A stretch of 64,000 nt of DNA from Bradyrhizobium sp. MOS002 (GTDB lineage: Bacteria > Pseudomonadota > Alphaproteobacteria > Rhizobiales > Xanthobacteraceae): positions 744,001 through 808,000 of the forward strand of contig NZ_PYFX01000003.1 in NCBI RefSeq assembly GCF_003020115.1, read 5' to 3'. Position 1 is the first letter of the stretch; each line of letters begins with the position of its first letter. Under the pieces are notes generated by a model, which worked only from the letters and a program-made list of their open reading frames with translations, made no database searches and was not told the DNA's origin. The position numbers and the translations under genes are program-made. This document shows positions 1 to 64,000 of the stretch, one piece after another.

Positions 1-2
1 TC

Positions 3-767
3 GTGGTCGACACTTACGGCTGGCGCGCCGGGTTCTGGATCTCGGCACTCGGCGGCGTCGCCGTGGCGCTCGCGGTGTTCCTGCTGGTGCCGAGCCAGCC
101 GGCCGAGCACAAGGACGAATCCTCGCCGCTGTCGCAGATGATCGAGGTGCTCAGGCTGGGACTCTCGCGGCCCTTGCGCGGCCTGATCGCGCTGGCGCTG
201 GTGTCGCTTGCGACCTCGCTGGTGCTGCGCGGCCTGTGGGGCGGGCCGTGGCTGATGCAGGTCAAGGGATTGTCGCGGGTCGAGGCCGGCAACCAGCTCG
301 GCGCGTTCACGCTGGCGATGATCGCAGGCCCGCTTCTCGTCGGCATGATCGACCGCAGGATTGGACGCCGCCGCGCGCTGGTGGCGGGAACGCACCTGGT
401 CGGCGCATTGCTGCTGGCGCTGATGGCGTTAGGAGCGCCGCACTACGCGGTCTCCGTGTTGTTCGGCGTGCCCGTGATGCCGCCGCAATACGACCTGGTG
501 CTGTTCGTGCTCATCGGCTTGGCGACCTCGGCGCAGCCGCTGCTGTTCGGCATGTCGCGGCAGCTGGTCGACGCCCAAGTTGCGGGCAAGGCGCTCGCGG
601 CGATCAACCTCGCCTTCTTCCTCGGCGCGGCGCTGATGCAGTCGGTCACCGGCGCGGTAGCGGCGTTCGCGGGGCTGCCGGCGGTGCTGCTTTTCATGGC
701 TGCCATGCTTGGCATCGGCGCGCTGATCTTTTTGGTCTACACCTCGCCAAGTCCGGCGATAGAGTAG
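3..767 (+). CDS. MFS transporter, C-terminal part (cut by window edge)
   Basis: This is the second half of a major facilitator superfamily carrier in the inner membrane. The reading frame is open to the left edge, so the GTG at position 3 is not a trustworthy start. The first residues (GWRAGFWISA) resemble the segment before TM6 in this superfamily. About six or seven hydrophobic helices follow, with a basic inter-helix loop (IDRRIGRRRA, near residue 118) typical of the TM8-TM9 turn. The substrate cannot be told from this half. The gene ends 24 bp before the M20 peptidase gene in the same direction, so the two may be co-transcribed. Confidence 0.8.
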   Translation: MVDTYGWRAGFWISALGGVAVALAVFLLVPSQPAEHKDESSPLSQMIEVLRLGLSRPLRGLIALALVSLATSLVLRGLWGGPWLMQVKGLSRVEAGNQLGAFTLAMIAGPLLVGMIDRRIGRRRALVAGTHLVGALLLALMALGAPHYAVSVLFGVPVMPPQYDLVLFVLIGLATSAQPLLFGMSRQLVDAQVAGKALAAINLAFFLGAALMQSVTGAVAAFAGLPAVLLFMAAMLGIGALIFLVYTSPSPAIE

Positions 768-791
768 AGCCCTGCATCAAGGGGATATCTC

Positions 792-1997
792 ATGCCTGTC
801 GACACCAAAGCCGCCACCGAACGCCTCATGCGCTTCCTCGCCGTCGAGGGCGTGACCGGACAGGAGGCGGCGATCGGGCGTGAGCTCACGGCCGCGCTGA
901 AGGAGAGCGGCGTGCCGGCGAAGGCGATCCGGCTCGACGACGCCAATTCGCGCATTCCGGTGCCGACCGAGACCGGCAATCTCATCGTCGACCTGCCCGG
1001 CCGCGGCGCGCTGCACAACCAGCCCCGCATCATGTTCATGACCCACATGGACACCGTGCCGCTGTGCGCCGGCGCCAAGCCGAAGAAGTCGGGTCGCAAG
1101 ATCGTCAACGAGGCCAAGACCGCGCTCGGCGGCGACAATCGCTGCGGCTGCGGCGTGCTGGTGACGCTGGCGGCCGAGCTCGAAAAGCAGCAGCTCGATC
1201 ACCCGCCGATCACGCTGCTGTTCTGCGTGCGCGAGGAGAGCGGGCTGTACGGCGCGCGCCACGTCAAGCTGGACGAGCTCGGCTCGCCGGTGATGGCGTT
1301 CAACTATGACGGCGGCGCGGCCTCCAACGTCGTCATCGGCGCGGTCGGCGCCGACCGCTGGACCGTCGAGATTTTCGGCCGCGCCTCGCATGCCGGCGTC
1401 GCGCCCGAGCGCGGCATCTCCTCGACCATGATCATGTCGCTGGCGCTTGCCGACGTGAAGGCCGGCGGCTGGTTCGGCAAGGTGGTGAAGGGCAAGGGCG
1501 CAAGCGCGCGGCAGGGCACCAGCAATGTCGGCCCCGTCACCGGCGGCGAGGGCCGGCCTGCCGGCGACGCCACCAACGTCGTCACCGACTACGTGCATGT
1601 GCGCGGCGAAAGCCGCAGCCACGACGGAAAGTTCTTCAAGGAGATCACCAAGGCCTACAAGGCCGCGTTCGAGAAGGCGGCCAAGAAAGTCACCAACGCG
1701 CAAGGCAAATCCGGCAAGGTCAAGTTCAAGGCCGAGACCGATTATTTCCCGTTCCGCATGAAGGACAACCTTCCCGTCGTCAAACGCGCGGTGGAGGCCG
1801 TGTCCGCCGTCGGCGGCACCCCGAACGTGCGCACCGCCAATGGCGGCCTCGATGCCAACTGGATGGTCCGCCACGGCGTTCCGACCGTGACCTTCGGCGC
1901 CGGCCAGAACGAGGCGCACACGATCGACGAATGGATCAATCTGGACGAATATGACCGCGCCTGCGCGCTGGCGGTGCAGCTCGCGACGATGCGGTGA
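792..1997 (+). CDS. M20-family metallopeptidase (PepT-like)
   Basis: A 401-aa zinc-dependent peptidase, probably cytoplasmic because no signal peptide is seen. The dinuclear metal site can be read in order: THMDT (His and the following Asp), GDNRCGCG (bridging Asp), REESG (catalytic Glu pair), NYDGG (Asp) and EAHTIDEW (His). The inserted lid domain lies at about residues 185-300. Among M20 enzymes it most resembles the peptidase T-like branch, whose members cleave small peptides; the exact substrate is not known. The ATG at 792 fits the usual N-terminus. It follows the MFS gene closely, which suggests uptake and then hydrolysis of a peptide-like compound, but that is inference. Confidence 0.85.
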   Translation: MPVDTKAATERLMRFLAVEGVTGQEAAIGRELTAALKESGVPAKAIRLDDANSRIPVPTETGNLIVDLPGRGALHNQPRIMFMTHMDTVPLCAGAKPKKSGRKIVNEAKTALGGDNRCGCGVLVTLAAELEKQQLDHPPITLLFCVREESGLYGARHVKLDELGSPVMAFNYDGGAASNVVIGAVGADRWTVEIFGRASHAGVAPERGISSTMIMSLALADVKAGGWFGKVVKGKGASARQGTSNVGPVTGGEGRPAGDATNVVTDYVHVRGESRSHDGKFFKEITKAYKAAFEKAAKKVTNAQGKSGKVKFKAETDYFPFRMKDNLPVVKRAVEAVSAVGGTPNVRTANGGLDANWMVRHGVPTVTFGAGQNEAHTIDEWINLDEYDRACALAVQLATMR

Positions 1998-2037
1998 GGC
2001 GTGCCGGCAAAATCGAGGCGGCCCCGGCCCGCTGCGC

Positions 2038-2051
2038 TTGATCTAAATCAA
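2038..2051. promoter_or_regulatory. FNR/FixK-type box TTGATCTAAATCAA
   Basis: A 14-bp dyad, TTGAT-N4-ATCAA, matches the FNR/FixK family consensus TTGA-N6-TCAA; the flanking C and G extend the symmetry to 16 bp. Its centre is about 87 bp upstream of the ATG at 2132. A class II arrangement (box at -41.5) would put transcription start near 2086 and leave a leader of about 46 nt. That also argues against the GTG at 2078 as start of the lipoprotein gene. Confidence 0.65.
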
Positions 2052-2131
2052 GTGACACAGAGGCCAAAGGTCCAGCAGTGGGCGAAGGTCGCGAAAGATC
2101 GGGGCACGGACCCATTGCCATTCCTCGCAGC

Positions 2132-3223
2132 ATGAGCTCCCAGGCCACCTCCCGCACTTGCCGGCGCGTGACGGGCGTCTTGATCCTGTCTCTTGCTTGC
2201 GCATCCTGTGCAGGACGCCCCTTGCAGGGCGTACTCGTTCCGGTCGAGGCCGCGGAGAGCACGTCGCGTGTCCCGATCCTTGTTGCGACGACGCGCGAGC
2301 GCGCCGCCGTCGACAGCGGCGACATGTTCAGCCGGGAACGTGCCGCCGCGATGTCCTACGGGATGGTCTCTATCTCAATTCCGCCTGACGAGGCCCGCGT
2401 CGTCGGTGCGATCCAGTGGCCGGTGGTGCCGCCCGGCGATCCGCGCCGCGAGTTCGTCACGGTGTCGGCCGACTACCTCGACAGGTCCGCCTTCAATACA
2501 GCCATCAACAGTGTCGCCAAGACAACCCGCCGCAGCAAGGCGATGATCTTCGTTCACGGCTTCAACAACCGCTTCGACGATGCGGTCTATCGCTTCGCGC
2601 AAATCGTCCAGGACTCGAGAGCCCCGGTAATTCCGATCCTGTTCTCCTGGCCCTCGCAAGGCCTGGTCGGATTGCGCGCCTATGAGCGCGACGGCGAGAT
2701 CGCCCGTGACTCCGTCGGATCGCTCGACGGGCTGATCGAGCAAGTCGCGCTCAACCCCGCAATCCGCGAGGTCACCGTGCTCTGCCATTCCATGGGCTGC
2801 CTGATCACGTTGAACGCCCTCCAGGCCAGGGCAGGCCGGACCGGGAAGATCGGCGGCAAGATCAGGAACGTGGCTATGGTGGCCCCCGATGTCGACTTCG
2901 CGGCGTTTCGCGAACAGATGCAGGGGATGGGATCGTCGCGGCCGCGCTTCGCGCTGTTCCTGTCGCAGGATGACGGTGCGCTGAAGCTGTCGAAGTCGAT
3001 CGCGGGCGGCCTCACCCGGCTCGGCGATATCAACGCGGAGGAAGAGCCTTACAAGAATGAGCTGGCGCGGGCTAATATTCTGGTGTTCGACATCACCCGC
3101 CTGCAGGGACAAGCGCACTCGCGCGCCTTTGAAGACGTGACCACCGTCATGGGCATGATCGAGCGCAGGCTCGCTCAAGGTCAGCAACTTGCCGAGGACG
3201 CTTCGCGGCGACCATCACAGTAG
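2132..3223 (+). CDS. DUF900 alpha/beta-hydrolase, probable lipoprotein
   Basis: A 363-aa protein. The N-terminus has basic residues, a hydrophobic stretch (VTGVLILSLACASC) and a lipobox-like cysteine, so it is probably an exported lipoprotein. The hydrolase fold shows an oxyanion region FVHGFNN, a SWPSQG strand and a nucleophile elbow CHSMG, in which Ser is the catalytic residue. This is the layout of the DUF900 esterase-like family. An in-frame GTG at 2078 would add 18 residues in front of the signal peptide and is less likely. A TTGATCTAAATCAA box lies upstream, so low-oxygen control by an FNR/FixK regulator is inferred. The natural substrate is not known. Confidence 0.82.
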   Translation: MSSQATSRTCRRVTGVLILSLACASCAGRPLQGVLVPVEAAESTSRVPILVATTRERAAVDSGDMFSRERAAAMSYGMVSISIPPDEARVVGAIQWPVVPPGDPRREFVTVSADYLDRSAFNTAINSVAKTTRRSKAMIFVHGFNNRFDDAVYRFAQIVQDSRAPVIPILFSWPSQGLVGLRAYERDGEIARDSVGSLDGLIEQVALNPAIREVTVLCHSMGCLITLNALQARAGRTGKIGGKIRNVAMVAPDVDFAAFREQMQGMGSSRPRFALFLSQDDGALKLSKSIAGGLTRLGDINAEEEPYKNELARANILVFDITRLQGQAHSRAFEDVTTVMGMIERRLAQGQQLAEDASRRPSQ

Positions 3224-3267
3224 CCCGGCGCAGGCTTGCATCTGCAAGCGGTCAGTCGACACGCTGT

Positions 3268-3531
3268 TCATTTCGGAACGCATTCCACATTGAAGGCGAT
3301 GATGATCTGCGCCGGGTCGGCCTTGCCCAGAGTCTTCAAATCCTCCAGACCGCTTCTCAACCTCGCGCCGGCATCCTTCAAGCTGTCCTCCAGTTTCGAC
3401 TTCGCCGTCTTGCATCGCTTTTCGTTGGAGAACTCCTGGAACACGACGTTCGGAAGCAGTCTCCATTCGGCCCTGTCATTGGTGGCGGCCGGACTGACGG
3501 AGTAGGAGAATACATACATCAGGATCCACAT
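3268..3531 (-). CDS. Small protein of unknown function (87 aa)
   Basis: I do not recognise this family. The ATG at 3531 is chosen because an excellent ribosome site (GAAGGAG, plus-strand 3538-3544) lies just upstream; an ATG at 3573 in the same frame has no such site. The product starts MWILMYVFSYS, a short hydrophobic start that is not a clear signal peptide, and continues with a lysine-rich helical middle containing Cys and a hydrophobic end (PAQIIIAFNVECVPK). The FNR/FixK box at 3591-3604 is centred about 66 bp upstream of the start, a suitable distance for an activated promoter. It may be a small low-oxygen-induced protein. Confidence 0.6.
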   Translation of the reverse strand: MWILMYVFSYSVSPAATNDRAEWRLLPNVVFQEFSNEKRCKTAKSKLEDSLKDAGARLRSGLEDLKTLGKADPAQIIIAFNVECVPK

Positions 3532-3590
3532 CGGGCGCTCCTTCTGATCGAAAGCCGTACGGCATGTCTCCACCCCGGCGATAGTCTCAG

Positions 3591-3604
3591 TTGATCTACA
3601 TCAA
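3591..3604. promoter_or_regulatory. FNR/FixK-type box TTGATCTACATCAA
   Basis: A 14-bp dyad with perfect TTGAT and ATCAA arms lies between the divergent genes starting at 3531 (minus) and 3722 (plus). It is about 66 bp from the minus start and about 124 bp from the plus start. The shorter distance favours the small minus-strand gene as target, but either or both could respond. Confidence 0.65.
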
Positions 3605-3721
3605 CCTGCTGGCCTCGGCCGATGCCGGGGGCCCCGCAAGGTGCGCCAGGATTTTCACCACGACTGCATTGCCTGGCGGTGCCTGCCGGCCTAGCCTGCA
3701 AAGAAAACGCAGGGAGGCTGC

Positions 3722-4810
3722 ATGCCGCGCATTTCGACCATTGAGACCGGGTTTTATCGGATCCCCCTGCCCGTCATGCTCTCCGACTCGACCCACGGCG
3801 ACATCGCGGCTTTCGAGCTGATCACCTGTCGCATCCGCGATGCCGATGGCGCCGAGGGCGTCGGCTACACCTACACGGTCGGGCGCAATGGCGGCGCCGT
3901 CGCCGACATCCTCAAGCGCGAGATCCCGCCGCTGGTCGAGGGCCGCGAGGCCGATGATACCGAGGCGATCTGGCATCAGGTCTGGTGGGGCCTGCATTAT
4001 GGCGGCCGCGGCGGGCCGGCGGTGCTGGCGCTCTCGGCGCTCGACATCGCGCTGTGGGATTTGAAGGCGCGGCGCGCGAAATTGCCGCTGTATCAGTTGC
4101 TCGGCGGTTTCGACGCGCGCGTGCCCTGCTATGCCGGCGGCATCGACCTCGATCTCTCCGTCGAGGCGCTGCTGAAGCAGACCGACGGCAATCTCGCCAA
4201 GGGCTTTCGCGCCATCAAGATGAAGGCCGGCCGGCCGGACCTGAAATCGGATGTCGCCCGGGTCGCGGCGATGCGACAGCATCTCGGGGACGGCTTTCCG
4301 CTGATGGTAGATGCCAATATGAAGTGGACGGTCGAGGAAGCGATTCGCGCCGCCCGCGCGTTCCAACCCTACGACCTCACCTGGCTCGAAGAGCCGATCA
4401 TCCCCGACGATGTCGCGGGTCATGCGCGCATCATGCAGGCCGGCGGCGTGCCGATCGCGGCGGGCGAGAATTTGCGCTCGCTGTGGGAGTTCAAGAACTA
4501 CATCGTCGCAGGCGCAGTGTCCTATCCCGAGCCTGACGTCACCAATTGCGGCGGCGTCTCCGCCTTCATGAAGATCGCGCGGCTGGCGGAAGCGTTCAAC
4601 CTGCCCGTCACCAGCCACGGCGCGCACGACATCACCGTGCACCTGCTCGCGGCCTGCCCGAACCGCTCCTATCTGGAGGCGCACGGCTTTGGGCTCGACA
4701 AGTATATCGAGCATGCGCTGGTGCTGGAGGACGGGCTTGCGCTCGCGCCAGACCGTATGGGGCACGGCATCAGCTTCGACTGGAAGGGGCTGGCGAAGCT
4801 GGCGGTGTAG
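3722..4810 (+). CDS. Mandelate racemase/muconate lactonizing enzyme family protein
   Basis: A 362-aa enolase-superfamily enzyme that abstracts a proton alpha to a carboxylate. The barrel shows the K-x-K pair (K166, K168), metal ligands Asp197 (VDAN), Glu223 (WLEEP) and Glu249 (AAGEN), and a His at about 299 in TSHGAHD with Asp272 as likely partner. The KxK plus His/Asp set is that of the mandelate racemase subgroup, so it is probably an acid-sugar dehydratase or racemase rather than a muconate cycloisomerase. A GGGAGG ribosome site sits just before the ATG. The substrate is not decided by sequence alone. Confidence 0.88.
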   Translation: MPRISTIETGFYRIPLPVMLSDSTHGDIAAFELITCRIRDADGAEGVGYTYTVGRNGGAVADILKREIPPLVEGREADDTEAIWHQVWWGLHYGGRGGPAVLALSALDIALWDLKARRAKLPLYQLLGGFDARVPCYAGGIDLDLSVEALLKQTDGNLAKGFRAIKMKAGRPDLKSDVARVAAMRQHLGDGFPLMVDANMKWTVEEAIRAARAFQPYDLTWLEEPIIPDDVAGHARIMQAGGVPIAAGENLRSLWEFKNYIVAGAVSYPEPDVTNCGGVSAFMKIARLAEAFNLPVTSHGAHDITVHLLAACPNRSYLEAHGFGLDKYIEHALVLEDGLALAPDRMGHGISFDWKGLAKLAV

Positions 4811-4835
4811 CGCGGATTCGCGGCCGCGGATGCGC

Positions 4836-4939
4836 CCCCTCTCCCGCTTGCAGGAGAGGGTTGGGGAGAGCGTGTCTCCACAGTGAGATCCTCAATGACG
4901 ATCGAGCCCTCTCCCGGCCTCTCCCGCAAGCGGGAGAGG
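4836..4939. repeat. Hairpin-rich intergenic repeat (CTCTCCCGC type)
   Basis: Two short palindromic blocks, CTCTCCCGCTTGCAGGAGAG and CTCTCCCGCAAGCGGGAGAG, flank about 60 bp. They are variants of one hairpin, inserted between the racemase-family gene and the M20 gene. Repeats of this type are frequent in rhizobial genomes. They may act as transcript-end structures. Confidence 0.7.
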
Positions 4940-5080
4940 TGAAGTGGAACGCGCAGCGCGGTCGGTTTGCGCCAGCAATCACCAACGCGTTGCTGCACGC
5001 GAGGCATTCGCTGGCGCTTGATGCAAGCTGCGGTTATTCGGCTATGGTGTCGAAGCCGACACAATCCGAAAGACCCCCCC

Positions 5081-6229
5081 TTGACCCCCGAGCTGCACCA
5101 GAAACTGACCGCGTGGCGCCGGCATTTGCATGCGCATCCCGAACTGTCCCTCCAGGAGAAAGCCACCGCCGCCTTCGTCCAGGACAAGCTCACCGAGCTC
5201 GGCGTTCCCTTCGTGTCAGGCGTTGGCGGCCATGGCATCGTCGCGACCCTGACGCGCGGCCACGCCCAGGGCCGCGTCGGCCTGCGCGCCGACATGGATG
5301 CGCTGCCGATCACCGAAGATACGGGGCTACCTTACGCTTCGCAAAATCCCGGTGTGATGCATGCCTGCGGCCATGACGGGCATACCGCCTCGCTGCTCGG
5401 CGCCGCCGCGCTGCTCGCCGCGGACACCAGCTGGAGCGGGACGGTCGACTTCATCTTCCAGCCGGCCGAGGAAGGTTACGGCGGCTCGCGCGCGATGGTC
5501 GCGGCCGGGCTGTTCGAGCGCTTTCCGATGGATCGGGTGTTCGGCTTTCACAACTGGCCGGGACTTAGCACCGGCATCATCGCGGTCCATGACGGCGTCG
5601 TCATGGCCTCCGGCGGGCGCGTCAGCATCACCATCGATGGCCATGCCGGGCACGCCGGCATGCCGCATCTGACACGCGATCCGGTGATGGCGGCCGGGCA
5701 TCTGATCGTGGCGCTGCAATCGATCGTGTCGCGCAGCGTCGATCCGCTCGACACTGCCGTGCTCTCGCTCTGCACGCTCGAAGGCGGCACGGCACGCAAC
5801 CAGATCGCCGGACGCGTCTCGATCGGCGGCACGCTGCGTTACCATCGCGATGCGGTGAAGGATACCGTCGTGGCGCGGATCGAACAGGTCTGCGCCGGCA
5901 TTGCCACGAGCTTCGGCGTCAAGGTCACCCCCGAGATCGTCATCGGCGTCGGCGTCGTGATCAACACGCCGGCCGAGGCGGATCTCGCGCGCCTCGCCGC
6001 GGACAAGGTGCGGGCCGAGCTGCGGCGCGACCTCGCGCCCAGCATGGCCGGCGAGGATTTTGCCCACTATCTCTCGCGGTGTCCCGGCGCCTTCGTCTGG
6101 ATCGGCAACGGCGAGTTGCGTGACGGCGCCGAGCTGCACGGCCCGCGCTATGATTTCAACGACGCGATCCTGCCGGTGGCATCGAGCTGGATGGCGGAAG
6201 TCGCCAAGGCGGCGCTGGCCTCGAACTAG
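5081..6229 (+). CDS. M20 amidohydrolase (aminoacylase/IAA-amino-acid hydrolase type)
   Basis: A 382-aa metal-dependent amidohydrolase of the M20D type, which removes acyl groups from amino-acid conjugates. Motifs in order: HAHPEL near the N-terminus, RADMDALP, HACGHDGH (metal-binding Cys and His), PAEEGYGG (catalytic Glu pair), FHNWPG, and GEDFAHY near the C-terminus. The TTG at 5081 gives the standard start (TPELHQKLTAWRRHLH). An ATG at 4967 in the same frame would add 38 residues of unlikely composition from the repeat region. No ribosome site stands out, so the start is moderately sure. Confidence 0.85.
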   Translation: MTPELHQKLTAWRRHLHAHPELSLQEKATAAFVQDKLTELGVPFVSGVGGHGIVATLTRGHAQGRVGLRADMDALPITEDTGLPYASQNPGVMHACGHDGHTASLLGAAALLAADTSWSGTVDFIFQPAEEGYGGSRAMVAAGLFERFPMDRVFGFHNWPGLSTGIIAVHDGVVMASGGRVSITIDGHAGHAGMPHLTRDPVMAAGHLIVALQSIVSRSVDPLDTAVLSLCTLEGGTARNQIAGRVSIGGTLRYHRDAVKDTVVARIEQVCAGIATSFGVKVTPEIVIGVGVVINTPAEADLARLAADKVRAELRRDLAPSMAGEDFAHYLSRCPGAFVWIGNGELRDGAELHGPRYDFNDAILPVASSWMAEVAKAALASN

Positions 6230-6235
6230 GCCCGC

Positions 6236-6547
6236 TCAGGAGATCTCGCGCGGCAGCTTCCAGCCGGGCTTCGGCTCGAACGTCTCCTCGACCTGCGCGA
6301 CGTGATAGCCGGCAGGCAGAAGCCTGCCGCCCTCCTCGTCCGCGACCGGCACGTCGGTCACCAGCCCTTCGATCAAGGCGGCTTCCCACACCTCCTTCTC
6401 GGTAGGAAAGGGATCGCCGATCTGCTTGTTGCCTTCAAACAGCGCGTACATCGGTTCCGGTCCTGCGTTGATCAAGCTCACGAGCAACGTATCGGCCGCA
6501 CGGACGTTCCCATCCGGCAAATCGCAACGGACGGACACGTCAAACAT
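6236..6547 (-). CDS. Conserved hypothetical protein (103 aa)
   Basis: I do not recognise a named domain. The product starts MFDVSVRCDLPDGN, is acidic and looks globular, without signal peptide or membrane helix. It has alternating strand-like segments in its first half and a Pro-rich C-terminus (EPKPGWKLPREIS). It ends 6 bp from the convergent amidohydrolase stop. Its ATG overlaps the ATG of the divergent DUF72 gene by two bases through a shared CATG, so any promoter must lie inside the neighbour's coding sequence, or one start is further in. Confidence 0.6.
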   Translation of the reverse strand: MFDVSVRCDLPDGNVRAADTLLVSLINAGPEPMYALFEGNKQIGDPFPTEKEVWEAALIEGLVTDVPVADEEGGRLLPAGYHVAQVEETFEPKPGWKLPREIS

Positions 6548-7268
6548 GGCGCGCGTTCTGATCGGAACTTCCGGCTGGCATTACGCCTCCTGGCGAGGCC
6601 CGTTCTTTCCAGAGGGCGTGACGCTGAAGCAGCAGCTGCGCTATTACGCCGGACAGTTCGACACCACCGAGCTGAACGGCGTGTTCTACCGCACCCCGAC
6701 GCCGGAGGCCGTCAAGGCATGGCGGGAGCAGACCGGCCGCGATTTCGTCTTTGCCTGGAAGGCCTCGAAATTCATCACGCATTGGAAGCGCCTGTCGGAT
6801 CGCTCGGTGAACAGCCTCGAGCTGCTCGAGGATCGCATCTCACGGCTCGGCGGCAAGGCCGGCCCGATCCTGTTCCAGCTTCCGCCGCAATTCGAAGCCG
6901 ACGCGGACCGCCTCGCCGGCTTCTTCAAGCTATTGTCGCGGAAGCGGCGTTACAGTTTCGAATTCCGTCATCCGAGCTGGTATCAGCCGCGCATCTTGCG
7001 GATGCTGGCCGACGAGAACATCTCGCTGTGCCTGTCCGATCATCACGACGCGCCCGCGCCATGGAAGCGCACGGCGGATTTCGTCTATGTGCGCGGACAC
7101 GGGCCAAGCGGGCGTTATCACGGGCACTATACGAAACCCGCGCTCGCGCAATGGGCGCGGCGCATCAAGTCCTGGAAGCGGCAGGGCTGCGACGTCTTTG
7201 TCTATTTCGACAACGACCAGAAGAGCGCGGCGCCGGCCGATGCCCGGGCCTTGAAGCAATTGCTGTAG
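6546..7268 (+). CDS. DUF72 domain-containing protein
   Basis: A 240-aa TIM-barrel-like protein of the DUF72 family, which has no settled function. The family's opening (IGTSGWHYASWRGPFFPEG) is seen at once after the ATG, followed by YYAGQFDTTELNGVFYR and a later SFEFRHPSW block. A C-terminal CDVFVYFDND segment is also typical. The ATG at 6546 is preferred because an in-frame ATG at 6426 would add 40 residues that overlap the divergent gene. The two start codons share CATG. Confidence 0.85.
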   Translation: MARVLIGTSGWHYASWRGPFFPEGVTLKQQLRYYAGQFDTTELNGVFYRTPTPEAVKAWREQTGRDFVFAWKASKFITHWKRLSDRSVNSLELLEDRISRLGGKAGPILFQLPPQFEADADRLAGFFKLLSRKRRYSFEFRHPSWYQPRILRMLADENISLCLSDHHDAPAPWKRTADFVYVRGHGPSGRYHGHYTKPALAQWARRIKSWKRQGCDVFVYFDNDQKSAAPADARALKQLL

Positions 7269-7326
7269 CGCCCACAAGCGCAGGACATTGCCTATGGCGT
7301 GCACGATGCGGCAAGCTCGCCTGCGG

Positions 7327-7372
7327 CCATCCTTCGAGACGCCCGCCTGCGGCGGGCCCTCAGGATGAGGTC
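7327..7372. repeat. Intergenic repeat with GCCCGCCTGCGGCGGGC hairpin
   Basis: The outer arms CATCCT and AGGATG flank an inner GCCCGCC-TGC-GGCGGGC hairpin. It lies in the gap between the convergent DUF72 and CoA-transferase genes. This composite hairpin resembles a dispersed Bradyrhizobium repeat and may end transcription from both sides. Confidence 0.65.
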
Positions 7373-7406
7373 GTGTTTCGCGGCAAAGATACCGTGCCCT
7401 TCCTCG

Positions 7407-8594
7407 CTAAACGATGCCGCCTTGCCGGAGCGCCGCGATCGCGGCCTGGTCGTAGCCGAGCTGGCCCAGGATAAGGTCGGTATGCTCGCCGAGCGTGGGG
7501 GCACGCGTCGCGATTTCGCCGGGCGTTTCGGACAGGCGGACGGCGGCGCGCGCCACCGGTGCGGGCTTCGGCAGACCGGGATAGTCGACGTCCTGCATGA
7601 AGCCGGCGGCGCGGATGTGCGGATGATCCAGCGCCTGCTGCGGGCTCAGCACGGGGCCGGTCGGAATCATGGCCTTGCCCAGGGTGTCGACGGCTTCCTG
7701 CGTGGTGCGCTCGGCGCACCAGCGCGCCATCCGCTCGCTGATGACGGGGCCGTTGTTGCCGCGGCTGATATCGTCGGCAAAGCGCGGATCGTTCAGCCAG
7801 ACCTCCTCCTCGCCCATCAGTTTCGCCCAGCGCTTGAACAGCGGATGCCCCGTGACCTGGCACAGCACCCAGCCGTCCCTGGTGCGATAAATGTCGGCGG
7901 GCGCCGCGGTCTGGCCGAGATTGCCTGTCGGCACGCGATTGACGTTGATGACGGCCTGCTCGATCAGCGTGGCATTGGTGAAGGACAAGGCGGTTGCGAG
8001 CAATGCGCCCTCGACGACCTGTCCACGTCCGGATTTGCCGCGCTCGATCAGTGCGGCGAGCGTGCCGAACGCGCAATGCAGCGCCGTCCCGAAATCGACC
8101 CAGTTGACCGCGGCTCGGTAGGGCGGATCGCCGGTGCCCGTCATGTACACCGAACCCGACATCACCTGCCCGACGCCATCGAAGCCGACGCGGTCGGACC
8201 AGGGCCCCGGCCCGCCGAACGCAGTTGCCGTCGTCAGGATGATGTCCGGCTTGATCGCTTTCAGTGAGTCGTAGTCGAGCTTCATCGCGCGCAGGGTCTG
8301 CGGCGGCAGATTCGCGACGACCACGTCCGCGGTCGCAATCAGGCGGCGCATCACCTCCTGCCCTTCCGGCTTCATCGGATCGAGCGTGAGGCACTTCTTG
8401 TTGCGGTTGACCTGAAGAAACAGCGCGCCTTCGCCATTTTCGCCGACCGGCGCCACGAAGCGATCCTCGCTGCCGTCGCGCTTCTCCACGCGAATGACCT
8501 CAGCGCCGAATTCGGCCAGCAAGGTCGCGCAATAGGGCCCCGCGATATAGCGCCCGAAATCGAGAACGCGGACGCCGTCCAGAACCCCTCCCAT
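7407..8594 (-). CDS. CaiB/BaiF family (class III) CoA-transferase
   Basis: A 395-aa cytoplasmic enzyme that moves CoA between carboxylic acids through an enzyme-bound anhydride. The start MGGVLDGVRVLDFGRYIAGPY and the block AEFGAEVIRVEK are hallmarks of the family. The likely catalytic Asp lies in AVNWVDFGTA, near residue 187. A second signature, LCQVTGHPLFKRWAKLMG, lies in the C-terminal half. The length is normal. The CoA donor and acceptor are not predictable, and no pathway partner lies next to it. Confidence 0.88.
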   Translation of the reverse strand: MGGVLDGVRVLDFGRYIAGPYCATLLAEFGAEVIRVEKRDGSEDRFVAPVGENGEGALFLQVNRNKKCLTLDPMKPEGQEVMRRLIATADVVVANLPPQTLRAMKLDYDSLKAIKPDIILTTATAFGGPGPWSDRVGFDGVGQVMSGSVYMTGTGDPPYRAAVNWVDFGTALHCAFGTLAALIERGKSGRGQVVEGALLATALSFTNATLIEQAVINVNRVPTGNLGQTAAPADIYRTRDGWVLCQVTGHPLFKRWAKLMGEEEVWLNDPRFADDISRGNNGPVISERMARWCAERTTQEAVDTLGKAMIPTGPVLSPQQALDHPHIRAAGFMQDVDYPGLPKPAPVARAAVRLSETPGEIATRAPTLGEHTDLILGQLGYDQAAIAALRQGGIV

Positions 8595-8760
8595 CGATCT
8601 CTTTCCTTTGTGCTTTTTGTCAGCTTACAGGGATTGGCATTTGCGGCAAGGTGGCAACGGAGGCCATGCCCTGCCCTCGAGATGTGATCGGCGAATCATT
8701 TCGACTGGCGGAAATTGTGCTCTAATATGGACCTGTCCCTTCCCCATCAGAGCCCCGTCC

Positions 8761-9648
8761 ATGCCGCAACAATTCGATCGGTCCAAAGAAGATCTCGGCA
8801 ACGCGATCCATTTCGAGCACGTCAACATCCAGGTCCCGGACCAGCGGCTTGCCACGCTGTTCTATGTCGCAGGCCTCGGGCTCACCCGCGATCCGTATCT
8901 GATGGTGTCCGACACCAACATGTGGATCAACGCCGGACGGAGTCAGTTTCATCTGCCGAGCGGCCGGCCGCAGGTGCTGCGCGGTCATGTCGGGCTGATC
9001 ATCGCGGGCCGCGAGGCGCTGCTGGCGCGATTGGCGTCGGTCGCGAAGAAGCTCGAGGGCACGGCGTTCGCCTTCTCCGAGCATAACGATCATGTCGAGG
9101 CGATTTGTCCGTGGGGCAACCGCCTGCGCTGCTACGAGCCCGACGCCGCGCGCTTCGGCCGCATCGCGCTCGGCATTCCCTATGTCGAGTTCGACGTGCC
9201 GGTGGGATCCGCCGCGCGCATCTGCGCCTTCTATCCCGAGATCATGGGCATGCCATCAGAGCTGTGGAACGGCGACGGCGCGGTTGCCGCCGTGAAGACG
9301 GGCCGCGACCAGCATTTGTTGTTTCGCGAGACCGATCGGCCGCAAGGCGACTATGACGGCCACCATGTCCAGATGTACATCACCGATTTCTCCGGCCCAT
9401 ATCGCAAGCTGCTGGCGCGCGATTTGATCTCGCGCGAGGACAATCAGTACCAGTACCGCTTCTGCGACATCGTCGATCTCGACAGCGGCAAACCGCTGTT
9501 CACGGTCGAGCACGAGGTGCGTAGCGCCACCCACCCGATGTTCATGCGGCCGATGGTCAATCGCAATCCGGCGCTGAACAATCGCAATTACGCATCCGGC
9601 CACGATCAATCGCTTTGGGCGATGGGGCCGGACCAGTATGAGGGATAG
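8761..9648 (+). CDS. VOC (glyoxalase/dioxygenase-fold) family protein
   Basis: A 295-aa protein with two vicinal-oxygen-chelate modules. The first begins at about residue 16 (HFEHVNIQVPDQ...FYVAGLGL) and the second at about residue 140 (IPYVEFDVPVGS...FYPEIMGMP). Possible metal ligands are His19 and the His pair in GHHVQMYI. The ATG at 8761 is chosen because the VOC module starts soon after it; an earlier in-frame start at 8608 would add 51 unlikely residues. The function could be isomerase, dioxygenase or binding protein. Confidence 0.78.
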   Translation: MPQQFDRSKEDLGNAIHFEHVNIQVPDQRLATLFYVAGLGLTRDPYLMVSDTNMWINAGRSQFHLPSGRPQVLRGHVGLIIAGREALLARLASVAKKLEGTAFAFSEHNDHVEAICPWGNRLRCYEPDAARFGRIALGIPYVEFDVPVGSAARICAFYPEIMGMPSELWNGDGAVAAVKTGRDQHLLFRETDRPQGDYDGHHVQMYITDFSGPYRKLLARDLISREDNQYQYRFCDIVDLDSGKPLFTVEHEVRSATHPMFMRPMVNRNPALNNRNYASGHDQSLWAMGPDQYEG

Positions 9649-9665
9649 GTGATAACGAAGTCCCG

Positions 9666-9690
9666 GGCGGCTCCGCTGAGTGGAGCCGCC
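9666..9690. terminator. Hairpin between convergent genes
   Basis: A perfect 9-bp stem (GGCGGCTCC with GGAGCCGCC, 7-nt loop) lies 18 bp after the VOC gene and before the end of the convergent porin gene. A second, weaker hairpin (GGTGGG with CCCACC) follows at about 9709-9730. No long T run follows the first stem, so the terminator role is likely but not proved. Confidence 0.45.
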
Positions 9691-9757
9691 ACATGTTGCG
9701 TGCGCTCCGGTGGGACGGGCATGCCCCACCTTTCGCATCAGATGGGTTAGCGTCCCA

Positions 9758-11107
9758 TCAGAAGTGGACCTCGGTGCGCATGCCAAGAACCACGGCGTTG
9801 TCGGTCTTCACGCCCACGGCGTTATAGCCGCGCCCGCCGGGGTTGATGACATACTGGGCGTCGAACTTGAGGTTCAGCCAGCCGGTCGCCTGCCATCCAT
9901 ACCAGACTTCGAGCGGCACTTCGTTGCCGCCGGCGTTGGGACTGAGGGCAGCCGTGTTCACGTGAGTCGTGCCGACCGCGAAGCCGACTTCGTCCATGGG
10001 ACGCCAGCTGAACGTTCCGGTATGCCTGAAGCCCAGGGCGATCTGGTAATCCTGGTACGACGTCCGGTGATCGGCGACAGTCGTATTGAGGAAGGTATAC
10101 CAACCCTGCGCGCCCGGACCCTCAACGGTCAGCCGCTGCAGGATCGACTCGTAGACACCGTAGCGGCCGCGTTGATCGCTGATATTTTGATCGGGCACAC
10201 CGCCGACGCCCGGGACGGTGCTGATCACACCCGGAAGACCACCATCAATGGACGAGGCGCTGTCGTACCAGCCGCCAACTCTCCAGGTCCCGGTCAAGGG
10301 CCCCTTCGGCGTCCAGACCAACTCCACCGGCACCATCACGCCACTGGCGCGATTTGAGGCGGGAATGCCGGGCAAGAAGTAGACGCCAGGGTCTGACGTC
10401 GTCAGGTAACCCGGATTGGCGTCGTAGACACCGACCGACACCGTGAATTCCGGCGCGATCTTGTAATGCACGACACCGGCCCACTGGCTCACCGGCCAGT
10501 TGTAGATGTAGCCGCCCTGGATGTTGCCGGGCTGGCCGCCGCAGAAGGTCAGGTTGATGAACTCGCACAGGCCGAAGAAGAAGTCGGAGCCGACCGGAAG
10601 ACGGCCGCCTTTCAGTTCAAGGCGGTCATCGAAAAGCTTCTGCGAGTAGTAGAGCTGCGTCAGACGCAGGATATTGCCGCGGCCGAACACTTCGTTGGTC
10701 AGCTGCAGGGCGGGAATGTCCGCTTCGGTATTCAGATTCTTGCCGAAGCGATCGACCAGCGTGAGACCGACCGTGCCGCCGGGGATGCCGGCGAGTTTTC
10801 CCATGTCCAGCTTCGCACCAAACCACAACTGACCGGCGTTGGCTGCGGTGTTCCTGCTTCCACCCGACACGTTGCCGACGGATTCGTTGCCGAGCGTCAG
10901 GCCGATATCGATGCCCTGCTCCTTGAGCCTGGTCCTGCCGAGATCGCCGAACAGATACGGTCTCGTCCAGAAGTCGTCAGCCGTAGCATACGGAACAGGC
11001 GCAGCTTTGGTCGAAAAATCGGCCGCGTAGACTCCACCGCCAAACAGCGATGCAAAAGCAATCCCCACACCGCACACCCCTGCGGTGTTTATAAACCTGC
11101 GCAACAT
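9758..11107 (-). CDS. Carbohydrate porin, OprB family
   Basis: A 449-aa outer-membrane beta-barrel for sugar entry. The N-terminus has a signal peptide (MLRRFINTAGVCGVGIAF...VYAADF, cut probably after AYA-like VYA near residue 28). The body is rich in alternating aromatic and Gly strands (WFGAKLDMGKL, YGWQATGWLNLKFDAQYV) and ends in phenylalanine (RTEVHF), the usual barrel-assembly signal. It lies 132 bp downstream of the sugar ABC permease gene on the same strand, so it probably supplies the outer-membrane step for that transporter. Confidence 0.85.
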   Translation of the reverse strand: MLRRFINTAGVCGVGIAFASLFGGGVYAADFSTKAAPVPYATADDFWTRPYLFGDLGRTRLKEQGIDIGLTLGNESVGNVSGGSRNTAANAGQLWFGAKLDMGKLAGIPGGTVGLTLVDRFGKNLNTEADIPALQLTNEVFGRGNILRLTQLYYSQKLFDDRLELKGGRLPVGSDFFFGLCEFINLTFCGGQPGNIQGGYIYNWPVSQWAGVVHYKIAPEFTVSVGVYDANPGYLTTSDPGVYFLPGIPASNRASGVMVPVELVWTPKGPLTGTWRVGGWYDSASSIDGGLPGVISTVPGVGGVPDQNISDQRGRYGVYESILQRLTVEGPGAQGWYTFLNTTVADHRTSYQDYQIALGFRHTGTFSWRPMDEVGFAVGTTHVNTAALSPNAGGNEVPLEVWYGWQATGWLNLKFDAQYVINPGGRGYNAVGVKTDNAVVLGMRTEVHF

Positions 11108-11239
11108 TTTACTCGTCCTCCCGCCGTCTCAGGCTTTGCTTGTTTCGCCTCACGTCCCTGCCCAAAGCCCTCGAGCCTGGAACGCGCTCCTTCCCCAGCG
11201 GCCACCGACGCCCTTTGCGGCAACTGGAGTGTGGATCTG

Positions 11240-12297
11240 TCATGCCTGATCGCCCGTTCTCGCCGGCAACGCATCCGCGCCGCGCGGTGAGGCGCCCTGC
11301 TGGCCTTGCACAAGTGTCGATTTCGGTGCGGTGCGCGCGACGCCGGCCAGTGCCAGCTTGCGCCGCCGTCGCGCCTGCAATTGCTGATCCGCCAACACGC
11401 CGATCAGAATGACCGTGCCCATCACCGCGAAGTTCAGCGAGTTGGGAATGCCCAGGATGTTCACGAGGTTCTGCAGCACCTGCAGCAGCGCCGTGCCCAG
11501 CACGATACCGAGAATAGACCCTTCGCCGCCGCGCAGGCTGCACCCGCCCAGAACGGCGGCCGCGATCGCGTAGAGCTCGTAGAAATTTCCGAACGAGCTC
11601 GGAGACACCGAGTTCGTGTAGAACACGAACAAGACCGTCGAAACGCCGGCGAGCCCGCCGCTGATGATATAGGCGGTTGCGATCACGATGTTCGTGTTGA
11701 TGCCCGAGAAGCGCGCGGCTTCCTCGTTCTTGCCGACGGCATAAAGCCAGCGCCCGTAGACCGAGCGGTGCAGCAGCACGCCAAGGATCAGCGCAAGGAC
11801 GATCAGGAGGATGAAGGTGTTCGGGATTCCCGCCAAATTGCCCGAGGCGATGCTGCTCAGTGTCGCCGCCTCGTCGCCGTAACCGAAGCCGCGGGTCGAA
11901 TCGCTCGTGTAATAGCGGGCGGCGCCGCGATAGATCAGCAACCCACATAGCGTCACGATGAAGGGCTGCATTTTCAGCCGGGTGATCAGGAACCCCTGGA
12001 TGCCGCCGAGCACCAGCCCGCCCAGCAGCACGGCCAGCAGCGCCAGGGGCCACGGCACCTCGTAGGTCGTCAGAAGATCGACGAACACGACGCCGAGCAG
12101 CGCAAACATCGAGCCGAGCGACAGGTCGATGCCGCCGGTGATGATCACAAGCCCTTCGCCGAGCGCGAACACGCCGAAGAGACCGATCAGATTGGCCATG
12201 TTCAGCAAGTTCACCAGCGACAGAAAGGCGGGATTGATCGCGCCCGTGATGGCGGCGATCACGACCAGCAGCAATCCCAGACCAAGCTCTTTCCTGA

Positions 12298-12301
<4 letters not shown>
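11240..12301 (-). CDS. Sugar ABC transporter permease (RbsC-type)
   Basis: A 353-aa inner-membrane subunit of a CUT2 (ribose-type) importer with about ten hydrophobic helices. Family blocks seen are GLVIITGGIDLSLGSMFAL near residue 55 and LGGCSLRGGEGSILGIVLGT near residue 255. The C-terminal tail after about residue 305 (LQARRRRKL...) is basic and longer than usual. Its ATG overlaps the stop of the upstream ATPase gene by 4 bp, so the two are translationally coupled. Confidence 0.92.
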
Positions 12302-13824
<1,523 letters not shown>

Positions 13825-13875
13825 TCATTTCCTCCCGCACGACGCCCGGCGGCCGTGCCGCCGGGCGCCTGAAAC

Positions 13876-14841
13876 TCACTTCTTGAGGAGGTTCTTCATG
13901 TCCGCGGTGAACGCCGCGACGTTGGACTTGCTGATCACCTTGGTCGGCACGATCAGCTTGCCGCCCGCCGGGATCCATGACTTGTCGCCGTTCAGCGTCT
14001 TGATGATGTTGGTGGCGGAGAGGTAGCCGAACTCGTAGGGCTGCTGCACCACGGTCGATTCGATCGTGCCGTCGGAAACGCCCCGCAGCGTGCGCTGGTC
14101 CTCGTCGAAACCGACGATCTTCACCTTGCCGGCCTTGCCCGCCGCCTTGACCGCGTCATAGATCAGCGGTGTCTCGTAACTCCAGAGGCCGGACAACAGC
14201 GCGATGTCGGGATATTTGACGAGCACGTTCTCCATGTTCGCCTTGGCCTTGGCGAAGTCCACCTGGTCGGTGAACACGTCCACCAGCTCGACCTTGGTGC
14301 CGGCGATCGCGTCCTTGATGCCCTGCACCCGCTCGCGGGCATTGTCCGCATCCATCGTGCCGACAAACAGCGCGATCTTGCCGCCGTTCGGCAACGCCTT
14401 CTTGATCTCTTCGCCCGCTTGCCGTCCGGCCGCGACGTTGTCGGTGCCGATATAGGCGAGGCGATTGCTCTGCGGCGCATCGCTATCCGTCGTGATCAAC
14501 ACGGTCTTGGCAGCAACCTTGTTGAGCTGTTCGGTTGCGTGCGGCGCATCGTCCACCGAGATCGAGATGCCGGCGACGCCGCGCACCAGCAGGTCGTCCA
14601 GCTCGCGCCGCTGGCCCGCCGCGGTCGCCTCGTTGGTGACGATCAACTGGATATCGTATTCCGGATGCTCCTTCTGAGCCTTCTCGAGCCCTCGGCCCGC
14701 GATGGTCCAGAAATCGGCCGCGGCATTGGTCACCAGCGCGATGGTCTTTTTCTGCTGGGCCTGCACCGCCCCCGTGGCAACCGCCAGCGCAGCTGCGGTC
14801 GCAAACAGCGGCACCATTAGTTTCTTCATCGGTCCGTTCAT
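13876..14841 (-). CDS. Sugar ABC transporter substrate-binding protein (periplasmic)
   Basis: A 321-aa periplasmic binding protein of the ribose/galactose type (Peripla_BP_4). The start at 14841 (MNGPMKKLMV) is chosen for its GGGAGG site with 5-nt spacing; an in-frame Met at 14829 gives MKKLMVPLF. The signal peptide ends at about VQAQQ. Family features include TNAAADFWTIAGRG, the ELDDLLVRGVAGISISV strand, YIGTDN and VKIVGFDEDQ. It is the first gene of the ABC operon, divergent from the ROK regulator. The ligand is unknown; a pentose or related sugar is possible. Confidence 0.9.
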   Translation of the reverse strand: MNGPMKKLMVPLFATAAALAVATGAVQAQQKKTIALVTNAAADFWTIAGRGLEKAQKEHPEYDIQLIVTNEATAAGQRRELDDLLVRGVAGISISVDDAPHATEQLNKVAAKTVLITTDSDAPQSNRLAYIGTDNVAAGRQAGEEIKKALPNGGKIALFVGTMDADNARERVQGIKDAIAGTKVELVDVFTDQVDFAKAKANMENVLVKYPDIALLSGLWSYETPLIYDAVKAAGKAGKVKIVGFDEDQRTLRGVSDGTIESTVVQQPYEFGYLSATNIIKTLNGDKSWIPAGGKLIVPTKVISKSNVAAFTADMKNLLKK

Positions 14842-15068
14842 GTACACCTCCCTTGGTCACCCCCGGTTGAGGGGTTCACAGCGCTTATGCGCCATCTTTT
14901 ATTTACGTCGCGAACAAATGCCGCAGGGCAAACCAGCCGGTTCAGGATGTACTCGCCCCTTCTTCAAGTCTAAATAGTACAGGAGGTACGATAATAGTAA
15001 ATATGGCTGCTGAAAACGACTCCGATTGTGCTTTTCCCGTCACATTCGCGTCTCACCTCATCTATTAA

Positions 15069-15083
15069 ATTTATGTTATGAAT
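15069..15083. promoter_or_regulatory. Possible ROK-regulator operator (AT-rich dyad)
   Basis: The 254-bp gap between the divergent ABC operon and the ROK gene is far more AT-rich than its surroundings. The dyad ATTTATGTTATGAAT (arms matching at 5 of 6 positions) sits just before the ROK ribosome site (AAAGAGG). AT-rich inverted repeats are usual operators of ROK repressors, so autoregulation and control of the transporter are inferred. A second AT-rich stretch with GTAC-N5-GTAC lies near 14977-14990. Confidence 0.4.
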
Positions 15084-15095
15084 TAAAGAGGCAGC

Positions 15096-16358
15096 ATGGT
15101 TGACCAAATTGAGCCGTCCAGACGCGGATCGAACACGGCCCGGGAATCCAACCGCGGCCGTCTCGTCGAAGTCTTGCGACGCCAGGGGCCGCTGCCGCGC
15201 GTCGCGCTCGCCCGGAGTACAGGGCTGAGCTTCCCGGCCGTTTCCGGCCTGACGTCGCGGCTGATCGCAGAGGAGCTGCTCTGCGAGACCGAGACGGCGG
15301 CACCTCCCTGGTCCGAGGACGGCGAGGACGAGGATGCGGACGGGCCGAATGGCCGTCGCCGTGGCCGCCCGGCCGTACTGCTGACCCTGAACCCGGAGTT
15401 CGGGCGCATCGCCGCGGTCTCCGTGCGCATGAACCTGATCGAGACGCTGATCGCGGATTTCCGGGGCTCCGGCGTAGCGCAGTCGCGACTTGTACTGTCG
15501 ACGCGTGCTCTCGATGCAGGCGCGCTGCGCGATCTCGTGATCGCGCAGATCAATGCGCTGCTGGATGCGACTGCGACGCCGCGCGATCGGCTGTTGGGAA
15601 TCGGGATTGCGCTCCAAGGCATCGTAAACGTCGACACCGGCACGACGCTGTGGAGTCCCGCGCTGTCGATCACCGAAGTCGATCTCGCGACGCCGATACG
15701 TCAGGCTTTCGGGGTCGAGGTCGTGATGGCGAACGACGCTGTCGCGGTCGCGCTCGCCATCACGGCGGCCGAACCGGCATTGGCGCAAGGCCTCTCGGCC
15801 ACGATCATGGTCGGTCACGGCATCGGGATGGGCGTCGTTGCCGATGGTGAAGCACGCTGGGGCGCCGGCAGCGAGATCGGCCATGTCAAGCTGGCGCCGG
15901 ACGGCCCGCAATGCCGCTGCGGCCAGCGCGGCTGCATCGAGGCTTATCTTGCCGATTATGCGCTCTACCGCGACGCCCGCACCTTTCTCGACCTGCCGCC
16001 GGCGGACTCGCAGCAGCCATCCGAAGGACAGATGGCCCTGCTGCGCGAGCGCGCACTGGGCGGCGATCCACGTCTCGAGCATCTATTCCAGCAGGCAGGT
16101 CGCGCGCTTGCGGAGGCGGTCGCCGCAACGATATCCGTGCTGCGACCACACCATGTCATCCTGGCGGGTCCAGGCCTGATGGCATTCGACATGATGCGCC
16201 ACGCCTATGAGGAGCGGCTTGAGCAGGCGGTGTTGCCATGGCTGCTCAGGTCCACGGCGATCCATCTGCGTCCAAGCGAGTCGGCGGTCATTGTCGAGGG
16301 CATGGTGCGACGGACGCTGCGGGTCGTCGACCAAAACCACATGGAAGCGACCGAGTAG
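15096..16358 (+). CDS. ROK family transcriptional regulator
   Basis: A 420-aa sugar-responsive regulator of the NagC/XylR(Mlc) type. An N-terminal winged helix-turn-helix lies at about residues 15-70 (LVEVLRRQGPLPRVALARSTGLSFPAVSGLTSRL). An acidic insertion (EDGEDEDADG) follows, then the ROK kinase-like fold with GIGIALQGIVN and GHGIGMGVV. The zinc motif CRCGQRGCIEAY is complete, near residue 271. Divergence from the ABC operon across an AT-rich gap indicates that it represses that operon until the sugar binds. An AAAGAGG ribosome site supports the start. Confidence 0.92.
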   Translation: MVDQIEPSRRGSNTARESNRGRLVEVLRRQGPLPRVALARSTGLSFPAVSGLTSRLIAEELLCETETAAPPWSEDGEDEDADGPNGRRRGRPAVLLTLNPEFGRIAAVSVRMNLIETLIADFRGSGVAQSRLVLSTRALDAGALRDLVIAQINALLDATATPRDRLLGIGIALQGIVNVDTGTTLWSPALSITEVDLATPIRQAFGVEVVMANDAVAVALAITAAEPALAQGLSATIMVGHGIGMGVVADGEARWGAGSEIGHVKLAPDGPQCRCGQRGCIEAYLADYALYRDARTFLDLPPADSQQPSEGQMALLRERALGGDPRLEHLFQQAGRALAEAVAATISVLRPHHVILAGPGLMAFDMMRHAYEERLEQAVLPWLLRSTAIHLRPSESAVIVEGMVRRTLRVVDQNHMEATE

Positions 16359-16379
16359 CCGCCGCGAGCCGCGGCGCGC

Positions 16380-16420
16380 TGGCTGGGGCGGAAGGGATCG
16401 AACCTCCGAATGGCGGGATC
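16380..16420 (-). repeat. Partial tRNA-Gln copy (3' half): putative att site of a small islet
   Basis: These 41 bp match the 3' part of the intact tRNA-Gln gene (18793-18833) with only two differences. The match runs exactly from the encoded CCA end to the anticodon. There is no 5' half, so this is not a working tRNA. Integrases that target tRNA genes leave just such a 3'-half repeat at the far end of the inserted DNA. It starts 22 bp after the ROK gene. Confidence 0.75.
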
Positions 16421-16499
16421 GCCAGCGCCATTTGGCTCGGCATCGCCATCTACAACGCCTGGCCACTGAAATGCATCTCCTACCTGGAGGACTGCTGCA

Positions 16500-17300
16500 T
16501 CAAGGCGGAGGCGCCGAAGCAATGGCTTGGCTCAGTCGCGAAGGCTCAATCCCGAACATTTCTCGAAAGCTGGCACTGAAGTGAGCCGAGGATGAAAAAC
16601 CCGTTGCGAGCGCGGCATCTGTAAGCCTCGCGCCAGCGCGCATCATTCGAATGGCCGCTCCCATAGACACCCACATGCGATACCGGCGAAATGGGATCCC
16701 GACGTCGCGCTTGAAGATGTGCATGAGACGGGACTCGGACAATTCTAGTTCCTTGGCGATGGACGCCAAGGACGTCCGGGCGGCCGGCTCGGCATGAAGT
16801 TGTTCAATCAACCGCGCGATCCGACAATCAATGCCGCCAGGCGCGGGGGCGTTGAGGTGCTCAACGAGCTCGACGCGCGCCTTCCTCCAGTCGATCACCC
16901 CATCCGATAGCCGAGTGGATAATTCGATCAGCTCATTTTCGACGCTCAGGTCGAATGAGGCTCTTGGTGTCCGCTCGGCTGCAAGCGCCTGCAGGTGCTC
17001 CAGGTCGCGGCTGCGCGCATCCACATAAAGGAAAGCAATGCGGCCCCGCCCAATATGGAAATGATGCAACATATTCGGCGGGATCAACGCAGTCCGGCAA
17101 CTGCGATAAGCGGAGTTTTGCATCTTCGGATTGCTGGCAACGCCGAATGGTCGATCGACGCCAATTGCCAGCACGGCTACGGCGTTCCGATGAGGGCTCA
17201 GTCGAAAACTCGGGCCGACGTAGAAGGCACGTGCTCCCCAGGAAAAAAGCAGCCCGGACGCAGCAGGTTTTTGAAAGCGACTGTTTCCCATGTCGGGCAT
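16500..17300 (-). CDS. AraC family transcriptional regulator
   Basis: A 266-aa regulator with a C-terminal double helix-turn-helix of the AraC type at about residues 170-260 (SLASIAKELELSESRLMHIFKRDVGIPF and DAALATGFSSSAHFSASFREMFGIEPS). The N-terminal half looks like a small cupin sensor (LIPPNMLHHFHIGRGR). The ATG at 17300 has a TGGAGG site; a longer frame to 17495 would run into the divergent GST gene. The start lies only 9 bp from the GST start, so it probably controls that gene and itself. It lies inside the tRNA-bounded islet. Confidence 0.85.
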   Translation of the reverse strand: MPDMGNSRFQKPAASGLLFSWGARAFYVGPSFRLSPHRNAVAVLAIGVDRPFGVASNPKMQNSAYRSCRTALIPPNMLHHFHIGRGRIAFLYVDARSRDLEHLQALAAERTPRASFDLSVENELIELSTRLSDGVIDWRKARVELVEHLNAPAPGGIDCRIARLIEQLHAEPAARTSLASIAKELELSESRLMHIFKRDVGIPFRRYRMWVSMGAAIRMMRAGARLTDAALATGFSSSAHFSASFREMFGIEPSRLSQAIASAPPP

Positions 17301-17309
17301 AATACCTCC

Positions 17310-18113
17310 ATGAACGATTTGACGCTCTATCACAATCTCGCTTCCGCATCGTCGCAGAAGGTCCGCCTGACTTTGGCGGAAAAGAAGCTGGACGTTCGAA
17401 GCGTAGAAATATCGCTGGGAGGCGAGCAGCACACGCCAGGTTACCGTGCCGTCAACCCAGCCGGCGTCGTGCCGACGCTGGTGCACAAGGGCCACCGCAT
17501 GTTCGAAACGGGCGCCATTCTCGAATATCTAGATGAGGTGTTTCCGTCTCCGCCGTTGAGCCCTTCCGACCCGGTCTTGCGGCAGCGGATGCGTGCTCAC
17601 ATCTGCCGGCTCAATGAAGTCAACCATCCGGCCAATGGTATGATGCACTATGCGATACTCGCGCGGCCGGCTCTTCTCCAGTTGCCTTCCGACCGGCTAG
17701 AGGCGCTGTTGGCCGCGATGCCTAACGAGCGAGACCGGAAATTGCGCCGGGCAGCCGTGAGCCAGGGCCTAAAGGCAATGGAGTTCGCTGATGCCGTGCG
17801 CACTCAAGAGCAGATGCTCGACACATTCGAGCAAATGCTGGGCCGCACCTCCTACCTGATCAACGATGACGTGACCCTGCTCGATCTCACGGCGCTGCCT
17901 TACATCGCCCGGCTCGACCAGATGGGGCTGATTGAGTTGATCACGAACTGTGATCGGCCTCATCTTGCGGCCTGGTACGCGCGCATGAAGCTTCGCCCCT
18001 CGTGGGAGGCCAGCTTCGCCTTTCTCGCGGCCGGCCCCTTCAAGGATTGGCCGACAATGGGTCGCGCGACGATGCCAAGCATCCTGCCGCTGCTGCGCAG
18101 ACCGCCGACATGA
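17310..18113 (+). CDS. Glutathione S-transferase family protein
   Basis: A 267-aa protein with an N-terminal thioredoxin-like GST domain (residues 1-80: LYHNLASASSQKVRLTLAEK, NPAGVVPTLVHKG, FETGAILEYLDEVF) and an alpha-helical C-terminal domain up to about residue 250. The SASSQKVR segment gives a candidate catalytic Ser. The C-terminal part is longer than usual by about 40 residues. No good ribosome site precedes the ATG, since the upstream purines belong to the opposite-strand AraC gene. The likely role is conjugation or isomerisation of an electrophile under AraC control; the substrate is unknown. Confidence 0.85.
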   Translation: MNDLTLYHNLASASSQKVRLTLAEKKLDVRSVEISLGGEQHTPGYRAVNPAGVVPTLVHKGHRMFETGAILEYLDEVFPSPPLSPSDPVLRQRMRAHICRLNEVNHPANGMMHYAILARPALLQLPSDRLEALLAAMPNERDRKLRRAAVSQGLKAMEFADAVRTQEQMLDTFEQMLGRTSYLINDDVTLLDLTALPYIARLDQMGLIELITNCDRPHLAAWYARMKLRPSWEASFAFLAAGPFKDWPTMGRATMPSILPLLRRPPT

Positions 18114-18123
18114 CAAATGGCAC

Positions 18124-18150
18124 CCTTCGGACCTCGCTGAGGTCCGAAGG
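18124..18150 (+). terminator. Strong hairpin after the GST gene
   Basis: A perfect 12-bp stem (CCTTCGGACCTC with GAGGTCCGAAGG, 3-nt loop) starts 10 bp after the GST stop. There is no T run, so it may act as a transcript-stabilising or Rho-assisted end rather than a classic intrinsic terminator. Confidence 0.5.
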
Positions 18151-18263
18151 CGGTGAACCGCACCGGGCGCTCGTTTGCGAGAGCGTCCAGACCGCCAAAG
18201 AGCAATCGAGCCCGCCGTCCCCCTCCGTTCGAAGTTTTCCCGAAATCAACTATGGAGTACGCC

Positions 18264-18617
18264 ATGACCGACACCATCATGCCATCAAAGCAGGAACAAC
18301 CGCCGGCCATTGCCGCTCCGAAAGACGCACGGCCTGTCATTGTGACTCTCGACATGACCGCTCGCAACGCGGAGGCCTTAAAGCAGCACCTGCTGACGGT
18401 CATACCAGTGACACGGAAGGCCGCGGGGCAACGATTCAGCTGGTCGACTCAGGATCCGGAAAACGCCGCCCGTTTCACCCTGATCCAGGAATGGCAAAGC
18501 CTCGCGCAGCAGCAGGGTTACATCGCGTGGCGGACACAAAGGGGCGATCTTACCACTCTTCTGGATATGCTTGAGGCTCCTCCACGCATTGAAATACGAG
18601 AAGTCTTCGATCGTTGA
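18264..18617 (+). CDS. ABM (antibiotic biosynthesis monooxygenase)-like domain protein
   Basis: A 117-aa protein that looks like a single dimeric alpha+beta-barrel of the ABM/YgiN type. A beta strand (PVIVTLDMTARNAEALKQHLL) is followed by FSWSTQDPENAARFTLIQEW and a helix-strand pair. The first 22 residues are an unstructured extension. The ATG at 18264 has a GGAG site at 18254-18257. Members may be quinol or heme-related monooxygenases, or small-molecule binding proteins. It is the last gene of the islet and lies 150 bp after GST, beyond a hairpin. Confidence 0.65.
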   Translation: MTDTIMPSKQEQPPAIAAPKDARPVIVTLDMTARNAEALKQHLLTVIPVTRKAAGQRFSWSTQDPENAARFTLIQEWQSLAQQQGYIAWRTQRGDLTTLLDMLEAPPRIEIREVFDR

Positions 18618-18792
18618 GGGGGAACGTGCATCCACTCCAGCAGAGCAAAGGAGGCTCGACAATTCCATCAGCAAACGCCGGTATCGTCGATGGCGAGGAC
18701 GTTCGCCGGCTGTTGCAGACCAACTGCAAGCTGCAGTCGGCGGGACCTGATCGAACACCGAAGAAAGGACAGGATAGATGAGCGTTATCAAG

Positions 18793-18867
18793 TGGCTGGG
18801 GCGGGAGGGATCGAACCTCCGAATGGCGGAATCAAAATCCGCTGCCTTACCACTTGGCTACGCCCCA
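18793..18867 (-). tRNA. tRNA-Gln (anticodon TTG)
   Basis: Read on the minus strand, a 75-nt cloverleaf includes an encoded CCA. The acceptor stem is TGGGGCG with CGCCCCA. The anticodon stem GCGGA/TCCGC encloses loop TTTTGAT with anticodon TTG (plus-strand CAA at 18833-18835), and the T arm carries GTTCGATCC. Its 3' end points at the islet, whose other end carries a 41-bp copy of the tRNA 3' half. The region between the tRNA and the next gene at 19136 shows nothing else I can name. Confidence 0.97.
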
Positions 18868-19135
18868 TCAGGCCCTCGGGAACGGCGGCGAGACGAGCGT
18901 CCGCGGATTCCCTCGAGTGGTGCCGGTCTATAGCGAGAGGCGGGGCATTTCAACCGCCCGGAGGGGCAAAATACCACGGGCGCCGGTGGCGCCGCGCCAT
19001 GCCTTATATGAGCGCTACGCCTCCCCGTTCCCGACAGCCGCTCCGCCACCCGTCCTGACAGTTGAGACCTCCCCCGTTTCATGGGAATACGGCGGCAAGA
19101 ACTATCCCGCCAAGACCTGTCCCCGGGAGTGAGCC

Positions 19136-20914
19136 ATGACCTACCGCGCGCCGATCTCTGACATGCTGCTGTCGCTCAACCACGGCGCCGGCCTGAAGGC
19201 TGCCATGGAGGCCGGCCATTACGGCGATTTCGACGGCGATATCGTGAGCGCCGTGCTGGAGGAAGCCGGCAAGTTCGCAACCGACGTGCTGGCGCCGCTC
19301 AACAAGGTCGGCGACGAGCACGGCATCAAGCTCAGCGACGGCAAGGTCACGACCGCGCCGGGCTGGCCGGACGCCTACAAGCGCTGGACCGAGGGCGGCT
19401 GGAACGCGGTCTCCGGGCCCGAGGATTTTGGCGGCCAGGGCCTGCCGCTCGCGATCAACGCGGCCTGCACCGAGATCTGGAGCGCCGCCAACGTCGCCTT
19501 CGGCCTCTGCCCGCTGCTGACGGCGTCGGCGATGGAGGCGCTGGACGCGCATGGCAGCGACGAGCTGAAGAAAATCTATCTCGAGAAGCTCGTCTCCGGC
19601 GAATGGACCGGCACGATGCAGCTGACCGAGCCGCAGGCCGGCTCCGATGTCGGCGCGCTGCGCACCCGCGCCGAGAAGCAGGCCGACGGCACCTATCGCA
19701 TCAAGGGGACGAAGATCTTCATCACCTATGGCGAGCACGACATGACCGACAACATCGTGCATTTCGTGCTGGCGCGCCTGCCGGATGCGCCCGCCGGCAC
19801 CAAGGGGATCTCGCTGTTCCTCGTGCCGAAATTCATGGTCAACGAAGACGGCTCGCTGGGGCAGCGCAACGACATCTTCGCAAGCGGTGTCGAGCACAAG
19901 CTCGGCATGCATGCCTCCCCGACCTGCACCATGACCATGGGCGACCATGGCGGCGCGGTCGGCTTCCTGGTCGGCGAAGAGAACCAGGGCATGCGCTGCA
20001 TGTTCACGATGATGAACCAGGCCCGCCTCGGCGTCGGCCTCGAAGGCGTCGGTGTTGCCGACCGCGCCTATCAGCAGGCCTTGTCGTACGCACAAGAGCG
20101 CAAGCAGGGCCGCGCCCTCGGCAAGAAGGGTGACGGCTCCGACGCGATCTTCGTGCATCCCGACGTCAAGCGCATGCTGATGCGGATGCGGGCGCAGACC
20201 GCGGCGGCGCGCACCATCTGTTATGCGACCGCGGTCGCGATCGACGTCTCGACCCGCGCCAGCGATCCGAAGGTCCGCGCGGACGCTGCCGCGCGCGCGG
20301 CACTGCTGACGCCGATGGCCAAGGGCTATTCCACCGATATCGGCAACGAGGTCGCCTATCTCGGCGTGCAGGTGCATGGCGGCATGGGCTTCATCGAGGA
20401 GACCGGCGCGGCGCAGCACTATCGCGATGCCCGCATCACCGCGATCTACGAGGGCACCAACGGCATCCAGGCCATCGACCTCGTCACGCGAAAACTCGCG
20501 GCCAACGGCGGCGCGTCGGTGTGGGCGCTGCTCGACGAGCTCTCCGCAATCGTGAAGCAGGTCGAAGCCTCCAACGATCCCGCCTTCGGCACCACGGGCG
20601 TGAAATTGCGCGAGGCACTGGAGGCGCTGACGCGCACCAGCAAATGGCTGCTGGAGCGGGTTGCGTCCGCGCCGAACGAGGCGCTGGCCGGCGCGACGCC
20701 GTATCTGCAACAGTTCGGCGCCACGCTCGGCGGCTGCTTGCTGGCATCCGAAGCGCTCGCCGCTAAATCCGAGGGCTTCACGGACGCCGCGCGCTACGTC
20801 TCGCTGGCGCGCTTCTTCGCCGAGAACATCGCCGTGCAGGCCGGCGCGCTCGAGCGCACCGTGACGGAGAGTGCGGAGTCGGTCGCGGCGGCGGATGCGG
20901 TGCTGTTGGGGTGA
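19136..20914 (+). CDS. Acyl-CoA dehydrogenase, long form with C-terminal extension
   Basis: A 592-aa FAD enzyme that introduces an alpha-beta double bond in an acyl-CoA. The usual three domains are followed by an extra C-terminal domain of about 130 residues, as in the DmdC-like and FadE-like long class. FAD-binding blocks are MQLTEPQAGSDVGALRT near residue 160 and KIFITYGEHD; the catalytic Glu is in IYEGTNGIQAIDL near residue 437. No electron-transfer partner is adjacent. Methylmercaptopropionyl-CoA dehydrogenase is one possible role, but a general fatty acyl-CoA is as likely. Confidence 0.9.
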   Translation: MTYRAPISDMLLSLNHGAGLKAAMEAGHYGDFDGDIVSAVLEEAGKFATDVLAPLNKVGDEHGIKLSDGKVTTAPGWPDAYKRWTEGGWNAVSGPEDFGGQGLPLAINAACTEIWSAANVAFGLCPLLTASAMEALDAHGSDELKKIYLEKLVSGEWTGTMQLTEPQAGSDVGALRTRAEKQADGTYRIKGTKIFITYGEHDMTDNIVHFVLARLPDAPAGTKGISLFLVPKFMVNEDGSLGQRNDIFASGVEHKLGMHASPTCTMTMGDHGGAVGFLVGEENQGMRCMFTMMNQARLGVGLEGVGVADRAYQQALSYAQERKQGRALGKKGDGSDAIFVHPDVKRMLMRMRAQTAAARTICYATAVAIDVSTRASDPKVRADAAARAALLTPMAKGYSTDIGNEVAYLGVQVHGGMGFIEETGAAQHYRDARITAIYEGTNGIQAIDLVTRKLAANGGASVWALLDELSAIVKQVEASNDPAFGTTGVKLREALEALTRTSKWLLERVASAPNEALAGATPYLQQFGATLGGCLLASEALAAKSEGFTDAARYVSLARFFAENIAVQAGALERTVTESAESVAAADAVLLG

Positions 20915-20938
20915 GTGAGGCCCACCCTCCTCCTCACT

Positions 20939-21038
20939 GTCATTCCCCGCGAAGGCGGGGAATCCAGTACGCCGCGGCTTCTCGATAGACTACAGACGTC
21001 TCGGATTACTGGATCGCCCGATCAAGTCGGGCGATGAC
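20939..21038. repeat. Composite palindromic intergenic repeat (TGTCAT...ATGACA)
   Basis: About 100 bp have mirrored ends (TGTCAT/ATGACA), mirrored inner blocks (ATCCAGTA/TACTGGAT) and two local hairpins (CCCCGC-GAAG-GCGGGG and CGCCCGATCAAGTCGGGCG). A second copy of the same family lies at 57085-57193. It sits between the ends of two convergent genes and may end transcription from both. Confidence 0.8.
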
Positions 21039-21057
21039 ACCGAGTGTGCGGGACAAA

Positions 21058-22302
21058 CTACGAAGCTGCGAGCTTCGTACGTCTCCCCGGCCGCCACAGC
21101 ACAACGCCCGCCGCCACCAGATCGAGCACCACGCACATCGCAAACGCCGTCGAGTAATCGCCGGTTACGCTGCGCACGAGGCCGACGATGCCGGGGCCGA
21201 AGGCGCTGACGATGCCGCTGATCGAGGTGCCCAGTCCCATCGCGGCGGCGAAGGCGCTCGCGCCGATCTCGCGCTGGATGATCAAAGGCGGGAACGTGAT
21301 CATGTTGCCGATCGAGAAACCGTAGACGGCGCAGCACGCGAGCAGCACGGTCGGGTTCGTGCTTTGCAGCAGCACGAACAGAGCCGCCGCCTGACTCGTC
21401 ATCGATGCCGCGCAGGCGACCCGCGGATCGAGCCGATCGACGAACAAGCCGAGCGACAGGCGCCCGACCACCGCCATCGCCGCCATGATGGTGACGGCAA
21501 GGCCCGCACTGGCGCGGCCGATCAGCGGCTCGAGGAACGTCACCTGGTGGATGATGAATCCCATCTGCGCCAGCAGCGCGACCGCGATCGGCAGCACCAT
21601 GGTCCAGAACGCCGCGTTGGCGAGTAGCGTCTTGCGCGAGTGAGCCGCAGGCAAGGCAGTGCCGCCAGCGGACAAGTCTCCGCCCGACGTCGGCGACATT
21701 TCGGTCCGCCAGCCGGTGAAGATCACGACCACCGGCAACACCAGCACCACCATCGCCAGCGTGGCCGCCAGCATCGCGGAACGGAAGCCTATGCTGCCGC
21801 TCAGCGACAGCAGCAGCGGCACGAGGACGATGCCGCCGCAAGTCGCGCCGTTGTAGGCGAGGCTGAGCGCGAGCCCGCGGCGCCGTTCGAACCAGGAGTT
21901 CAGCACCGTCGCGATCACCACCGTGCCCATGCCGGTCCAGCCGACCGACATCAGCGCATAGGCCAGATAGAGCTGCCAGGGCGTCTGCAGCAGCGCCAGC
22001 AGCACCGTCGAAGCGCCGAGCGCCGCCAGGCCGCACAGGATCAGCGACCGCAGCCCGATGCGGGCGAGCAGATCGTCGGTGAAGATGACGAGGACGGCAG
22101 TCAGGAGAAAGGAAAAGGTGCTGGCCGCGGAGACCAGCGTGCCCGGCCAGCCATGGGCGCGCTGCAGTTCGGCGAGATAGACGCCCTGGCCGTACAGGCC
22201 GAAGCCGAACATGAAGAAGGCCATCAGGAAGCATGCCAGCACGACGCGCCAGCCGCGGTAGTGCAGCGAGGATTCGTCAACACGCGTGGCGGCAATCATC
22301 AA
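21058..22302 (-). CDS. MFS transporter (monocarboxylate/oxalate-formate type)
   Basis: A 414-aa inner-membrane carrier with twelve predicted helices. The opening HYRGWRVVLACFLMAFFMFGFGLYGQGVYL resembles the monocarboxylate/OFA branch of the superfamily. Loop motifs LNSWFERRRGLALSLAYNGAT (TM4-TM5) and a shorter loop near DRLDPRVACAAS fit. It probably moves an organic acid; the exact substrate is unknown. It faces the acyl-CoA dehydrogenase gene across a palindromic repeat, and lies divergent to the enoyl-CoA hydratase gene with about 240 bp between. Confidence 0.87.
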   Translation of the reverse strand: MMIAATRVDESSLHYRGWRVVLACFLMAFFMFGFGLYGQGVYLAELQRAHGWPGTLVSAASTFSFLLTAVLVIFTDDLLARIGLRSLILCGLAALGASTVLLALLQTPWQLYLAYALMSVGWTGMGTVVIATVLNSWFERRRGLALSLAYNGATCGGIVLVPLLLSLSGSIGFRSAMLAATLAMVVLVLPVVVIFTGWRTEMSPTSGGDLSAGGTALPAAHSRKTLLANAAFWTMVLPIAVALLAQMGFIIHQVTFLEPLIGRASAGLAVTIMAAMAVVGRLSLGLFVDRLDPRVACAASMTSQAAALFVLLQSTNPTVLLACCAVYGFSIGNMITFPPLIIQREIGASAFAAAMGLGTSISGIVSAFGPGIVGLVRSVTGDYSTAFAMCVVLDLVAAGVVLWRPGRRTKLAAS

Positions 22303-22544
22303 TCAGGCAATCGGCCAAATGGAACGGCGCGAGGCGATCGTGCACCACAACCAGGGGTTTTTCAATCGAAAATGGTGGCTGATCATTGCAACGCGGACAC
22401 GGCGGCGTGCTTGATGCGCCCGTCTCAGGCGAATTCAGTCTCCAAAAGGTCGAGCGAGCGCATTGGCACGCCTGCAAGATGATGTAGGCTGACGTTTCGC
22501 GAGTCTAGCCAATGTCAGTATCGCGGCGACCGCAGGGGCCCCTC

Positions 22545-23306
22545 ATGCCGAATGGCAATATCGTCGTCACTGAAGAGCGCGGAACGCGCGTGATCACCCT
22601 GCGTCGCCCGAGCAAGAAGAACGCGATCACGCAGGACATGTATCGGGAGATGAGCCGCGCGATCGACACCGCGCAGAACAATCCCGACATCCGCTGCATG
22701 ATCATCACCGGGGGCTCCGGCGTGTTCACCGCCGGCGACGATATCGACGATTTCATGCACGCCGACACGTCGCGCCCCGAGACGCTGTCGGACGGCGCCA
22801 AGTTTCTCTATTCGCTCGCCCTCAACGCCAAGCCGGTGATCGCGGCCGTGGACGGCGCGTCGATCGGCATGGGCACCGTGATGCTGTTCCATTGCGACTA
22901 TGTGCTGGCCTCGAACGCGGCGACCTTCTCCGCGCCCTACATCCATCTCGGCCTCGTGCCGGTCGGCGCATCCAGCCTCTTGATGCCGAACACGATGGGC
23001 TACCAGCGCGCCTTCGCCATGCTGGTGATGGGACGGACTTTTACGGCCGCGGAAGCGCATGCCGCCGGCTTCGTCAACACCGTGGTCTCGCCGGGGCATA
23101 CCGAGGTCGAGGCGCGCAAGGTGGCGCGCGATATCTGCCGGCTCCCCGCCGAAGCGGTCGCAACCTCGCGCAAACTGCTGCGCGTCGCATCCGAGGAGCT
23201 CACCCGCCGCATCGATCAGGAGGCCCATTTGTTCGGCGAGCGGCTCAAGTCGGAAGAAGCCACCGCCGCGTTCGACGCGTTTGCGAACAGGAAGAAGAAA
23301 AAGTAG
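22545..23306 (+). CDS. Enoyl-CoA hydratase/isomerase family protein
   Basis: A 253-aa crotonase-fold enzyme. Blocks seen are VITLRRPSKKNAITQDMY near the N-terminus, the oxyanion-hole strands IITGGSGVFTAGDDIDDF and AVDGASIGMGTVMLFHCDYV, and the C-terminal helix with the Lys-rich tail. The usual first catalytic Glu (in GAGxE of hydratases) is replaced around PYIHLGLVPVGASSLLMP, so it may be an isomerase or another crotonase-family activity. The ATG at 22545 has a purine-rich site; an in-frame ATG at 22512 would add 11 residues. Confidence 0.87.
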   Translation: MPNGNIVVTEERGTRVITLRRPSKKNAITQDMYREMSRAIDTAQNNPDIRCMIITGGSGVFTAGDDIDDFMHADTSRPETLSDGAKFLYSLALNAKPVIAAVDGASIGMGTVMLFHCDYVLASNAATFSAPYIHLGLVPVGASSLLMPNTMGYQRAFAMLVMGRTFTAAEAHAAGFVNTVVSPGHTEVEARKVARDICRLPAEAVATSRKLLRVASEELTRRIDQEAHLFGERLKSEEATAAFDAFANRKKKK

Positions 23307-23354
23307 GGAAGAAAGCTTCGTGAAATCTTCGTGCCGAACGACTAGTCTGGTTCC

Positions 23355-25013
23355 ATGCGACATGTCCTCCGCCTGACCGTCTTTTCGCTCGCGCTCGCCG
23401 CCCTGCCCGCGTCCGCCCAAACCGCCGCACCCGTCGAGCTGCGCATCCTCGCGATCAACGATTTCCACGGCAATCTTCGCCCGCCGCCGGGCGGCATCCG
23501 GATCAGCGATCCCGAGGACAAGTCCAGGAAGGTGATGGTGGCGGCCGGCGGTGCCGAATACATGGCGACACTGGTGAAGCAGCTGCGCGAAGGACACAAG
23601 AACACGATCTTCGTCGCCGCCGGCGACCTGATCGGCGCGAGCCCGTTCCTGTCGGCGATGTTCCACGACGAGCCTTCGATCGAATCGCTCTCGATGATGG
23701 GGCTCGCGATCAGTTCGGTCGGCAATCACGAATTCGACGAGGGCAAGACCGAGCTCCTGCGGATGCAGAACGGAGGCTGTCATCCGGTCGACGGCTGTCA
23801 GGGGCCGCATCCCTTCCTAGGCGCCAAATTCCGCTATCTCGCGGCGTCCACCATCGAGACGACGACGGGCAAGAGCGTGTTGCCGCCTTACGAGATCAGG
23901 GAATTCGAGGGCATCCCCATCGCCTTCATCGGGCTGACCTTGAAGGACACCGCGGGCATCGTCTCGCCATCAGGCATCACCGGCCTCGAATTCCGCGACG
24001 AAGCCGAGACGGTGAACGCGCTGGTGCCGCAGCTGAAGGCACGCGGGGTCGAGGCGATCGTGGTGCTGATCCACCAGGGCGGCGAGCCGGCCGGCGACTA
24101 CAACGAATGCCCTGCCATCACGGGGCCGATCGTCGACATCGTGAAAAAATTCGATCGCGCCGTCGACGTGGTCGTCAGCGGCCACACTCATCGTGCTTAT
24201 GTTTGCCACGTCGACGGGCGGCTCGTCACCAGCGGCGACAAATACGGTACGCTGGTCACCGCGATCGACCTCAAGCTCGATCCGGCAACGCGCGACGTCG
24301 TCGGCGCCAGGGCCGAGAACGTCCTCGTCGCCAATGCCTCGCTGCCAAAGGATCCCGAGCAGACCGCACTGATCGATGCCTATGACAAGCTCTCGGCGCC
24401 GATCGCCAATCGCCCGGCCGGATCGGTGACGCAGACGTTGTCACGCGTGCCGAACGAGGCCGGCGAAAGCGCGCTCGGCGACGTCATCGCGGACGCGCAG
24501 CTCGCCGCGACCAGGGACGCCAAGGACGGCGGCGCCGTCATCGCGCTCACCAATCCCGGCGGCATCCGCACCGACATCGTTCCAAAGGAGAACGGCGCGA
24601 TCACCTTCGGCGACGTTTTCGCCAGCCAGCCGTTCCGCAACCGGCTCGTCACCATGACGCTCACGGGCGGCCAGCTCAAGGACATGCTGGAGCAGCAATG
24701 GCTCGATCCGAAGCGGCCGCGGATTCTCCAGGTCTCGAACGGGTTCAGTTACGCCTGGGATGCGGCGAAGCCATTCGGCGAGCGCGTGATCGACGAGAAG
24801 ATGATGCTCAACGGCAGACCGATCGAAGCCGGAAGCGGCTACCGCGTCACCCTCAACGATTACCTCGCAGTCGGTGGCGACGGCTTTACGGTCGTCAAAC
24901 AGGGCACGGGGCTGCAATATGGCGGCTACGACGCCGACGCGCTGTTCGCGTTCTTCAGGGCGCACGGACCGATCGGGCCGCTGCCGCTGAGCCGCATTCT
25001 CCGCGTGAATTGA
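23355..25013 (+). CDS. Periplasmic 5'-nucleotidase/metallophosphatase family protein
   Basis: A 552-aa exported enzyme that removes phosphate from nucleotides or sugar-nucleotides. The signal peptide is MRHVLRLTVFSLALAALPASAQ. The metallophosphatase domain carries ILAINDFHGNL, AGDLIGASPF, SVGNHEFDEG and VSGHTHRAY, all metal ligands. The C-terminal nucleotide-binding domain begins near residue 340 and shows NPGGIRTDI and LNDYLAVGGDGF. The length is standard for this two-domain family. Its stop codon lies inside an FNR/FixK box that faces the next gene. Confidence 0.93.
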   Translation: MRHVLRLTVFSLALAALPASAQTAAPVELRILAINDFHGNLRPPPGGIRISDPEDKSRKVMVAAGGAEYMATLVKQLREGHKNTIFVAAGDLIGASPFLSAMFHDEPSIESLSMMGLAISSVGNHEFDEGKTELLRMQNGGCHPVDGCQGPHPFLGAKFRYLAASTIETTTGKSVLPPYEIREFEGIPIAFIGLTLKDTAGIVSPSGITGLEFRDEAETVNALVPQLKARGVEAIVVLIHQGGEPAGDYNECPAITGPIVDIVKKFDRAVDVVVSGHTHRAYVCHVDGRLVTSGDKYGTLVTAIDLKLDPATRDVVGARAENVLVANASLPKDPEQTALIDAYDKLSAPIANRPAGSVTQTLSRVPNEAGESALGDVIADAQLAATRDAKDGGAVIALTNPGGIRTDIVPKENGAITFGDVFASQPFRNRLVTMTLTGGQLKDMLEQQWLDPKRPRILQVSNGFSYAWDAAKPFGERVIDEKMMLNGRPIEAGSGYRVTLNDYLAVGGDGFTVVKQGTGLQYGGYDADALFAFFRAHGPIGPLPLSRILRVN

Positions 25014-25023
25014 TCCGGATCAA
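25010..25023. promoter_or_regulatory. FNR/FixK-type box TTGATCCGGATCAA (perfect palindrome)
   Basis: A 14-bp palindrome without mismatch overlaps the stop codon of the 5'-nucleotidase gene. It is centred about 131 bp upstream of the histone-deacetylase-family gene. A start of transcription about 41 bp after the centre would give a leader near 90 nt. This is the most symmetric of four such boxes in the window. Confidence 0.7.
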
Positions 25024-25147
25024 ACGGACCGGTTCGGGACCACCCTTTGCCATTCCCGGGGGAACGCATAGATTGGGTTTTGCATTTGCGTTTTGGCGCC
25101 GGATGCGCCAAGCGACGTCGAGAGCCCGCATCCCATGAGGCCGACTG

Positions 25148-26077
25148 ATGAGTACGCTTCTCCTCTCCCACAAGGCCTGCCTCGACCACGTCACGCCGCC
25201 CGGACACCCCGAAAGGCCGGACCGCCTGCGCGCGGTGGAGGAGGCGCTGTCGCATGAGCGCTTCCAGTTCCTGGTGCGCGACCAGGCGCCGGAGGGCGAT
25301 CTCGACCTCGTCACGCTCTGCCACAACGAGCACTACGTCACCGAGCTGCGCCACATCGCGCCGACCAGCGGACTGGTCTATATCGATGGCGACACCTCGA
25401 TGTCGCCGGGCACGTGGGAAGCGGTGATGCGCGGCGTCGGCGGCGCGGTCGCAGCGACCGAAGCCGTGATGGCGGGCGAGCATCGCAACGCCTTCGTCGC
25501 GGTGCGCCCGCCCGGCCACCACGCCGAGATCGGCAAGCCGATGGGCTTCTGCTTCTTCGACAACGTCGCCATCGCCGCGCGCCACGCGCAGCGCAAATAC
25601 GGCATCACGCGCGCGGCCATCGTCGATTTCGACGTGCATCACGGCAACGGCACGCAGGACATCTTCTGGTCGGACCCGACCGTGATGTACTGCTCGACGC
25701 ACCAGATGCCGCTGTTTCCGGGCACCGGTGCCAAGGGCGAGCGCGGCGACCACGACACCATCGTCAACGCGCCGCTCGCCTCCGAGGACGGCGGGCCGGA
25801 ATTCCGCGTCGCGTTCGAGAATTTGATCCTGCCGCAGCTCGAAAAATTCAGCCCGGAGCTGCTCGTCATCTCTGCCGGCTTCGACGCGCATTATCGCGAT
25901 CCGCTGGCGTCGCTGAATTTGCGCGCGGAGGATTATGCCTGGGTGACGCGCAAGCTGATGGACCTCGCCGACAAGACCGCCGGGGGGCGCGTTGTTTCTG
26001 TGCTCGAAGGCGGCTACGACCTGCAAGGACTGAAAGAATCTGTTACGGCGCATGTCGGCGCCCTGATGGGCGCCTGA
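25148..26077 (+). CDS. Histone-deacetylase family (acetylpolyamine/acetoin-utilisation type) hydrolase
   Basis: A 309-aa zinc amidohydrolase that removes acetyl groups from lysine, polyamine or related amines. The catalytic His pair is in PPGHHAEIG (H124, H125); zinc ligands are Asp162 and His164 in DFDVHHGNG and Asp246 in GFDAHYRDP. The EGGYDL block near the C-terminus is also complete. The ATG at 25148 follows an A/G-rich stretch. A perfect FNR/FixK-type palindrome upstream suggests induction at low oxygen. The target (protein or small molecule) is not known. Confidence 0.92.
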
Positions 26078-26150
26078 CGCACCCGCCACATTGCGCCCGC
26101 AAAACTTTGCTTTCTCCGACGTGAAGCGAATCGGGCAATCGGAAACTTAT

Positions 26151-26402
26151 ATGGCCGAAAATACCCAAATCGACGTCTCCAGGCTGACCTTTGAACGCGC
26201 CATCGAGGAGCTCGAAACGATCGTGAAGCGGCTCGAGGACGGCAAGGTGCCGCTCGAGGAATCCGTGACGATCTACGAGCGCGGCGAGGCCCTGAAGCGC
26301 CGCTGCGAGGAGTTGCTGCGCCAGGCCGAGGCGCGCGTCGACAAGATCACCACCGATGCCAACGGCCAAGCCACCGGCACCGCGCCGCTCGACGTCCAGT
26401 AA
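26151..26402 (+). CDS. xseB: Exodeoxyribonuclease VII small subunit
   Basis: An 83-aa subunit that binds the large nuclease subunit XseA for single-strand DNA degradation. The standard block SRLTFERAIEELETIVKRLEDGKVPLEESVTIYERGEALKRRCEELL is a coiled-coil helical pair. The ATG at 26151 gives the usual length; an in-frame ATG at 26091 would add 20 residues. XseA is not in the window. Neighbourhood with dxs is common in many bacteria. Confidence 0.95.
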   Translation: MAENTQIDVSRLTFERAIEELETIVKRLEDGKVPLEESVTIYERGEALKRRCEELLRQAEARVDKITTDANGQATGTAPLDVQ

Positions 26403-26990
26403 GGGCCGCCTTCAAAGCCGCCCATCTCACGCATCGGCCGCCCGCAATTTTTCATGATCGCACGCCGCCTCGGGGCCAATGCTGCTGCTTTTGATCCAGG
26501 GAACCGGCGCTCTGGAGATCACGGAACTTCCTCAGGAGGGCCGCTCGCCCTCTTGAATCCCGTGTAAAATAGCTTCTTCAGCCGCCAAAAACCTGCCGAG
26601 GAACCGGGCAAGCTTGGAACCCGTCCGCGGGCGCCAGGATTAACCACTCTGGCCCGCGGGTTGCAGGTGCTTGCCGGTAATCGGCCCAGCGGGTTGGCTT
26701 TGGCCCAAGCTTTGGTGTAAAGCTGCGCGGAGTGTGGCTTTTTGTAAGCCTTGCGTGGGCACTGATTACCGACGACAAGCGCTTCAAACTGCTGATGAAT
26801 TGGCTGGGATGGACGAAGCCAATAGAAGTGACAGGGATCACAGAGACTGAACCGGAGAGCATTTAGGCTCACCTAAGCTTGAAGACGGGGCTTTGCCCCA
26901 TGCAGGTGGCTCCGACGGTTTAAGGACTCGCGCTGCGCCGATATTGAGCAAACCCATCGCGCACCGGAACGATCTTCCGGCGCTGACAAA
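26403..26990. other. Long gap between xseB and dxs, with a possible gene remnant
   Basis: This 588-bp stretch has no clear full gene and is less GC-rich than its neighbours. The only protein-like signal is a short frame at 26732-26866. A GGGGC-TTT-GCCCC hairpin near 26886 has no T run. The final part must hold the dxs promoter. Confidence 0.6.
26732..26866 (+). CDS. Possible 44-aa membrane-anchored small protein or gene remnant
   Basis: From GTG at 26732 the frame reads a hydrophobic segment (VWLFVSLAWALIT) and then a basic/aromatic part (DDKRFKLLMNWLGW) and an acidic tail. Such order looks more protein-like than the shadows around it. There is no strong ribosome site, and the same frame is closed by a stop near 26680, so this could be the last piece of a decayed gene. 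I do not recognise the family. Confidence 0.35.
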   Translation: MWLFVSLAWALITDDKRFKLLMNWLGWTKPIEVTGITETEPESI

Positions 26991-28931
26991 TTGGAAATCG
27001 CCGTGAACGCATATAGTAAAACGCCGCTTCTCGACACCATCCGGACGCCGGACGACCTGCGCAAGCTCAAGGTCGAGCAGGTTCGCCAGGTCGCCGACGA
27101 GCTGCGTCAGGAGACCATCGATGCCGTCTCGGTGACCGGCGGTCACTTCGGCGCAGGCCTCGGTGTGGTCGAGCTCACCACTGCGATCCATTACGTCTTC
27201 GACACCCCGCGCGACCGGCTGATCTGGGACGTCGGCCACCAGGCCTATCCGCACAAGATCCTCACCGGCCGCCGCGATCGCATCCGCACGCTGCGCACCG
27301 GCGGCGGCCTGTCCGGCTTCACCAAGCGCAGCGAGAGCGATTACGATCCGTTCGGCGCCGCGCATTCCTCGACCTCGATCTCCGCCGGCCTCGGCATGGC
27401 GGTCGCGCGCGACCTCGCCGGCGGCAAGAACAACGTTATCGCCGTGATCGGTGACGGCGCGATGTCGGCGGGCATGGCCTATGAGGCCATGAACAATGCG
27501 GGTGCGATGAACTCGCGCCTGATCGTCATCCTCAACGACAACGACATGTCGATCGCGCCGCCGGTCGGTGCGATGAGCGCCTATCTGTCGCGGCTCTACT
27601 CGGGCAAGACCTATCGCACGCTGCGCGATGCGGCCAAGCAGATCAACAAGCGCCTGCCCAAGATCATCGCCAGCCGCGCCAACCGCGTCGAGGAATATTC
27701 CCGCGGCTTCATGATGGACGGCGGCACGCTGTTCGAGGAGCTCGGCTTCTACTACGTCGGCCCGATCGACGGCCATAACCTCGACCATCTCCTGCCCGTG
27801 CTGAAGAACGTGCGCGACATGGAGACCGGCCCGATCCTGGTTCACGTCGTGACGCAGAAGGGCAAGGGCTACGGCCCGGCGGAAGCCTCCGCCGACAAGT
27901 ACCACGCGGTCGTCAAGTTCGACGTCGCGACCGGCACCCAGGCCAAGTCCAAGCCGAACGCGCCGGCCTATCAGAACGTGTTCGGCCAGAGCCTCGTAAA
28001 GGAAGCGGAGAAGGACGACAAGATCGTCGCCATCACCGCGGCGATGCCGTCCGGCACCGGCGTCGACATCTTCAACAAGGCGTTCCCGGACCGCACCTTC
28101 GACGTCGGCATTGCCGAGCAGCACGCAGTGACGTTCGCCGCCGGTCTCGCCACCGAAGGCTACAAGCCGTTCTGCGCGATCTACTCGACCTTCCTGCAGC
28201 GCGGCTACGACCAGATCGTGCATGACGTCGCGATCCAGAGCCTGCCCGTGCGCTTCGCCATCGACCGCGCCGGCCTCGTCGGCGCCGACGGCGCCACCCA
28301 TGCCGGCTCGTTCGACAACGCCTATCTCGGCTGTCTGCCGAACATGGTGATCATGGCCGCGGCCGATGAGGCCGAACTGGTGCACATGGTTGCGACCCAG
28401 GTCGCGATCAACGATCGTCCGAGCTCGCTGCGCTATCCGCGCGGCGAAGGCCGCGGCATCGAGATGCCCGAAGTCGGCATTCCGCTCGAGATCGGCAAGG
28501 GCCGCATCGTCCGCCAGGGCAGCAAGATCGCCCTGCTCTCCTTCGGCACGCGCCTCGCCGAATGCGAGAAGGCCGCCGACGAGCTCGCAGCCCACGGCCT
28601 TTCGACCACGATCGCGGATGCGCGCTTCATGAAGCCGCTGGACACCGAGCTGGTGCTCAAGCTCGCGCGCGACCACGAGATCCTCATCACCATCGAGGAA
28701 GGCTCGGTCGGCGGTTTCGGCTCGCATGTCGCGCAGTACCTGAGCGACCAGGGCGCGCTCGACAGCGGTCTGGTGCGGTTCCGCACCATGGTGCTGCCCG
28801 ACGTGTTCCAGGACCACGACACCCCGGCGGCGATGTACGGTCGTGCCGGTCTCGACGCCAAGGGCATCGTCGCTAAGGTGTTCGAGGCGCTCGGCAAGGA
28901 CGTCAAGGCCGAGACGGTCAAGCTCGCCTGA
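26991..28931 (+). CDS. dxs: 1-deoxy-D-xylulose-5-phosphate synthase
   Basis: A 646-aa thiamine-diphosphate enzyme that joins pyruvate and glyceraldehyde-3-phosphate in the first step of the MEP isoprenoid pathway. The TPP motif [18 protein letters not shown] lies near residue 153, the active-site Glu in [18 protein letters not shown] near residue 370, and the HAGSFD block follows. The first codon is TTG at 26991 or, with a better-spaced GGA, GTG at 27003. Downstream genes at 28965 and 29547 have the same direction. Dxs often limits flux to carotenoids and hopanoids. Confidence 0.96.
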
Positions 28932-28964
28932 CAGCGAGCTTCGACCTTCCGCGAAGCAGCTCTG

Positions 28965-29519
28965 ATGAAAATCTATCTGGCAGGCCCCGACGTGTTCCTG
29001 CCAGATGCGGTCGAGATCGGCCGGCGGAAGGCCGCGATCTGCGCCGCGCACGGCCTCACCGGCCTCTATCCCCTCGACAACGACATCGACCTCGCCGCTC
29101 CCGACACCTCCCGGCAGATCTTCTGCGGCAACGAGGCGATGATGGACGCGGCCGATGCGATCATCGCCAACCTCACGCCGTTCCGCGGCGCCGGCGCCGA
29201 TCCCGGCACCGTCTACGAGCTCGGCTACATGGCCGGCCGCCGCAAGTTTTGCCTCGCTTATTCCAATGACGGCGCCGCCTATGCCGACCGCCTCAGTCGC
29301 TTCATGGACGTGACGTCCGAGAACGGGCGGCTGGTCGACGCGCAGGGGCTGACGGTCGAGGATTTTGGCCTCGTCGACAATCTCATGATGATCCACGCGC
29401 TGGAGCTGCATGGCTGCCCGATGGTGACGCCGGCGCAGATGCCGATCGACGTCTGGCACGATCTGGCCGCGTTCGAGGCTTGCGTCCGGATGGCGGCCGC
29501 GCGATTGATCGCTACATAA
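28965..29519 (+). CDS. Nucleoside 2-deoxyribosyltransferase
   Basis: A 184-aa cytoplasmic enzyme that transfers deoxyribose between bases, or hydrolyses nucleotides. The start MKIYLAGPDVFLPDA is the family hallmark, followed by DAADAIIANLTPFRGAGADPGTVYELGYMAG, in which the Glu of YELGY is the nucleophile. It is 33 bp after dxs and 27 bp before tlyA, in one direction, so it is likely in the same operon. Its metabolic link to dxs is not obvious. Confidence 0.92.
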   Translation: MKIYLAGPDVFLPDAVEIGRRKAAICAAHGLTGLYPLDNDIDLAAPDTSRQIFCGNEAMMDAADAIIANLTPFRGAGADPGTVYELGYMAGRRKFCLAYSNDGAAYADRLSRFMDVTSENGRLVDAQGLTVEDFGLVDNLMMIHALELHGCPMVTPAQMPIDVWHDLAAFEACVRMAAARLIAT

Positions 29520-29546
29520 GCGCCTCAGGCGTCTTTCGGAGAGATT

Positions 29547-30281
29547 ATGTCCCCTGCCCGCAAGCGCGCGGATGTTCTGCTGGTCGAGCGCGGCCTGTTC
29601 GAGAGCCGGGCGCGGGCGCGCGCGGCGATCGAGGCCGGGCTCGTCACGGCCGACGACAAGCAGGTCGCAAAGCCGTCGGAGACCATCGCCGAGGACGCCG
29701 TGATCCAGGCCGAGCCCGCGCACCCCTACGTCTCCCGCGGCGGCGTCAAGCTCGCCGGCGCGCTGGAGCGCTACCCGATCGAGATCGAGGACCATGTCTG
29801 CCTCGACGTCGGCGCTTCCACCGGCGGATTCACCGAGGTGCTGCTGGCGAACGGCGCGAGCCTCGTCTTTGCCGTCGATGTCGGCACCAGCCAGCTGCAT
29901 CCCTCGCTGCGCGGTCAATCCAAGATCGTGTCGATGGAAGAGACCGACATCCGCGCCTATGACGGCAAGCGCCTGCCGGCGCGGCCCGATGTCGTCGTGA
30001 TCGACGTCAGCTTCATCTCGCTCAAGACGGTGCTGCCCGTGGCGCTGTCGCTGGCGGCCGCGCCGATGAGCCTGCTGGCGCTGATCAAGCCGCAATTCGA
30101 GGCGGACCGGAAGCACAACAAGAAGGGCATCATCCGCGACGCCGCCGTGCACCGCGAGATCTGCGACGACATCGCCGCCTTTGCGGCCTCGCTCGGATGC
30201 ACCGATATCGAGGTGTTCCCGTCGGCGATCACCGGCGGGGACGGCAATATCGAATTCTTCCTGGGCGCGCGCCGTGGTTGA
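29547..30281 (+). CDS. tlyA: TlyA family rRNA (cytidine-2'-O)-methyltransferase
   Basis: A 244-aa RNA methyltransferase. An S4 RNA-binding domain lies at residues 1-60 ([29 protein letters not shown]). An FtsJ-like Rossmann domain follows, with [16 protein letters not shown], the SAM loop [15 protein letters not shown], and VIDVSFISL. The family methylates 2'-OH groups in 16S and 23S rRNA and is often called a hemolysin by mistake. The stop overlaps the start of the next methyltransferase by 8 bp, which suggests coupled translation. Confidence 0.94.
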
Positions 30282-31521
30282 GCGCGTCAAGATCGATCAC
30301 GTCGGCCATCGCGGCGACGGCGTCTCGCTCGACGTCGGCGATGCCATCTATGTGCCCTACACGCTCGGCGGCGAGACCGTCGAGGTCGATCGCGTCGTCG
30401 GCAATCATCCTGACCGCCGCAAGTTGCTGGCGGTGGATGTCGCCAGCCCCGAGCGCGTTGCGCCGTTCTGTCCGCATTTCGGCGTCTGTGGCGGCTGCGC
30501 GATCCAGCACTGGGCGGCTGAACCGTATCACGCCTGGAAGCGCGGCATCGTGGTCGAGACCCTGGCCCAGGCCGGCATCGCCTGCGAGGTGGCGTCGTTG
30601 GTTGACGCCCACGGTGCGGGGCGCAGGCGCATCACGCTGCACGGCCGGTTCGGCACCCATGACATCCTCAAGGTCGGCTTCTCGGCTGCCAGCTCGCACG
30701 ACGTCATCCCGATCGATCGCTGCCCGATCCTCGATCCCGGGCTCGCGGGCGCGCTCGATGCCGGTTGGGCGCTTGCCGAGCTGCTGACGTCCAAAATGCC
30801 TGTGACGAAACCGCTGGACATCCAGGTCACCGCGACCGCCAACGGTCTCGACATCGACGTGCGCGGCTCCGGCCCGCTGCCAACGCCGCTCGTGACGGCG
30901 CTCTCGCGCGTCGCCGAGCAGCACCGCCTGGCGCGGCTGACACGGCACGGCGAACTGGTGCTGCAACGCCTGCCGCCGACCCTGCAGATGGGCCGCGCCG
31001 AGGTGACGCTGCCGCCGGGCTCGTTCTTGCAGGCGACCGTCGCGGGCGAGGAGACGCTTGCGTCGCTGGTCGCCGAGCGCATCGGCAAGGCCAGGAACGT
31101 TCTCGATCTCTTCTGCGGCGTCGGGCCGTTTGCGTTGCGGCTTGCCGAGAAGGCGCGCGTCACCGCCCATGACAACGACGCCGGCGCCATTGCAGCGCTC
31201 GAAAAAGCCGCGCGCACGCCGGGGCTCAAGCCGATCAAGGCCGAACCGCGCGATCTGTTCCGCCGTCCCTTGGTGGCGCCGGAGCTGCGCGATTTCGACG
31301 CAATCGTGTTCGACCCGCCGCGCCAGGGCGCGCAGGCACAGGCCTTGAAGCTCGCCGCGAGCAAGGTGCCTGTGGTGGTCGCGGTCTCCTGCAACGTCGC
31401 GACATTTGCCCGCGACGCGCGGCTGCTGATCGATGGCGGCTACAAGATGGATGCCGTGGTGCCGGTCGACCAGTTCCGGCATACGCCGCATGTCGAGCTG
31501 GTGGCGCGGTTTGTGAGGTAA
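30274..31521 (+). CDS. Class I RNA m5U-type methyltransferase (RumA/TrmA-like)
   Basis: A 415-aa SAM-dependent RNA methyltransferase. Translation is taken from GTG at 30274, inside the end of tlyA. A short TRAM-like N-terminal part ([19 protein letters not shown]) precedes the iron-sulfur motif [10 protein letters not shown]. The SAM-binding loop is [18 protein letters not shown] near residue 280, DPPRQGA follows, and the catalytic Cys is in [13 protein letters not shown]. The target uridine (rRNA or tRNA) is unknown. The Fe-S motif points to the RumA/RlmD branch. Confidence 0.92.
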
Positions 31522-31538
31522 CCGCGTCTCTCCCGACC

Positions 31539-31552
31539 TTGACGCCGGTCAA
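31539..31552. promoter_or_regulatory. FNR/FixK-type box TTGACGCCGGTCAA
   Basis: A 14-bp dyad TTGAC-N4-GTCAA fits the FixK-like consensus TTGA-N6-TCAA. A possible -10 (GCTAAG, 31573-31578) places transcription start near 31585, about 40 bp from the box centre, which is the class II spacing. The ATG at 31607 then has a leader of about 20 nt. Confidence 0.65.
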
Positions 31553-31606
31553 CCGACCGGCTCTGCCGATGCGCTAAGCACGCACGGAATGGCCGCGGAG
31601 CGGATG

Positions 31607-32689
31607 ATGGCGATCGACCGACGACAATTCATGACCAATACGTTCGGCCTTTCCGCGGCGGCGCTCACGGCCAGTCCCGCGCAGGCCTCGACCGGGAGCT
31701 ATGAGGACGCGGTGCAGGCGGCACGGGCGCCGCTGCGATCGACCCCGAGAGATCGCGAGCTCGTGCGTTTTGCGACACTCGCGGCCAACAGCCACAACAC
31801 GCAGCCCTGGATTTTTTCCGCCCATGACAATGCAATCGTGATCAGGCCCGACGTCGCACGCCGCTGTCCCGCGGTCGACCCGGACGATCACCACCTCTTC
31901 GTCAGCCTCGGCTGCGCCGCCGAAAATCTCGCGCTTGCGGCGGCAACGCTGGGCTGGCGCGCAAGCCAGACGGTCGACGGCGACCGGATCGTGATCGCAC
32001 TCGACCAAGCTCCGCCGGCCGCGTCGGCGCTGGCGGCCGCAATTCCCGTCAGGCAATGCACCCGCGCGGCATTCGACGGCAAACCGATCGCGCCCGAGAT
32101 GTTGCGCCAGCTCGAGGACGCCTGTCGCGAGCCGAACGTCTCGGCAATCCTGCTGACCGATCGCGCAGCCATCGCTGGGGTCACCGACTATGTGCTCGAA
32201 GGCAATTCCGCACAAATGCGCGACAAGGCTTTCATGAGCGAACTCGTGAGCTGGATGCGCTTCAACGAGGCGGATGCGGTCGCGTCCATGGACGGGCTGT
32301 TCTCGCGCGCGTCGGGCAGCCCATCACTGCCCGCATGGGTCGCGCGGCCGCTGCTGAGGCTCGTCTTCACCGAGCAAGGCGAGAACAGAAAGTACCGCGA
32401 CGAGCTCGACAGCTCTGCGGGGATCCTCGTGCTTGCCGCCGACCGGAGCGACACGTCGCAGTGGATCGCGGTCGGGCGCGCTTGCCAGCGGTTCGGTTTG
32501 CAGGCGACCGCACTGGGGCTGAAATATTCCTTCGTCAACCAGCCGGTCGAGGTGCCGACACTGAGGTCGCAATTCGCAGCCTCACTCGGACTCGGCGAGC
32601 GGCGTCCCGACATTGTGATCCGGTTCGGAGCCGGGCCGGATTTGCCGAAATCGTTGAGGCGCGGCCCGGAGCTGGTGATGCGCGGATGA
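31607..32689 (+). CDS. Acg-like nitroreductase-family protein with twin-arginine start
   Basis: A 360-aa FMN-type protein with a Tat-like N-terminus (MAIDRRQFMTNTFGLSAAALTASPAQAS), so export in folded form is likely. The flavin-binding block LAANSHNTQPWIF and a central LGCAAENLALAAATLGW match the Acg/nitroreductase-like family, whose mycobacterial members belong to the hypoxic response. The ATG at 31607 has GGAG 6 nt upstream; ATGs at 31604 and 31589 are possible, but the last would be almost leaderless. The upstream FNR/FixK box again suggests low-oxygen induction. The catalytic activity is uncertain. Confidence 0.85.
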   Translation: MAIDRRQFMTNTFGLSAAALTASPAQASTGSYEDAVQAARAPLRSTPRDRELVRFATLAANSHNTQPWIFSAHDNAIVIRPDVARRCPAVDPDDHHLFVSLGCAAENLALAAATLGWRASQTVDGDRIVIALDQAPPAASALAAAIPVRQCTRAAFDGKPIAPEMLRQLEDACREPNVSAILLTDRAAIAGVTDYVLEGNSAQMRDKAFMSELVSWMRFNEADAVASMDGLFSRASGSPSLPAWVARPLLRLVFTEQGENRKYRDELDSSAGILVLAADRSDTSQWIAVGRACQRFGLQATALGLKYSFVNQPVEVPTLRSQFAASLGLGERRPDIVIRFGAGPDLPKSLRRGPELVMRG

Positions 32690-32695
32690 TGCAGT

Positions 32696-33298
32696 CTAGC
32701 GCCGAAGGCCGCCCAGGGCCGGCGACTCGCCGGGCAGCATCGACGAGTTGATGTCGCTGTCCATGCGCCCGGATTGCTGCTGGGTGAAGCCGGCGCCGAA
32801 CGACAGGCTGAGGTTGGAGGTCGGCTTGAACTCGACGCCCGCAAATGCGCCGTAGCCGGGCGAGGCGCTGGAGGTGAGCGGCGCAATCGAGCTGCCAATG
32901 CCGCCGCCGTATTTCAGTGTGTCGAAACCGGCAAAGAACGTGACGGGCATGCCGCCCGCGGTCTTGGTGTTGTAACCAAATTGCGTGCCATCATAAGAGA
33001 GCGCGCTGAAACTGCCGACTGGCCCGCTCTGGCTGAAACCGTTCAAACCGAGACTGCCGCGCTCGCTTCCGACAAAGAAACCGGGACGAAAACTGTAGCT
33101 TCCGTCGGCATCGCCGGCCTTGAAGCCTGGAAAGTTGCCTGAGGCATCCGCACTCTGGCCCACACTGCCACCCCAACCGAAAGGACCGCCCGGGATCCAA
33201 TACCTCACGGGCGCCACTTGCGCATGAGCCGATGCTCCGCCGAGGCAAAGCACGGTAAAGAGAATTGCGAGGGCGTGTGAATCTGTGAGGCTGGACAT
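32696..33298 (-). CDS. Secreted Gly-rich protein, possible beta-barrel (200 aa)
   Basis: I do not recognise the family. The start MSSLTDSHALAILFTVLCLGGASAHAQ is a clear signal peptide cut after AHA. The mature part is rich in Gly, Ser and Phe with alternating strand patterns (NLSLSFGAGFTQQQ, GMPVTFFAGFDTLKYGGG), as in a small outer-membrane barrel or adhesin. An in-frame upstream ATG at 33313 is possible, but the signal starts at MSSL. It ends 6 bp from the convergent nitroreductase gene. Confidence 0.6.
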   Translation of the reverse strand: MSSLTDSHALAILFTVLCLGGASAHAQVAPVRYWIPGGPFGWGGSVGQSADASGNFPGFKAGDADGSYSFRPGFFVGSERGSLGLNGFSQSGPVGSFSALSYDGTQFGYNTKTAGGMPVTFFAGFDTLKYGGGIGSSIAPLTSSASPGYGAFAGVEFKPTSNLSLSFGAGFTQQQSGRMDSDINSSMLPGESPALGGLRR

Positions 33299-33545
33299 TC
33301 GGTTGACCGTCAAGGAAGTGCGGAAATTATACGCGACGGATGCCCCGAATGCCAGTGGAGCCGGCCCGGAGCGTCGTTTCGATCAACTCCCGCATGCGTT
33401 GCCGAGGTCTTGCACGGTTCCCCACGGTGACAAGAAGGCCCAGAGCGTTCCGCCGCTGCCACCGCTCGCCGCCAAGTAGCCGATGCGTTCGATTGCAGTA
33501 CCGTGGCGGCGCTGACATCATGCCGCGGCAAACGACGACGAGGCG

Positions 33546-34178
33546 CTATGCCGTCCTGTCCACCGAGGACGATGTATCCGCGGGCGGATATTTCGTCACG
33601 GGCACCACGAAGGACTTGTTGCGGACCTGATAGATGATCTTGCCATTCTGCCCGTCGTCGGTCGCAATCTGCGCCTGCCCGAACATGATGACGTTCTTGT
33701 ACACGGTGCCGGTGCCCTGACGGGTAACGCCGTCGGTGGTAACGCTGACCTGCGCTTCGTTGCCGTTGACAGCGAGCACCTTGAAGCTCGCGCTCTTGCC
33801 ATTGTCGCTGGAATAGCCGCCCCAGCTTCCCATCAGGCGGCTGTCGGAGGCCGGCGGCGCCTGCTTCTCGAGAGTCGCGGTCTGCTTGCCCGCGCCTGCA
33901 GATGACAACAGCACCAGACTCTTGCCGTCCTTGGTGCCGACCGTGACCGTGCCGAAGGTGAGAAGCGAACCGGCAACCTCGCCAAAACCGCGCTCCGTGC
34001 GCCCGTTATGGGTGTACTCGACCTGCGCCCGGGCACCGCGGATGTTCACGACCTTGAAGCTGACGGGCTGGTTGTTGCCAGCCCAATTGCCTTTCCACTC
34101 ACCGAGCAGGGAGCTCTGGTGATACACCCGCTCGAGAGCGGGAGAAATCTGGCTGGTGCTCGATGTGACGATGGCCAT
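33546..34178 (-). CDS. Protein of two tandem ~70-aa repeats, unknown function
   Basis: A 210-aa protein without signal peptide. Residues 24-90 (LLGEWKGNW...SFKVVNI...FGTVTVGTKDG) and 115-184 (LMGSWGGYS...SFKVLAVNG...FGQAQIATDDG) align through their whole length, so the protein arose by an internal duplication. Each repeat starts with a [LM]-G-x-W motif and is made of beta strands, similar in feel to a small carbohydrate- or lipid-binding barrel. The family is unknown to me. The genes on both sides are transcribed in the same direction but are not closely linked. Confidence 0.6.
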   Translation of the reverse strand: MAIVTSSTSQISPALERVYHQSSLLGEWKGNWAGNNQPVSFKVVNIRGARAQVEYTHNGRTERGFGEVAGSLLTFGTVTVGTKDGKSLVLLSSAGAGKQTATLEKQAPPASDSRLMGSWGGYSSDNGKSASFKVLAVNGNEAQVSVTTDGVTRQGTGTVYKNVIMFGQAQIATDDGQNGKIIYQVRNKSFVVPVTKYPPADTSSSVDRTA

Positions 34179-34353
34179 TGGATTGCTCGGCGGATTTGTC
34201 TGACAGGCCCGCTTGGTTCGCGCCCCGACAGGAACGTCAGAACATTATCCGCAAACAATTGGAAACAGCCGATTAGGGCCACGCAACAATTAACGCATGG
34301 TTAAGATTCCATCGCAGGCAAACAGGGCAAAAGGTCTCGTCCGGCTGCAGCGC

Positions 34354-35238
34354 TCAGCGACCCCAGCGGTCCGACCAGATCTTCTCGCCGATCATGCAGT
34401 TCACACGCGGCTCCTTGTCCTTATCCGCAACCCGCATCACGGGGCGCTCCGGCATACGGCCTGCAACCTCCATCAAGAGCTTGGTGCGGATGGCTTCCTT
34501 GAACTTGTCGCGGTCCTTGATCGTGATGACGAAGGAACCGGGGCCGCCGATGACGCAATCCTCATAGTAGAGATCGAGATTGTCGATATCCATGGTCGAA
34601 TAGGAGGGCTCCTTGACCATGATCGGCAGGCCGTTGATGACGATCCCCTTCTCGATCGCCGCGTCGCGCGCCACCGCGACCGGAGCGCCATTGTTGTTGG
34701 GACCGTCGCCGGAAATGTCGATCACACGGCGCAGCCCCCGATAGGGATCCTCATCGAACAGCGGCATCGCGAAGGTGATCGCGCCGGAGATCGAGGTGCG
34801 CGATGCACGCCGAATCGGCGTCTTCAAGATTTCGGCGGCGACGGCATCAGCGGTCTCCGGTCCGTCGACCAGCCGCCAGGGAATGATGATCTTCTGGTCG
34901 GTCGAGGCGGCCCACTCGAAATAGGTCACCGCGATCCGGCCGTTCGGGCCCAGTTTCAGCGCCTGCAGAAATTCCTTCGACTGGATCGCCTGCGCATAAC
35001 CTTCACGCTGGATCGCGAGCTCGTCCATGTCCATGGAGTAGGAGACGTCGACAGCGAGGATCAGCTCGACATCGACCGTCTGCGCGTCCCTGTCGGCGGC
35101 TTGCCGCTGCGGCTGATTTTTCAGCAAGTCGAGTCTGGGCGACTCAAACCTGGGGCCTGGTGCCGCGATGCCCGCGACGTCCCCTCCGGCAAACATGCCG
35201 GCCACCAGCACAGCCCCGATCGAGAACAGCAAGCGCAT
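34354..35238 (-). CDS. DUF1194 domain protein (von Willebrand A-like, exported)
   Basis: A 294-aa protein with a signal peptide (MRLLFSIGAVLVAGMFAGG, cut near AGIAA). The rest is a VWA-type domain with a metal-ion site DVSYS (D64, S66, S68) and a later RRVIDISGDGPNNNG block; both match the DUF1194 family of periplasmic proteins. The role is probably protein binding in the envelope. Eighty-three bp downstream of its start, on the other side, lies a 15-bp tandem repeat. No gene partner is obvious. Confidence 0.82.
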   Translation of the reverse strand: MRLLFSIGAVLVAGMFAGGDVAGIAAPGPRFESPRLDLLKNQPQRQAADRDAQTVDVELILAVDVSYSMDMDELAIQREGYAQAIQSKEFLQALKLGPNGRIAVTYFEWAASTDQKIIIPWRLVDGPETADAVAAEILKTPIRRASRTSISGAITFAMPLFDEDPYRGLRRVIDISGDGPNNNGAPVAVARDAAIEKGIVINGLPIMVKEPSYSTMDIDNLDLYYEDCVIGGPGSFVITIKDRDKFKEAIRTKLLMEVAGRMPERPVMRVADKDKEPRVNCMIGEKIWSDRWGR

Positions 35239-35320
35239 CGCAGCCTCCCGTCGTATGACGCGATGGTGACATGCAATCGCCTTGCCGCAAAGTCCGAAGA
35301 TCGCTTGCGCTTCACATTCC

Positions 35321-35365
35321 GGTTAGGGATTTGCCGGTTAGGGATTTGCCAGTTAGGGAATTGCG
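35321..35365. repeat. 15-bp tandem repeat, three units
   Basis: Two exact units of GGTTAGGGATTTGCC are followed by one variant with 12 of 15 bases equal. The same repeat family appears at 39124-39164 on the opposite strand. In the minus direction one frame reads SLTGK per unit; in the plus direction another reads PVRDL. Confidence 0.85.
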
Positions 35366-35529
35366 CAGCATTGCGCAAAGCTGCCGCCATGTTGCCGCGC
35401 TCGCGCCGCTGGGCTGCGCGATTGTTGGCACTGTCATGCGCAGTGCGCTGCCGGAATGACGGGCCACTGGACAGCGCACCCTCGCCCACTTGTCCGGGGC
35501 GATTTCCATGCTAGGCTGGCGTCACAGAT

Positions 35530-35592
35530 GGGGATGGAGTCCCCCGACAACCGCCCGGCGGCTTGTGACCGTAGTGGGCTGATGACTCCTGC
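35530..35592 (+). promoter_or_regulatory. Fluoride riboswitch (crcB motif) aptamer
   Basis: The sequence fits the crcB/fluoride aptamer. P1 is GGGG (35530-35533) with CCCC (35542-35545). The loop segment GGAGTC (35536-35541) pairs exactly with GACTCC (35584-35589) to make the pseudoknot. P2 is GCCC (35553-35556) with GGGC (35576-35579), and the conserved GCTGATGACTCCTGC end is present. Downstream genes encode two CrcB fluoride channels. Fluoride binding should stop terminator formation and turn the operon on. Confidence 0.95.
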
Positions 35593-35641
35593 TTGAGGAG
35601 GGGCAATTTCTAAGCCTTTGCCTTCGGCGGGAGCATGGACA

Positions 35642-35664
35642 AACCCGCCGCTGGCGGGTTTTTT
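35642..35664 (+). terminator. Intrinsic terminator of the fluoride riboswitch
   Basis: An 8-bp stem (AACCCGCC with GGCGGGTT, loop GCT) is followed by a run of six T, 50 bp after the aptamer. An upstream GGCGGG at 35626-35631 can pair with CCCGCC at 35644-35649 and compete with the terminator stem, forming an antiterminator. This is a typical switch at the transcript level. Confidence 0.85.
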
Positions 35665-35712
35665 GTTGCCTAGACGCGAAGGCCAGAGAGAGGTCAAGGA
35701 GAAGTACTCGAC

Positions 35713-36924
35713 GTGACGACGACGACGACACCGAATGTTGCACGTGCGGGGCTGCCCAGGGGGATCTGGGTGCTCGGTTTCGTCTCGATGCTGATGGACG
35801 TCTCTTCCGAGATGGTCCACGCGTTGCTGCCGGTCTATCTCGTCACCGTGCTCGGCGCCTCCACGCTCACCGTCGGCTTCATCGAGGGCATTGCCGAGGC
35901 GACCGCCTCGATCACGAAAATCTTCTCCGGCGCGTTGTCCGACTGGCTCGGCCGGCGCAAATTGCTCGCCGCGCTCGGCTACGGGCTCGCCGCGCTGACA
36001 AAACCGCTGTTCCCGCTTGCCCCCAGCGTCGGATGGCTGGTTGCCGCGCGCTTCATCGACCGCGTCGGCAAGGGGATTCGCGGCGCGCCGCGCGATGCAC
36101 TGATCGCCGATATCGCACCCATCGGCCTGCGCGGCGCGAGCTTCGGCCTGCGGCAGTCGCTCGACACCATCGGTGCGTTCGTCGGGCCACTCATGGCGAT
36201 CGGCCTGATGTGGTGGACGGCGGACAATTTTACGGCGGTGTTCTGGGTTGCGGTGCTGCCGGCGTTCCTGTCGTTCGGACTGATCGCGTTCGCAGTGAGC
36301 GAGCCGGAGCCTGACCCAGACCGGGAGCCGTCGAAGAATCCGCTAAACATGGCCGCGATGCGCCAGCTTGGATCCGTGTACTGGCGCGTGGTCGCGGTTG
36401 GCGTCGTGTTTACGCTGGCGCGCTTCAGCGAAGCCTTTCTGATCCTACGCGCGCAGAACATCGGGCTCAATGCCATGTGGGTGCCAGCCGTGCTGGTGCT
36501 GATGAACATCGTCTATGCGTTGTCGGCCTATCCGGCCGGCGTGCTCTCGGACCGGATCAACCGCACCGGCCTGCTCGCGCTCGGCCTCGTCTTCCTTGCC
36601 GGCGCCGATCTCGCGCTCGCGCTGCTGCCAAACCTTGGGGGCCTCGCCCTCGGCGTCGTGCTGTGGGGACTGCATATGGGATTGACGCAAGGCCTGCTCT
36701 CGGCCCTCGTCGCCGACGCAGCGCCACCGAGCCTGCGCGGCACCGCGTTCGGCTATTTCAACCTGTTCACCGGCCTTGCCATGCTGGCCGCAAGCGTAAT
36801 CGCCGGCGCGCTGTGGGATAGCAACGGTCCGGCCGGCACATTCCTGGCCGGGCTCGGATTCGCCCTGGTCGCGCTCGTGGGGCTATTCGCCGTCGGCAAC
36901 GGGCTGGCAACGGAGGAGAGATGA
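35713..36924 (+). CDS. MFS transporter in fluoride operon
   Basis: A 403-aa inner-membrane carrier with twelve predicted helices, the first gene after the fluoride riboswitch. GTG at 35713 is preceded by AAGGAG. Motif A is seen as GALSDWLGRRKLLA near residue 75, and a second copy as GVLSDRINRTGLLA. The segment RFIDRVGKGIRGAPRDALIAD also fits a branch of carriers with unknown substrate. A role in pushing out fluoride or a fluoride-containing compound is inferred from position only. The next gene starts 19 bp after it. Confidence 0.88.
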   Translation: MTTTTTPNVARAGLPRGIWVLGFVSMLMDVSSEMVHALLPVYLVTVLGASTLTVGFIEGIAEATASITKIFSGALSDWLGRRKLLAALGYGLAALTKPLFPLAPSVGWLVAARFIDRVGKGIRGAPRDALIADIAPIGLRGASFGLRQSLDTIGAFVGPLMAIGLMWWTADNFTAVFWVAVLPAFLSFGLIAFAVSEPEPDPDREPSKNPLNMAAMRQLGSVYWRVVAVGVVFTLARFSEAFLILRAQNIGLNAMWVPAVLVLMNIVYALSAYPAGVLSDRINRTGLLALGLVFLAGADLALALLPNLGGLALGVVLWGLHMGLTQGLLSALVADAAPPSLRGTAFGYFNLFTGLAMLAASVIAGALWDSNGPAGTFLAGLGFALVALVGLFAVGNGLATEER

Positions 36925-36943
36925 TGACGGGGGGCTGTTCGCC

Positions 36944-37333
36944 GTGCTGAGCGGAGTGCTTGCGATCATGATTGGCAGCGTGCTCGGCGGCTGTGCGCGC
37001 TATTCCATCTCCGGCGCGATCGCGCGGCGGCTGGGCGAGACGTTTCCGTGGGGCACCGTGACCATCAACGTCACCGGCGCCTTCCTGATCGGCATTTTTG
37101 GCGCATTGGCGACCCATCCTGGCTCGGCCTTCGCCGCGCCCAATCCATGGCTGTTCGCGGTAACCGGCTTTCTTGGTTGCTACACAACGGTGTCCTCGTT
37201 CAGCCTGCAAACGCTGATGCTGGCGCGCAACGGCGAGCCGATCCGCGCGCTCGGGAATGTCGCGGTCTCGGTCGGGCTGTGCCTCGCGGCCGTCAGTTGC
37301 GGCTTCCTCCTGGCGGACACTCTGGGAGGCTAG
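36944..37333 (+). CDS. crcB: Fluoride channel subunit CrcB (first copy)
   Basis: A 129-aa four-helix membrane protein of the Fluc/CrcB family, which forms dimeric fluoride channels. Conserved points are GGCARY (R19), the Asn in TVTINVTGAFLIG (N42) and the TM3 break FLGCYTTVSSFSL. The first of the two pore-lining Phe residues is Val83 here; only Phe86 is kept. GTG at 36944 is the only start that fits. A second crcB gene starts 6 bp later, so the two proteins probably form a heterodimer. Confidence 0.94.
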   Translation: MLSGVLAIMIGSVLGGCARYSISGAIARRLGETFPWGTVTINVTGAFLIGIFGALATHPGSAFAAPNPWLFAVTGFLGCYTTVSSFSLQTLMLARNGEPIRALGNVAVSVGLCLAAVSCGFLLADTLGG

Positions 37334-37339
37334 AGACAG

Positions 37340-37768
37340 ATGAAGTCCCCCTCCTCTGCGGATCGCTGGCGCACCGCGACGCTCTATGCCTGGGTTGCCG
37401 CCGGCAGCATCGTCGGCGGGCTGACGCGCTATCTGGTCGGGCTTGCGCTCGACACGGGTCCCGGCTTCCCCGTCGCGACGCTGTTCATCAACGCCACCGG
37501 CTCGCTGATCATCGGCTTCTACGCGACGCTGACCGGGCCCGACGGCCGCGTGCTGGCGCGGCCCGAGCACCGGCAGTTCGTCATGACCGGGTTCTGCGGC
37601 GGCTACACGACGTTTTCGACCTTCAGCCTGGAGGCCTTCCGCCTGTTCCACAGCGGCATGAAATATACGGCGCTCGCCTATATCGCCGCGTCCGTCATTT
37701 GCTGGCTGGCATCGGTATGGGCAGGCCATATCATAGCCAGCAGCACCAACCGCTTGAGAAGGAGCTGA
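37340..37768 (+). CDS. crcB: Fluoride channel subunit CrcB (second copy)
   Basis: A 142-aa second Fluc/CrcB subunit with a short polar N-terminal extension. It has GGLTRY (R30), Asn51 in LFINATGSLIIG and an intact TM3 motif FCGGYTTFSTFSLEAF with both Phe residues (F92, F95). It therefore carries the fuller set of pore residues of the pair. It lies between crcB1 and the DUF190 gene, with 6-bp and 2-bp gaps, in one operon. It acts in the inner membrane to let fluoride leave the cytoplasm. Confidence 0.95.
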   Translation: MKSPSSADRWRTATLYAWVAAGSIVGGLTRYLVGLALDTGPGFPVATLFINATGSLIIGFYATLTGPDGRVLARPEHRQFVMTGFCGGYTTFSTFSLEAFRLFHSGMKYTALAYIAASVICWLASVWAGHIIASSTNRLRRS

Positions 37769-37770
37769 CC

Positions 37771-38112
37771 ATGCAAATCCCCAATCAGGCAGTTTCGCTC
37801 CGGATCTTCATTGGCGAGAGCGACCATTTCGACGGCAAGCCGCTCTATGAGGCGATCGTGATGACGGCACGCGAACGGCATCTGGCCGGCGCCACCGTGC
37901 TGCGTGGCCCCATGGGCTTCGGCAAGTCGAGCCGGCTCCACACCTCCAAAATCCTGCGGCTCTCGGAAGACCTGCCGCTGCTGATCGAGATCGTCGACAG
38001 CGAGGACAACATCAACGCATTCCTGCCCATCCTGGATGGCATGATGTCGAGCGGCCTGATCACCTTGGAGAGGGTGCAGGTCTTGCAATATGGTGAGAAG
38101 GCCGCGCGCTGA
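37771..38112 (+). CDS. DUF190 (PII-like) protein
   Basis: A 113-aa cytoplasmic protein of the DUF190 family, related in fold to PII signal proteins. The start MQIPNQAVSLRIFIGESDHFDGKPLYEAIVMTARE and the block GATVLRGPMGFGKSSRLHTSKILRLSEDLPLLIEIVD (in part) are family features. GAAGGAG lies just before the ATG, 2 bp after the crcB2 stop. DUF190 genes often follow crcB, so it may regulate the channel in response to a nucleotide or ion; this is not proved. Confidence 0.92.
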   Translation: MQIPNQAVSLRIFIGESDHFDGKPLYEAIVMTARERHLAGATVLRGPMGFGKSSRLHTSKILRLSEDLPLLIEIVDSEDNINAFLPILDGMMSSGLITLERVQVLQYGEKAAR

Positions 38113-38155
38113 GCGCGCCGGCAGGAACCCGAGCCCGCCATATCCGGGAGGCGGA

Positions 38156-38461
38156 ATGAACGACACTGTTGCCAAACCGAAAACCAGGACGAAGACCAAG
38201 GTCGAGCGGCCGAAGCTGCATAAGGTCATCCTGATCAACGACGACTTCACGCCCCGCGAATTCGTCACGATGATCCTCAAGGCCGAATTCCGCATGACCG
38301 AGGATCAGGCCTACAAGGTGATGATCACCGCCCACAAGCTCGGCGCCTGCGTGGTCGCCGTGTTCACCAAAGACGTCGCAGAGACCAAGGCCACCCGCGC
38401 CACCGACGCCGGCCGCACCAAGGGCTATCCGCTGCTGTTCACGACGGAGCCGGAGGAATAA
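38156..38461 (+). CDS. clpS: ATP-dependent Clp protease adaptor ClpS (ClpS2-like)
   Basis: A 101-aa adaptor that delivers N-degron proteins to ClpA-ClpP. The binding pocket residues N28, D29 and D30 (ILINDDFTP) and His60 are kept. The gatekeeper position, Met in E. coli (M40), is Arg34 here (TPREFV), as I recall for the second alphaproteobacterial paralogue ClpS2, whose specificity is narrower. A GGGAGGCGG site supports the ATG at 38156. It is 43 bp after the DUF190 gene in the same direction; clpA is not in the window. Confidence 0.93.
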   Translation: MNDTVAKPKTRTKTKVERPKLHKVILINDDFTPREFVTMILKAEFRMTEDQAYKVMITAHKLGACVVAVFTKDVAETKATRATDAGRTKGYPLLFTTEPEE

Positions 38462-38511
38462 TGGCACCGGTCCGGCTGGCGGCGCGCGACGCCTCAAGAA
38501 GCCCGCGATCG

Positions 38512-38528
38512 GGAATTCGTCGAATTCC
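38512..38528. other. GGAATTC-GTC-GAATTCC inverted repeat after clpS
   Basis: A perfect 7-bp inverted repeat with a 3-nt loop lies 51 bp after the clpS stop. No T run follows. It may be a weak transcript end or a protein site. The rest of the 224-bp gap shows only a faint resemblance to the GATCGTTT repeat seen at 46545. Confidence 0.3.
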
Positions 38529-38685
38529 GCTTTGAACTTGATCGTTTGGGATGTGATCGGCCCGGATTAGCGCTTTTGGCGCCCTCTTTCGATTTCAGCG
38601 TCGAATCTGCTCTGCCGAATAAAGTATCTATTGGCCGTCAACAGGCGCATGCTGAGCCATCACCGGCCCATCACGGCATCCATCG

Positions 38686-38925
38686 GTGACTGAGAGAGTC
38701 TTTGCGCTCCCGCCCAACGCGGAGCGTCCAGTGCAAGACACCACCAAGAGAACCATCCCGCTGAGCAATCGCCTTGCCCAATTGGCAGCCGAGGCCCGCC
38801 GTCGCGCCGAGATTGCTCCGCCCGGCGCTCCGAGGGAAGCGCTGCTCAAAGCGGCGCGATTGAGCGAAACGGCCTCGCACATTCATGATTGGCTCAGTTC
38901 GCCAGGCCTGAAGGCGCCGCGCTAG
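38686..38925 (+). CDS. Small hypothetical protein (79 aa)
   Basis: A 79-aa protein from GTG at 38686, with an Ala/Arg-rich helical middle (LSNRLAQLAAEARRRAEIAPPGAPREALLKAARLSETASHIHDWL). No signal peptide or membrane segment is seen. A GTG at 38731 is another start. Helical proteins of this sort are common in Bradyrhizobium; I do not know the function. Confidence 0.55.
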   Translation: MTERVFALPPNAERPVQDTTKRTIPLSNRLAQLAAEARRRAEIAPPGAPREALLKAARLSETASHIHDWLSSPGLKAPR

Positions 38926-39115
38926 TCGCGAATGCAGCATTGGCCTGCCGACGGAGCGGAGGCCGAAGGCAGCAGTGCCAGTTGAGCGCTGGTGCGGTAT
39001 TGCAGGCAAACCGAACTCAAATATAAGTTGTACGTGGTGAACGATATCTTGTTTTGATTGTTGAGATAGCGTTCCCCGAACGCAGCGGGAGCAGCCAACA
39101 GCAAAGCAGCCCCCC

Positions 39116-39397
39116 ATGATGAGATCCCTGACAGCCAAATCCCTGACGGGCAAATCTCTGACGACCCTGGCGATCTTCGCGCTCCTGGGAGGTGCTGCAA
39201 TTGCGTTGCCCGGTTTTGCTCCGCAAGTGAAAGCGCGCGAAACCGTTGCTTTGGCGAAGGCCGACCGGCTGGCGAGCCACCCGGTAGCCAGGAATTGCCT
39301 GGGCCAGGTCTGGCCCGACTTCGAAGCATCGTGTCTGCGCCGAGGTGAATCCGATGTCAGGGTTCATGAAGCTCGTTTGGTCACCGCGCGCCGCTAG
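39116..39397 (+). CDS. Small secreted protein with repeat-derived N-terminus (93 aa)
   Basis: The N-terminus MMRSLTAKSLTGKSL is encoded by 15-bp repeat units and forms the basic n-region of a signal peptide, followed by the hydrophobic LTTLAIFALLGGAAIALPGFA. The mature part has two Cys residues in the pattern NCLGQVWPDFEASCLRR, which I know from small exported rhizobial proteins without assigned role; a disulfide is likely. The ATG can be 39116 or 39119. It ends 61 bp before the receiver-kinase gene. The function is unknown. Confidence 0.65.
   Translation: MMRSLTAKSLTGKSLTTLAIFALLGGAAIALPGFAPQVKARETVALAKADRLASHPVARNCLGQVWPDFEASCLRRGESDVRVHEARLVTARR
39124..39164 (+). repeat. 15-bp tandem repeat in coding sequence
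   Basis: Units ATCCCTGACAGCCAA, ATCCCTGACGGGCAA and a third partial ATCTCTGACGACC code for repeated SLT-x-K. In this phase the repeat at 35321 reads ATCCCTAACCGGCAA on the minus strand, which differs from the second unit at two of 15 bases. This makes both loci one repeat family. Confidence 0.75.
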
Positions 39398-39458
39398 ACC
39401 AACAACCGCAAAGCGCCGGCCGAGCTTGTCGGATGATCCAGGAAAGTGTCGTGCACAG

Positions 39459-40628
39459 ATGTCAACGCCCCCAACCTCCTTGCCGAACGTTCTCGTCGTC
39501 GAAGACGAGATGATATTGCGCATGCGCGCGGTCGATATCGTGGAGGATGCAGGATACTGCCCCGTGCAGGCCGTCAACGCCGACGAAGCAATCTCGATCC
39601 TCGAATCGCGGTCAGACATCTCGCTTCTTTTCAGCGACATCCAGATGCCCGGGACCATGGACGGCTTGAAGCTGGCCCACGCCGTGCACAATCGCTGGCC
39701 TGCCATCAAGATCGTGCTGGTTTCCGGCCACGTAAAGCCGTCTGAAGCCGAAAGGCCGGCGGACAGCCGCTTCTTTCGCAAGCCGCTCGCCGTCGACGAA
39801 ATGATCTCGCAGTTGCAGACGATGATCGGAGCGGGCGCGCTAAAAATCCTTCCGAACACAACGACGGATCCTGGAGAAAATCCTGAGGTTGCTCGATCGC
39901 CACAGGAATCGGTTCTGGTAGCGGAGAACGACAATCTGCGCCTGTTGCTGGAACAGGCCGACACCGACGCCAAGGCCCTGCTCGCTCAAGCCGGCATCGA
40001 AGCTCACGAGCGCGAGGCTGCCGACAAGTTGCAAAAGCTCATCCTCGGAGAGCTGCATCACCGCATCAAGAACACGCTTGCGACTGTGAGCGCAATCGCA
40101 GCCCAGAGCTTCCGGGCCGCGATCAATCTCGAGCAAGGCCAAAAAGCCATGGATGGCCGCTTGCTGGCGTTGGGGCGCGCCCACGACCTGTTGATACAGG
40201 TCAGCTGGTCGAATGCGAGCCTCACTCACACCCTGAGCGGCGCCACCGATCCTTACGACGTCAAGGGGGGCAGACGATTCCATTTCAATGGGCCGGACCT
40301 CAGGATCACATCCGGTGCCGTGATAGCGCTCGCGATGACGTTCAACGAGCTCTGCACCAACACGACGAAATTCGGCGCACTGTCCAATTCCTCCGGGCAT
40401 GTCGAGATCGCATGGACGGTGGACGAAATCGAGCAAAGGCTGCGCCTGAAGTGGAGCGAAAGCGGCGGCCCTGTGGTGGCGCCGCCGACACGACGGAGCT
40501 ACGGCACCCGGATGATCGAGTCGCTCGGCCAGCAACTGAACGGACAAGTGCGGCTGGCCTATGAACCGTCCGGATTTGTCTATCAGCTGGATGTCCCGCT
40601 GAAGTCGGTGATGGCGTCGAACACCTGA
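39459..40628 (+). CDS. Receiver-HWE histidine kinase hybrid (no sensor domain)
   Basis: A 389-aa signalling protein. Residues 8-125 are a CheY-like receiver with acidic E15, D16, the phospho-accepting Asp60 (FSDIQMPG) and Lys108 (FRKPL). A helical linker (150-190) leads to an HWE kinase core: His201 in LHHRIKN, the N-box FNELCTNTTKFGALS (E297, N301) and the W-x-E motif KWSESGGP (W332, E334). No membrane or PAS sensor part is seen, so the kinase is probably switched by phosphorylation of its own receiver. The partner regulator is not adjacent. Confidence 0.9.
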   Translation: MSTPPTSLPNVLVVEDEMILRMRAVDIVEDAGYCPVQAVNADEAISILESRSDISLLFSDIQMPGTMDGLKLAHAVHNRWPAIKIVLVSGHVKPSEAERPADSRFFRKPLAVDEMISQLQTMIGAGALKILPNTTTDPGENPEVARSPQESVLVAENDNLRLLLEQADTDAKALLAQAGIEAHEREAADKLQKLILGELHHRIKNTLATVSAIAAQSFRAAINLEQGQKAMDGRLLALGRAHDLLIQVSWSNASLTHTLSGATDPYDVKGGRRFHFNGPDLRITSGAVIALAMTFNELCTNTTKFGALSNSSGHVEIAWTVDEIEQRLRLKWSESGGPVVAPPTRRSYGTRMIESLGQQLNGQVRLAYEPSGFVYQLDVPLKSVMASNT

Positions 40629-40672
40629 ATTCTGCTTACCGGGTTGGTGGCGGCGGACTTCCGAGGACGACC

Positions 40673-41863
40673 TCAGGCCATCACCACCGGCGTCTCCTCC
40701 GCGAGCCCGTACACGCGCTGCGCCTTGGAAAATCCCGCGATCGGGAATTCACCGAGCTCGTGCCAGTCGTTGCGGCAGACATTGGCGAAGCCTTCCGAGG
40801 CCACGACGGTCCGCCCCAGGCGACCCGTGATCTTCTCGAGCCTGGCGGCAAGGTTCACGGCGGGGCCGATGCAGGTGAAGTCGAGGCGATTGCCGCCGCC
40901 GATATTGCCGTAGAGGATGTTGCCGACGTGGAGCGCCACGCCGAAGCGGAAGCGCTCGATGACGTCGCCGACAGGATACGCGAGCGCCTCGACGCTGGCG
41001 CGGGATTCGCGCGCTGCCTCCAGCACGCGCGTGCAGACATGCGCGGCATCGCCGACATATTCGTCGATCGGGAACACCGCGAGCAGGCCGTCGCCCATGA
41101 ATTTCAGCACCTCGCCACCATGGCCGCGGATCGCGGTGACCTGGCAGTCGAAATAATGGTTGAGGATCTCGACCACGGTCTCGGCCGGCAGCCGGTCCGA
41201 CAGCGCGGTGAAGCCGCGCAGGTCTGAGAGCCAGATCGCGGCCTGCATGGTGTCGTTATGGCCGCGGCGGATCTGGCCGCCAAGGATGCGCGCGCCGGCA
41301 CGATTGCCGACATAGGTGTCGAGCAGCATCTCGGCGGTGCGGCGCAGGCTGATGATCTCGGCAACACGCGCGAGCGGCGTCACGATGGAGCGGATCGCAG
41401 CGATCTGGTTGTCGCTGAAGCCACCGGGATGCCGTGTCACCCAGCTCGTCGCATGGACCGAGCCGTCGAGAAACGGCATCGGCACCGCGATATAGTCGGT
41501 CGCTCCTTCGGCCCGCATGTCGTTGATGAACGGAAATCGCTCGCTGTCGGGATCGTCGACGCGGCCCCTGACCTCGACCCCCTGCTCGAACACGATCCGA
41601 AGCGGGCTCTGGGCGAATTCGGGCGTGTCCAGGATCTCGAAATCGACGGTGCCGATTTCGACCTTCTCGCCCTGCCGCCAGATGAAGTTGCGGCCGAAGA
41701 TCTCAGGATGCAGCGTGCGGATGAAGATGCCGAACCGCCACAACGGCAAGCCGGCTTCGACCAGATGTTCGCAGACGTCTGCGATCATCTCCGCCGGGGT
41801 CCCTGACGACCTCGCGCCGTCGATCAGCCAGTTGGCGATGCGCTGGAGCTCGGAGCTTTCCAT
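40673..41863 (-). CDS. Class III adenylate/guanylate cyclase
   Basis: A 396-aa cytoplasmic cyclase. The first 190 residues look like a sensory GAF-like domain. The cyclase domain (about 200-380) has the metal Asp motif AAIWLSDLRGFTALSD, HGGEVLKFMGDGLLAVF with the second Asp, and the transition-state block FTCIGPAVNLAARLE with Asn and Arg. These are complete, so it should be active; the Lys in VLKFMGD suggests ATP as substrate. It ends 44 bp from the convergent receiver-kinase gene. Confidence 0.92.
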   Translation of the reverse strand: MESSELQRIANWLIDGARSSGTPAEMIADVCEHLVEAGLPLWRFGIFIRTLHPEIFGRNFIWRQGEKVEIGTVDFEILDTPEFAQSPLRIVFEQGVEVRGRVDDPDSERFPFINDMRAEGATDYIAVPMPFLDGSVHATSWVTRHPGGFSDNQIAAIRSIVTPLARVAEIISLRRTAEMLLDTYVGNRAGARILGGQIRRGHNDTMQAAIWLSDLRGFTALSDRLPAETVVEILNHYFDCQVTAIRGHGGEVLKFMGDGLLAVFPIDEYVGDAAHVCTRVLEAARESRASVEALAYPVGDVIERFRFGVALHVGNILYGNIGGGNRLDFTCIGPAVNLAARLEKITGRLGRTVVASEGFANVCRNDWHELGEFPIAGFSKAQRVYGLAEETPVVMA

Positions 41864-41931
41864 GCCCGCATTTGCCGACGAAGTTGTGGGATCGTCAAGC
41901 TGCGCGGTGGGCTAGTAGCGCGGCACAAGCG

Positions 41932-43020
41932 CTAGCGCCCGACCTGACCGCGGTCGCGCAGGAAATGATCCGCAAGCACACAGGCCATCATGGCTTCGCC
42001 GACGGGGACGGCACGGATGCCGACGCAGGGATCGTGGCGCCCCTTGGTCATGATCTCGGTGTCGGCGCCGTTGCGATCGACGGTGAGACGCGGCTGCAGG
42101 ATCGACGAGGTCGGCTTCACTGCGAAACGCACCACCACCGGCTGTCCGGTGGAGATGCCGCCCAGCACGCCGCCGGCGTGGTTGGACAGAAAACGCGTGC
42201 CGTCATTGCCGGTGCGCATCTCGTCGGCGTTCTCTTCGCCGGTGAGTTCGGCCGCGCCGAAGCCGGCGCCGATCTCGACGCCTTTCACCGCATTGATGCT
42301 CATCATTGCGGCGGCGAGCTCGGCGTCGAGCTTGGCGTAGATCGGCGCGCCGAGGCCCGCCGGCACACCTTCGGCGACGACCTCGATCACAGCGCCGATC
42401 GAGGAGCCGCTCTTGCGGATGCCGTCGAGATAGGTCTCGAAGAACGCGGCCTTGTCCTTGTCGGGACAGAAGAACGGGTTTTTCGCAATCTCGTCCCAGT
42501 CCCACTTCGCGCGGTCGATCTTGTGCGGCCCCATCTGCACCAGCGCGCCGCGCACCTTCACGTCGGGCAGCACCTTTCGCGCGATCGCGCCGGCGGCAAC
42601 GCGCGTCGCGGTCTCGCGCGCCGAGGAGCGGCCGCCACCGCGATAGTCGCGCAGGCCGTACTTCGCTTCATAGGTGAAGTCGGCATGACCGGGGCGAAAC
42701 TTGTCCTTGATCTCGGAATAGTCCTTCGAGCGCTGGTCAGTGTTCTCGATCAGGAGCCCGATCGGCGTGCCCGTCGTCACCTGCACGCCGGTCTCCGGAT
42801 GCGCCATCACGCCGGAGAGGATCTTGACCTGGTCCGCCTCCTGACGCTGGGTCGTGAAGCGCGACTGGCCGGGCCGGCGGCGATCAAGATCACCCTGGAT
42901 GTCGGCCTCGACGAGCGGAATCATCGGCGGGCAGCCGTCGACCACGCAGCCGATCGCCACCCCATGGCTCTCGCCGAAGGTCGTGACGCGGAACATGTGG
43001 CCGAAGGTGTTGAAGGACAT
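41932..43020 (-). CDS. aroC: Chorismate synthase
   Basis: A 362-aa enzyme that turns EPSP into chorismate with reduced FMN, the last step of the shikimate pathway. Signatures [17 protein letters not shown] near residue 17, [22 protein letters not shown] near residue 130 and [17 protein letters not shown] near the C-terminus are all present. The ATG at 43020 starts the standard [16 protein letters not shown]; an in-frame Met at 43053 would add 11 residues. The gene is on the same strand as the phosphatase and fabI genes, but a repeat lies in between. Confidence 0.97.
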
Positions 43021-43105
43021 GCCGGACTGCCGCTTGGCGTTGACGTTTTGCACAGACGTTGGCCAACGTCGTAGCGCCGAGGAGCGTTGGGTTCAACCCT
43101 AGTTC

Positions 43106-43205
43106 CGTCATTCCGGGGCGATGCAAAGCATCGAACTGGGGTGCGCAATTGCGCACCTGAGAATCTCGAGATTCCGGGTTCGCCCTTTGGGCGCCCCGGA
43201 AAGAC
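43106..43205. repeat. 100-bp intergenic repeat with mirrored ends and four inner hairpins
   Basis: Ends GTCATTCCGGGGCG and CGCCCCGGAAAGAC mirror each other at 13 of 14 bases. Inside are GATGC-AAA-GCATC, GGTGCGCAATTGCGCACC, GAATCTCGAGATTC and a CGCCC-TTT-GGGCG hairpin. This modular form resembles a dispersed Bradyrhizobium element. It fills most of the gap before aroC. Confidence 0.85.
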
Positions 43206-43211
43206 AGTTGC

Positions 43212-43811
43212 TTAGCTAAACTTCTCCAGCCGCCCGTCGCGGAACAGGTAGACGGCGCCCTGCTCGATATAGAGTTCGGCGGCGCTCGCCGGCGTCTCCA
43301 GGCCGAGTGAAACCATCAAGGCCCGGCAGGTCCCGCCATGGGCGACCGCGACGATGTCGGTCCGGAGCTGGTCGTACCAGGCGCGCACGCGGACCTGCAC
43401 ATCGGCGTAGGTCTCCCCGCCCGCTGGGCCCACAGTCCATTTGTCGGCGAGGCGTCGGGCGTAGATGTCGGGGTCGGAGGCCTCGCTCTCGGCCAGCGTC
43501 AGTCCCTCCCAGGTGCCGTAGCCGATCTCACGCAGGCGATCGTCGAGGGCATAGTCCGCCGTCGGCAGTTCGAGCTTGCTCCGCGCCAGTTCCATGGTCT
43601 CTCGCGCGCGGCCAAGCGGACTCGACACGTAGGGCAATGCAGCCTTGTCGCGGCCCTCGCGCTTGAACAGATCGGCGAGAATGCCACCGGCCTGCGCGGC
43701 CTGACCGCGACCGCGCGCGTTCAGCGGAATGTCCTTGGTGCCCTGAAGCCTCCCGAGCGCATTCCACTCGGTCTCGCCGTGGCGAAGATAATAGATCGTG
43801 GGCACGGGCAT
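43212..43811 (-). CDS. Histidine phosphatase family protein (phosphoglycerate mutase-like)
   Basis: A 199-aa enzyme of the branch-1 histidine phosphatase family. The RHGETEWN motif (with catalytic His10 in YYLRHGETEWN) starts the protein, SSPLGRARETMELA gives the second Arg, REIGYGTWEGLT contains the acid residue, and VAHGGTCRALM the second His. ATG at 43811 is the standard start. It is 14 bp after the fabI stop and probably in one transcript with it. The substrate may be a phospho-sugar or other small phosphate ester. Confidence 0.92.
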   Translation of the reverse strand: MPVPTIYYLRHGETEWNALGRLQGTKDIPLNARGRGQAAQAGGILADLFKREGRDKAALPYVSSPLGRARETMELARSKLELPTADYALDDRLREIGYGTWEGLTLAESEASDPDIYARRLADKWTVGPAGGETYADVQVRVRAWYDQLRTDIVAVAHGGTCRALMVSLGLETPASAAELYIEQGAVYLFRDGRLEKFS

Positions 43812-43825
43812 TGCCGGGTGAAAGG

Positions 43826-44641
43826 TTAGTCCTTCCCGCCGAACGAGATGTCCGGCGCGTCCGGGCGCTTCATGCCGAGCACGTGATACCCGGAATCGAC
43901 GTGGTGCACCTCGCCGGTGACGCCGCGCGAGAGGTCGGAGAGCAAATACAGCGCGCTGCCGCCGACGTCTTCCGTGGACACGTTGCGCCGCAGCGGTGCG
44001 TTGGCCTCGTTCCACTTCAGGATATATCTGAAATCGCCGATGCCGGACGCCGCGAGGGTCTTGATCGGCCCCGCCGAGATCGCGTTGACGCGGATGTTCT
44101 TCTCGCCGAGATCGGCGGCGAGATAACGCACGCTCGCTTCGAGCGCCGCTTTCGCCACGCCCATGACGTTGTAATGCGGCATCCACTTCTCGGCGCCGTA
44201 ATAGCTGAGCGTGATGAGCGAGCCGCCGTCGGTCATCAGCTTCTCGGCGCGCTGCGCCACGGCCGTGAACGAATAGCAGGAGATCAGCAGGGACTTCGAA
44301 AAATTCTCCTGCGTGGTGTCGACGTAGCGGCCGTCGAGCTGCTCGCCATAGGCGATCGCATGCACCAGGAAGTCGATCTTGCCCCACTTCTCCTTCAGCA
44401 CCGCGAAGGCAGCATCGATGGTCGCGGCATCGGTGACGTCGCAATGGCCGAGCACGAGCCCGCCGATCTCGGCGGCGAGTGGCTCGACGCGCTTCTTCAG
44501 CGCATCGCCCTGATAGGTGAAGGCGAGTTCGGCGCCGGCCGCGTGGCATGCCTTGGCAATGCCCCAGGCGATCGAGCGGTTGTTGGCAACGCCGAGGACC
44601 ACACCCCGCTTGCCCTGCATCAGACCTGAATTCTGCGCCAT
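43826..44641 (-). CDS. fabI: Enoyl-[acyl-carrier-protein] reductase (NADH), FabI type
   Basis: A 271-aa SDR-fold enzyme that reduces enoyl-ACP in the last step of each fatty-acid elongation cycle. The N-terminal GKRGVVLGVANNRSIAWGIAKACHAAGAEL binds the cofactor; the active-site Tyr and Lys lie in YYGAEKWMPHYNVMGVAKAAL (Y-x6-M-x3-K spacing). SAGPIKTLAASGIGDF and the loop after it are the triclosan-sensitive FabI type. It starts a two-gene unit with the phosphatase and is divergent to the ECF sigma gene, 172 bp away. Confidence 0.95.
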   Translation of the reverse strand: MAQNSGLMQGKRGVVLGVANNRSIAWGIAKACHAAGAELAFTYQGDALKKRVEPLAAEIGGLVLGHCDVTDAATIDAAFAVLKEKWGKIDFLVHAIAYGEQLDGRYVDTTQENFSKSLLISCYSFTAVAQRAEKLMTDGGSLITLSYYGAEKWMPHYNVMGVAKAALEASVRYLAADLGEKNIRVNAISAGPIKTLAASGIGDFRYILKWNEANAPLRRNVSTEDVGGSALYLLSDLSRGVTGEVHHVDSGYHVLGMKRPDAPDISFGGKD

Positions 44642-44813
44642 TTGCTAACGTCCCGTCGAGCTTCCGGTAAGGTTTGGAGGTACACCAGCCCTCCGTTGCG
44701 GTACAGTCCTAATACGCGGCGTTAACGCTGTTTCAAGCGCCGGAATAGCCGTTCCGGTCGGGTGTTATGATCGTTGTGGCGCTCGCGCCGAACCTCAGGA
44801 CGTCAAGACCGCA

Positions 44814-45302
44814 ATGAGTGCGTTTCGCCAGAGCGTTGAAGCCATGATCCCCGCGTTGCGCCGCTACGCTCGCGCCCTCACGCGCGAGGCGGATGCGGCC
44901 GACGATCTGGTGCAGGATACGCTGGTGCGGGCGCTGCGTTCGGAGCGTCTGTTTCTCGGAGGCGACGTCAGGAGCTGGCTCTATACGATCCTGACCAACC
45001 TCAACAAGAACCGGCGGCGCTCGCTGGCACGGCGGCCGCAATTCATGCAGCTGACGGAGAACAACCCGGATGCCAGCGGGACCGAAGCCGAAGGGCGCGA
45101 CATCGAGAGGGCGCTGGCGACGCTCGTCGAGGAGCAACGCTCGGTGCTGCTTCTGGTGATGCTGGAGGGCATGAGCTACCGCGAGGTCGCCGACATCCAG
45201 GGCGTGCCGATCGGCACCGTGATGTCGCGCCTGGCACGCGCCCGCGCCCACGTCAAAGCCTCGCTGGAGGGTGCGCGCCCGGCGCTCAGGCGGGTGAAAT
45301 GA
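44814..45302 (+). CDS. ECF-family RNA polymerase sigma factor
   Basis: A 162-aa sigma factor with only regions 2 and 4. Region 2 shows RYARALTREADAADDLVQDTLVRAL and region 4 has SYREVADIQGVPIGTVMSRLARARAHVK, a helix-turn-helix for the -35 element. The start MSAFRQSVEAMIP is standard. The anti-sigma gene begins 106 bp further on, so a stress-response switch is likely. The upstream gap shows no motif that I can call a self-recognised promoter. Confidence 0.93.
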   Translation: MSAFRQSVEAMIPALRRYARALTREADAADDLVQDTLVRALRSERLFLGGDVRSWLYTILTNLNKNRRRSLARRPQFMQLTENNPDASGTEAEGRDIERALATLVEEQRSVLLLVMLEGMSYREVADIQGVPIGTVMSRLARARAHVKASLEGARPALRRVK

Positions 45303-45408
45303 TGGCAGGATTGATGCATCGCGCCTGTCGTTTCTCCTGCATGGCATGGGAAGCGGCGCAGTTGAACCACGAAGAACATTTTGGGCCGCAGAGCCAGAGA
45401 CGATCGAT

Positions 45409-46179
45409 ATGAACGACCGCAAGATCCCAGTGACCGAGGACGAACTGCACGCCTATGTCGACGGCGAGCTGCCGGCCGAGCGCCGCGCCGACGTCGAGGC
45501 CTGGCTTGCCGCGCAGCCTGAGGATGGCGAGCGCGTGCAGTCCTGGCGCGCCATGGCCGAGATGCTGCACGCCCGCTACGATTCCGTCGCCCAGGAGCCG
45601 GTGCCGGCGCGGCTGGAGCTCGAACGGCTGGAGCGCCGCCCGCGGCACTGGTTCTATGGCGCCGCCGCGGCCGTGCTGGTGGCCTTCGTCGCCGGCGGCA
45701 CCGCTGGCTGGCTGGCGCATGGCGCCGCCAACGCGCCCTCGACCTTCCAGAGTTTTACGACTGACGCGCTCGACGCCCATCGCCTCTATGTCGTCGAGGT
45801 TCGCCATCCCGTCGAGGTCGGCGGCAACGAGCGCGACCACCTCCAGGCCTGGCTGACCAGACGCTGCGGCTGGACCGTGTTTGCACCGAACCTGGAGGCG
45901 AGTGGATTGAAGCTCGTCGGTGGCCGGCTCTTGCCGGGGCCGAACGGCCCGGCGTCGTTCCTGATGTATGAGGGCGCCTCGGGCGAGCGATACACGATCT
46001 ACACCGCCAAGACCGAGAACGGCGCGACGCAGATGCGCTACGCCAGAACGGACAAGGACGAAGCGCTGTTCTGGGCCGAGCGCGGCGTCGGCTACGTCGT
46101 CAGCGGTGGCAGCGACCGGGATCGGCTGACCAAAGTGGCGCAGGCGGTCTACGACCAGGCAGAGAAAAACGGCACCTAG
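45409..46179 (+). CDS. Membrane anti-sigma factor
   Basis: A 256-aa protein with an N-terminal sigma-binding domain (TEDELHAYVDGELPAERRADVEAWL, residues 10-33), one membrane helix at residues 82-103 (WFYGAAAAVLVAFVAGGTAGWL) and a periplasmic domain of about 150 residues. It lacks the Cys pair of zinc anti-sigma factors. The ATG at 45409 is the natural start. It pairs with the ECF factor just upstream. Envelope stress may be sensed by the periplasmic part, which has one Cys (RRCGW). Confidence 0.87.
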   Translation: MNDRKIPVTEDELHAYVDGELPAERRADVEAWLAAQPEDGERVQSWRAMAEMLHARYDSVAQEPVPARLELERLERRPRHWFYGAAAAVLVAFVAGGTAGWLAHGAANAPSTFQSFTTDALDAHRLYVVEVRHPVEVGGNERDHLQAWLTRRCGWTVFAPNLEASGLKLVGGRLLPGPNGPASFLMYEGASGERYTIYTAKTENGATQMRYARTDKDEALFWAERGVGYVVSGGSDRDRLTKVAQAVYDQAEKNGT

Positions 46180-46589
46180 ACGAGCACGCAGACGCGGTGC
46201 CTCGATTCCGACATTGAAAATTTGGAATGAAGACATCGGCGCGTCTCATTATCGCACCGGATGATCACGCGAAAATGAGCGGCGTTCGATCCGCCGATCG
46301 ACGCGGGCGGCCTCGATTGGGGTTTTTGGTACCGCGCTGGTCCCCCTCTCGAGGCCGCACCTTTTTATCGGCTGCCCCGCCGGACAACCGACACGTCGAG
46401 CACGTGAGCCAAGACGGGCTACCACGCCTCGGAAATATGACGAGCATCATCTCGATGGACGACGCTCTCAGTCTTTAGGAGAACCCCTTCAGCTGCCAAT
46501 CTCGCCCAAAAAGCGCGACACATCGCGCTTTAGCTCTTGTTTGCACATGATCGTTTCGGAAAACGCTACACGCTTTTTCGGATCACGCT
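46180..46589. other. Gap between anti-sigma and DnaJ-like genes
   Basis: This 410-bp gap has no gene I can defend. A frame of 83 codons at 46227-46478 starts with ATG but has no ribosome site, and its basic, Pro-rich product has no recognisable pattern. The last 45 bp hold a GATCGTTT...GGATCA repeat. Confidence 0.5.
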
Positions 46590-46592
46590 TTA
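46545..46592. repeat. Intergenic repeat, ATGATCGTTT...GGATCACGC type
   Basis: It starts ATGATCGTTTCGGAAAACGCT and ends GGATCACGCTTTAG, so its ends are partly mirrored. A longer relative with the same outer parts is at 48829-48893. It runs up to the 3' end of the DnaJ-like gene. Confidence 0.55.
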
Positions 46593-47549
46593 GCCAAACC
46601 CGCTACGTGGATTGTAGGGGTGCTGGTCCCGCCACTTCTCCATCAATGCTTCAAGCTCGGCGTCGTTCCCGTCCGGTAGCATAATCCTGACGGTAACGAA
46701 GAGATCCCCGGTTCCGCCAGCTTTTGGCAATCCTTTGCCCTTAAGGCGGAAGGTCCGGCCGCTCGAGGTGTTCTGCGGGACCGAAAGCTCCACGGCATTG
46801 CCGAGGGTGGGCACGCGGACCTTGCCGCCAAGCACCGCCTCGTAGAGCGTGACCGGCATGTCGATCCGGAGATCGGCGCCCTCGATCTTGAAGAACGGAT
46901 GCGGCGCGATGCCGATCGTGATCAGGAGATCGCCCGGCGGATGGCCCTGAGCGCTCTCGCCCTGTCCCCGCAACCGGATCTGCTGACCCTCGGTCACGCC
47001 GGCCGGAATCTTGACGTTGAGTTCCTTGCCATTCGGTAGCCGGACGCGCTTCTCGCCGCCCTTGACCGCCTCTTCCAGCGAGACGGTCATGGCGACAGTG
47101 ACGTCGAGATCGAGCCCGATCCCGCCGGTGTCGAACTCGAACTGGGCACCGCCGCCGGCCCCGGGGCGCGGACGCTGCCCACCGCCGAACATGCTGTTGA
47201 GAATGTCCTCGAACGCGCCGCCGCCGGGACCAGGGCCCGCACCGCCACCGCGGAACGTATGGCTCTCGAACCCGCCAGGACCCGCGCGACCGCGCGGCCC
47301 GCCGCCCGGAAAGCCCTGGAAGCGCGGCTTGCCGTCGGCGTCGATCTCGCCGCGGTCGAATTGCTTGCGCTTGTCCTCGTCGCCGAGGATCTCGTTGGCC
47401 GTATTGAGCTCTGCGAAGCGCTCGGCCGCCTTCGGGTCGTTCTTGTTGCTGTCGGGATGGTGCTTCTTGGCAAGCTTGCGATAGGCGCTCTTGATCGCGG
47501 CAGCGTTGGCGCTCCGCGGCACCCCCAAGACCTCATAGGGGTCGCGCAT
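46590..47549 (-). CDS. DnaJ-like chaperone, CbpA type (no zinc finger)
   Basis: A 319-aa Hsp40. The J domain (residues 1-70) has the HPD motif (H31-P32-D33) that stimulates DnaK. A Gly/Pro-rich linker follows at 75-140 ([15 protein letters not shown]). The C-terminal substrate domains begin with [26 protein letters not shown] and hold LRLRGQGE-like and [17 protein letters not shown] segments. The CXXCXGXG zinc repeats are absent, so it is a class B/CbpA-like DnaJ. Its partner DnaK is not in the window. Confidence 0.92.
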
Positions 47550-47658
47550 CCGTCACGTCTCCTTCAAGAAATCGAATTGTTCAAAGGGCTCCCCGCCCCA
47601 CCTGAGCCTCATGTGGGGGGCGAGTGGTATTTTTGCAACTAGCCTAGTGAAGCGATTC

Positions 47659-48060
47659 CTAGCTCCGCCATGGCTTTAGCGTATGAATCTCCCAACTGCC
47701 ACGGCTGCTTTGGCAGCCGGCGCCCTGGAGCCAGCTTTCAGTGCTGCCGTTGACGTAGCTCGCCAGGAAGTCGCGGCACTTGCGGCCGTCCTCGGCGGCA
47801 TAGGATTGCGCGATCGGCGTGACCGAACCGCGCGCCCCGGTTTCCGGGTTCTCCCAATGCTGACTGGAATCCTTGTCGTTCTTGCTGAGGACGTCGGACG
47901 CGGCGTTGCGGGCGAAGGCGAGATCGGTGTCGGTCGGGGCCTTGGCCGGCATTGCGATCGAGCCGGTGAGATCGCTGTCGTCGGCTTTGGCGTAGGCACT
48001 CTTGTCGTTGCGGGAAAAGCTGCAACCGCCGGTGCCGAGCCCGATCAGAATGATCGTCAT
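47659..48060 (-). CDS. RT0821/Lpp0805-type surface (17-kDa-antigen-like) protein
   Basis: A 133-aa envelope protein. Translation from the ATG at 48060 gives MTIILIGLGTGGCSFS, a short hydrophobic start with a Cys at a lipobox-like place. The C-terminal block GRKCRDFLASYVNGSTESWLQGAGCQSSRGSWEI matches the rickettsial 17-kDa-type domain with two conserved Cys. The same frame is open to 48216, but that would overlap pdxH. No ribosome site is clear, so the start is uncertain. It is divergent to pdxH; the segment near 48110 is AT-rich (TATATAGGG) and may hold a promoter. Confidence 0.75.
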   Translation of the reverse strand: MTIILIGLGTGGCSFSRNDKSAYAKADDSDLTGSIAMPAKAPTDTDLAFARNAASDVLSKNDKDSSQHWENPETGARGSVTPIAQSYAAEDGRKCRDFLASYVNGSTESWLQGAGCQSSRGSWEIHTLKPWRS

Positions 48061-48173
48061 GACGAAGCCGGACGGCCGGATCGCCGATAGGCCAACGCGT
48101 CCCCATACCCTATATAGGGCGGTAGCAGACAACAGCGCGTTTTGGACCGCAGGACGCAACTCGGACCCCAGAC

Positions 48174-48815
48174 ATGACCGACACGACCTCGATGAAACAC
48201 CAGACACCCTTAACATCCGGTGATTTCACCGCCGCCGACGAGCCTTTTGCGCTGTTCGAGGCTTGGCTGAGCGAAGCCATCAAGAGCGAGCCGAACGATC
48301 CGAACGCCATGGCGCTCGCCACCGTCGATGCCGACGGCCTGCCGGACGTGCGCATGGTGCTGATGAAGGGCTTCGATAAAGATGGTTTCGTCTTCTACAG
48401 CCACATCGCCAGCCAGAAGGGCCGCGAACTCGCCGCAAATCCTAAGGCGGCGTTACTTTTTCACTGGAAGTCGCTGCGCCGTCAGGTGCGCATCCGCGGC
48501 AACGTGACGCCGGTGAGCGAGGCCGAGGCCGACGCCTATTTCGCCACCCGCCCGAAGCAGGCGCAGATCGGCGCCTGGGCGAGCAAGCAGTCGCAAGAGC
48601 TCGAGAGCCGCTTCGCCTTCGAGCAGGCGATCGCCAAGGTCGCCGCCAAGCACATCATCGGCGAGGTGCCGCGTCCGCCGGGCTGGAGCGGCTGGCGTAT
48701 CACGCCGTCGCGTATCGAGTTCTGGCACGACCGCCCATTCCGCCTGCACGACCGCATCGAATTTCGCCGTGACGCGGCCGGCCAGAAATGGTCCAAGACG
48801 CGCATGTATCCCTAG
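48174..48815 (+). CDS. pdxH: Pyridoxamine 5'-phosphate oxidase
   Basis: A 213-aa FMN enzyme that makes pyridoxal 5'-phosphate from the amine or alcohol form. Blocks are [68 protein letters not shown] and, near the C-terminus, [31 protein letters not shown] (quoted in part). The length is standard. The ATG at 48174 follows AACTCGGACCCCAGAC, a weak site. It is followed, beyond a repeat, by an SDR gene. Confidence 0.95.
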
Positions 48816-48828
48816 TATTTTGTTCGAC

Positions 48829-48893
48829 CATGATCCTTTGGGAAAGCCGCTGCACGCTTTGCGCTAAGGCGGCCCTCCGGGTCCGGATCATGC
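48829..48893. repeat. Intergenic repeat, ATGATCCTTT...GGATCATGC type
   Basis: It begins ATGATCCTTTGGGAAAGCCG and ends GGTCCGGATCATGC. Its outer parts equal those of the 46545 copy, with an additional GC-rich middle. It lies between the pdxH stop and the SDR start. Confidence 0.6.
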
Positions 48894-48912
48894 TCCAACC
48901 TGAAAGACCTTC

Positions 48913-49665
48913 ATGCCGCAGCATTCCAACGCGCCTCGCCGTACGCTGCTCCTGACCGGGGCGAGCCGCGGCATCGGCCATGCCACCGTCATCCGATTTT
49001 CCTCGGCCGGTTGGCGCGTGATCACCTGCTCGCGACATCCGTTCCCGGAGGATTGTCCCTGGGACGCAGGCCCTGAGGACCATATCCAAGTCGACCTCGC
49101 CACCCCCGCCGATACCACCCGCGCGATCTCCGACATCCGCGACCGTCTCGAAGGCGGCATGCTGCATGCGCTGGTCAACAACGCCGCGATCTCACCGAAG
49201 GGCGCCGGCGGCTCCAGGCTCGGCTCGATCGACACCGACCTCGACACCTGGACGCACGTGTTCAACGTCAACTTCTTCGCGCCGATCATGATGGCGCGCG
49301 GGCTGATCGAGGAACTGAAGACGGCCAAGGGCTCTGTCGTGAACGTCACCTCGATCGCGGGCTCGCGCGTGCATCCCTTCGCGGGCGCCGCCTACGCCAC
49401 CTCGAAGGCCGCGCTGGCATCCCTGACGCGCGAGATGGCCTCCGATTTCGGCCGCGTCGGCGTGCGCGTCAACGCGATAGCGCCGGGCGAGATCGACACC
49501 TCGATCCTGTCGCCGGGCACCGAGAAGATCGTCGACCAGCAGATCCCGATGCACCGGCTCGGCACGCCCGACGAGGTCGCCAAGATCATCTACGTGCTGT
49601 GTACGGACACCAGTTCTTACGTCAACGGCGCCGAGATCCACATCAACGGCGGCCAGCACGTCTAG
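48913..49665 (+). CDS. SDR family oxidoreductase
   Basis: A 250-aa short-chain dehydrogenase/reductase. The cofactor motif TGASRGIGHATVIRF (TGxxxGIG) starts at residue 15, NNAAIS follows near residue 91, and the catalytic triad Ser-Tyr-Lys is in TSIAGS...YATSKAALASLTREMA. The C-terminal NGAEIHINGGQHV is typical of this classical group. The specific alcohol or ketone is not known. The upstream gap has only a repeat, so it probably has its own promoter within it. Confidence 0.92.
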   Translation: MPQHSNAPRRTLLLTGASRGIGHATVIRFSSAGWRVITCSRHPFPEDCPWDAGPEDHIQVDLATPADTTRAISDIRDRLEGGMLHALVNNAAISPKGAGGSRLGSIDTDLDTWTHVFNVNFFAPIMMARGLIEELKTAKGSVVNVTSIAGSRVHPFAGAAYATSKAALASLTREMASDFGRVGVRVNAIAPGEIDTSILSPGTEKIVDQQIPMHRLGTPDEVAKIIYVLCTDTSSYVNGAEIHINGGQHV

Positions 49666-49675
49666 GCAAGCTATC

Positions 49676-49694
49676 ATTGCGAGCTCCTCGCAAT
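49676..49694. repeat. ATTGCGAG-CTC-CTCGCAAT hairpin after the SDR gene
   Basis: A perfect 8-bp stem lies 10 bp after the SDR stop, and the following 70 bp (AAGCAAGGCGATCCAG...) look like a common rhizobial intergenic repeat. It may act as a transcript end for both convergent genes. Confidence 0.55.
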
Positions 49695-49777
49695 GGCTGA
49701 TTGGAAAAAACGCCGGGGAAGCAAGGCGATCCAGATGACGCCGCCGCAAGACCTGGATCGCCCTTAGCTTCCGGTGC

Positions 49778-49996
49778 TCAATCGAGTCGAATCCGACGTG
49801 ACCTCTCGCGTGGCTGCGGAGCGGCCGTGCTGATTGCAGTCGAGCAATCGTCGTCGTTCTCGCCGTCGAGCAGCGGAGCACCACAGTGCCGGCACATGCG
49901 TGCCGACATCGACGACGCCTTGCCGCTCGTCACGACGTGGCGATAGCTCGCCAGATCGATGACGTTGGGGGGCGTCGTTATGTGTTTTTCAACCAT
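49778..49996 (-). CDS. Small zinc-ribbon-like protein (72 aa)
   Basis: A 72-aa protein with MCRHCGAPLLDGENDDDCS: a C-x2-C pair and a third Cys 14 residues on, which suggests half of a zinc ribbon or a redox motif. The N-terminal part (PPNVIDLASYRHVVTSGK) looks helical and the C-terminal tail (PQPRERSRRIRLD) is basic. The start at 49996 is the only ATG. Its function is unknown; small proteins of this kind are widespread in Bradyrhizobium. Confidence 0.6.
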   Translation of the reverse strand: MVEKHITTPPNVIDLASYRHVVTSGKASSMSARMCRHCGAPLLDGENDDDCSTAISTAAPQPRERSRRIRLD

Positions 49997-50182
49997 GGCT
50001 GTTCCTCGCGGCTTACCTGCTCCTTATCGCAGACAAGTTTCGCGCAAACGTTCAGCCCACCGCTCAAATTTTACCGGAGGAATTGGGGCGGCGAGCAGAC
50101 ATCGCCGTGCGGCCGCAATCCCGCTCTATTCTGCGACACCAGACACCGTGTCTCTGCGTCCGGCGTAAGGTCTCGGTAGCTA

Positions 50183-51160
50183 TTACAGCCACTTCTTCCA
50201 CTTGAAGATCCAGTACGGAACGATCGCCGCAATCAGCATCAAGACCAGCGCGAACGGATAACCGTGCACCCATTCGAGTTCCGGCATCGACTTGAAGTTC
50301 ATGCCGTAGATCGAGGCGATCAGCGTCGGCGGCATCAGGACAACGGCCATGACCGAAAACAGCTTGATGATGTTGTTCTGCTCGAGATTGACGACGCCGA
50401 GCATGGCGTCGAGCACGAAGGTGATCTTGCTGGAGAGGTAGGAGGCGTGGTCGGTCAGCGAGACGACGTCGCGCTGCATGGTCTTGAGCTGCTCGCGCAT
50501 GTCCTTCGACCATTTCACGCCCTCCACCACCGCCGAGAGGAAGGCGACGACGCGGCCGATCGAGACCAGGCTCTCGCGAACCTTGGAGGTCAGGTCGCCC
50601 TTGCGGCCGATTGAGATCAGGATTTGCGAATATTGCTTGGCGTGACCGTGGCGCTCGCTCTCCGGCTCGAAGATGTCATGGGAGACCTGGTCGATCTCGG
50701 CGCCGCAGCGCTCCAGGATGTCGGCGCAGCGGTCGATCACGGCATCGAGCAGCTCCATCAGCACCATCTCGCCCGTGATGGCCGGCGCGCAGGAACGGGC
50801 CAGCTTGGCTTCCACCAGGGCGAAGGGCTTGGGCTGGTCGTAGCGCACCGTCACCAGACGATGGTCGCCGAGAATGAAGGTGACGGCCGTGGTCCTGGGC
50901 ATGTCGGTATCGGATTGGCACATCAGCGTCGCGGTCATGTAGCGCGCGCCGTTCTCCATATAGAGGCGGCTGGAGATCTCGATCTCCTGCATGTCCTCCC
51001 GGGTCGGGATGGCGATCCCCGAGAGCTTCTCGACTGCTTTGTCCTCGGCCGCGGTCGGGTTGACCAGGTCGATCCAGACCGCATGCTCCGGGACTGCCGC
51101 GAGATCATCGACGATGGCCTTCTTGAGCGAGGACTCGGAGGGAACGAACACAGAAAACAT
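50183..51160 (-). CDS. corA: Magnesium/cobalt transporter CorA family
   Basis: A 325-aa ion channel subunit that forms pentamers in the inner membrane. The signature GMN is in IASIYGMNFKSMPELEW near residue 290, between the two C-terminal helices (IIKLFSVMAVVLMPPTLIA and YPFALVLMLIAAIVPYWIF). The cytoplasmic domain holds long helices with heptad patterns. The basic C-terminus KWKKWL is typical. The gene is transcribed away from the L,D-transpeptidase gene, with 336 bp between. Confidence 0.95.
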   Translation of the reverse strand: MFSVFVPSESSLKKAIVDDLAAVPEHAVWIDLVNPTAAEDKAVEKLSGIAIPTREDMQEIEISSRLYMENGARYMTATLMCQSDTDMPRTTAVTFILGDHRLVTVRYDQPKPFALVEAKLARSCAPAITGEMVLMELLDAVIDRCADILERCGAEIDQVSHDIFEPESERHGHAKQYSQILISIGRKGDLTSKVRESLVSIGRVVAFLSAVVEGVKWSKDMREQLKTMQRDVVSLTDHASYLSSKITFVLDAMLGVVNLEQNNIIKLFSVMAVVLMPPTLIASIYGMNFKSMPELEWVHGYPFALVLMLIAAIVPYWIFKWKKWL

Positions 51161-51496
51161 GCACTACTCCAGCAAGGGCCTGCGACAGACTGACAGCCCT
51201 TAGCGCGATTCTGACAAGTTGATGATGACAAGCACATTAACGGAACGTTTGCATTTGTGGCGGCCCCATGGCCCAACTGTGGCATGGAATCGACACATGG
51301 CCCGTTTTGCCTAGAAACCGACTCTGGCCCGCAAAACTTGCGGCAGAAAAGCCACAGGTAAGGTCTTGCAGCGCGGGAGAAGCTTCGTAAGGCTGGAATT
51401 GTGGCAGATTTCAACGATAATAGAGCCAACGGAATCGTGGAAATCGGGCTTGCTCAAGCCCCACGAAAGTTTGTTGTTGTCGATTGGAACCAAATC
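51161..51496. other. Gap between corA and L,D-transpeptidase genes
   Basis: A 336-bp divergent promoter region. It is moderately AT-rich (ACATTAACGGAACGTTTGC near 51233-51251). An M-box or other Mg riboswitch for corA is not visible. I see no gene or repeat in it beyond a frame that simply extends the transpeptidase gene upstream. Confidence 0.5.
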
Positions 51497-52183
51497 ATGT
51501 CGTCGCTGAAAGTTACGCTGGGTATTTTGGCCGCTGGCCTGATGCTGTCGGGCTGCATGCAGGCCACGCATTTTGAAGCGACCGACACCAAGGCCTTCAA
51601 GCCGAAGGACAAGGAACTCCTTGCCAAGGTTCGGTACGAGAACACCCCGGTCGCAGAGCCGTTCCGCCGCGCCATTGTCGAGTACCACCGCAAGGAATCG
51701 CCGGGCTCGATCGTGGTCGATTCCGACAACCATTACCTCTACTACGTCCTGGATGGCGGCAAGGCGATCCGCTACGGCATCACCGTCGGTGAAGAAGCCA
51801 TGGCTTGGTCCGGCATTGCCAAGGTCGGCAGCATGACCGAATGGCCGGCCTGGCACCCGACCCCCGGCGAGATTTCGCGCCTGGGCGTGCCCACCTTCGT
51901 CGCCCCCGGTCCGGACAATCCGATGGGCTCGCGCGCGATGTATCTCTATTCCGGTGGCAAGGACACGTTGTTCCGCATTCACGGCACCAATCAGCCGGAA
52001 TATATCGGCGCCTCGATCTCGTCGGGCTGCATCCGCCTGACCAACGAGGATGCGATCGACCTCTATGGTCGGGTCAAGGTCGGCACCATCGTCGTGGTGC
52101 TCGAGCCCAAGCATGGCGACTCGCCCTACAATTCGCGCCTTGCACTCGGCGGCAGCCAAACCGGCCAGGCGGGCAGCTACTGA
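51497..52183 (+). CDS. L,D-transpeptidase (YkuD domain) lipoprotein
   Basis: A 228-aa cell-wall enzyme that makes 3-3 crosslinks or anchors proteins to peptidoglycan. The start at 51497 (MSSLKVTLGILAAGLMLSGC) gives a signal with lipobox LSGC. The YkuD catalytic motif is in FRIHGTNQPEYIGASISSGCIRLTNED: His, the SxGC pattern with catalytic Cys, and Arg. An upstream in-frame start at 51401 would put 32 residues before the signal. A perfect terminator follows at 52208. It is probably attached to the periplasmic face of the outer or inner membrane. Confidence 0.93.
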   Translation: MSSLKVTLGILAAGLMLSGCMQATHFEATDTKAFKPKDKELLAKVRYENTPVAEPFRRAIVEYHRKESPGSIVVDSDNHYLYYVLDGGKAIRYGITVGEEAMAWSGIAKVGSMTEWPAWHPTPGEISRLGVPTFVAPGPDNPMGSRAMYLYSGGKDTLFRIHGTNQPEYIGASISSGCIRLTNEDAIDLYGRVKVGTIVVVLEPKHGDSPYNSRLALGGSQTGQAGSY

Positions 52184-52207
52184 TCAGGTTCCTGATCTCA
52201 GACATTC

Positions 52208-52238
52208 AAAAGCGCCGGTTTCACCGGCGCTTTTTTGT
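52208..52238. terminator. Intrinsic terminator, bidirectional
   Basis: A perfect 12-bp stem (AAAAGCGCCGGT with ACCGGCGCTTTT, loop TTC) is followed by TT on the plus side and preceded by an A run that serves the minus strand. It lies between the L,D-transpeptidase stop and the end of the convergent extensin-like gene, whose last codons it overlaps. Confidence 0.9.
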
Positions 52239-53333
52239 TGCCGGCTTCTGCGGGCGGGTTTTGTTACCGTCGGCCGCCGGCTTGTCCGCAGGCGCAGGAG
52301 CTTTCTCCTCATCAACTCCCTGCTTGGCTTCGGGCTTCGCTTCGGGTTTGGCGGCGACTTCACGCGGGGGCGCCTCCTCGGGCCGCTCCGCCGGCAGGAG
52401 GGGGGCAAGCTGCGGCAGGGGATCCCAGACGTTCCACTGGCAGATCCGGTAGTCGTTGCGCCGCTGCGCCAGGTCGAGATGGATATGGTCCTCGTGGTAC
52501 CAGTCCGAGCCGGGGCCGAGCACGGTCGAAAAGCGCGAGCAGACCGAATGCAGCACGCGCTCGCGCACCTCGCGCGACATCGTGCGGTCGGTCAGGCCGA
52601 TCGACTGCCCGTTCGCGAGCTTGATGGCGCGCACATCGATCGCGTTGGCCTTGCCGTGCTCGGAGAGCATGGCGCCGACAACGCGGTTGCGGCCGCGGCA
52701 CTCGAAGCTGTCGAAATTGTCGAGATCGCTAATGGTCGAGCCGAGGCTCGCGGCCAGCGGCACCACGTCCTTGCGCACCCAATCGGCGATTGCGGACGCC
52801 ATTGTGCAGCGGAGGATCGCCGCGGGCTTGACCGCCACCTTGCGTTTGTCCGGCAGCACGATGGCTTCGAGCCGCACCAGATCCTCGCCGCCGCAGGCGC
52901 CGGGGCCGCGGATATCCGGGATCGAGGGCGCGACAGCGATCTCCTCGGTCAGCGCAAGGCGGCATGCCGAGGCCTGCTTCTCGGGCGGGGGCGCCGCCTC
53001 GGCGGGCTTGGTGGCGCCAGGTTTGTCCGCGGAAGGCTTGCCGTCGGTCTCCGGTGGAGCCTCGTCCGATGCCTTGGTAGATGCCTTGGCCGATGCCTTG
53101 GGGGCCTCCTCGGGGCGAGGCCTTGGAAGCGGGATCTTGCCGGAGATATTGGCAGAATGAACCGTCGCGCGCGGCCGTGGTGCAGCAATACCAAAGATAT
53201 CCAGCGGGGACCCATATTTGCGCGCCTCTGCCCGATCCGCGAGCCCGAGCGCGACGGTAACCATTGCCGCGCCGACGGACATATAGCCGCGACAAGACCA
53301 TTTGCGGCGAAAGGCGGGCAGGCTAAAACTCAT
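52221..53333 (-). CDS. Extensin-like family protein with Pro/Ala/Lys-rich linkers
   Basis: A 370-aa exported or membrane-anchored protein. A signal-like segment (GYMSVGAAMVTVALGLADRAEA) lies at residues 16-40. A long Pro/Ala/Lys linker precedes the extensin-like C-terminal domain (about 120-320) with SEHGKANAIDVRAIKLANG and WYHEDHIHLDLAQRRND, whose Asp and His residues resemble a zinc peptidase of the D-Ala-D-Ala type. The tail is again Pro/Lys-rich. The start at 53333 is preferred to an in-frame Met at 53366. It may act on peptidoglycan next to the L,D-transpeptidase. Confidence 0.85.
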   Translation of the reverse strand: MSFSLPAFRRKWSCRGYMSVGAAMVTVALGLADRAEARKYGSPLDIFGIAAPRPRATVHSANISGKIPLPRPRPEEAPKASAKASTKASDEAPPETDGKPSADKPGATKPAEAAPPPEKQASACRLALTEEIAVAPSIPDIRGPGACGGEDLVRLEAIVLPDKRKVAVKPAAILRCTMASAIADWVRKDVVPLAASLGSTISDLDNFDSFECRGRNRVVGAMLSEHGKANAIDVRAIKLANGQSIGLTDRTMSREVRERVLHSVCSRFSTVLGPGSDWYHEDHIHLDLAQRRNDYRICQWNVWDPLPQLAPLLPAERPEEAPPREVAAKPEAKPEAKQGVDEEKAPAPADKPAADGNKTRPQKPATKKRR

Positions 53334-53398
53334 GACAATTCTTTGGCCCAACGCTGAGAGCGACAATCCGCCCAGCGGCTTCTCGGAGGAACGACGGA

Positions 53399-55027
53399 AT
53401 GCTTGGTTTGATGCAAGACTGGCCCCTGCTCTGCCACAGGATCATCGAACACGCTGCCAAGATTCATGGCAAGCAGGAGGTCGTCACGCGCTCGGTCGAG
53501 GGACCGATCCATCGCACCACCTATGCCGACATCCACAAGCGCGCGCTCAAGGTCTCGCAGATGCTGGAGCGCGACGGCATCAAGTTCGGCGACCGTGTCG
53601 CGACGATCGCATGGAACACCTGGCGCCATCTTGAGGTCTGGTACGGCATCATGGGGATCGGCGCCATCTGCCATACCGTCAATCCCCGCCTTTTCCCCGA
53701 GCAGATCGCCTGGATCATCAACCATGCGCAGGACCGCATCGTGATGACCGACATCACGTTCATTCCGGTCCTGGAGAAGATCGCCGACAAGCTGACAAGC
53801 GTGGAACGCTACGTCGTGCTGACCGACAAGGCGCACATGCCGCAGACGACGCTGAAGAACGTGGTCGCCTACGAGGACTGGATTGCGGAGGCCGACGGCA
53901 AGTTTAAATGGAAGGACTTTGACGAGAACACGGCGGCCGCGATGTGCTACACGTCAGGCACTACCGGCGACCCCAAGGGCGTGCTGTATTCGCATCGTTC
54001 CAACGTGCTGCATGCGCTGATGGCGAACAATGTCGACGCGCTCGGTACCAGCGCCTCCGAGACCATGCTTCCCGTGGTGCCGCTCTTCCACGCCAACAGC
54101 TGGGGCATCGCCTTCTCAGCGCCCTCGCAGGGCACCAAGCTCGTCATGCCCGGCGCCAAGCTCGACGGCGCCTCGGTCTATGAGCTGCTCTCGACCGAGA
54201 GGGTGACGCATACCGCCGGCGTGCCCACGGTGTGGCTGATGCTGCTCCAGCACATGACCGCCAACAATCTCAAGCTGCCGGACCTCAAGATGGTGATCTG
54301 CGGCGGCTCGGCGATGCCGCGTTCGATGATCAAGGCCTTCCTCGACATGGGCTCGAACGTCCGCCACGCCTGGGGCATGACCGAGATGAGCCCGATCGGC
54401 AGCGTCGCGGCGCTGAAGCCGCCGTTCCAGAATGCGACCGGCGAGGCGCGGCTCGACGTGCTCCAGATGCAGGGCTACGCGCCGTTCGCGGTCGAAATGA
54501 AGATCACCGACGATGCCGGCAAGGACCTGCCGTGGGATGGCACGACCTTCGGCCGTCTCAAGGTCGCCGGCCCGGCCGTCGCCAAGGCCTATTACCGGGT
54601 CGACACTGACATCCTCGACGAGGACGGCTTCTTCGACACCGGCGACGTCGCGACCATCGACGAAGCCGGCTACATGCGAATCACCGACCGCTCCAAGGAC
54701 GTGATCAAGTCCGGCGGCGAGTGGATCTCCTCGATCGAGCTGGAAAACCTCGCAGTCGGCCATCCCGCGGTGGCGGAAGCCGCCGTGATCGGCGTGTTCC
54801 ATCCCAAATGGGACGAGCGTCCGCTGCTGATCGTGCAGCTGAAGCAGGGCCAGCAAGCCAGCCGCGAGGACATCCTGAAGTTCATGGACGGCAAGATCGC
54901 CAAATGGTGGATGCCCGACGACGTTGCCTTCGTCGAGGGCATCCCGCATACGGCGACGGGCAAGATCCTGAAGACCGCGCTGCGCGACCAGTTCAAGGAA
55001 TACCGCTTCCCGAACGCGGCGGCGTAA
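53399..55027 (+). CDS. Fatty-acid/long-chain acyl-CoA ligase (AMP-binding)
   Basis: A 542-aa enzyme that activates a carboxylic acid with ATP and CoA. The ATP loop YTSGTTGDPKGV (near residue 182), HAWGMTEMSPIGS and the GEWISSIELEN hinge are all present, and the active Lys lies in ATGKILKTALRDQF. The block FHANSWGIAFSAP is typical of the medium/long-chain group related to AlkK. It is 65 bp from the divergent extensin-like gene. The acid used is not known. Confidence 0.92.
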   Translation: MLGLMQDWPLLCHRIIEHAAKIHGKQEVVTRSVEGPIHRTTYADIHKRALKVSQMLERDGIKFGDRVATIAWNTWRHLEVWYGIMGIGAICHTVNPRLFPEQIAWIINHAQDRIVMTDITFIPVLEKIADKLTSVERYVVLTDKAHMPQTTLKNVVAYEDWIAEADGKFKWKDFDENTAAAMCYTSGTTGDPKGVLYSHRSNVLHALMANNVDALGTSASETMLPVVPLFHANSWGIAFSAPSQGTKLVMPGAKLDGASVYELLSTERVTHTAGVPTVWLMLLQHMTANNLKLPDLKMVICGGSAMPRSMIKAFLDMGSNVRHAWGMTEMSPIGSVAALKPPFQNATGEARLDVLQMQGYAPFAVEMKITDDAGKDLPWDGTTFGRLKVAGPAVAKAYYRVDTDILDEDGFFDTGDVATIDEAGYMRITDRSKDVIKSGGEWISSIELENLAVGHPAVAEAAVIGVFHPKWDERPLLIVQLKQGQQASREDILKFMDGKIAKWWMPDDVAFVEGIPHTATGKILKTALRDQFKEYRFPNAAA

Positions 55028-55039
55028 GTCACGACCACC

Positions 55040-55158
55040 GTCATGCCCGGGCTTGTCCCGCCTGCGGGGCCGAAGCCCCTTCGGCGCGGCGAAGGCCCGG
55101 GCATTCACGTCTCGGCGGCAAGAAAGGCGTGGATGGCCGGGTCAAGCCCGACCATGAC
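55040..55158. repeat. Intergenic repeat GTCATG...CATGAC
   Basis: The ends GTCATGCCCGGGC and CATGAC mirror each other, and inside lie CCCGGGCTTGTCCCGCCTGC and GGCCGAAGCCCCTTCGGC hairpins. Blocks with GGATGGCCGGGTCAAGCCCG are frequent in Bradyrhizobium gaps. It fills the start of the gap between the ligase and DUF1499 genes. Confidence 0.75.
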
Positions 55159-55270
55159 GATGCAACGGTATGCGGAACCCTTGAATTTGCCTCGGGGCCG
55201 TGGTCTCAACGGCCCATAGTCGTGCCAGATCGGCCGGCACCGCCCCCAAGACCCCGGCAGAGCTCACTCG

Positions 55271-56125
55271 ATGGCCCGCAGGTTTTCCGCTCCCTATCAG
55301 TCGGAGCCCGTGTCCAGCCTCGCGAGCTGGGCGCGCAATCTGGCCGTGTTCGCCGTGGTGGCGGTGGTGGTCTCGATCATCATCCTCCGGTTCGGCTTCC
55401 TGGAGATGAAGCCGGCGCTCGCGACCTTCTTCGGCGGGCTCGGGATCGCCGCGCTCTCGATCCTGTTCGGGCTCGCCGGCTTTGCCGCGATCTGGCAGAA
55501 CGGCTCGCGCGGCATGGCGCGCATCCTGCTTGCCTTCCTGATCGACGGCGCGATCCTCGCCTATCCCGCTTATCTGGGCCTGCAATACCGCAAGCTGCCG
55601 GCGATCCACGACATTACCACCGACCCGATCGACCCGCCGCGCTTCGACGCACTGGCCCGCCTGCGCACCGGCGATGGTGCCAATACCGCTGTGTATGCCG
55701 GCCTCTATTCGGCCGAGCAACAGCGTCAATTCTATCCTGATATCGAGCCGATCGAGCTGGAGATTTCGGTCGACCGCGCCTATGCGATCGCACTTCAGCT
55801 GGTCAACAAGCGCAAATGGCTTGTCATCGACGAGCGCGCGCCGCAGCCGCCGCGCCGCATCGGCCGCATCGAGGCGGTGGCGCGCTCACCGATCATGGGG
55901 TTCCGCGAGGACATTGCGATCCGGGTCGTCCCCGACGGCGAGGATTCCCGCGTCGATATCCGCTCCGCGTCGCGCTATTTCGAGAGCGACCTCGGCAGCA
56001 ACGCCGCGCGCGTGAAGAAATTCATCGACGATCTCAACACCGCCGCCGATGCCGACGCACTCAAGCCGGTGAAGAAGACGCCGGTGGCGCCGCCGAAGGC
56101 TCCGGCGAAGACGGTGAAGAAGTGA
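55271..56125 (+). CDS. DUF1499 membrane protein
   Basis: A 284-aa protein with three hydrophobic helices (about residues 20-45, 50-75 and 80-105) and a C-terminal DUF1499 domain (from about residue 115: PAIHDITTDPIDPPRF, RKWLVIDERAP, DSRVDIRSASRYFESDLGSNAARVKKFI in part). The last 25 residues are Lys/Pro-rich. DUF1499 proteins often occur in proteobacterial envelopes with no known activity. It ends 7 bp from the convergent MBL-fold gene. Confidence 0.85.
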   Translation: MARRFSAPYQSEPVSSLASWARNLAVFAVVAVVVSIIILRFGFLEMKPALATFFGGLGIAALSILFGLAGFAAIWQNGSRGMARILLAFLIDGAILAYPAYLGLQYRKLPAIHDITTDPIDPPRFDALARLRTGDGANTAVYAGLYSAEQQRQFYPDIEPIELEISVDRAYAIALQLVNKRKWLVIDERAPQPPRRIGRIEAVARSPIMGFREDIAIRVVPDGEDSRVDIRSASRYFESDLGSNAARVKKFIDDLNTAADADALKPVKKTPVAPPKAPAKTVKK

Positions 56126-56132
56126 CGGGACG

Positions 56133-57056
56133 CTAAGCGTTCGTCATCCGATACGTCCCGCCAATCACGGGATCGCCGTCCGTCGCCACCACGCCGCGAG
56201 CGACCAGGTCTTCCAAATGCGCCAGCACGGAATAGCCCGCCGCGGTGGTGAGCCTCGGATCGATGCCGATATAGATCGCCCGGACCATGGTCGGAATGTC
56301 GGTCTCGCCCTTGGCGAGGCGGTGCAGGATGGAGGCCTCGCGCGCCTTGCGGTGACGGATCAGGAAGCGCACGAAGCGCGGACCGTCCGGAATTTCGGGA
56401 CCGTGGCCGGAGAAATACACATCCTCCTCGCGCGCGGCGAGACGATCCAGCGATTCCATGTAGTCGATCATCGAGCCGTCGGGCGGCGCCACGATCGTGG
56501 TCGACCAGCCCATCACGTGATCGCCGACGAAGTTGAATTTTCGCTCGGGCCAGGCGAACGCGAGGTGATTGGCGGTATGGCCGGGCGTCGCCACAGCCTC
56601 GAGCCGCCAGCCGTCTCCTTCGACGACGTCGCCATGGGCGATCCTGATATCGGGCGCGAAGTCGCGGTCGGCACCGGATTCCGGGTTGTGCCTCTCGCTC
56701 TCGAAACGCGGGCGCGAGGCGCGGTGCGGGCCTTCGGCGTAAACAGGTGCGCCGGTCGCCTGCTTGATCCGCGCAGTGTTCGGCGAATGGTCGCGGTGGG
56801 TGTGGGTGACGAAGATATGGCTCACCGTCTCGCCGCTGACGGCATCAAGCAGCGCCGCCGCATGCGCTTGGTCGTCCGGACCGGGATCGATGATCGCGAC
56901 GTTGCCCCGGCCCACGATGTAGCTGACCGTGCCGGTGAACGTGAACGGGCTCGGATTGTTACAGAGCACGCGCCGCACGCCGGGGCGGACTTCCTCGACG
57001 ATGCCGGGCTTCAGCGGAAAGTCGCGGTTGAACGGGACGTCGTCGTTGTCGGACAT
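56133..57056 (-). CDS. MBL-fold metallo-hydrolase
   Basis: A 307-aa metallo-beta-lactamase-fold enzyme. The zinc motif THTHRDHSPNTA near residue 84 (HxHxDH), GHTANHLAF and FSGHGPE are in their usual places. A C-terminal winged-helix-like part (YSVLAHLEDLVARGVVA) is typical of the LACTB2-like group, some of which are nucleases. The ATG at 57056 gives MSDNDDVPFNRD; an in-frame start at 57224 would run through a repeat. The substrate is unknown. Confidence 0.9.
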   Translation of the reverse strand: MSDNDDVPFNRDFPLKPGIVEEVRPGVRRVLCNNPSPFTFTGTVSYIVGRGNVAIIDPGPDDQAHAAALLDAVSGETVSHIFVTHTHRDHSPNTARIKQATGAPVYAEGPHRASRPRFESERHNPESGADRDFAPDIRIAHGDVVEGDGWRLEAVATPGHTANHLAFAWPERKFNFVGDHVMGWSTTIVAPPDGSMIDYMESLDRLAAREEDVYFSGHGPEIPDGPRFVRFLIRHRKAREASILHRLAKGETDIPTMVRAIYIGIDPRLTTAAGYSVLAHLEDLVARGVVATDGDPVIGGTYRMTNA

Positions 57057-57084
57057 GGGGCTTCCTGTAGCCAAACTCTCTGCC

Positions 57085-57193
57085 GTCATACCCCGCGAAA
57101 GCGGGGTATCCAGTACGCTGTAGCGCCGGTGGCGAAGGCGAGGTCTCTGGATCGTCCGCCCAGTGCGCAATTGCGCACAAGGCGGACGATGAC
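57085..57193. repeat. Composite palindromic repeat (second copy of the 20939 family)
   Basis: It opens GTCATACCCCGCGAAAGCGG and closes GGCGGACGATGAC, and the inner ATCCAGTACG and CTGGATCG blocks are mirrored as in the copy at 20939-21038. A TGCGCAATTGCGCA hairpin, also found in the 43106 element, is inserted near 57168. Modules are thus shared between element types. Confidence 0.8.
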
Positions 57194-57229
57194 AGCGGAG
57201 CAAGGCAACTGTCATTGAGCACACGGCGC

Positions 57230-58444
57230 TCAGAAAAACGCCTGAATGCCCGTGATCGCGCGGCCCAGGATCAGGGCGTGGACGTCGTGGGTGCCTTCGT
57301 AGGTGTTGACGGTCTCGAGGTTATGGACGTGGCGCATCACGTGATACTCGATCGAGATGCCGTTGCCGCCGTGCATGTCGCGCGCGACGCGGGCGATGTC
57401 GAGCGCCTTGCCGCAATTGTTGCGCTTCATGATCGAGATCATCTCGGGCGCGAACTTGCCCTCGTCCATCAGGCGACCGACGCGGAGCGAGCCCTGAAGG
57501 CCCAGCGCGATCTCGGTCTGCATGTCCGCGAGCTTCTTCTGCACGAGCTGGGTCGCAGCGAGCGGCTTGCCGAACTGCTTGCGGTCGAGCGTGTACTGGC
57601 GGGCGCGGTGCATGCAGTCCTCGGCCGCGCCGAGCACGCCCCAGGAAATGCCGTAGCGGGCGCGGTTGAGGCAGCCGAACGGGCCCTTCAGGCCGGAGAC
57701 GTTGGGCAGCAGCGCGTCTTCCGGAACCACGACGCCGTCCATCACGACCTCGCCGGTGATGGAGGCGCGAAGTGACAGCTTGCCGCCGATCTTCGGTGCC
57801 GACAGCCCCTTCATGCCCTTCTCCAGCACGAAGCCGCGGATCTGGTTGTCGTGCGCGGCCGACTTGGCCCAGACCACGAACACGTCGGCGATCGGCGCGT
57901 TCGAGATCCACATCTTGCTGCCGGTCAGGCGATAGCCGTCCGAAACCTTCTCGGCGCGGGTCTTCATGCCGGCCGGATCGGAGCCGGCGTCAGGCTCGGT
58001 CAGCCCGAAACAGCCGACCCACTCGCCGCTGGCGAGCTTCGGCAGGTACTTCTTGCGCTGGTTCTCGTCGCCATAGGCGTAGATCGGATACATCACCAGA
58101 GAGGACTGCACCGAGTTCATCGAGCGGTAGCCGGAATCGACCCGTTCGATTTCGCGCGCGACGAGACCATAGGCGACATAGCCTGCATTGGCGCAGCCAT
58201 ATTCCTCCGGCAACGTGATGCCGATCAGGCCGAGCTCGCCCATCTCGTTGAAGATCTCGCGATCCGTCTTCTCTTCGAGATAGGCCTTGGCGACGCGCGG
58301 CATCAGCTTGTCCTGCGCGTAGGCGCGCGCGGTGTCGCGCACCATGCGCTCGTCTTCGGTGAGCTGCTCGTCGAGCAGGAACGGATCGTCCCACTGGAAA
58401 GAAGCCGAACTCGGCTTGTCCTTGGCCTGAGGGCGCGCGGTCAT
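57230..58444 (-). CDS. gcdH: Glutaryl-CoA dehydrogenase-type acyl-CoA dehydrogenase
   Basis: A 404-aa FAD enzyme that oxidises and decarboxylates glutaryl-CoA to crotonyl-CoA in lysine and tryptophan breakdown. The C-terminal block [26 protein letters not shown], with its catalytic Glu, is characteristic of GcdH rather than of other acyl-CoA dehydrogenases. Others are [41 protein letters not shown] and [17 protein letters not shown] (quoted in part). The length is standard. No partner gene is adjacent; the gap behind it has a palindromic repeat. Confidence 0.93.
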
Positions 58445-58541
58445 GAAACGTCCTTTCGTCTGGTTCCGTCAAAATTCGCCCGACAAAGTAAAGCGCCGCG
58501 GCAACAAGTGCAATTGCGTTGCAGATGTATCTGTCTGCGTG

Positions 58542-58600
58542 AATCCCGGGGACCCGCGAGACGCACCTCGGGGGATGCGCTTCGCGCACCCCGGGATGAC
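58542..58600. repeat. Intergenic repeat AATCCCGGGG...CCCCGGGATGAC
   Basis: Mirrored ends (ATCCCGGGG with CCCCGGGAT) and an inner TGCGC-TTC-GCGCA hairpin fill the space before the ribB-like gene end. It looks like a shorter member of the 43106 type. Confidence 0.7.
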
Positions 58601-58604
58601 AGCG

Positions 58605-59681
58605 CTAGCTTTCGAGCAACTCGTTGGCGACGATCTCGATGCCGAAGCCCGAAAGGCCCTTGTAGTCGTGCACCGAGGAGGTGAGGTGCCGGATCGAGGT
58701 GACGCCGAGATCGCGCAGGATCTGTGCACCGACGCCGACTTCGCGCCACTGCCGGTTGCGGTCAGCCTCGGTCGCGCTCTCATCGGGCAGCGGCGCCACG
58801 GGGACACCAGCCGCGCCGTCGCGCAGATAAACCAGGACGCCACGGCCGGATTTCTTGAAGTGCTCGAGCACCGCCGCCATGCGCTTGTGGCCGGTGAAGA
58901 TGTCCTTGACGATGTTCGGCTTGTGGAAGCGTGTCAGGACGTTCTTGCCGTCGCCGACGCCGTTGTAGACGAAGGCAACGTGGGCGATGGAATCGAACGG
59001 CGAGCGGTAGGCATAGCCCTGAAGCGGCCCGATCGGGCTCTCGGTGACGAAGGTCGAGACCCGCTCGATCAGCTTCTCGCGCACCTGGCGGTAGGCGATC
59101 ATGTCGGCGATGGTGACGTGCTTGAGCTTGTGCTGGGCGGCGAAGCGGGCGACCTGCTCGCCCTTCATCACGCTGCCGTCGTCGTTCATCAACTCGCTGA
59201 TGACGCCGACCGGCGGCAGGCCGGAGAGCTTGCATAGATCGACCGCGGCCTCGGTATGGCCGGAGCGCAGCAGCACGCCGCCGTCCTTGGCGATCAGCGG
59301 AAAGATGTGGCCGGGACGGGCGAAGTCGTTGGCGCCGGCGTTGGGATTGGACAGCGCGCGGCAGCACGAGGCGCGCTCCTCGGCCGAGATGCCGGTGCCG
59401 CCGTCGGGCTTGTAGTCGATCGAGACCGTGAATGCCGTGGTGTGCGCGGAATCGTTGTGGGCCACCATCGGATCGAGCCGCAGGCGGCGCGCATCCTCGG
59501 TGGTGATCGGCGCGCAAACGATGCCGGAGGTGTGGCGGATGATGAAGGCCATCTTCTCGGCGGTGCAGAACGAGGCGGCGACGATCAGATCGCCCTCGCC
59601 CTCGCGGTCTTCGTCGTCGGTGACGACCACGAGCTCACCCCGGGCAAAGGCCTGCAAGACTTCCTGGACGTTATCCGGCAT
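58605..59681 (-). CDS. ribB: 3,4-dihydroxy-2-butanone-4-phosphate synthase fused to a degenerate RibA domain
   Basis: A 358-aa riboflavin-pathway enzyme. Residues 1-205 are RibB: DREGEGDLIVAASF (metal Glu), SAHTTAFTVSIDYKPDGGTG and GHTEAAVDL are complete, so it should make dihydroxybutanone phosphate from ribulose-5-phosphate. The rest is like GTP cyclohydrolase II, but the zinc Cys residues of the ECLTGDxxxSxRCDC motif are missing (here HKPNIVKDIFTGHKR) and QEGRGIGL is replaced, so RibA activity is unlikely. The ATG at 59681 is chosen; no FMN riboswitch is visible upstream. Confidence 0.92.
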   Translation of the reverse strand: MPDNVQEVLQAFARGELVVVTDDEDREGEGDLIVAASFCTAEKMAFIIRHTSGIVCAPITTEDARRLRLDPMVAHNDSAHTTAFTVSIDYKPDGGTGISAEERASCCRALSNPNAGANDFARPGHIFPLIAKDGGVLLRSGHTEAAVDLCKLSGLPPVGVISELMNDDGSVMKGEQVARFAAQHKLKHVTIADMIAYRQVREKLIERVSTFVTESPIGPLQGYAYRSPFDSIAHVAFVYNGVGDGKNVLTRFHKPNIVKDIFTGHKRMAAVLEHFKKSGRGVLVYLRDGAAGVPVAPLPDESATEADRNRQWREVGVGAQILRDLGVTSIRHLTSSVHDYKGLSGFGIEIVANELLES

Positions 59682-59832
59682 TTCCCAATCTCTATCGGTT
59701 ATGGCCCGGAGGCTTAGCCGGACTTGGGCCGGGGCGCTAGTGTCCCCGGCGCAACCACATATGCCGGACCGCAGCCCTGCCCGGGGCGGCTCGCACCGGG
59801 CCCAAGCCCGGCGAGAAGCCGGCCGGGCGCCG

Positions 59833-61560
59833 TCAGGGCAGCACTTCGCGCCGCTCGCCGAGCCGCTGATCGAGCTCGGCACGCTTGTCGGCCAACAGGC
59901 CGGCCTGGGCGGCCTCGATCACCGTGAACAACTCATGGGCGTCGCTGAGCCGGGTGACGGTGACATAGCTGGCGCCAGCTGCGTAGAGTTCGCCCACATC
60001 CGCCAACAGATCGGCCGTGGCAATGATCATGGCGGTCGGGTTGAGGGTGCGGACGTGGCGGACCAGCTTCTCGTTGCTCGCACCCTTCAGAAGTGCATCC
60101 GGTACGCTGAGGATGATCATCTCGGACTTGCCGATTCCGGCATGGAGCAGCGTGTCGGCGCTGCTGATATCGCCATAGATCACGTGCAGGCCGCGCGAAA
60201 GCAGCGTCTGGTACACATTGGGATTGAAGTCGATCACGGTGATCTGCTCGAGCAGCACCGGTGCCTGCCGTTCGATCTCGGCCAGCAGCGCGCTCGCCGC
60301 ACGGAAAAAGCCGAGGATAACGATGCGGCGCGCCTCGCCATGGCCTTCGTGCCCTTCCTCGCCCTGGCCATTGCCGTGGTCGAGATCGCGCAGGCCGAGC
60401 CGCTTCAGGGGGCCGATCGCCCAGCGGGTGATCTCGTCGCTGCGGGTCATCACGAAGGTCGAGAGCACCGCCAGCACCACGAAGGCGAAGGAGGCCGCAT
60501 TCGCTGTCTGGGCTGCGATGTGGTGGTCGGCAACGCCGGTCTGGATCACCACCAGCGAGAACTCGGAGATCTGGGCGAGATTCAAGGCCGGCAACAGGCT
60601 GGCGCGCAGGCCCTGCTTCATCAGATAGAGCGGAACGAAGGTGGTGACGAGGCGGCTCACCACAGTGAACGCCGCGATCATCAAGGCAAGCCCGATCACG
60701 GAGAGGCCGGGCACCGGAATGGTCATGCCCAGCGCGACGAAGAACAGCGTGATGAAGAAATCCCGCAGCGTGGTGACCTTGGCCGTGACGTCGAGCGCAT
60801 AGGGAAAGGTCGAGAGCGAGACGCCGGCGATAAGGGCGCCCATCTCGCGCGACAGCGACAGCCGCTCGGCGGTCTCCGCGACCAGGAAGCACCAGGCGAG
60901 CGCGCCGAGCAGGATCAGCTCGGGGCGGCGGGCGATCTGGTGAAACAGGCGCGGCAGCACGTAGCGGCTCACCAGCAGCGCGGCGGCGACCAGCACTGCG
61001 ACGCGGCCGATCGAGAGCAGGATGACGCTGATTTCCAGATTGGCAAGGCTCGGCTGCACCGCCAGGAACAGGATGGCAAAAATGTCCTGGAGCACCAGCA
61101 CGCCGAGGGTGATGCGGCCCGGCAGCGTGTCGAGCTCGCGCTTCTCGTAGAGCACCTTGACTATGATGACGGTGCTCGACAGCGCGCAGGCGACGCAGAG
61201 GTAAACCGCATCGAACTTCCCGCCGCCGAGCGACAGGCCGATGCCGACGAAGAACAGCAGCCCGAGCAGGCAGCCGCCGAGGAGCTGGCCGCCCGCCGCG
61301 AAAAGGATGACCTTTCCCGCCCGCACGATCTTCTTCAGGTCGATCTCCAGGCCGATCATGAACAGCATGAAGATCAGGCCGAGCTCGGAGATGACGCTGA
61401 TGGATTCCTGCGACTTGACCCAGCCGGCGCCAAATGGACCAATGCAGAAGCCGGCGATAAGGTAGGCCAGGATCAGCGGTTGCCTGGTGAAGTGGGCAAG
61501 CAGGCCCAGCATCCAGGCAAACAGGATACAGAGAGTGATGTCGCGAATGAGCTCGTGCAT
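59833..61560 (-). CDS. CPA2 monovalent cation:proton antiporter with RCK-like domain (KefB-type)
   Basis: A 575-aa inner-membrane exchanger. Twelve or thirteen helices fill residues 1-385 with the Na/H-exchanger pattern LIAGFCIGPFGAGWV, ALSSTVIIVKVLYEKREL, GVLVLQDIFAILFLA and FFVALGMTIPV. A TrkA-N (RCK) domain lies at about 405-560, but its nucleotide loop reads ILGFFRAASALL instead of GxGxxG. The ATG at 61560 (MHELIRDITLCILF) is the usual start; an in-frame Met at 61611 would add 17 polar residues. It probably exports K+ or Na+ in exchange for H+. Confidence 0.92.
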   Translation of the reverse strand: MHELIRDITLCILFAWMLGLLAHFTRQPLILAYLIAGFCIGPFGAGWVKSQESISVISELGLIFMLFMIGLEIDLKKIVRAGKVILFAAGGQLLGGCLLGLLFFVGIGLSLGGGKFDAVYLCVACALSSTVIIVKVLYEKRELDTLPGRITLGVLVLQDIFAILFLAVQPSLANLEISVILLSIGRVAVLVAAALLVSRYVLPRLFHQIARRPELILLGALAWCFLVAETAERLSLSREMGALIAGVSLSTFPYALDVTAKVTTLRDFFITLFFVALGMTIPVPGLSVIGLALMIAAFTVVSRLVTTFVPLYLMKQGLRASLLPALNLAQISEFSLVVIQTGVADHHIAAQTANAASFAFVVLAVLSTFVMTRSDEITRWAIGPLKRLGLRDLDHGNGQGEEGHEGHGEARRIVILGFFRAASALLAEIERQAPVLLEQITVIDFNPNVYQTLLSRGLHVIYGDISSADTLLHAGIGKSEMIILSVPDALLKGASNEKLVRHVRTLNPTAMIIATADLLADVGELYAAGASYVTVTRLSDAHELFTVIEAAQAGLLADKRAELDQRLGERREVLP

Positions 61561-61627
61561 GCCAAATTGGTCCGTTTTGCCGCACCCTAGTGATCGAGTG
61601 CGGCGCGGCAAGCGAGCAATTCGTCAC

Positions 61628-62155
61628 ATGCGGACGGGACTCGCCATTGCAATGCTGCTATGCCCCCTCGCCTGCTCCGTGCCCGCGGCCGCTCAATCCA
61701 AGGTCAATATCGAGCAAACCTTTGCCGATTCCCTCACCGCACTGCCGAAAGAAGAACTCGCCGTCTCCGGCGGGTTCTACGTGCCTGCCTATTCCAGCGT
61801 GGCGATGAGCCAGGGCAAGCTGCGTGTCGACTTCTCGGTGACCTTGAGCGTGCACAACGCCTCCGAGACGCAAGCACTGGTGGTCAAACGCATCGCCTAT
61901 TTCGACACTGCAGGCAAGCAGGTCGAGAGCTATCTGAAGGCGCCCGTCGCGTTGAAGCCCCTCGCCACCGTCTCGATCTTCATTCCGACCGACGACGTAC
62001 GCGGCGGGACCGGCGCCAATTTCCTCGTCGATTGGGCCGCAACAAGCGAGATCGCCGAGCCTGCCGTCGAGGCCCTGATGGTTGGCGGCGTCGCCAATGC
62101 GCATTACGCTTTCATCAGCCAGGGCCGTCCGACCCGGACGATCGGCAAGAAGTAA
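61628..62155 (+). CDS. DUF3124 domain protein, exported
   Basis: A 175-aa protein with signal peptide MRTGLAIAMLLCPLACSVPAAAQS, cut after AAA or AAAQ. A DUF3124 domain covers the rest (YVPAYSSVAMSQGKLRVDFSVTLSVHN, YLKAPVALKPLATVSIFIP, NFLVDWAATSE, in part), which is a beta-sandwich-like periplasmic family with unknown role. It is divergent to the antiporter gene with 67 bp between the start codons, and lies 69 bp before the aminotransferase gene. Confidence 0.85.
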   Translation: MRTGLAIAMLLCPLACSVPAAAQSKVNIEQTFADSLTALPKEELAVSGGFYVPAYSSVAMSQGKLRVDFSVTLSVHNASETQALVVKRIAYFDTAGKQVESYLKAPVALKPLATVSIFIPTDDVRGGTGANFLVDWAATSEIAEPAVEALMVGGVANAHYAFISQGRPTRTIGKK

Positions 62156-62224
62156 GCAAGTCGTACGATTGACCGGCGCAAAGCCGGCAGACTGATAAGA
62201 AAGAATAGAACGAGGAACGCGCCC

Positions 62225-63460
62225 ATGACGTCCAGCTTCGATTTTGCGCCCCTGTTTCCCGCAGGGCTGCCGGCCCCCTCTGCGCGCTGGACGGGCCTTG
62301 CCAAATATAGCTTTGTCGGCGGCAACAACGACTCCGAGCAGCTGCCGCTCGATCATCTGATCGAGGCGGCCAACCTGGCTCTGCAGCGCGAAGGCCGCTC
62401 GCTCGCCACTTACGGGTTGGCACATGGTCCCCAGGGCTATCTGCCCTTGCGCGAATTCCTGGTGACAAAACTCAAGCGCGATGCCGGCATCAAGTGCACG
62501 GTTGATGATCTCCTGATAGTATCCGGCTCGCTGCAGGCGCTCGACCTCGTCAACGCCACGCTGCTGACGCGCGGCGATACCGTGATCTTCGAGCAGGATA
62601 GCTATCAGGGCTCGCTGACCCGCCTGGCACGGCTCGGAGTCAACGTGGTCGGCGTCCCCCTCGACGAGGACGGCATGCGCACGGATGTGCTGGCCACGAC
62701 GCTGGCCGACCTCAAGAGCCGCGGCATCCGGCCGAAATACATCTACACCATTCCGACGGTGCAGAACCCGACCGGCAGCATCATGCCGGAGGGCCGCCGC
62801 ATCGAGCTGTTGCGGCTGTCCGCAGAATACGGCGTGCCAATCTTCGAGGACGATTGCTATGCCGATCTGGTCTGGTCAGGACAGCGGCCGCCGGCGATCC
62901 ATGCGATGAGCCCGAACGGCGGCGTGATCCATATCGGCTCGTTCTCGAAGTCGATCGCGCCCGCGCTGCGCGTCGGCTTCATCGTCGCGCCGTGGGATGT
63001 GATGTCGCGGATGCTGGCGCTGAAGACGGACGCCGGCTCCGGCGCATTGGAGCAGATGGTGCTTGCCGCCTATTGCAAGCCGCATTTTTCGACCCACGTG
63101 CCGGCCCTGACGAAGGCGCTGCGCACCAAGCTCGACACGCTGATGGAGGCCCTCAACGAGCAGTTCGGGACGGCCGCCGAGTTCGAGGAGCCCAAGGGCG
63201 GCATCTTCCTGTGGGTGAAGCTGCCCGATCAGGTCGATACGCAGAAGCTGTATCAGGCCGCGCTTGCCGCCGGCGTATCAATCAATCCGGGGCTGGAATG
63301 GTCGACCGACAAGTACCATTCCAGATCGCGACTGCGGCTTTGCTTTGCGAGCCCTTCGCATCAGCAGATCCGCGAGGGCATCGCCGTGCTGGCCGAAGTG
63401 TGCCGCAAGGAGTTCGGCGTGCCGGCCCGCAGCGCCAATGTGGAGAAGGCATGGGTGTGA
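62225..63460 (+). CDS. PLP-dependent class I/II aminotransferase (2-aminoadipate/LysN-like)
   Basis: A 411-aa enzyme that moves an amino group from an amino acid to a 2-oxo acid. The PLP-binding Lys is in IGSFSKSIAPALRVGF near residue 240. Other fold parts are YGLAHGPQGYLPLREFL, SGSLQALDLVNATLL, PTVQNPTGSIMP and EDDCYADLVW. This is the MocR/LysN-like branch without a DNA-binding domain. The ATG at 62225 follows AACGAGGAACGCGCCC, which holds a GAGG site. Lysine or aromatic amino acids are possible substrates. Confidence 0.92.
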   Translation: MTSSFDFAPLFPAGLPAPSARWTGLAKYSFVGGNNDSEQLPLDHLIEAANLALQREGRSLATYGLAHGPQGYLPLREFLVTKLKRDAGIKCTVDDLLIVSGSLQALDLVNATLLTRGDTVIFEQDSYQGSLTRLARLGVNVVGVPLDEDGMRTDVLATTLADLKSRGIRPKYIYTIPTVQNPTGSIMPEGRRIELLRLSAEYGVPIFEDDCYADLVWSGQRPPAIHAMSPNGGVIHIGSFSKSIAPALRVGFIVAPWDVMSRMLALKTDAGSGALEQMVLAAYCKPHFSTHVPALTKALRTKLDTLMEALNEQFGTAAEFEEPKGGIFLWVKLPDQVDTQKLYQAALAAGVSINPGLEWSTDKYHSRSRLRLCFASPSHQQIREGIAVLAEVCRKEFGVPARSANVEKAWV

Positions 63461-63469
63461 GGGGATGCC

Positions 63470-64000
63470 TTACGCCGCGACGTGAAACTCCACGTTGACC
63501 TGGCCGCTGCCGGACGACGGAAAATACTCGCAGATCTGCTCGGCCGCGCCGCTGTACTCGTACCAGCCAAGCGCGGCGAACAGCATGATGGTGTCGGCCA
63601 TACCGCCCTCGCCGTTGCACTTGGTTGCGTAATCCGGAAGCATGTCGAGGAATTCGCGGTAGCGACGGCTCTGCCAGAGTTCGAGCACGCGCAAATCGAC
63701 CTGCCGGTTGAACTCGCTGGCGACCGACGTCCATGCCTCCGGGCCCAATTTCTTGTTGGGCCAGAGCCGGTGCGAGAGCGAGCCGCTGGCGAGGATTGCG
63801 ACCCGTTCGCCGGATTTTTCGATGGCACGACGCGTCGCCTCGCCGAGGCTCCGGCTTTCCTCGAACGACGTGAACAGCGGCGAGGCGATCGAAACCACCC
63901 TCGCGAAGCCATCCGAATTCATGTAGTGCATCGGCACGATCGTGCCGTATTCGAGCCCGAGGCTCGGGACCTGATGCGCATCGACATCGAGACCTGCAGC
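63470..64000 (-). CDS. Class III extradiol ring-cleavage dioxygenase-like protein (C-terminal part, cut by window edge)
   Basis: At least 176 residues of a LigB-fold protein. The frame is open from the right edge: VDAHQVPSLGLEYGTIVPMHYMNSDG is readable (in part), in which the YGTIVPMHYM segment is as in HpaD/LigB-like dioxygenases. Later parts are RVAILASGSLSHRLWPNKKLG (with SLSHR) and NGEGGMADTIMLFAALGW. The first Fe-binding His residues are outside the window. It may cleave a catechol or protocatechuate-like ring. It ends 9 bp from the convergent aminotransferase stop. Confidence 0.8.
   Translation of the reverse strand, partial: AAGLDVDAHQVPSLGLEYGTIVPMHYMNSDGFARVVSIASPLFTSFEESRSLGEATRRAIEKSGERVAILASGSLSHRLWPNKKLGPEAWTSVASEFNRQVDLRVLELWQSRRYREFLDMLPDYATKCNGEGGMADTIMLFAALGWYEYSGAAEQICEYFPSSGSGQVNVEFHVAA

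Follow-up and report, generated by a model that had tools for sequence, protein, structure and literature searches.

Fluoride riboswitches help to reveal which functions protect cells from fluoride, and the one studied here heads an operon that begins with a transporter of the major facilitator superfamily (MFS) and ends with a DUF190 protein. The window, a 64,000-nucleotide stretch of Bradyrhizobium sp. MOS002, carries at 35713–38112 a real array in which genes for an MFS transporter, two CrcB proteins and a DUF190 protein follow a riboswitch, all on the + strand. A sequence-only reading had placed the MFS gene first under the switch and DUF190 at the operon end, and both placements are borne out: the RF01734 aptamer lies at 35521–35598, the MFS gene (35713–36924, GTG start; 403 aa; PF07690, 163.3 bits, cut-off 33.4) begins downstream of it, and the DUF190/UPF0166 gene (37771–38112, ATG start; 113 aa; PF02641, 136.6 bits, cut-off 23.4) closes the array before clpS. 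Two crcB genes, absent from that reading, stand between them: crcB1 (36944–37333, GTG start; NF010799, 214 bits, cut-off 129) and crcB2 (37340–37768, ATG start; TIGR00494, 83.9 bits, cut-off 80.45). The intergenic gaps are 19 nt (MFS/crcB1), 6 nt (crcB1/crcB2) and 2 nt (crcB2/DUF190). The layout resembles known fluoride-riboswitch operons (RF01734), such as that of E. cloacae FRM GI3 (PMC5533749), in having an aptamer before crcB and several genes per switch. However, the window operon leads with the MFS gene and has two crcB genes and DUF190, and enolase, pyrophosphatase and uspA are missing from the five genes scanned with Pfam. Neither PMC5533749 nor PMC11139923 uses the term 'MFS' in its main text, and the latter also lacks 'major facilitator'; among the titles and abstract beginnings listed by a literature search, there was no paper in which fluoride riboswitches are linked with an MFS or DUF190.

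The aptamer (+ strand; Rfam 53.5 bits, gathering 34, E 5.3e-12; leader alignment) is the single RF01734 match in the whole genome. Its pseudoknot strands, which we take to be GGAGT (35536–35540) and ACTCC (35585–35589), were assigned by reading the sequence against the known structure of this aptamer class. An expression platform (35586–35664, + strand; coordinates read from the sequence) is given by a consensus fold of 59 leader stretches. In it, CTCCTGCT (35586–35593) is able to pair with GGCGGGAG (35626–35633), while CCCGCC (35644–35649) can pair with GGCGGG at 35626–35631 to form an antiterminator or with GGCGGG at 35653–35658 to form a terminator followed by T6; the energies of the two hairpins are −10.3 and −10.1 kcal/mol. 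The terminator and antiterminator strands are mutually exclusive and conserved across leaders, being present by pattern in the window, in locus L167 and in 57 of 61 linked leaders, and by eye in the other four. Given a leader with this conserved pair, the MFS gene is predicted to be fluoride-induced, and the operon as a whole is predicted to be fluoride-inducible by transcription attenuation. We infer the direction of switching as follows. When fluoride is absent, CTCCTGCT on the 3' side of the aptamer would pair with GGCGGGAG, freeing CCCGCC for the terminator and turning the operon off. When fluoride is present, the pseudoknot would keep ACTCC, GGCGGG and CCCGCC would form the antiterminator, and transcription would proceed into MFS-crcB1-crcB2-DUF190.

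The linkage is not an accident of one genome, since a riboswitch lies just upstream of the MFS gene in 61 of 62 close relatives (84–97% identity) and crcB lies downstream in all 62. These riboswitch counts come from a covariance model built from the relatives and the window; a regex pattern misses some. At the single exception, L088, the upstream sequence is only 112 nt long. The order is identical, including the riboswitch just upstream, at L167, which belongs to a genome of another genus. Gene order among the relatives is far beyond chance; in the class sample, one MFS-riboswitch pair within 5 kb was observed and 0.034 expected, ion-resistance islands not being controlled for. Same-clade MFS genes beside fluoride riboswitches elsewhere, which the sequence-only reading had suggested looking for, are found in these relatives and in L167.

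Such linkage could also be that of a passenger, a generic efflux pump inserted once between riboswitch and crcB in an ancestor of the Bradyrhizobium lineage and since tolerated or kept independently of fluoride. We consider this possible but, on balance, unlikely. It is favored by a phylogenetic tree of 82 rows, in which the fluoride-operon MFS genes all fall into one clade of 23 rows (SH-aLRT 99), made up of 17 fluoride-operon rows, five with a decayed or absent aptamer and one beside clpS. The tree took the window and 16 of 64 fluoride-operon loci; 48 linked loci were dropped as near-copies, and L144, L145, L184 and L187 as repeats. Moreover, elkanii-type Bradyrhizobium retain the MFS gene after loss of crcB and of an intact riboswitch. 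At L148, among the 17 fluoride-operon rows, the full operon has lost the aptamer and kept the terminator. Both cases count against the reading preferred below, since fluoride control is dispensable in places. (The labels 'B. japonicum-type' and 'elkanii-type' are our own.) RF01734 did not match the elkanii-type leaders L124 and L128 in Rfam (E up to 1). Both align with the functional leader over a promoter-like box and an aptamer-like core, with a terminator in L124 only; a new RNA was considered and dropped, and these leaders are read as decayed. Leaders L143, L146 and L147 were assessed by eye. Against a passenger, the MFS gene has held first place in 61 of 62 loci and in two operon forms despite changes in crcB copy number and DUF190.

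Both crcB products exceed the cut-offs of the CrcB/Fluc equivalog models. Their charge biases are opposite, −3 to −5 in 49 of 49 crcB1 proteins and +4 to +7 in 48 of 48 crcB2 proteins, and that of single crcB proteins is 0 in 13 of 14 (the exception, L119, being +5). On charge bias, crcB1 is predicted to be N-out/C-out and crcB2 N-in/C-in, and together they are predicted to form a heterodimeric fluoride channel with oppositely oriented subunits. The sequence of crcB1 has TTVSSF where crcB2 has TTFSTF, a segment we presume to be important. The adjacent crcB pair and its opposite charge bias recall the Fluc heterodimer of Lactobacillus acidophilus named in PMC11139923.

The window MFS is 59% identical to the MFS of locus L207, and that protein in turn shares 99.6% identity over 262 aa with a fragment of a C. 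metallidurans CH34 plasmid (NC_007971.2:117369–118154), presumably pMOL30. The matched record shows no gene name, and from papers on this strain we infer that the fragment is pbrU. These papers (PMC2864759, PMC3431237, PMC3384475) describe PbrU as an MFS permease encoded in the pbrUTR-pbrABCD cluster for lead resistance; one paper regards the CH34 pbrU copy as probably inactive, and another does not clearly tie the pbrU insertion to lower tolerance. That copy is split by Tn6049, unlike the window MFS. By sequence relationship the window protein is a PbrU-type homologue, a member of the same MFS family. It is not PbrU itself, because its operon partners are crcB1, crcB2 and DUF190 rather than a pbrTRABCD cluster; the operon is without pbr genes, and a fluoride riboswitch stands in place of the PbrR-controlled promoter. 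Islands of metal-resistance genes (pbr, chr, dme, RND) are a frequent setting of the MFS homologues, and the undescribed transporter family proposed by the sequence-only reading is rejected. Among the neighbors of MFS homologues, of which 90 were scanned out of 113 found, ChrB_N leads the Pfam families (13); the other 23 come mostly from repeated copies of one amidohydrolase-like, non-metal context. The plasmid contexts, 21 hand-picked from 85 matching records, include dmeF, RND pumps, ChrB, chrA, MntP and pbr-type genes. The putative label 'metal' for the PbrU-type MFS derives from gene neighbors only.

No CLC family was matched by the window MFS in Pfam (matches: PF07690, PF00083, PF12832 below cut-off). 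Its AF2 model (mean pLDDT 86) matches the fold of YajR (Z 40.6, 381 aligned, rmsd 3.1), and the efflux pumps NorA and LmrP are among its relatives of solved structure. Importers and facilitators (GlcP, GLUT4, MCT1) likewise appear among the sequence and fold matches, and the efflux direction is therefore not fixed. The conserved core is nearly equal in riboswitch-linked and unlinked homologues, and four core positions are clade-specific (I/V 131, P/R 200, G/A 230, L/A 381) when the 17 fluoride-operon rows are compared with 58 others (L223 excluded; own thresholds), which suggests little re-specialization. Median dN/dS is 0.119 for linked MFS genes, 0.152 for crcB1, 0.194 for crcB2, 0.096 for DUF190 and 0.084 for clpS, and the values for unlinked MFS homologues, 0.149 (6 genes) and 0.139 (9 genes), are similar (from at most 300 random pairs, those with dS up to 0.05 being excluded). 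Both the near-identical core and these values speak for a passenger.

The reading preferred here, about evenly poised between right and wrong when taken whole, joins an attenuated operon, a Fluc heterodimer, an accessory MFS from the metal repertoire and a PII-like DUF190 protein. Fluoride would leave through the heterodimer, its two subunits fixed in opposite orientations. The PbrU-type MFS, probably a proton-coupled exporter, would have been recruited from the metal/oxyanion-resistance repertoire and would act as an accessory under fluoride stress, most likely on a metal, a metal complex or an ion upset by fluoride, and not on fluoride. That it is a proton-driven F−/H+ antiporter, lowering fluoride beyond the reach of a passive channel, appears very unlikely. 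Its first position under a fluoride riboswitch, its efflux-pump relatives and many invariant charged residues (e.g. D29, E33, R117, R237, E240) would suit this role, as would the reported contribution of another transporter, P. putida BenE-I, to fluoride tolerance (PMC13104614). However, a Fluc pair is already encoded in the operon, the metal-island homologues have the same conserved core, and a review names Fluc and CLC-F as the bacterial exporters (PMC11139923). Fluoride export by the MFS, one of the options raised by the sequence-only reading, is not directly supported: the crcB pair explains export, the core is nearly equal, and copies survive without riboswitch or crcB.

The same MFS family also recurs next to fluoride genes in other, unrelated contexts, among them a riboswitch-CLC-MFS arrangement on Nitrospirota plasmids, which argues against a passenger; generic clustering of ion-resistance genes could account for this recurrence. 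The sequence-only reading is partly borne out: the arrangement is shared by a large Bradyrhizobium clade and by one genome of another genus, besides the recurrence of the family in these contexts. Such a conserved first-place MFS, from a family common to lead, chromate and cobalt/nickel islands, would tie fluoride stress to metal handling in a simple operon of soil bacteria, a hint that a further transporter is required for withstanding fluoride. Its cargo might alternatively be an organofluorine compound, or else a metabolite such as an organic phosphate that piles up when fluoride blocks enolase. Spare copies of enolase, phosphoglycerate mutase and pyrophosphatase are found in fluoride operons elsewhere (PMC11139923, PMC5533749), phosphoglycerate mutase adjoins crcB in some other loci, and the L207 protein has a weak, partial match to the phosphoglycerate transporter model TIGR00881. 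Nevertheless, that match (73.1 bits) is far under the cut-off of 407.75, MFS models cross-match, and Pfam detected no organofluorine enzyme among the five genes scanned, and export of either kind of compound seems hardly probable.

The DUF190 protein matches PH1503 (2dcl; E 1.9e-27) and TM0021 (1o51; E 1.3e-21) in the PDB, both deposited as hypothetical proteins, whereas the window protein sits in a fluoride operon. We take the fold to be PII-like, and the protein is probably a PII-like cytoplasmic factor that regulates membrane transport. DUF190 does belong to fluoride operons. A tie to crcB alone was rejected on the evidence of L212 and L312; at L312 it comes after an antiporter under riboswitch control, and no crcB separates the two. 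Of the best 30 DUF190 loci of a phylum sample, 23, many of them from one family, have no crcB within about 1.5 kb on either side. Gating of the channel by DUF190, suggested by the sequence-only reading, is possible, but a CrcB-specific gate is unproven, because one copy follows an antiporter without crcB. In a 2024 review (PMC11139923, section 21), protein-level regulation of fluoride channels is said to be of possible importance, with no natural mechanism identified. DUF190, found beside a predicted heterodimeric Fluc and once beside a riboswitch-controlled antiporter, is a concrete candidate for such a regulator. A broader proposal, which we hold to be rather unlikely, is that PbrU-type MFS proteins are a third class of fluoride-response transporter, recruited at least twice (in the Bradyrhizobium operon and in the Nitrospirota-plasmid riboswitch-CLC-MFS arrangement) and moving a metal-fluoride complex or a fluoride-displaced metal, and that DUF190 is what naturally regulates fluoride-linked transporters at the protein level.

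Downstream of DUF190, 43 nt from its end, lies clpS (38156–38461, + strand; NF009564, 201.8 bits), which may or may not be co-transcribed with the operon. It is a conserved neighbor: 61 of 62 loci have it in this downstream position, and the remaining locus is cut at a contig end.

The window's one fluoride riboswitch match in Rfam (RF01734; 35521-35598, +; 53.5 bits) is followed on the same strand by genes for a 403-aa MFS protein (35713-36924), CrcB1 (36944-37333), CrcB2 (37340-37768) and a DUF190 protein (37771-38112), which bears out the sequence-only reading that the MFS gene stands first under the switch. Because the intergenic gaps are only 19, 6 and 2 nt, MFS through DUF190 very likely form one co-transcribed unit. 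The array is a real and conserved variant of the fluoride operon, in which a known kind of protein occupies a new regulatory setting. The host genome (window, G000:C23:744001-808000) is Bradyrhizobium-like, judged from its MFS relatives. The clpS gene (38156-38461, +) starts 43 nt past DUF190; it is the 3′ neighbour of the fluoride operon in 61 of 62 linked loci and also the neighbour kept by the MFS gene of L142, where the two adjoin and no riboswitch match was found.

The best 80 relatives listed in the genome collection split cleanly into 62 and 18. Riboswitch-adjacent MFS genes were found in other genomes: by covariance model, the switch lies immediately 5′ of the gene in 61 of the 62 closer relatives (L062-L123; 84-97% identity), the sequence of the 62nd, L088, beginning 112 nt 5′ of MFS, and crcB lies downstream in all 62. 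Two crcB genes, DUF190 and clpS are present in 47 loci, one different crcB and clpS without DUF190 in 13, and one crcB, a DUF190 match (63%) and clpS in one; one locus ends at its contig end. The 18 other relatives (69-79% identity) lack crcB, DUF190 and clpS in the sequence examined, and also a riboswitch, save for a 23.4-bit remnant in L128. A single genome of another genus (L167) carries riboswitch-MFS-crcB1-crcB2-DUF190, its MFS at 73% identity. In a class sample of 289 genomes, MFS was present in 42; according to two place lists, a riboswitch lies 5′ only of the window's own copy and 3′ of one more, in agreement with a covariance-model scan of 29 of these MFS loci.

Aligned leaders conserve a promoter-like box, the aptamer and the platform 3′ of it. 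A consensus fold was computed for 59 leaders (window, L167 and 57 of 61 linked loci), running from the aptamer 3′ strand through the terminator; in it CTCCTGCT and GGCGGGAG pair, and a hairpin, CCCGCC-GGCGGG, is followed by a T run. The linked leaders outside the pattern (L077, L091, L103 and L109) have the same strands, judged by eye, with four unread bases adjoining the switch strands in L109. CCCGCC has an alternative partner in an upstream GGCGGG, and the two competing hairpins differ little in computed energy when each is folded by itself (-10.3 and -10.1 kcal/mol). We infer from these sequences an on-switch for fluoride: the ligand would hold ACTCC in the pseudoknot, which would set GGCGGG free and prevent termination.

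Pfam and NCBIfam match the window MFS at superfamily level only. It shares 59% identity with the MFS of a Cupriavidus plasmid (L207), whose neighbours are an FTR1-family gene, cadR and a P-type ATPase; this places it in a recognisable, PbrU-type family, and the proposal of an undescribed family was not upheld. The C. metallidurans CH34 record NC_007971.2, which we take to be plasmid pMOL30, holds a fragment with 99.6% identity to the L207 MFS over 262 aa, presumably pbrU. According to PMC2864759, PMC3431237 and PMC3384475, pbrU is an MFS permease gene split by Tn6049 in pbrUTR-pbrABCD on pMOL30. MFS homologues lie 3′ of ChrB in 13 of 63 genome rows, repeats among them, and in 6 of 21 plasmid records, two of the six with one small gene between; others are near dmeF, RND pumps, MntP, chrA, or PAP2 or undecaprenyl-diphosphatase genes. 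An amidohydrolase-like gene lies 5′ in 13 of 63 genome rows, all one Bradyrhizobium group, and some plasmid neighbourhoods contain no visible metal gene. By sequence, NorA and YajR come closest among solved structures; by fold, MCT1, YajR, MFSD10, NorA and LmrP do so, among many. These matches suggest efflux but fix neither direction nor cargo, since importers and facilitators appear in both lists.

The family is linked to fluoride genes beyond the window's operon type. Of three matching Ca. Manganitrophus plasmid records, both scanned carry riboswitch-CLC-MFS; on one, the riboswitch-led CLC gene (L208:2898-4735) is missing from the annotated gene table, and an MFS start lies 265 nt past CLC. 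This CLC bears GNNLI, GREGT and GEVTP, given as CLC-F signatures in PMC11139923. One lineage shows ChrB-MFS-RND-riboswitch-crcB on two conjugative Bradyrhizobium plasmids (annotated genes; phosphoglycerate mutase adjoins crcB) and on two contigs of two other genera, where RND genes were assigned from size and order; this block (L164, L165, L206/L297 and L300) is probably mobile, and L206 and L165 carry identical MFS proteins. In G590 a riboswitch lies immediately 3′ of the MFS and is followed by an antiporter gene and crcB (read by eye), and an Ideonella plasmid has annotated crcB-DUF190 about 4 kb from MFS, behind a weak 19-bit riboswitch match. Position, conservation, a dN/dS of 0.119 in linked MFS and this recurrence argue for a use in fluoride; MFS copies persisting without crcB or riboswitch, and the window's copy being the only one behind a riboswitch among the 42 class-sample carriers, count against it. 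Also against it, linked MFS have only four clade-specific positions, so the cargo is probably unchanged from metal-island relatives. On this evidence the favoured role is an accessory one, connected with metals or other ions, which fits the over-representation of divalent cation transporters in operons with fluoride exporters described in PMC11139923.

The window and 16 of 64 fluoride-operon loci entered a quick-method tree of 82 rows without bootstrap, in which a single clade (SH-aLRT 99) unites 23 rows: 17 fluoride-operon rows (including L148, its aptamer lost), five relatives whose aptamer is decayed or missing, and one MFS adjoining clpS. The riboswitch-linked MFS therefore probably had a single origin, the linkage later being lost or loosened. 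Decayed fluoride-riboswitch-like leaders precede MFS genes that lost crcB in two elkanii-type loci (L124:4850-4985 and L128:4880-4960); both keep a promoter-like box and aptamer-like core, and L124 its terminator, and Rfam recognises no fluoride riboswitch in either leader. Instead of decay, these could represent a re-purposed aptamer. L148 retains the whole MFS-crcB1-crcB2-DUF190-clpS operon; about 100 nt upstream of its MFS the aptamer is gone and the terminator is kept, so the operon is predicted to be always attenuated.

Charge bias was counted, window included, as (N-terminus + loop 2-3 + C-terminus) minus (loop 1-2 + loop 3-4). It ranges from -3 to -5 in 49/49 CrcB1 and from +4 to +7 in 48/48 CrcB2, a putative mark of a heterodimer whose subunits each insert in one orientation, opposite to one another. 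Single CrcB proteins have a bias of 0 in 13/14 (L119, with a longer assigned N-terminus, has +5), as would be expected, in contrast, of a dual-topology homodimer. DUF190 accompanies the crcB pair in 47/47 complete loci and is absent with single crcB in 13/14, leaving out L085, which ends at its contig end. In a phylum sample, crcB lies near DUF190, within the stretch examined, in seven of the best-scoring 30 DUF190 loci, two of these being Bradyrhizobium itself. In L212/L312, no crcB separates DUF190 from the riboswitch-controlled antiporter-like gene that precedes it (L312:5824-7582, G446: fluoride riboswitch, cation:proton antiporter-like gene, DUF190, with crcB divergent). DUF190 is thus a member of fluoride operons whose target is not necessarily CrcB; it may gate the channel, as the sequence-only reading suggested.

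G021, G233 and G258 have 13 RF01734 matches apiece. In G258 the 73-kb contig C49 (L152-L155) holds a fluoride island, with 14 matches there by a pattern search. Genes read there by eye resemble crcB, two DUF190, CLC, an enolase-like protein, pyrophosphatase, formate hydrogenlyase-like subunits and an MFS of a different kind; tblastn found crcB, DUF190 and one ChrB.
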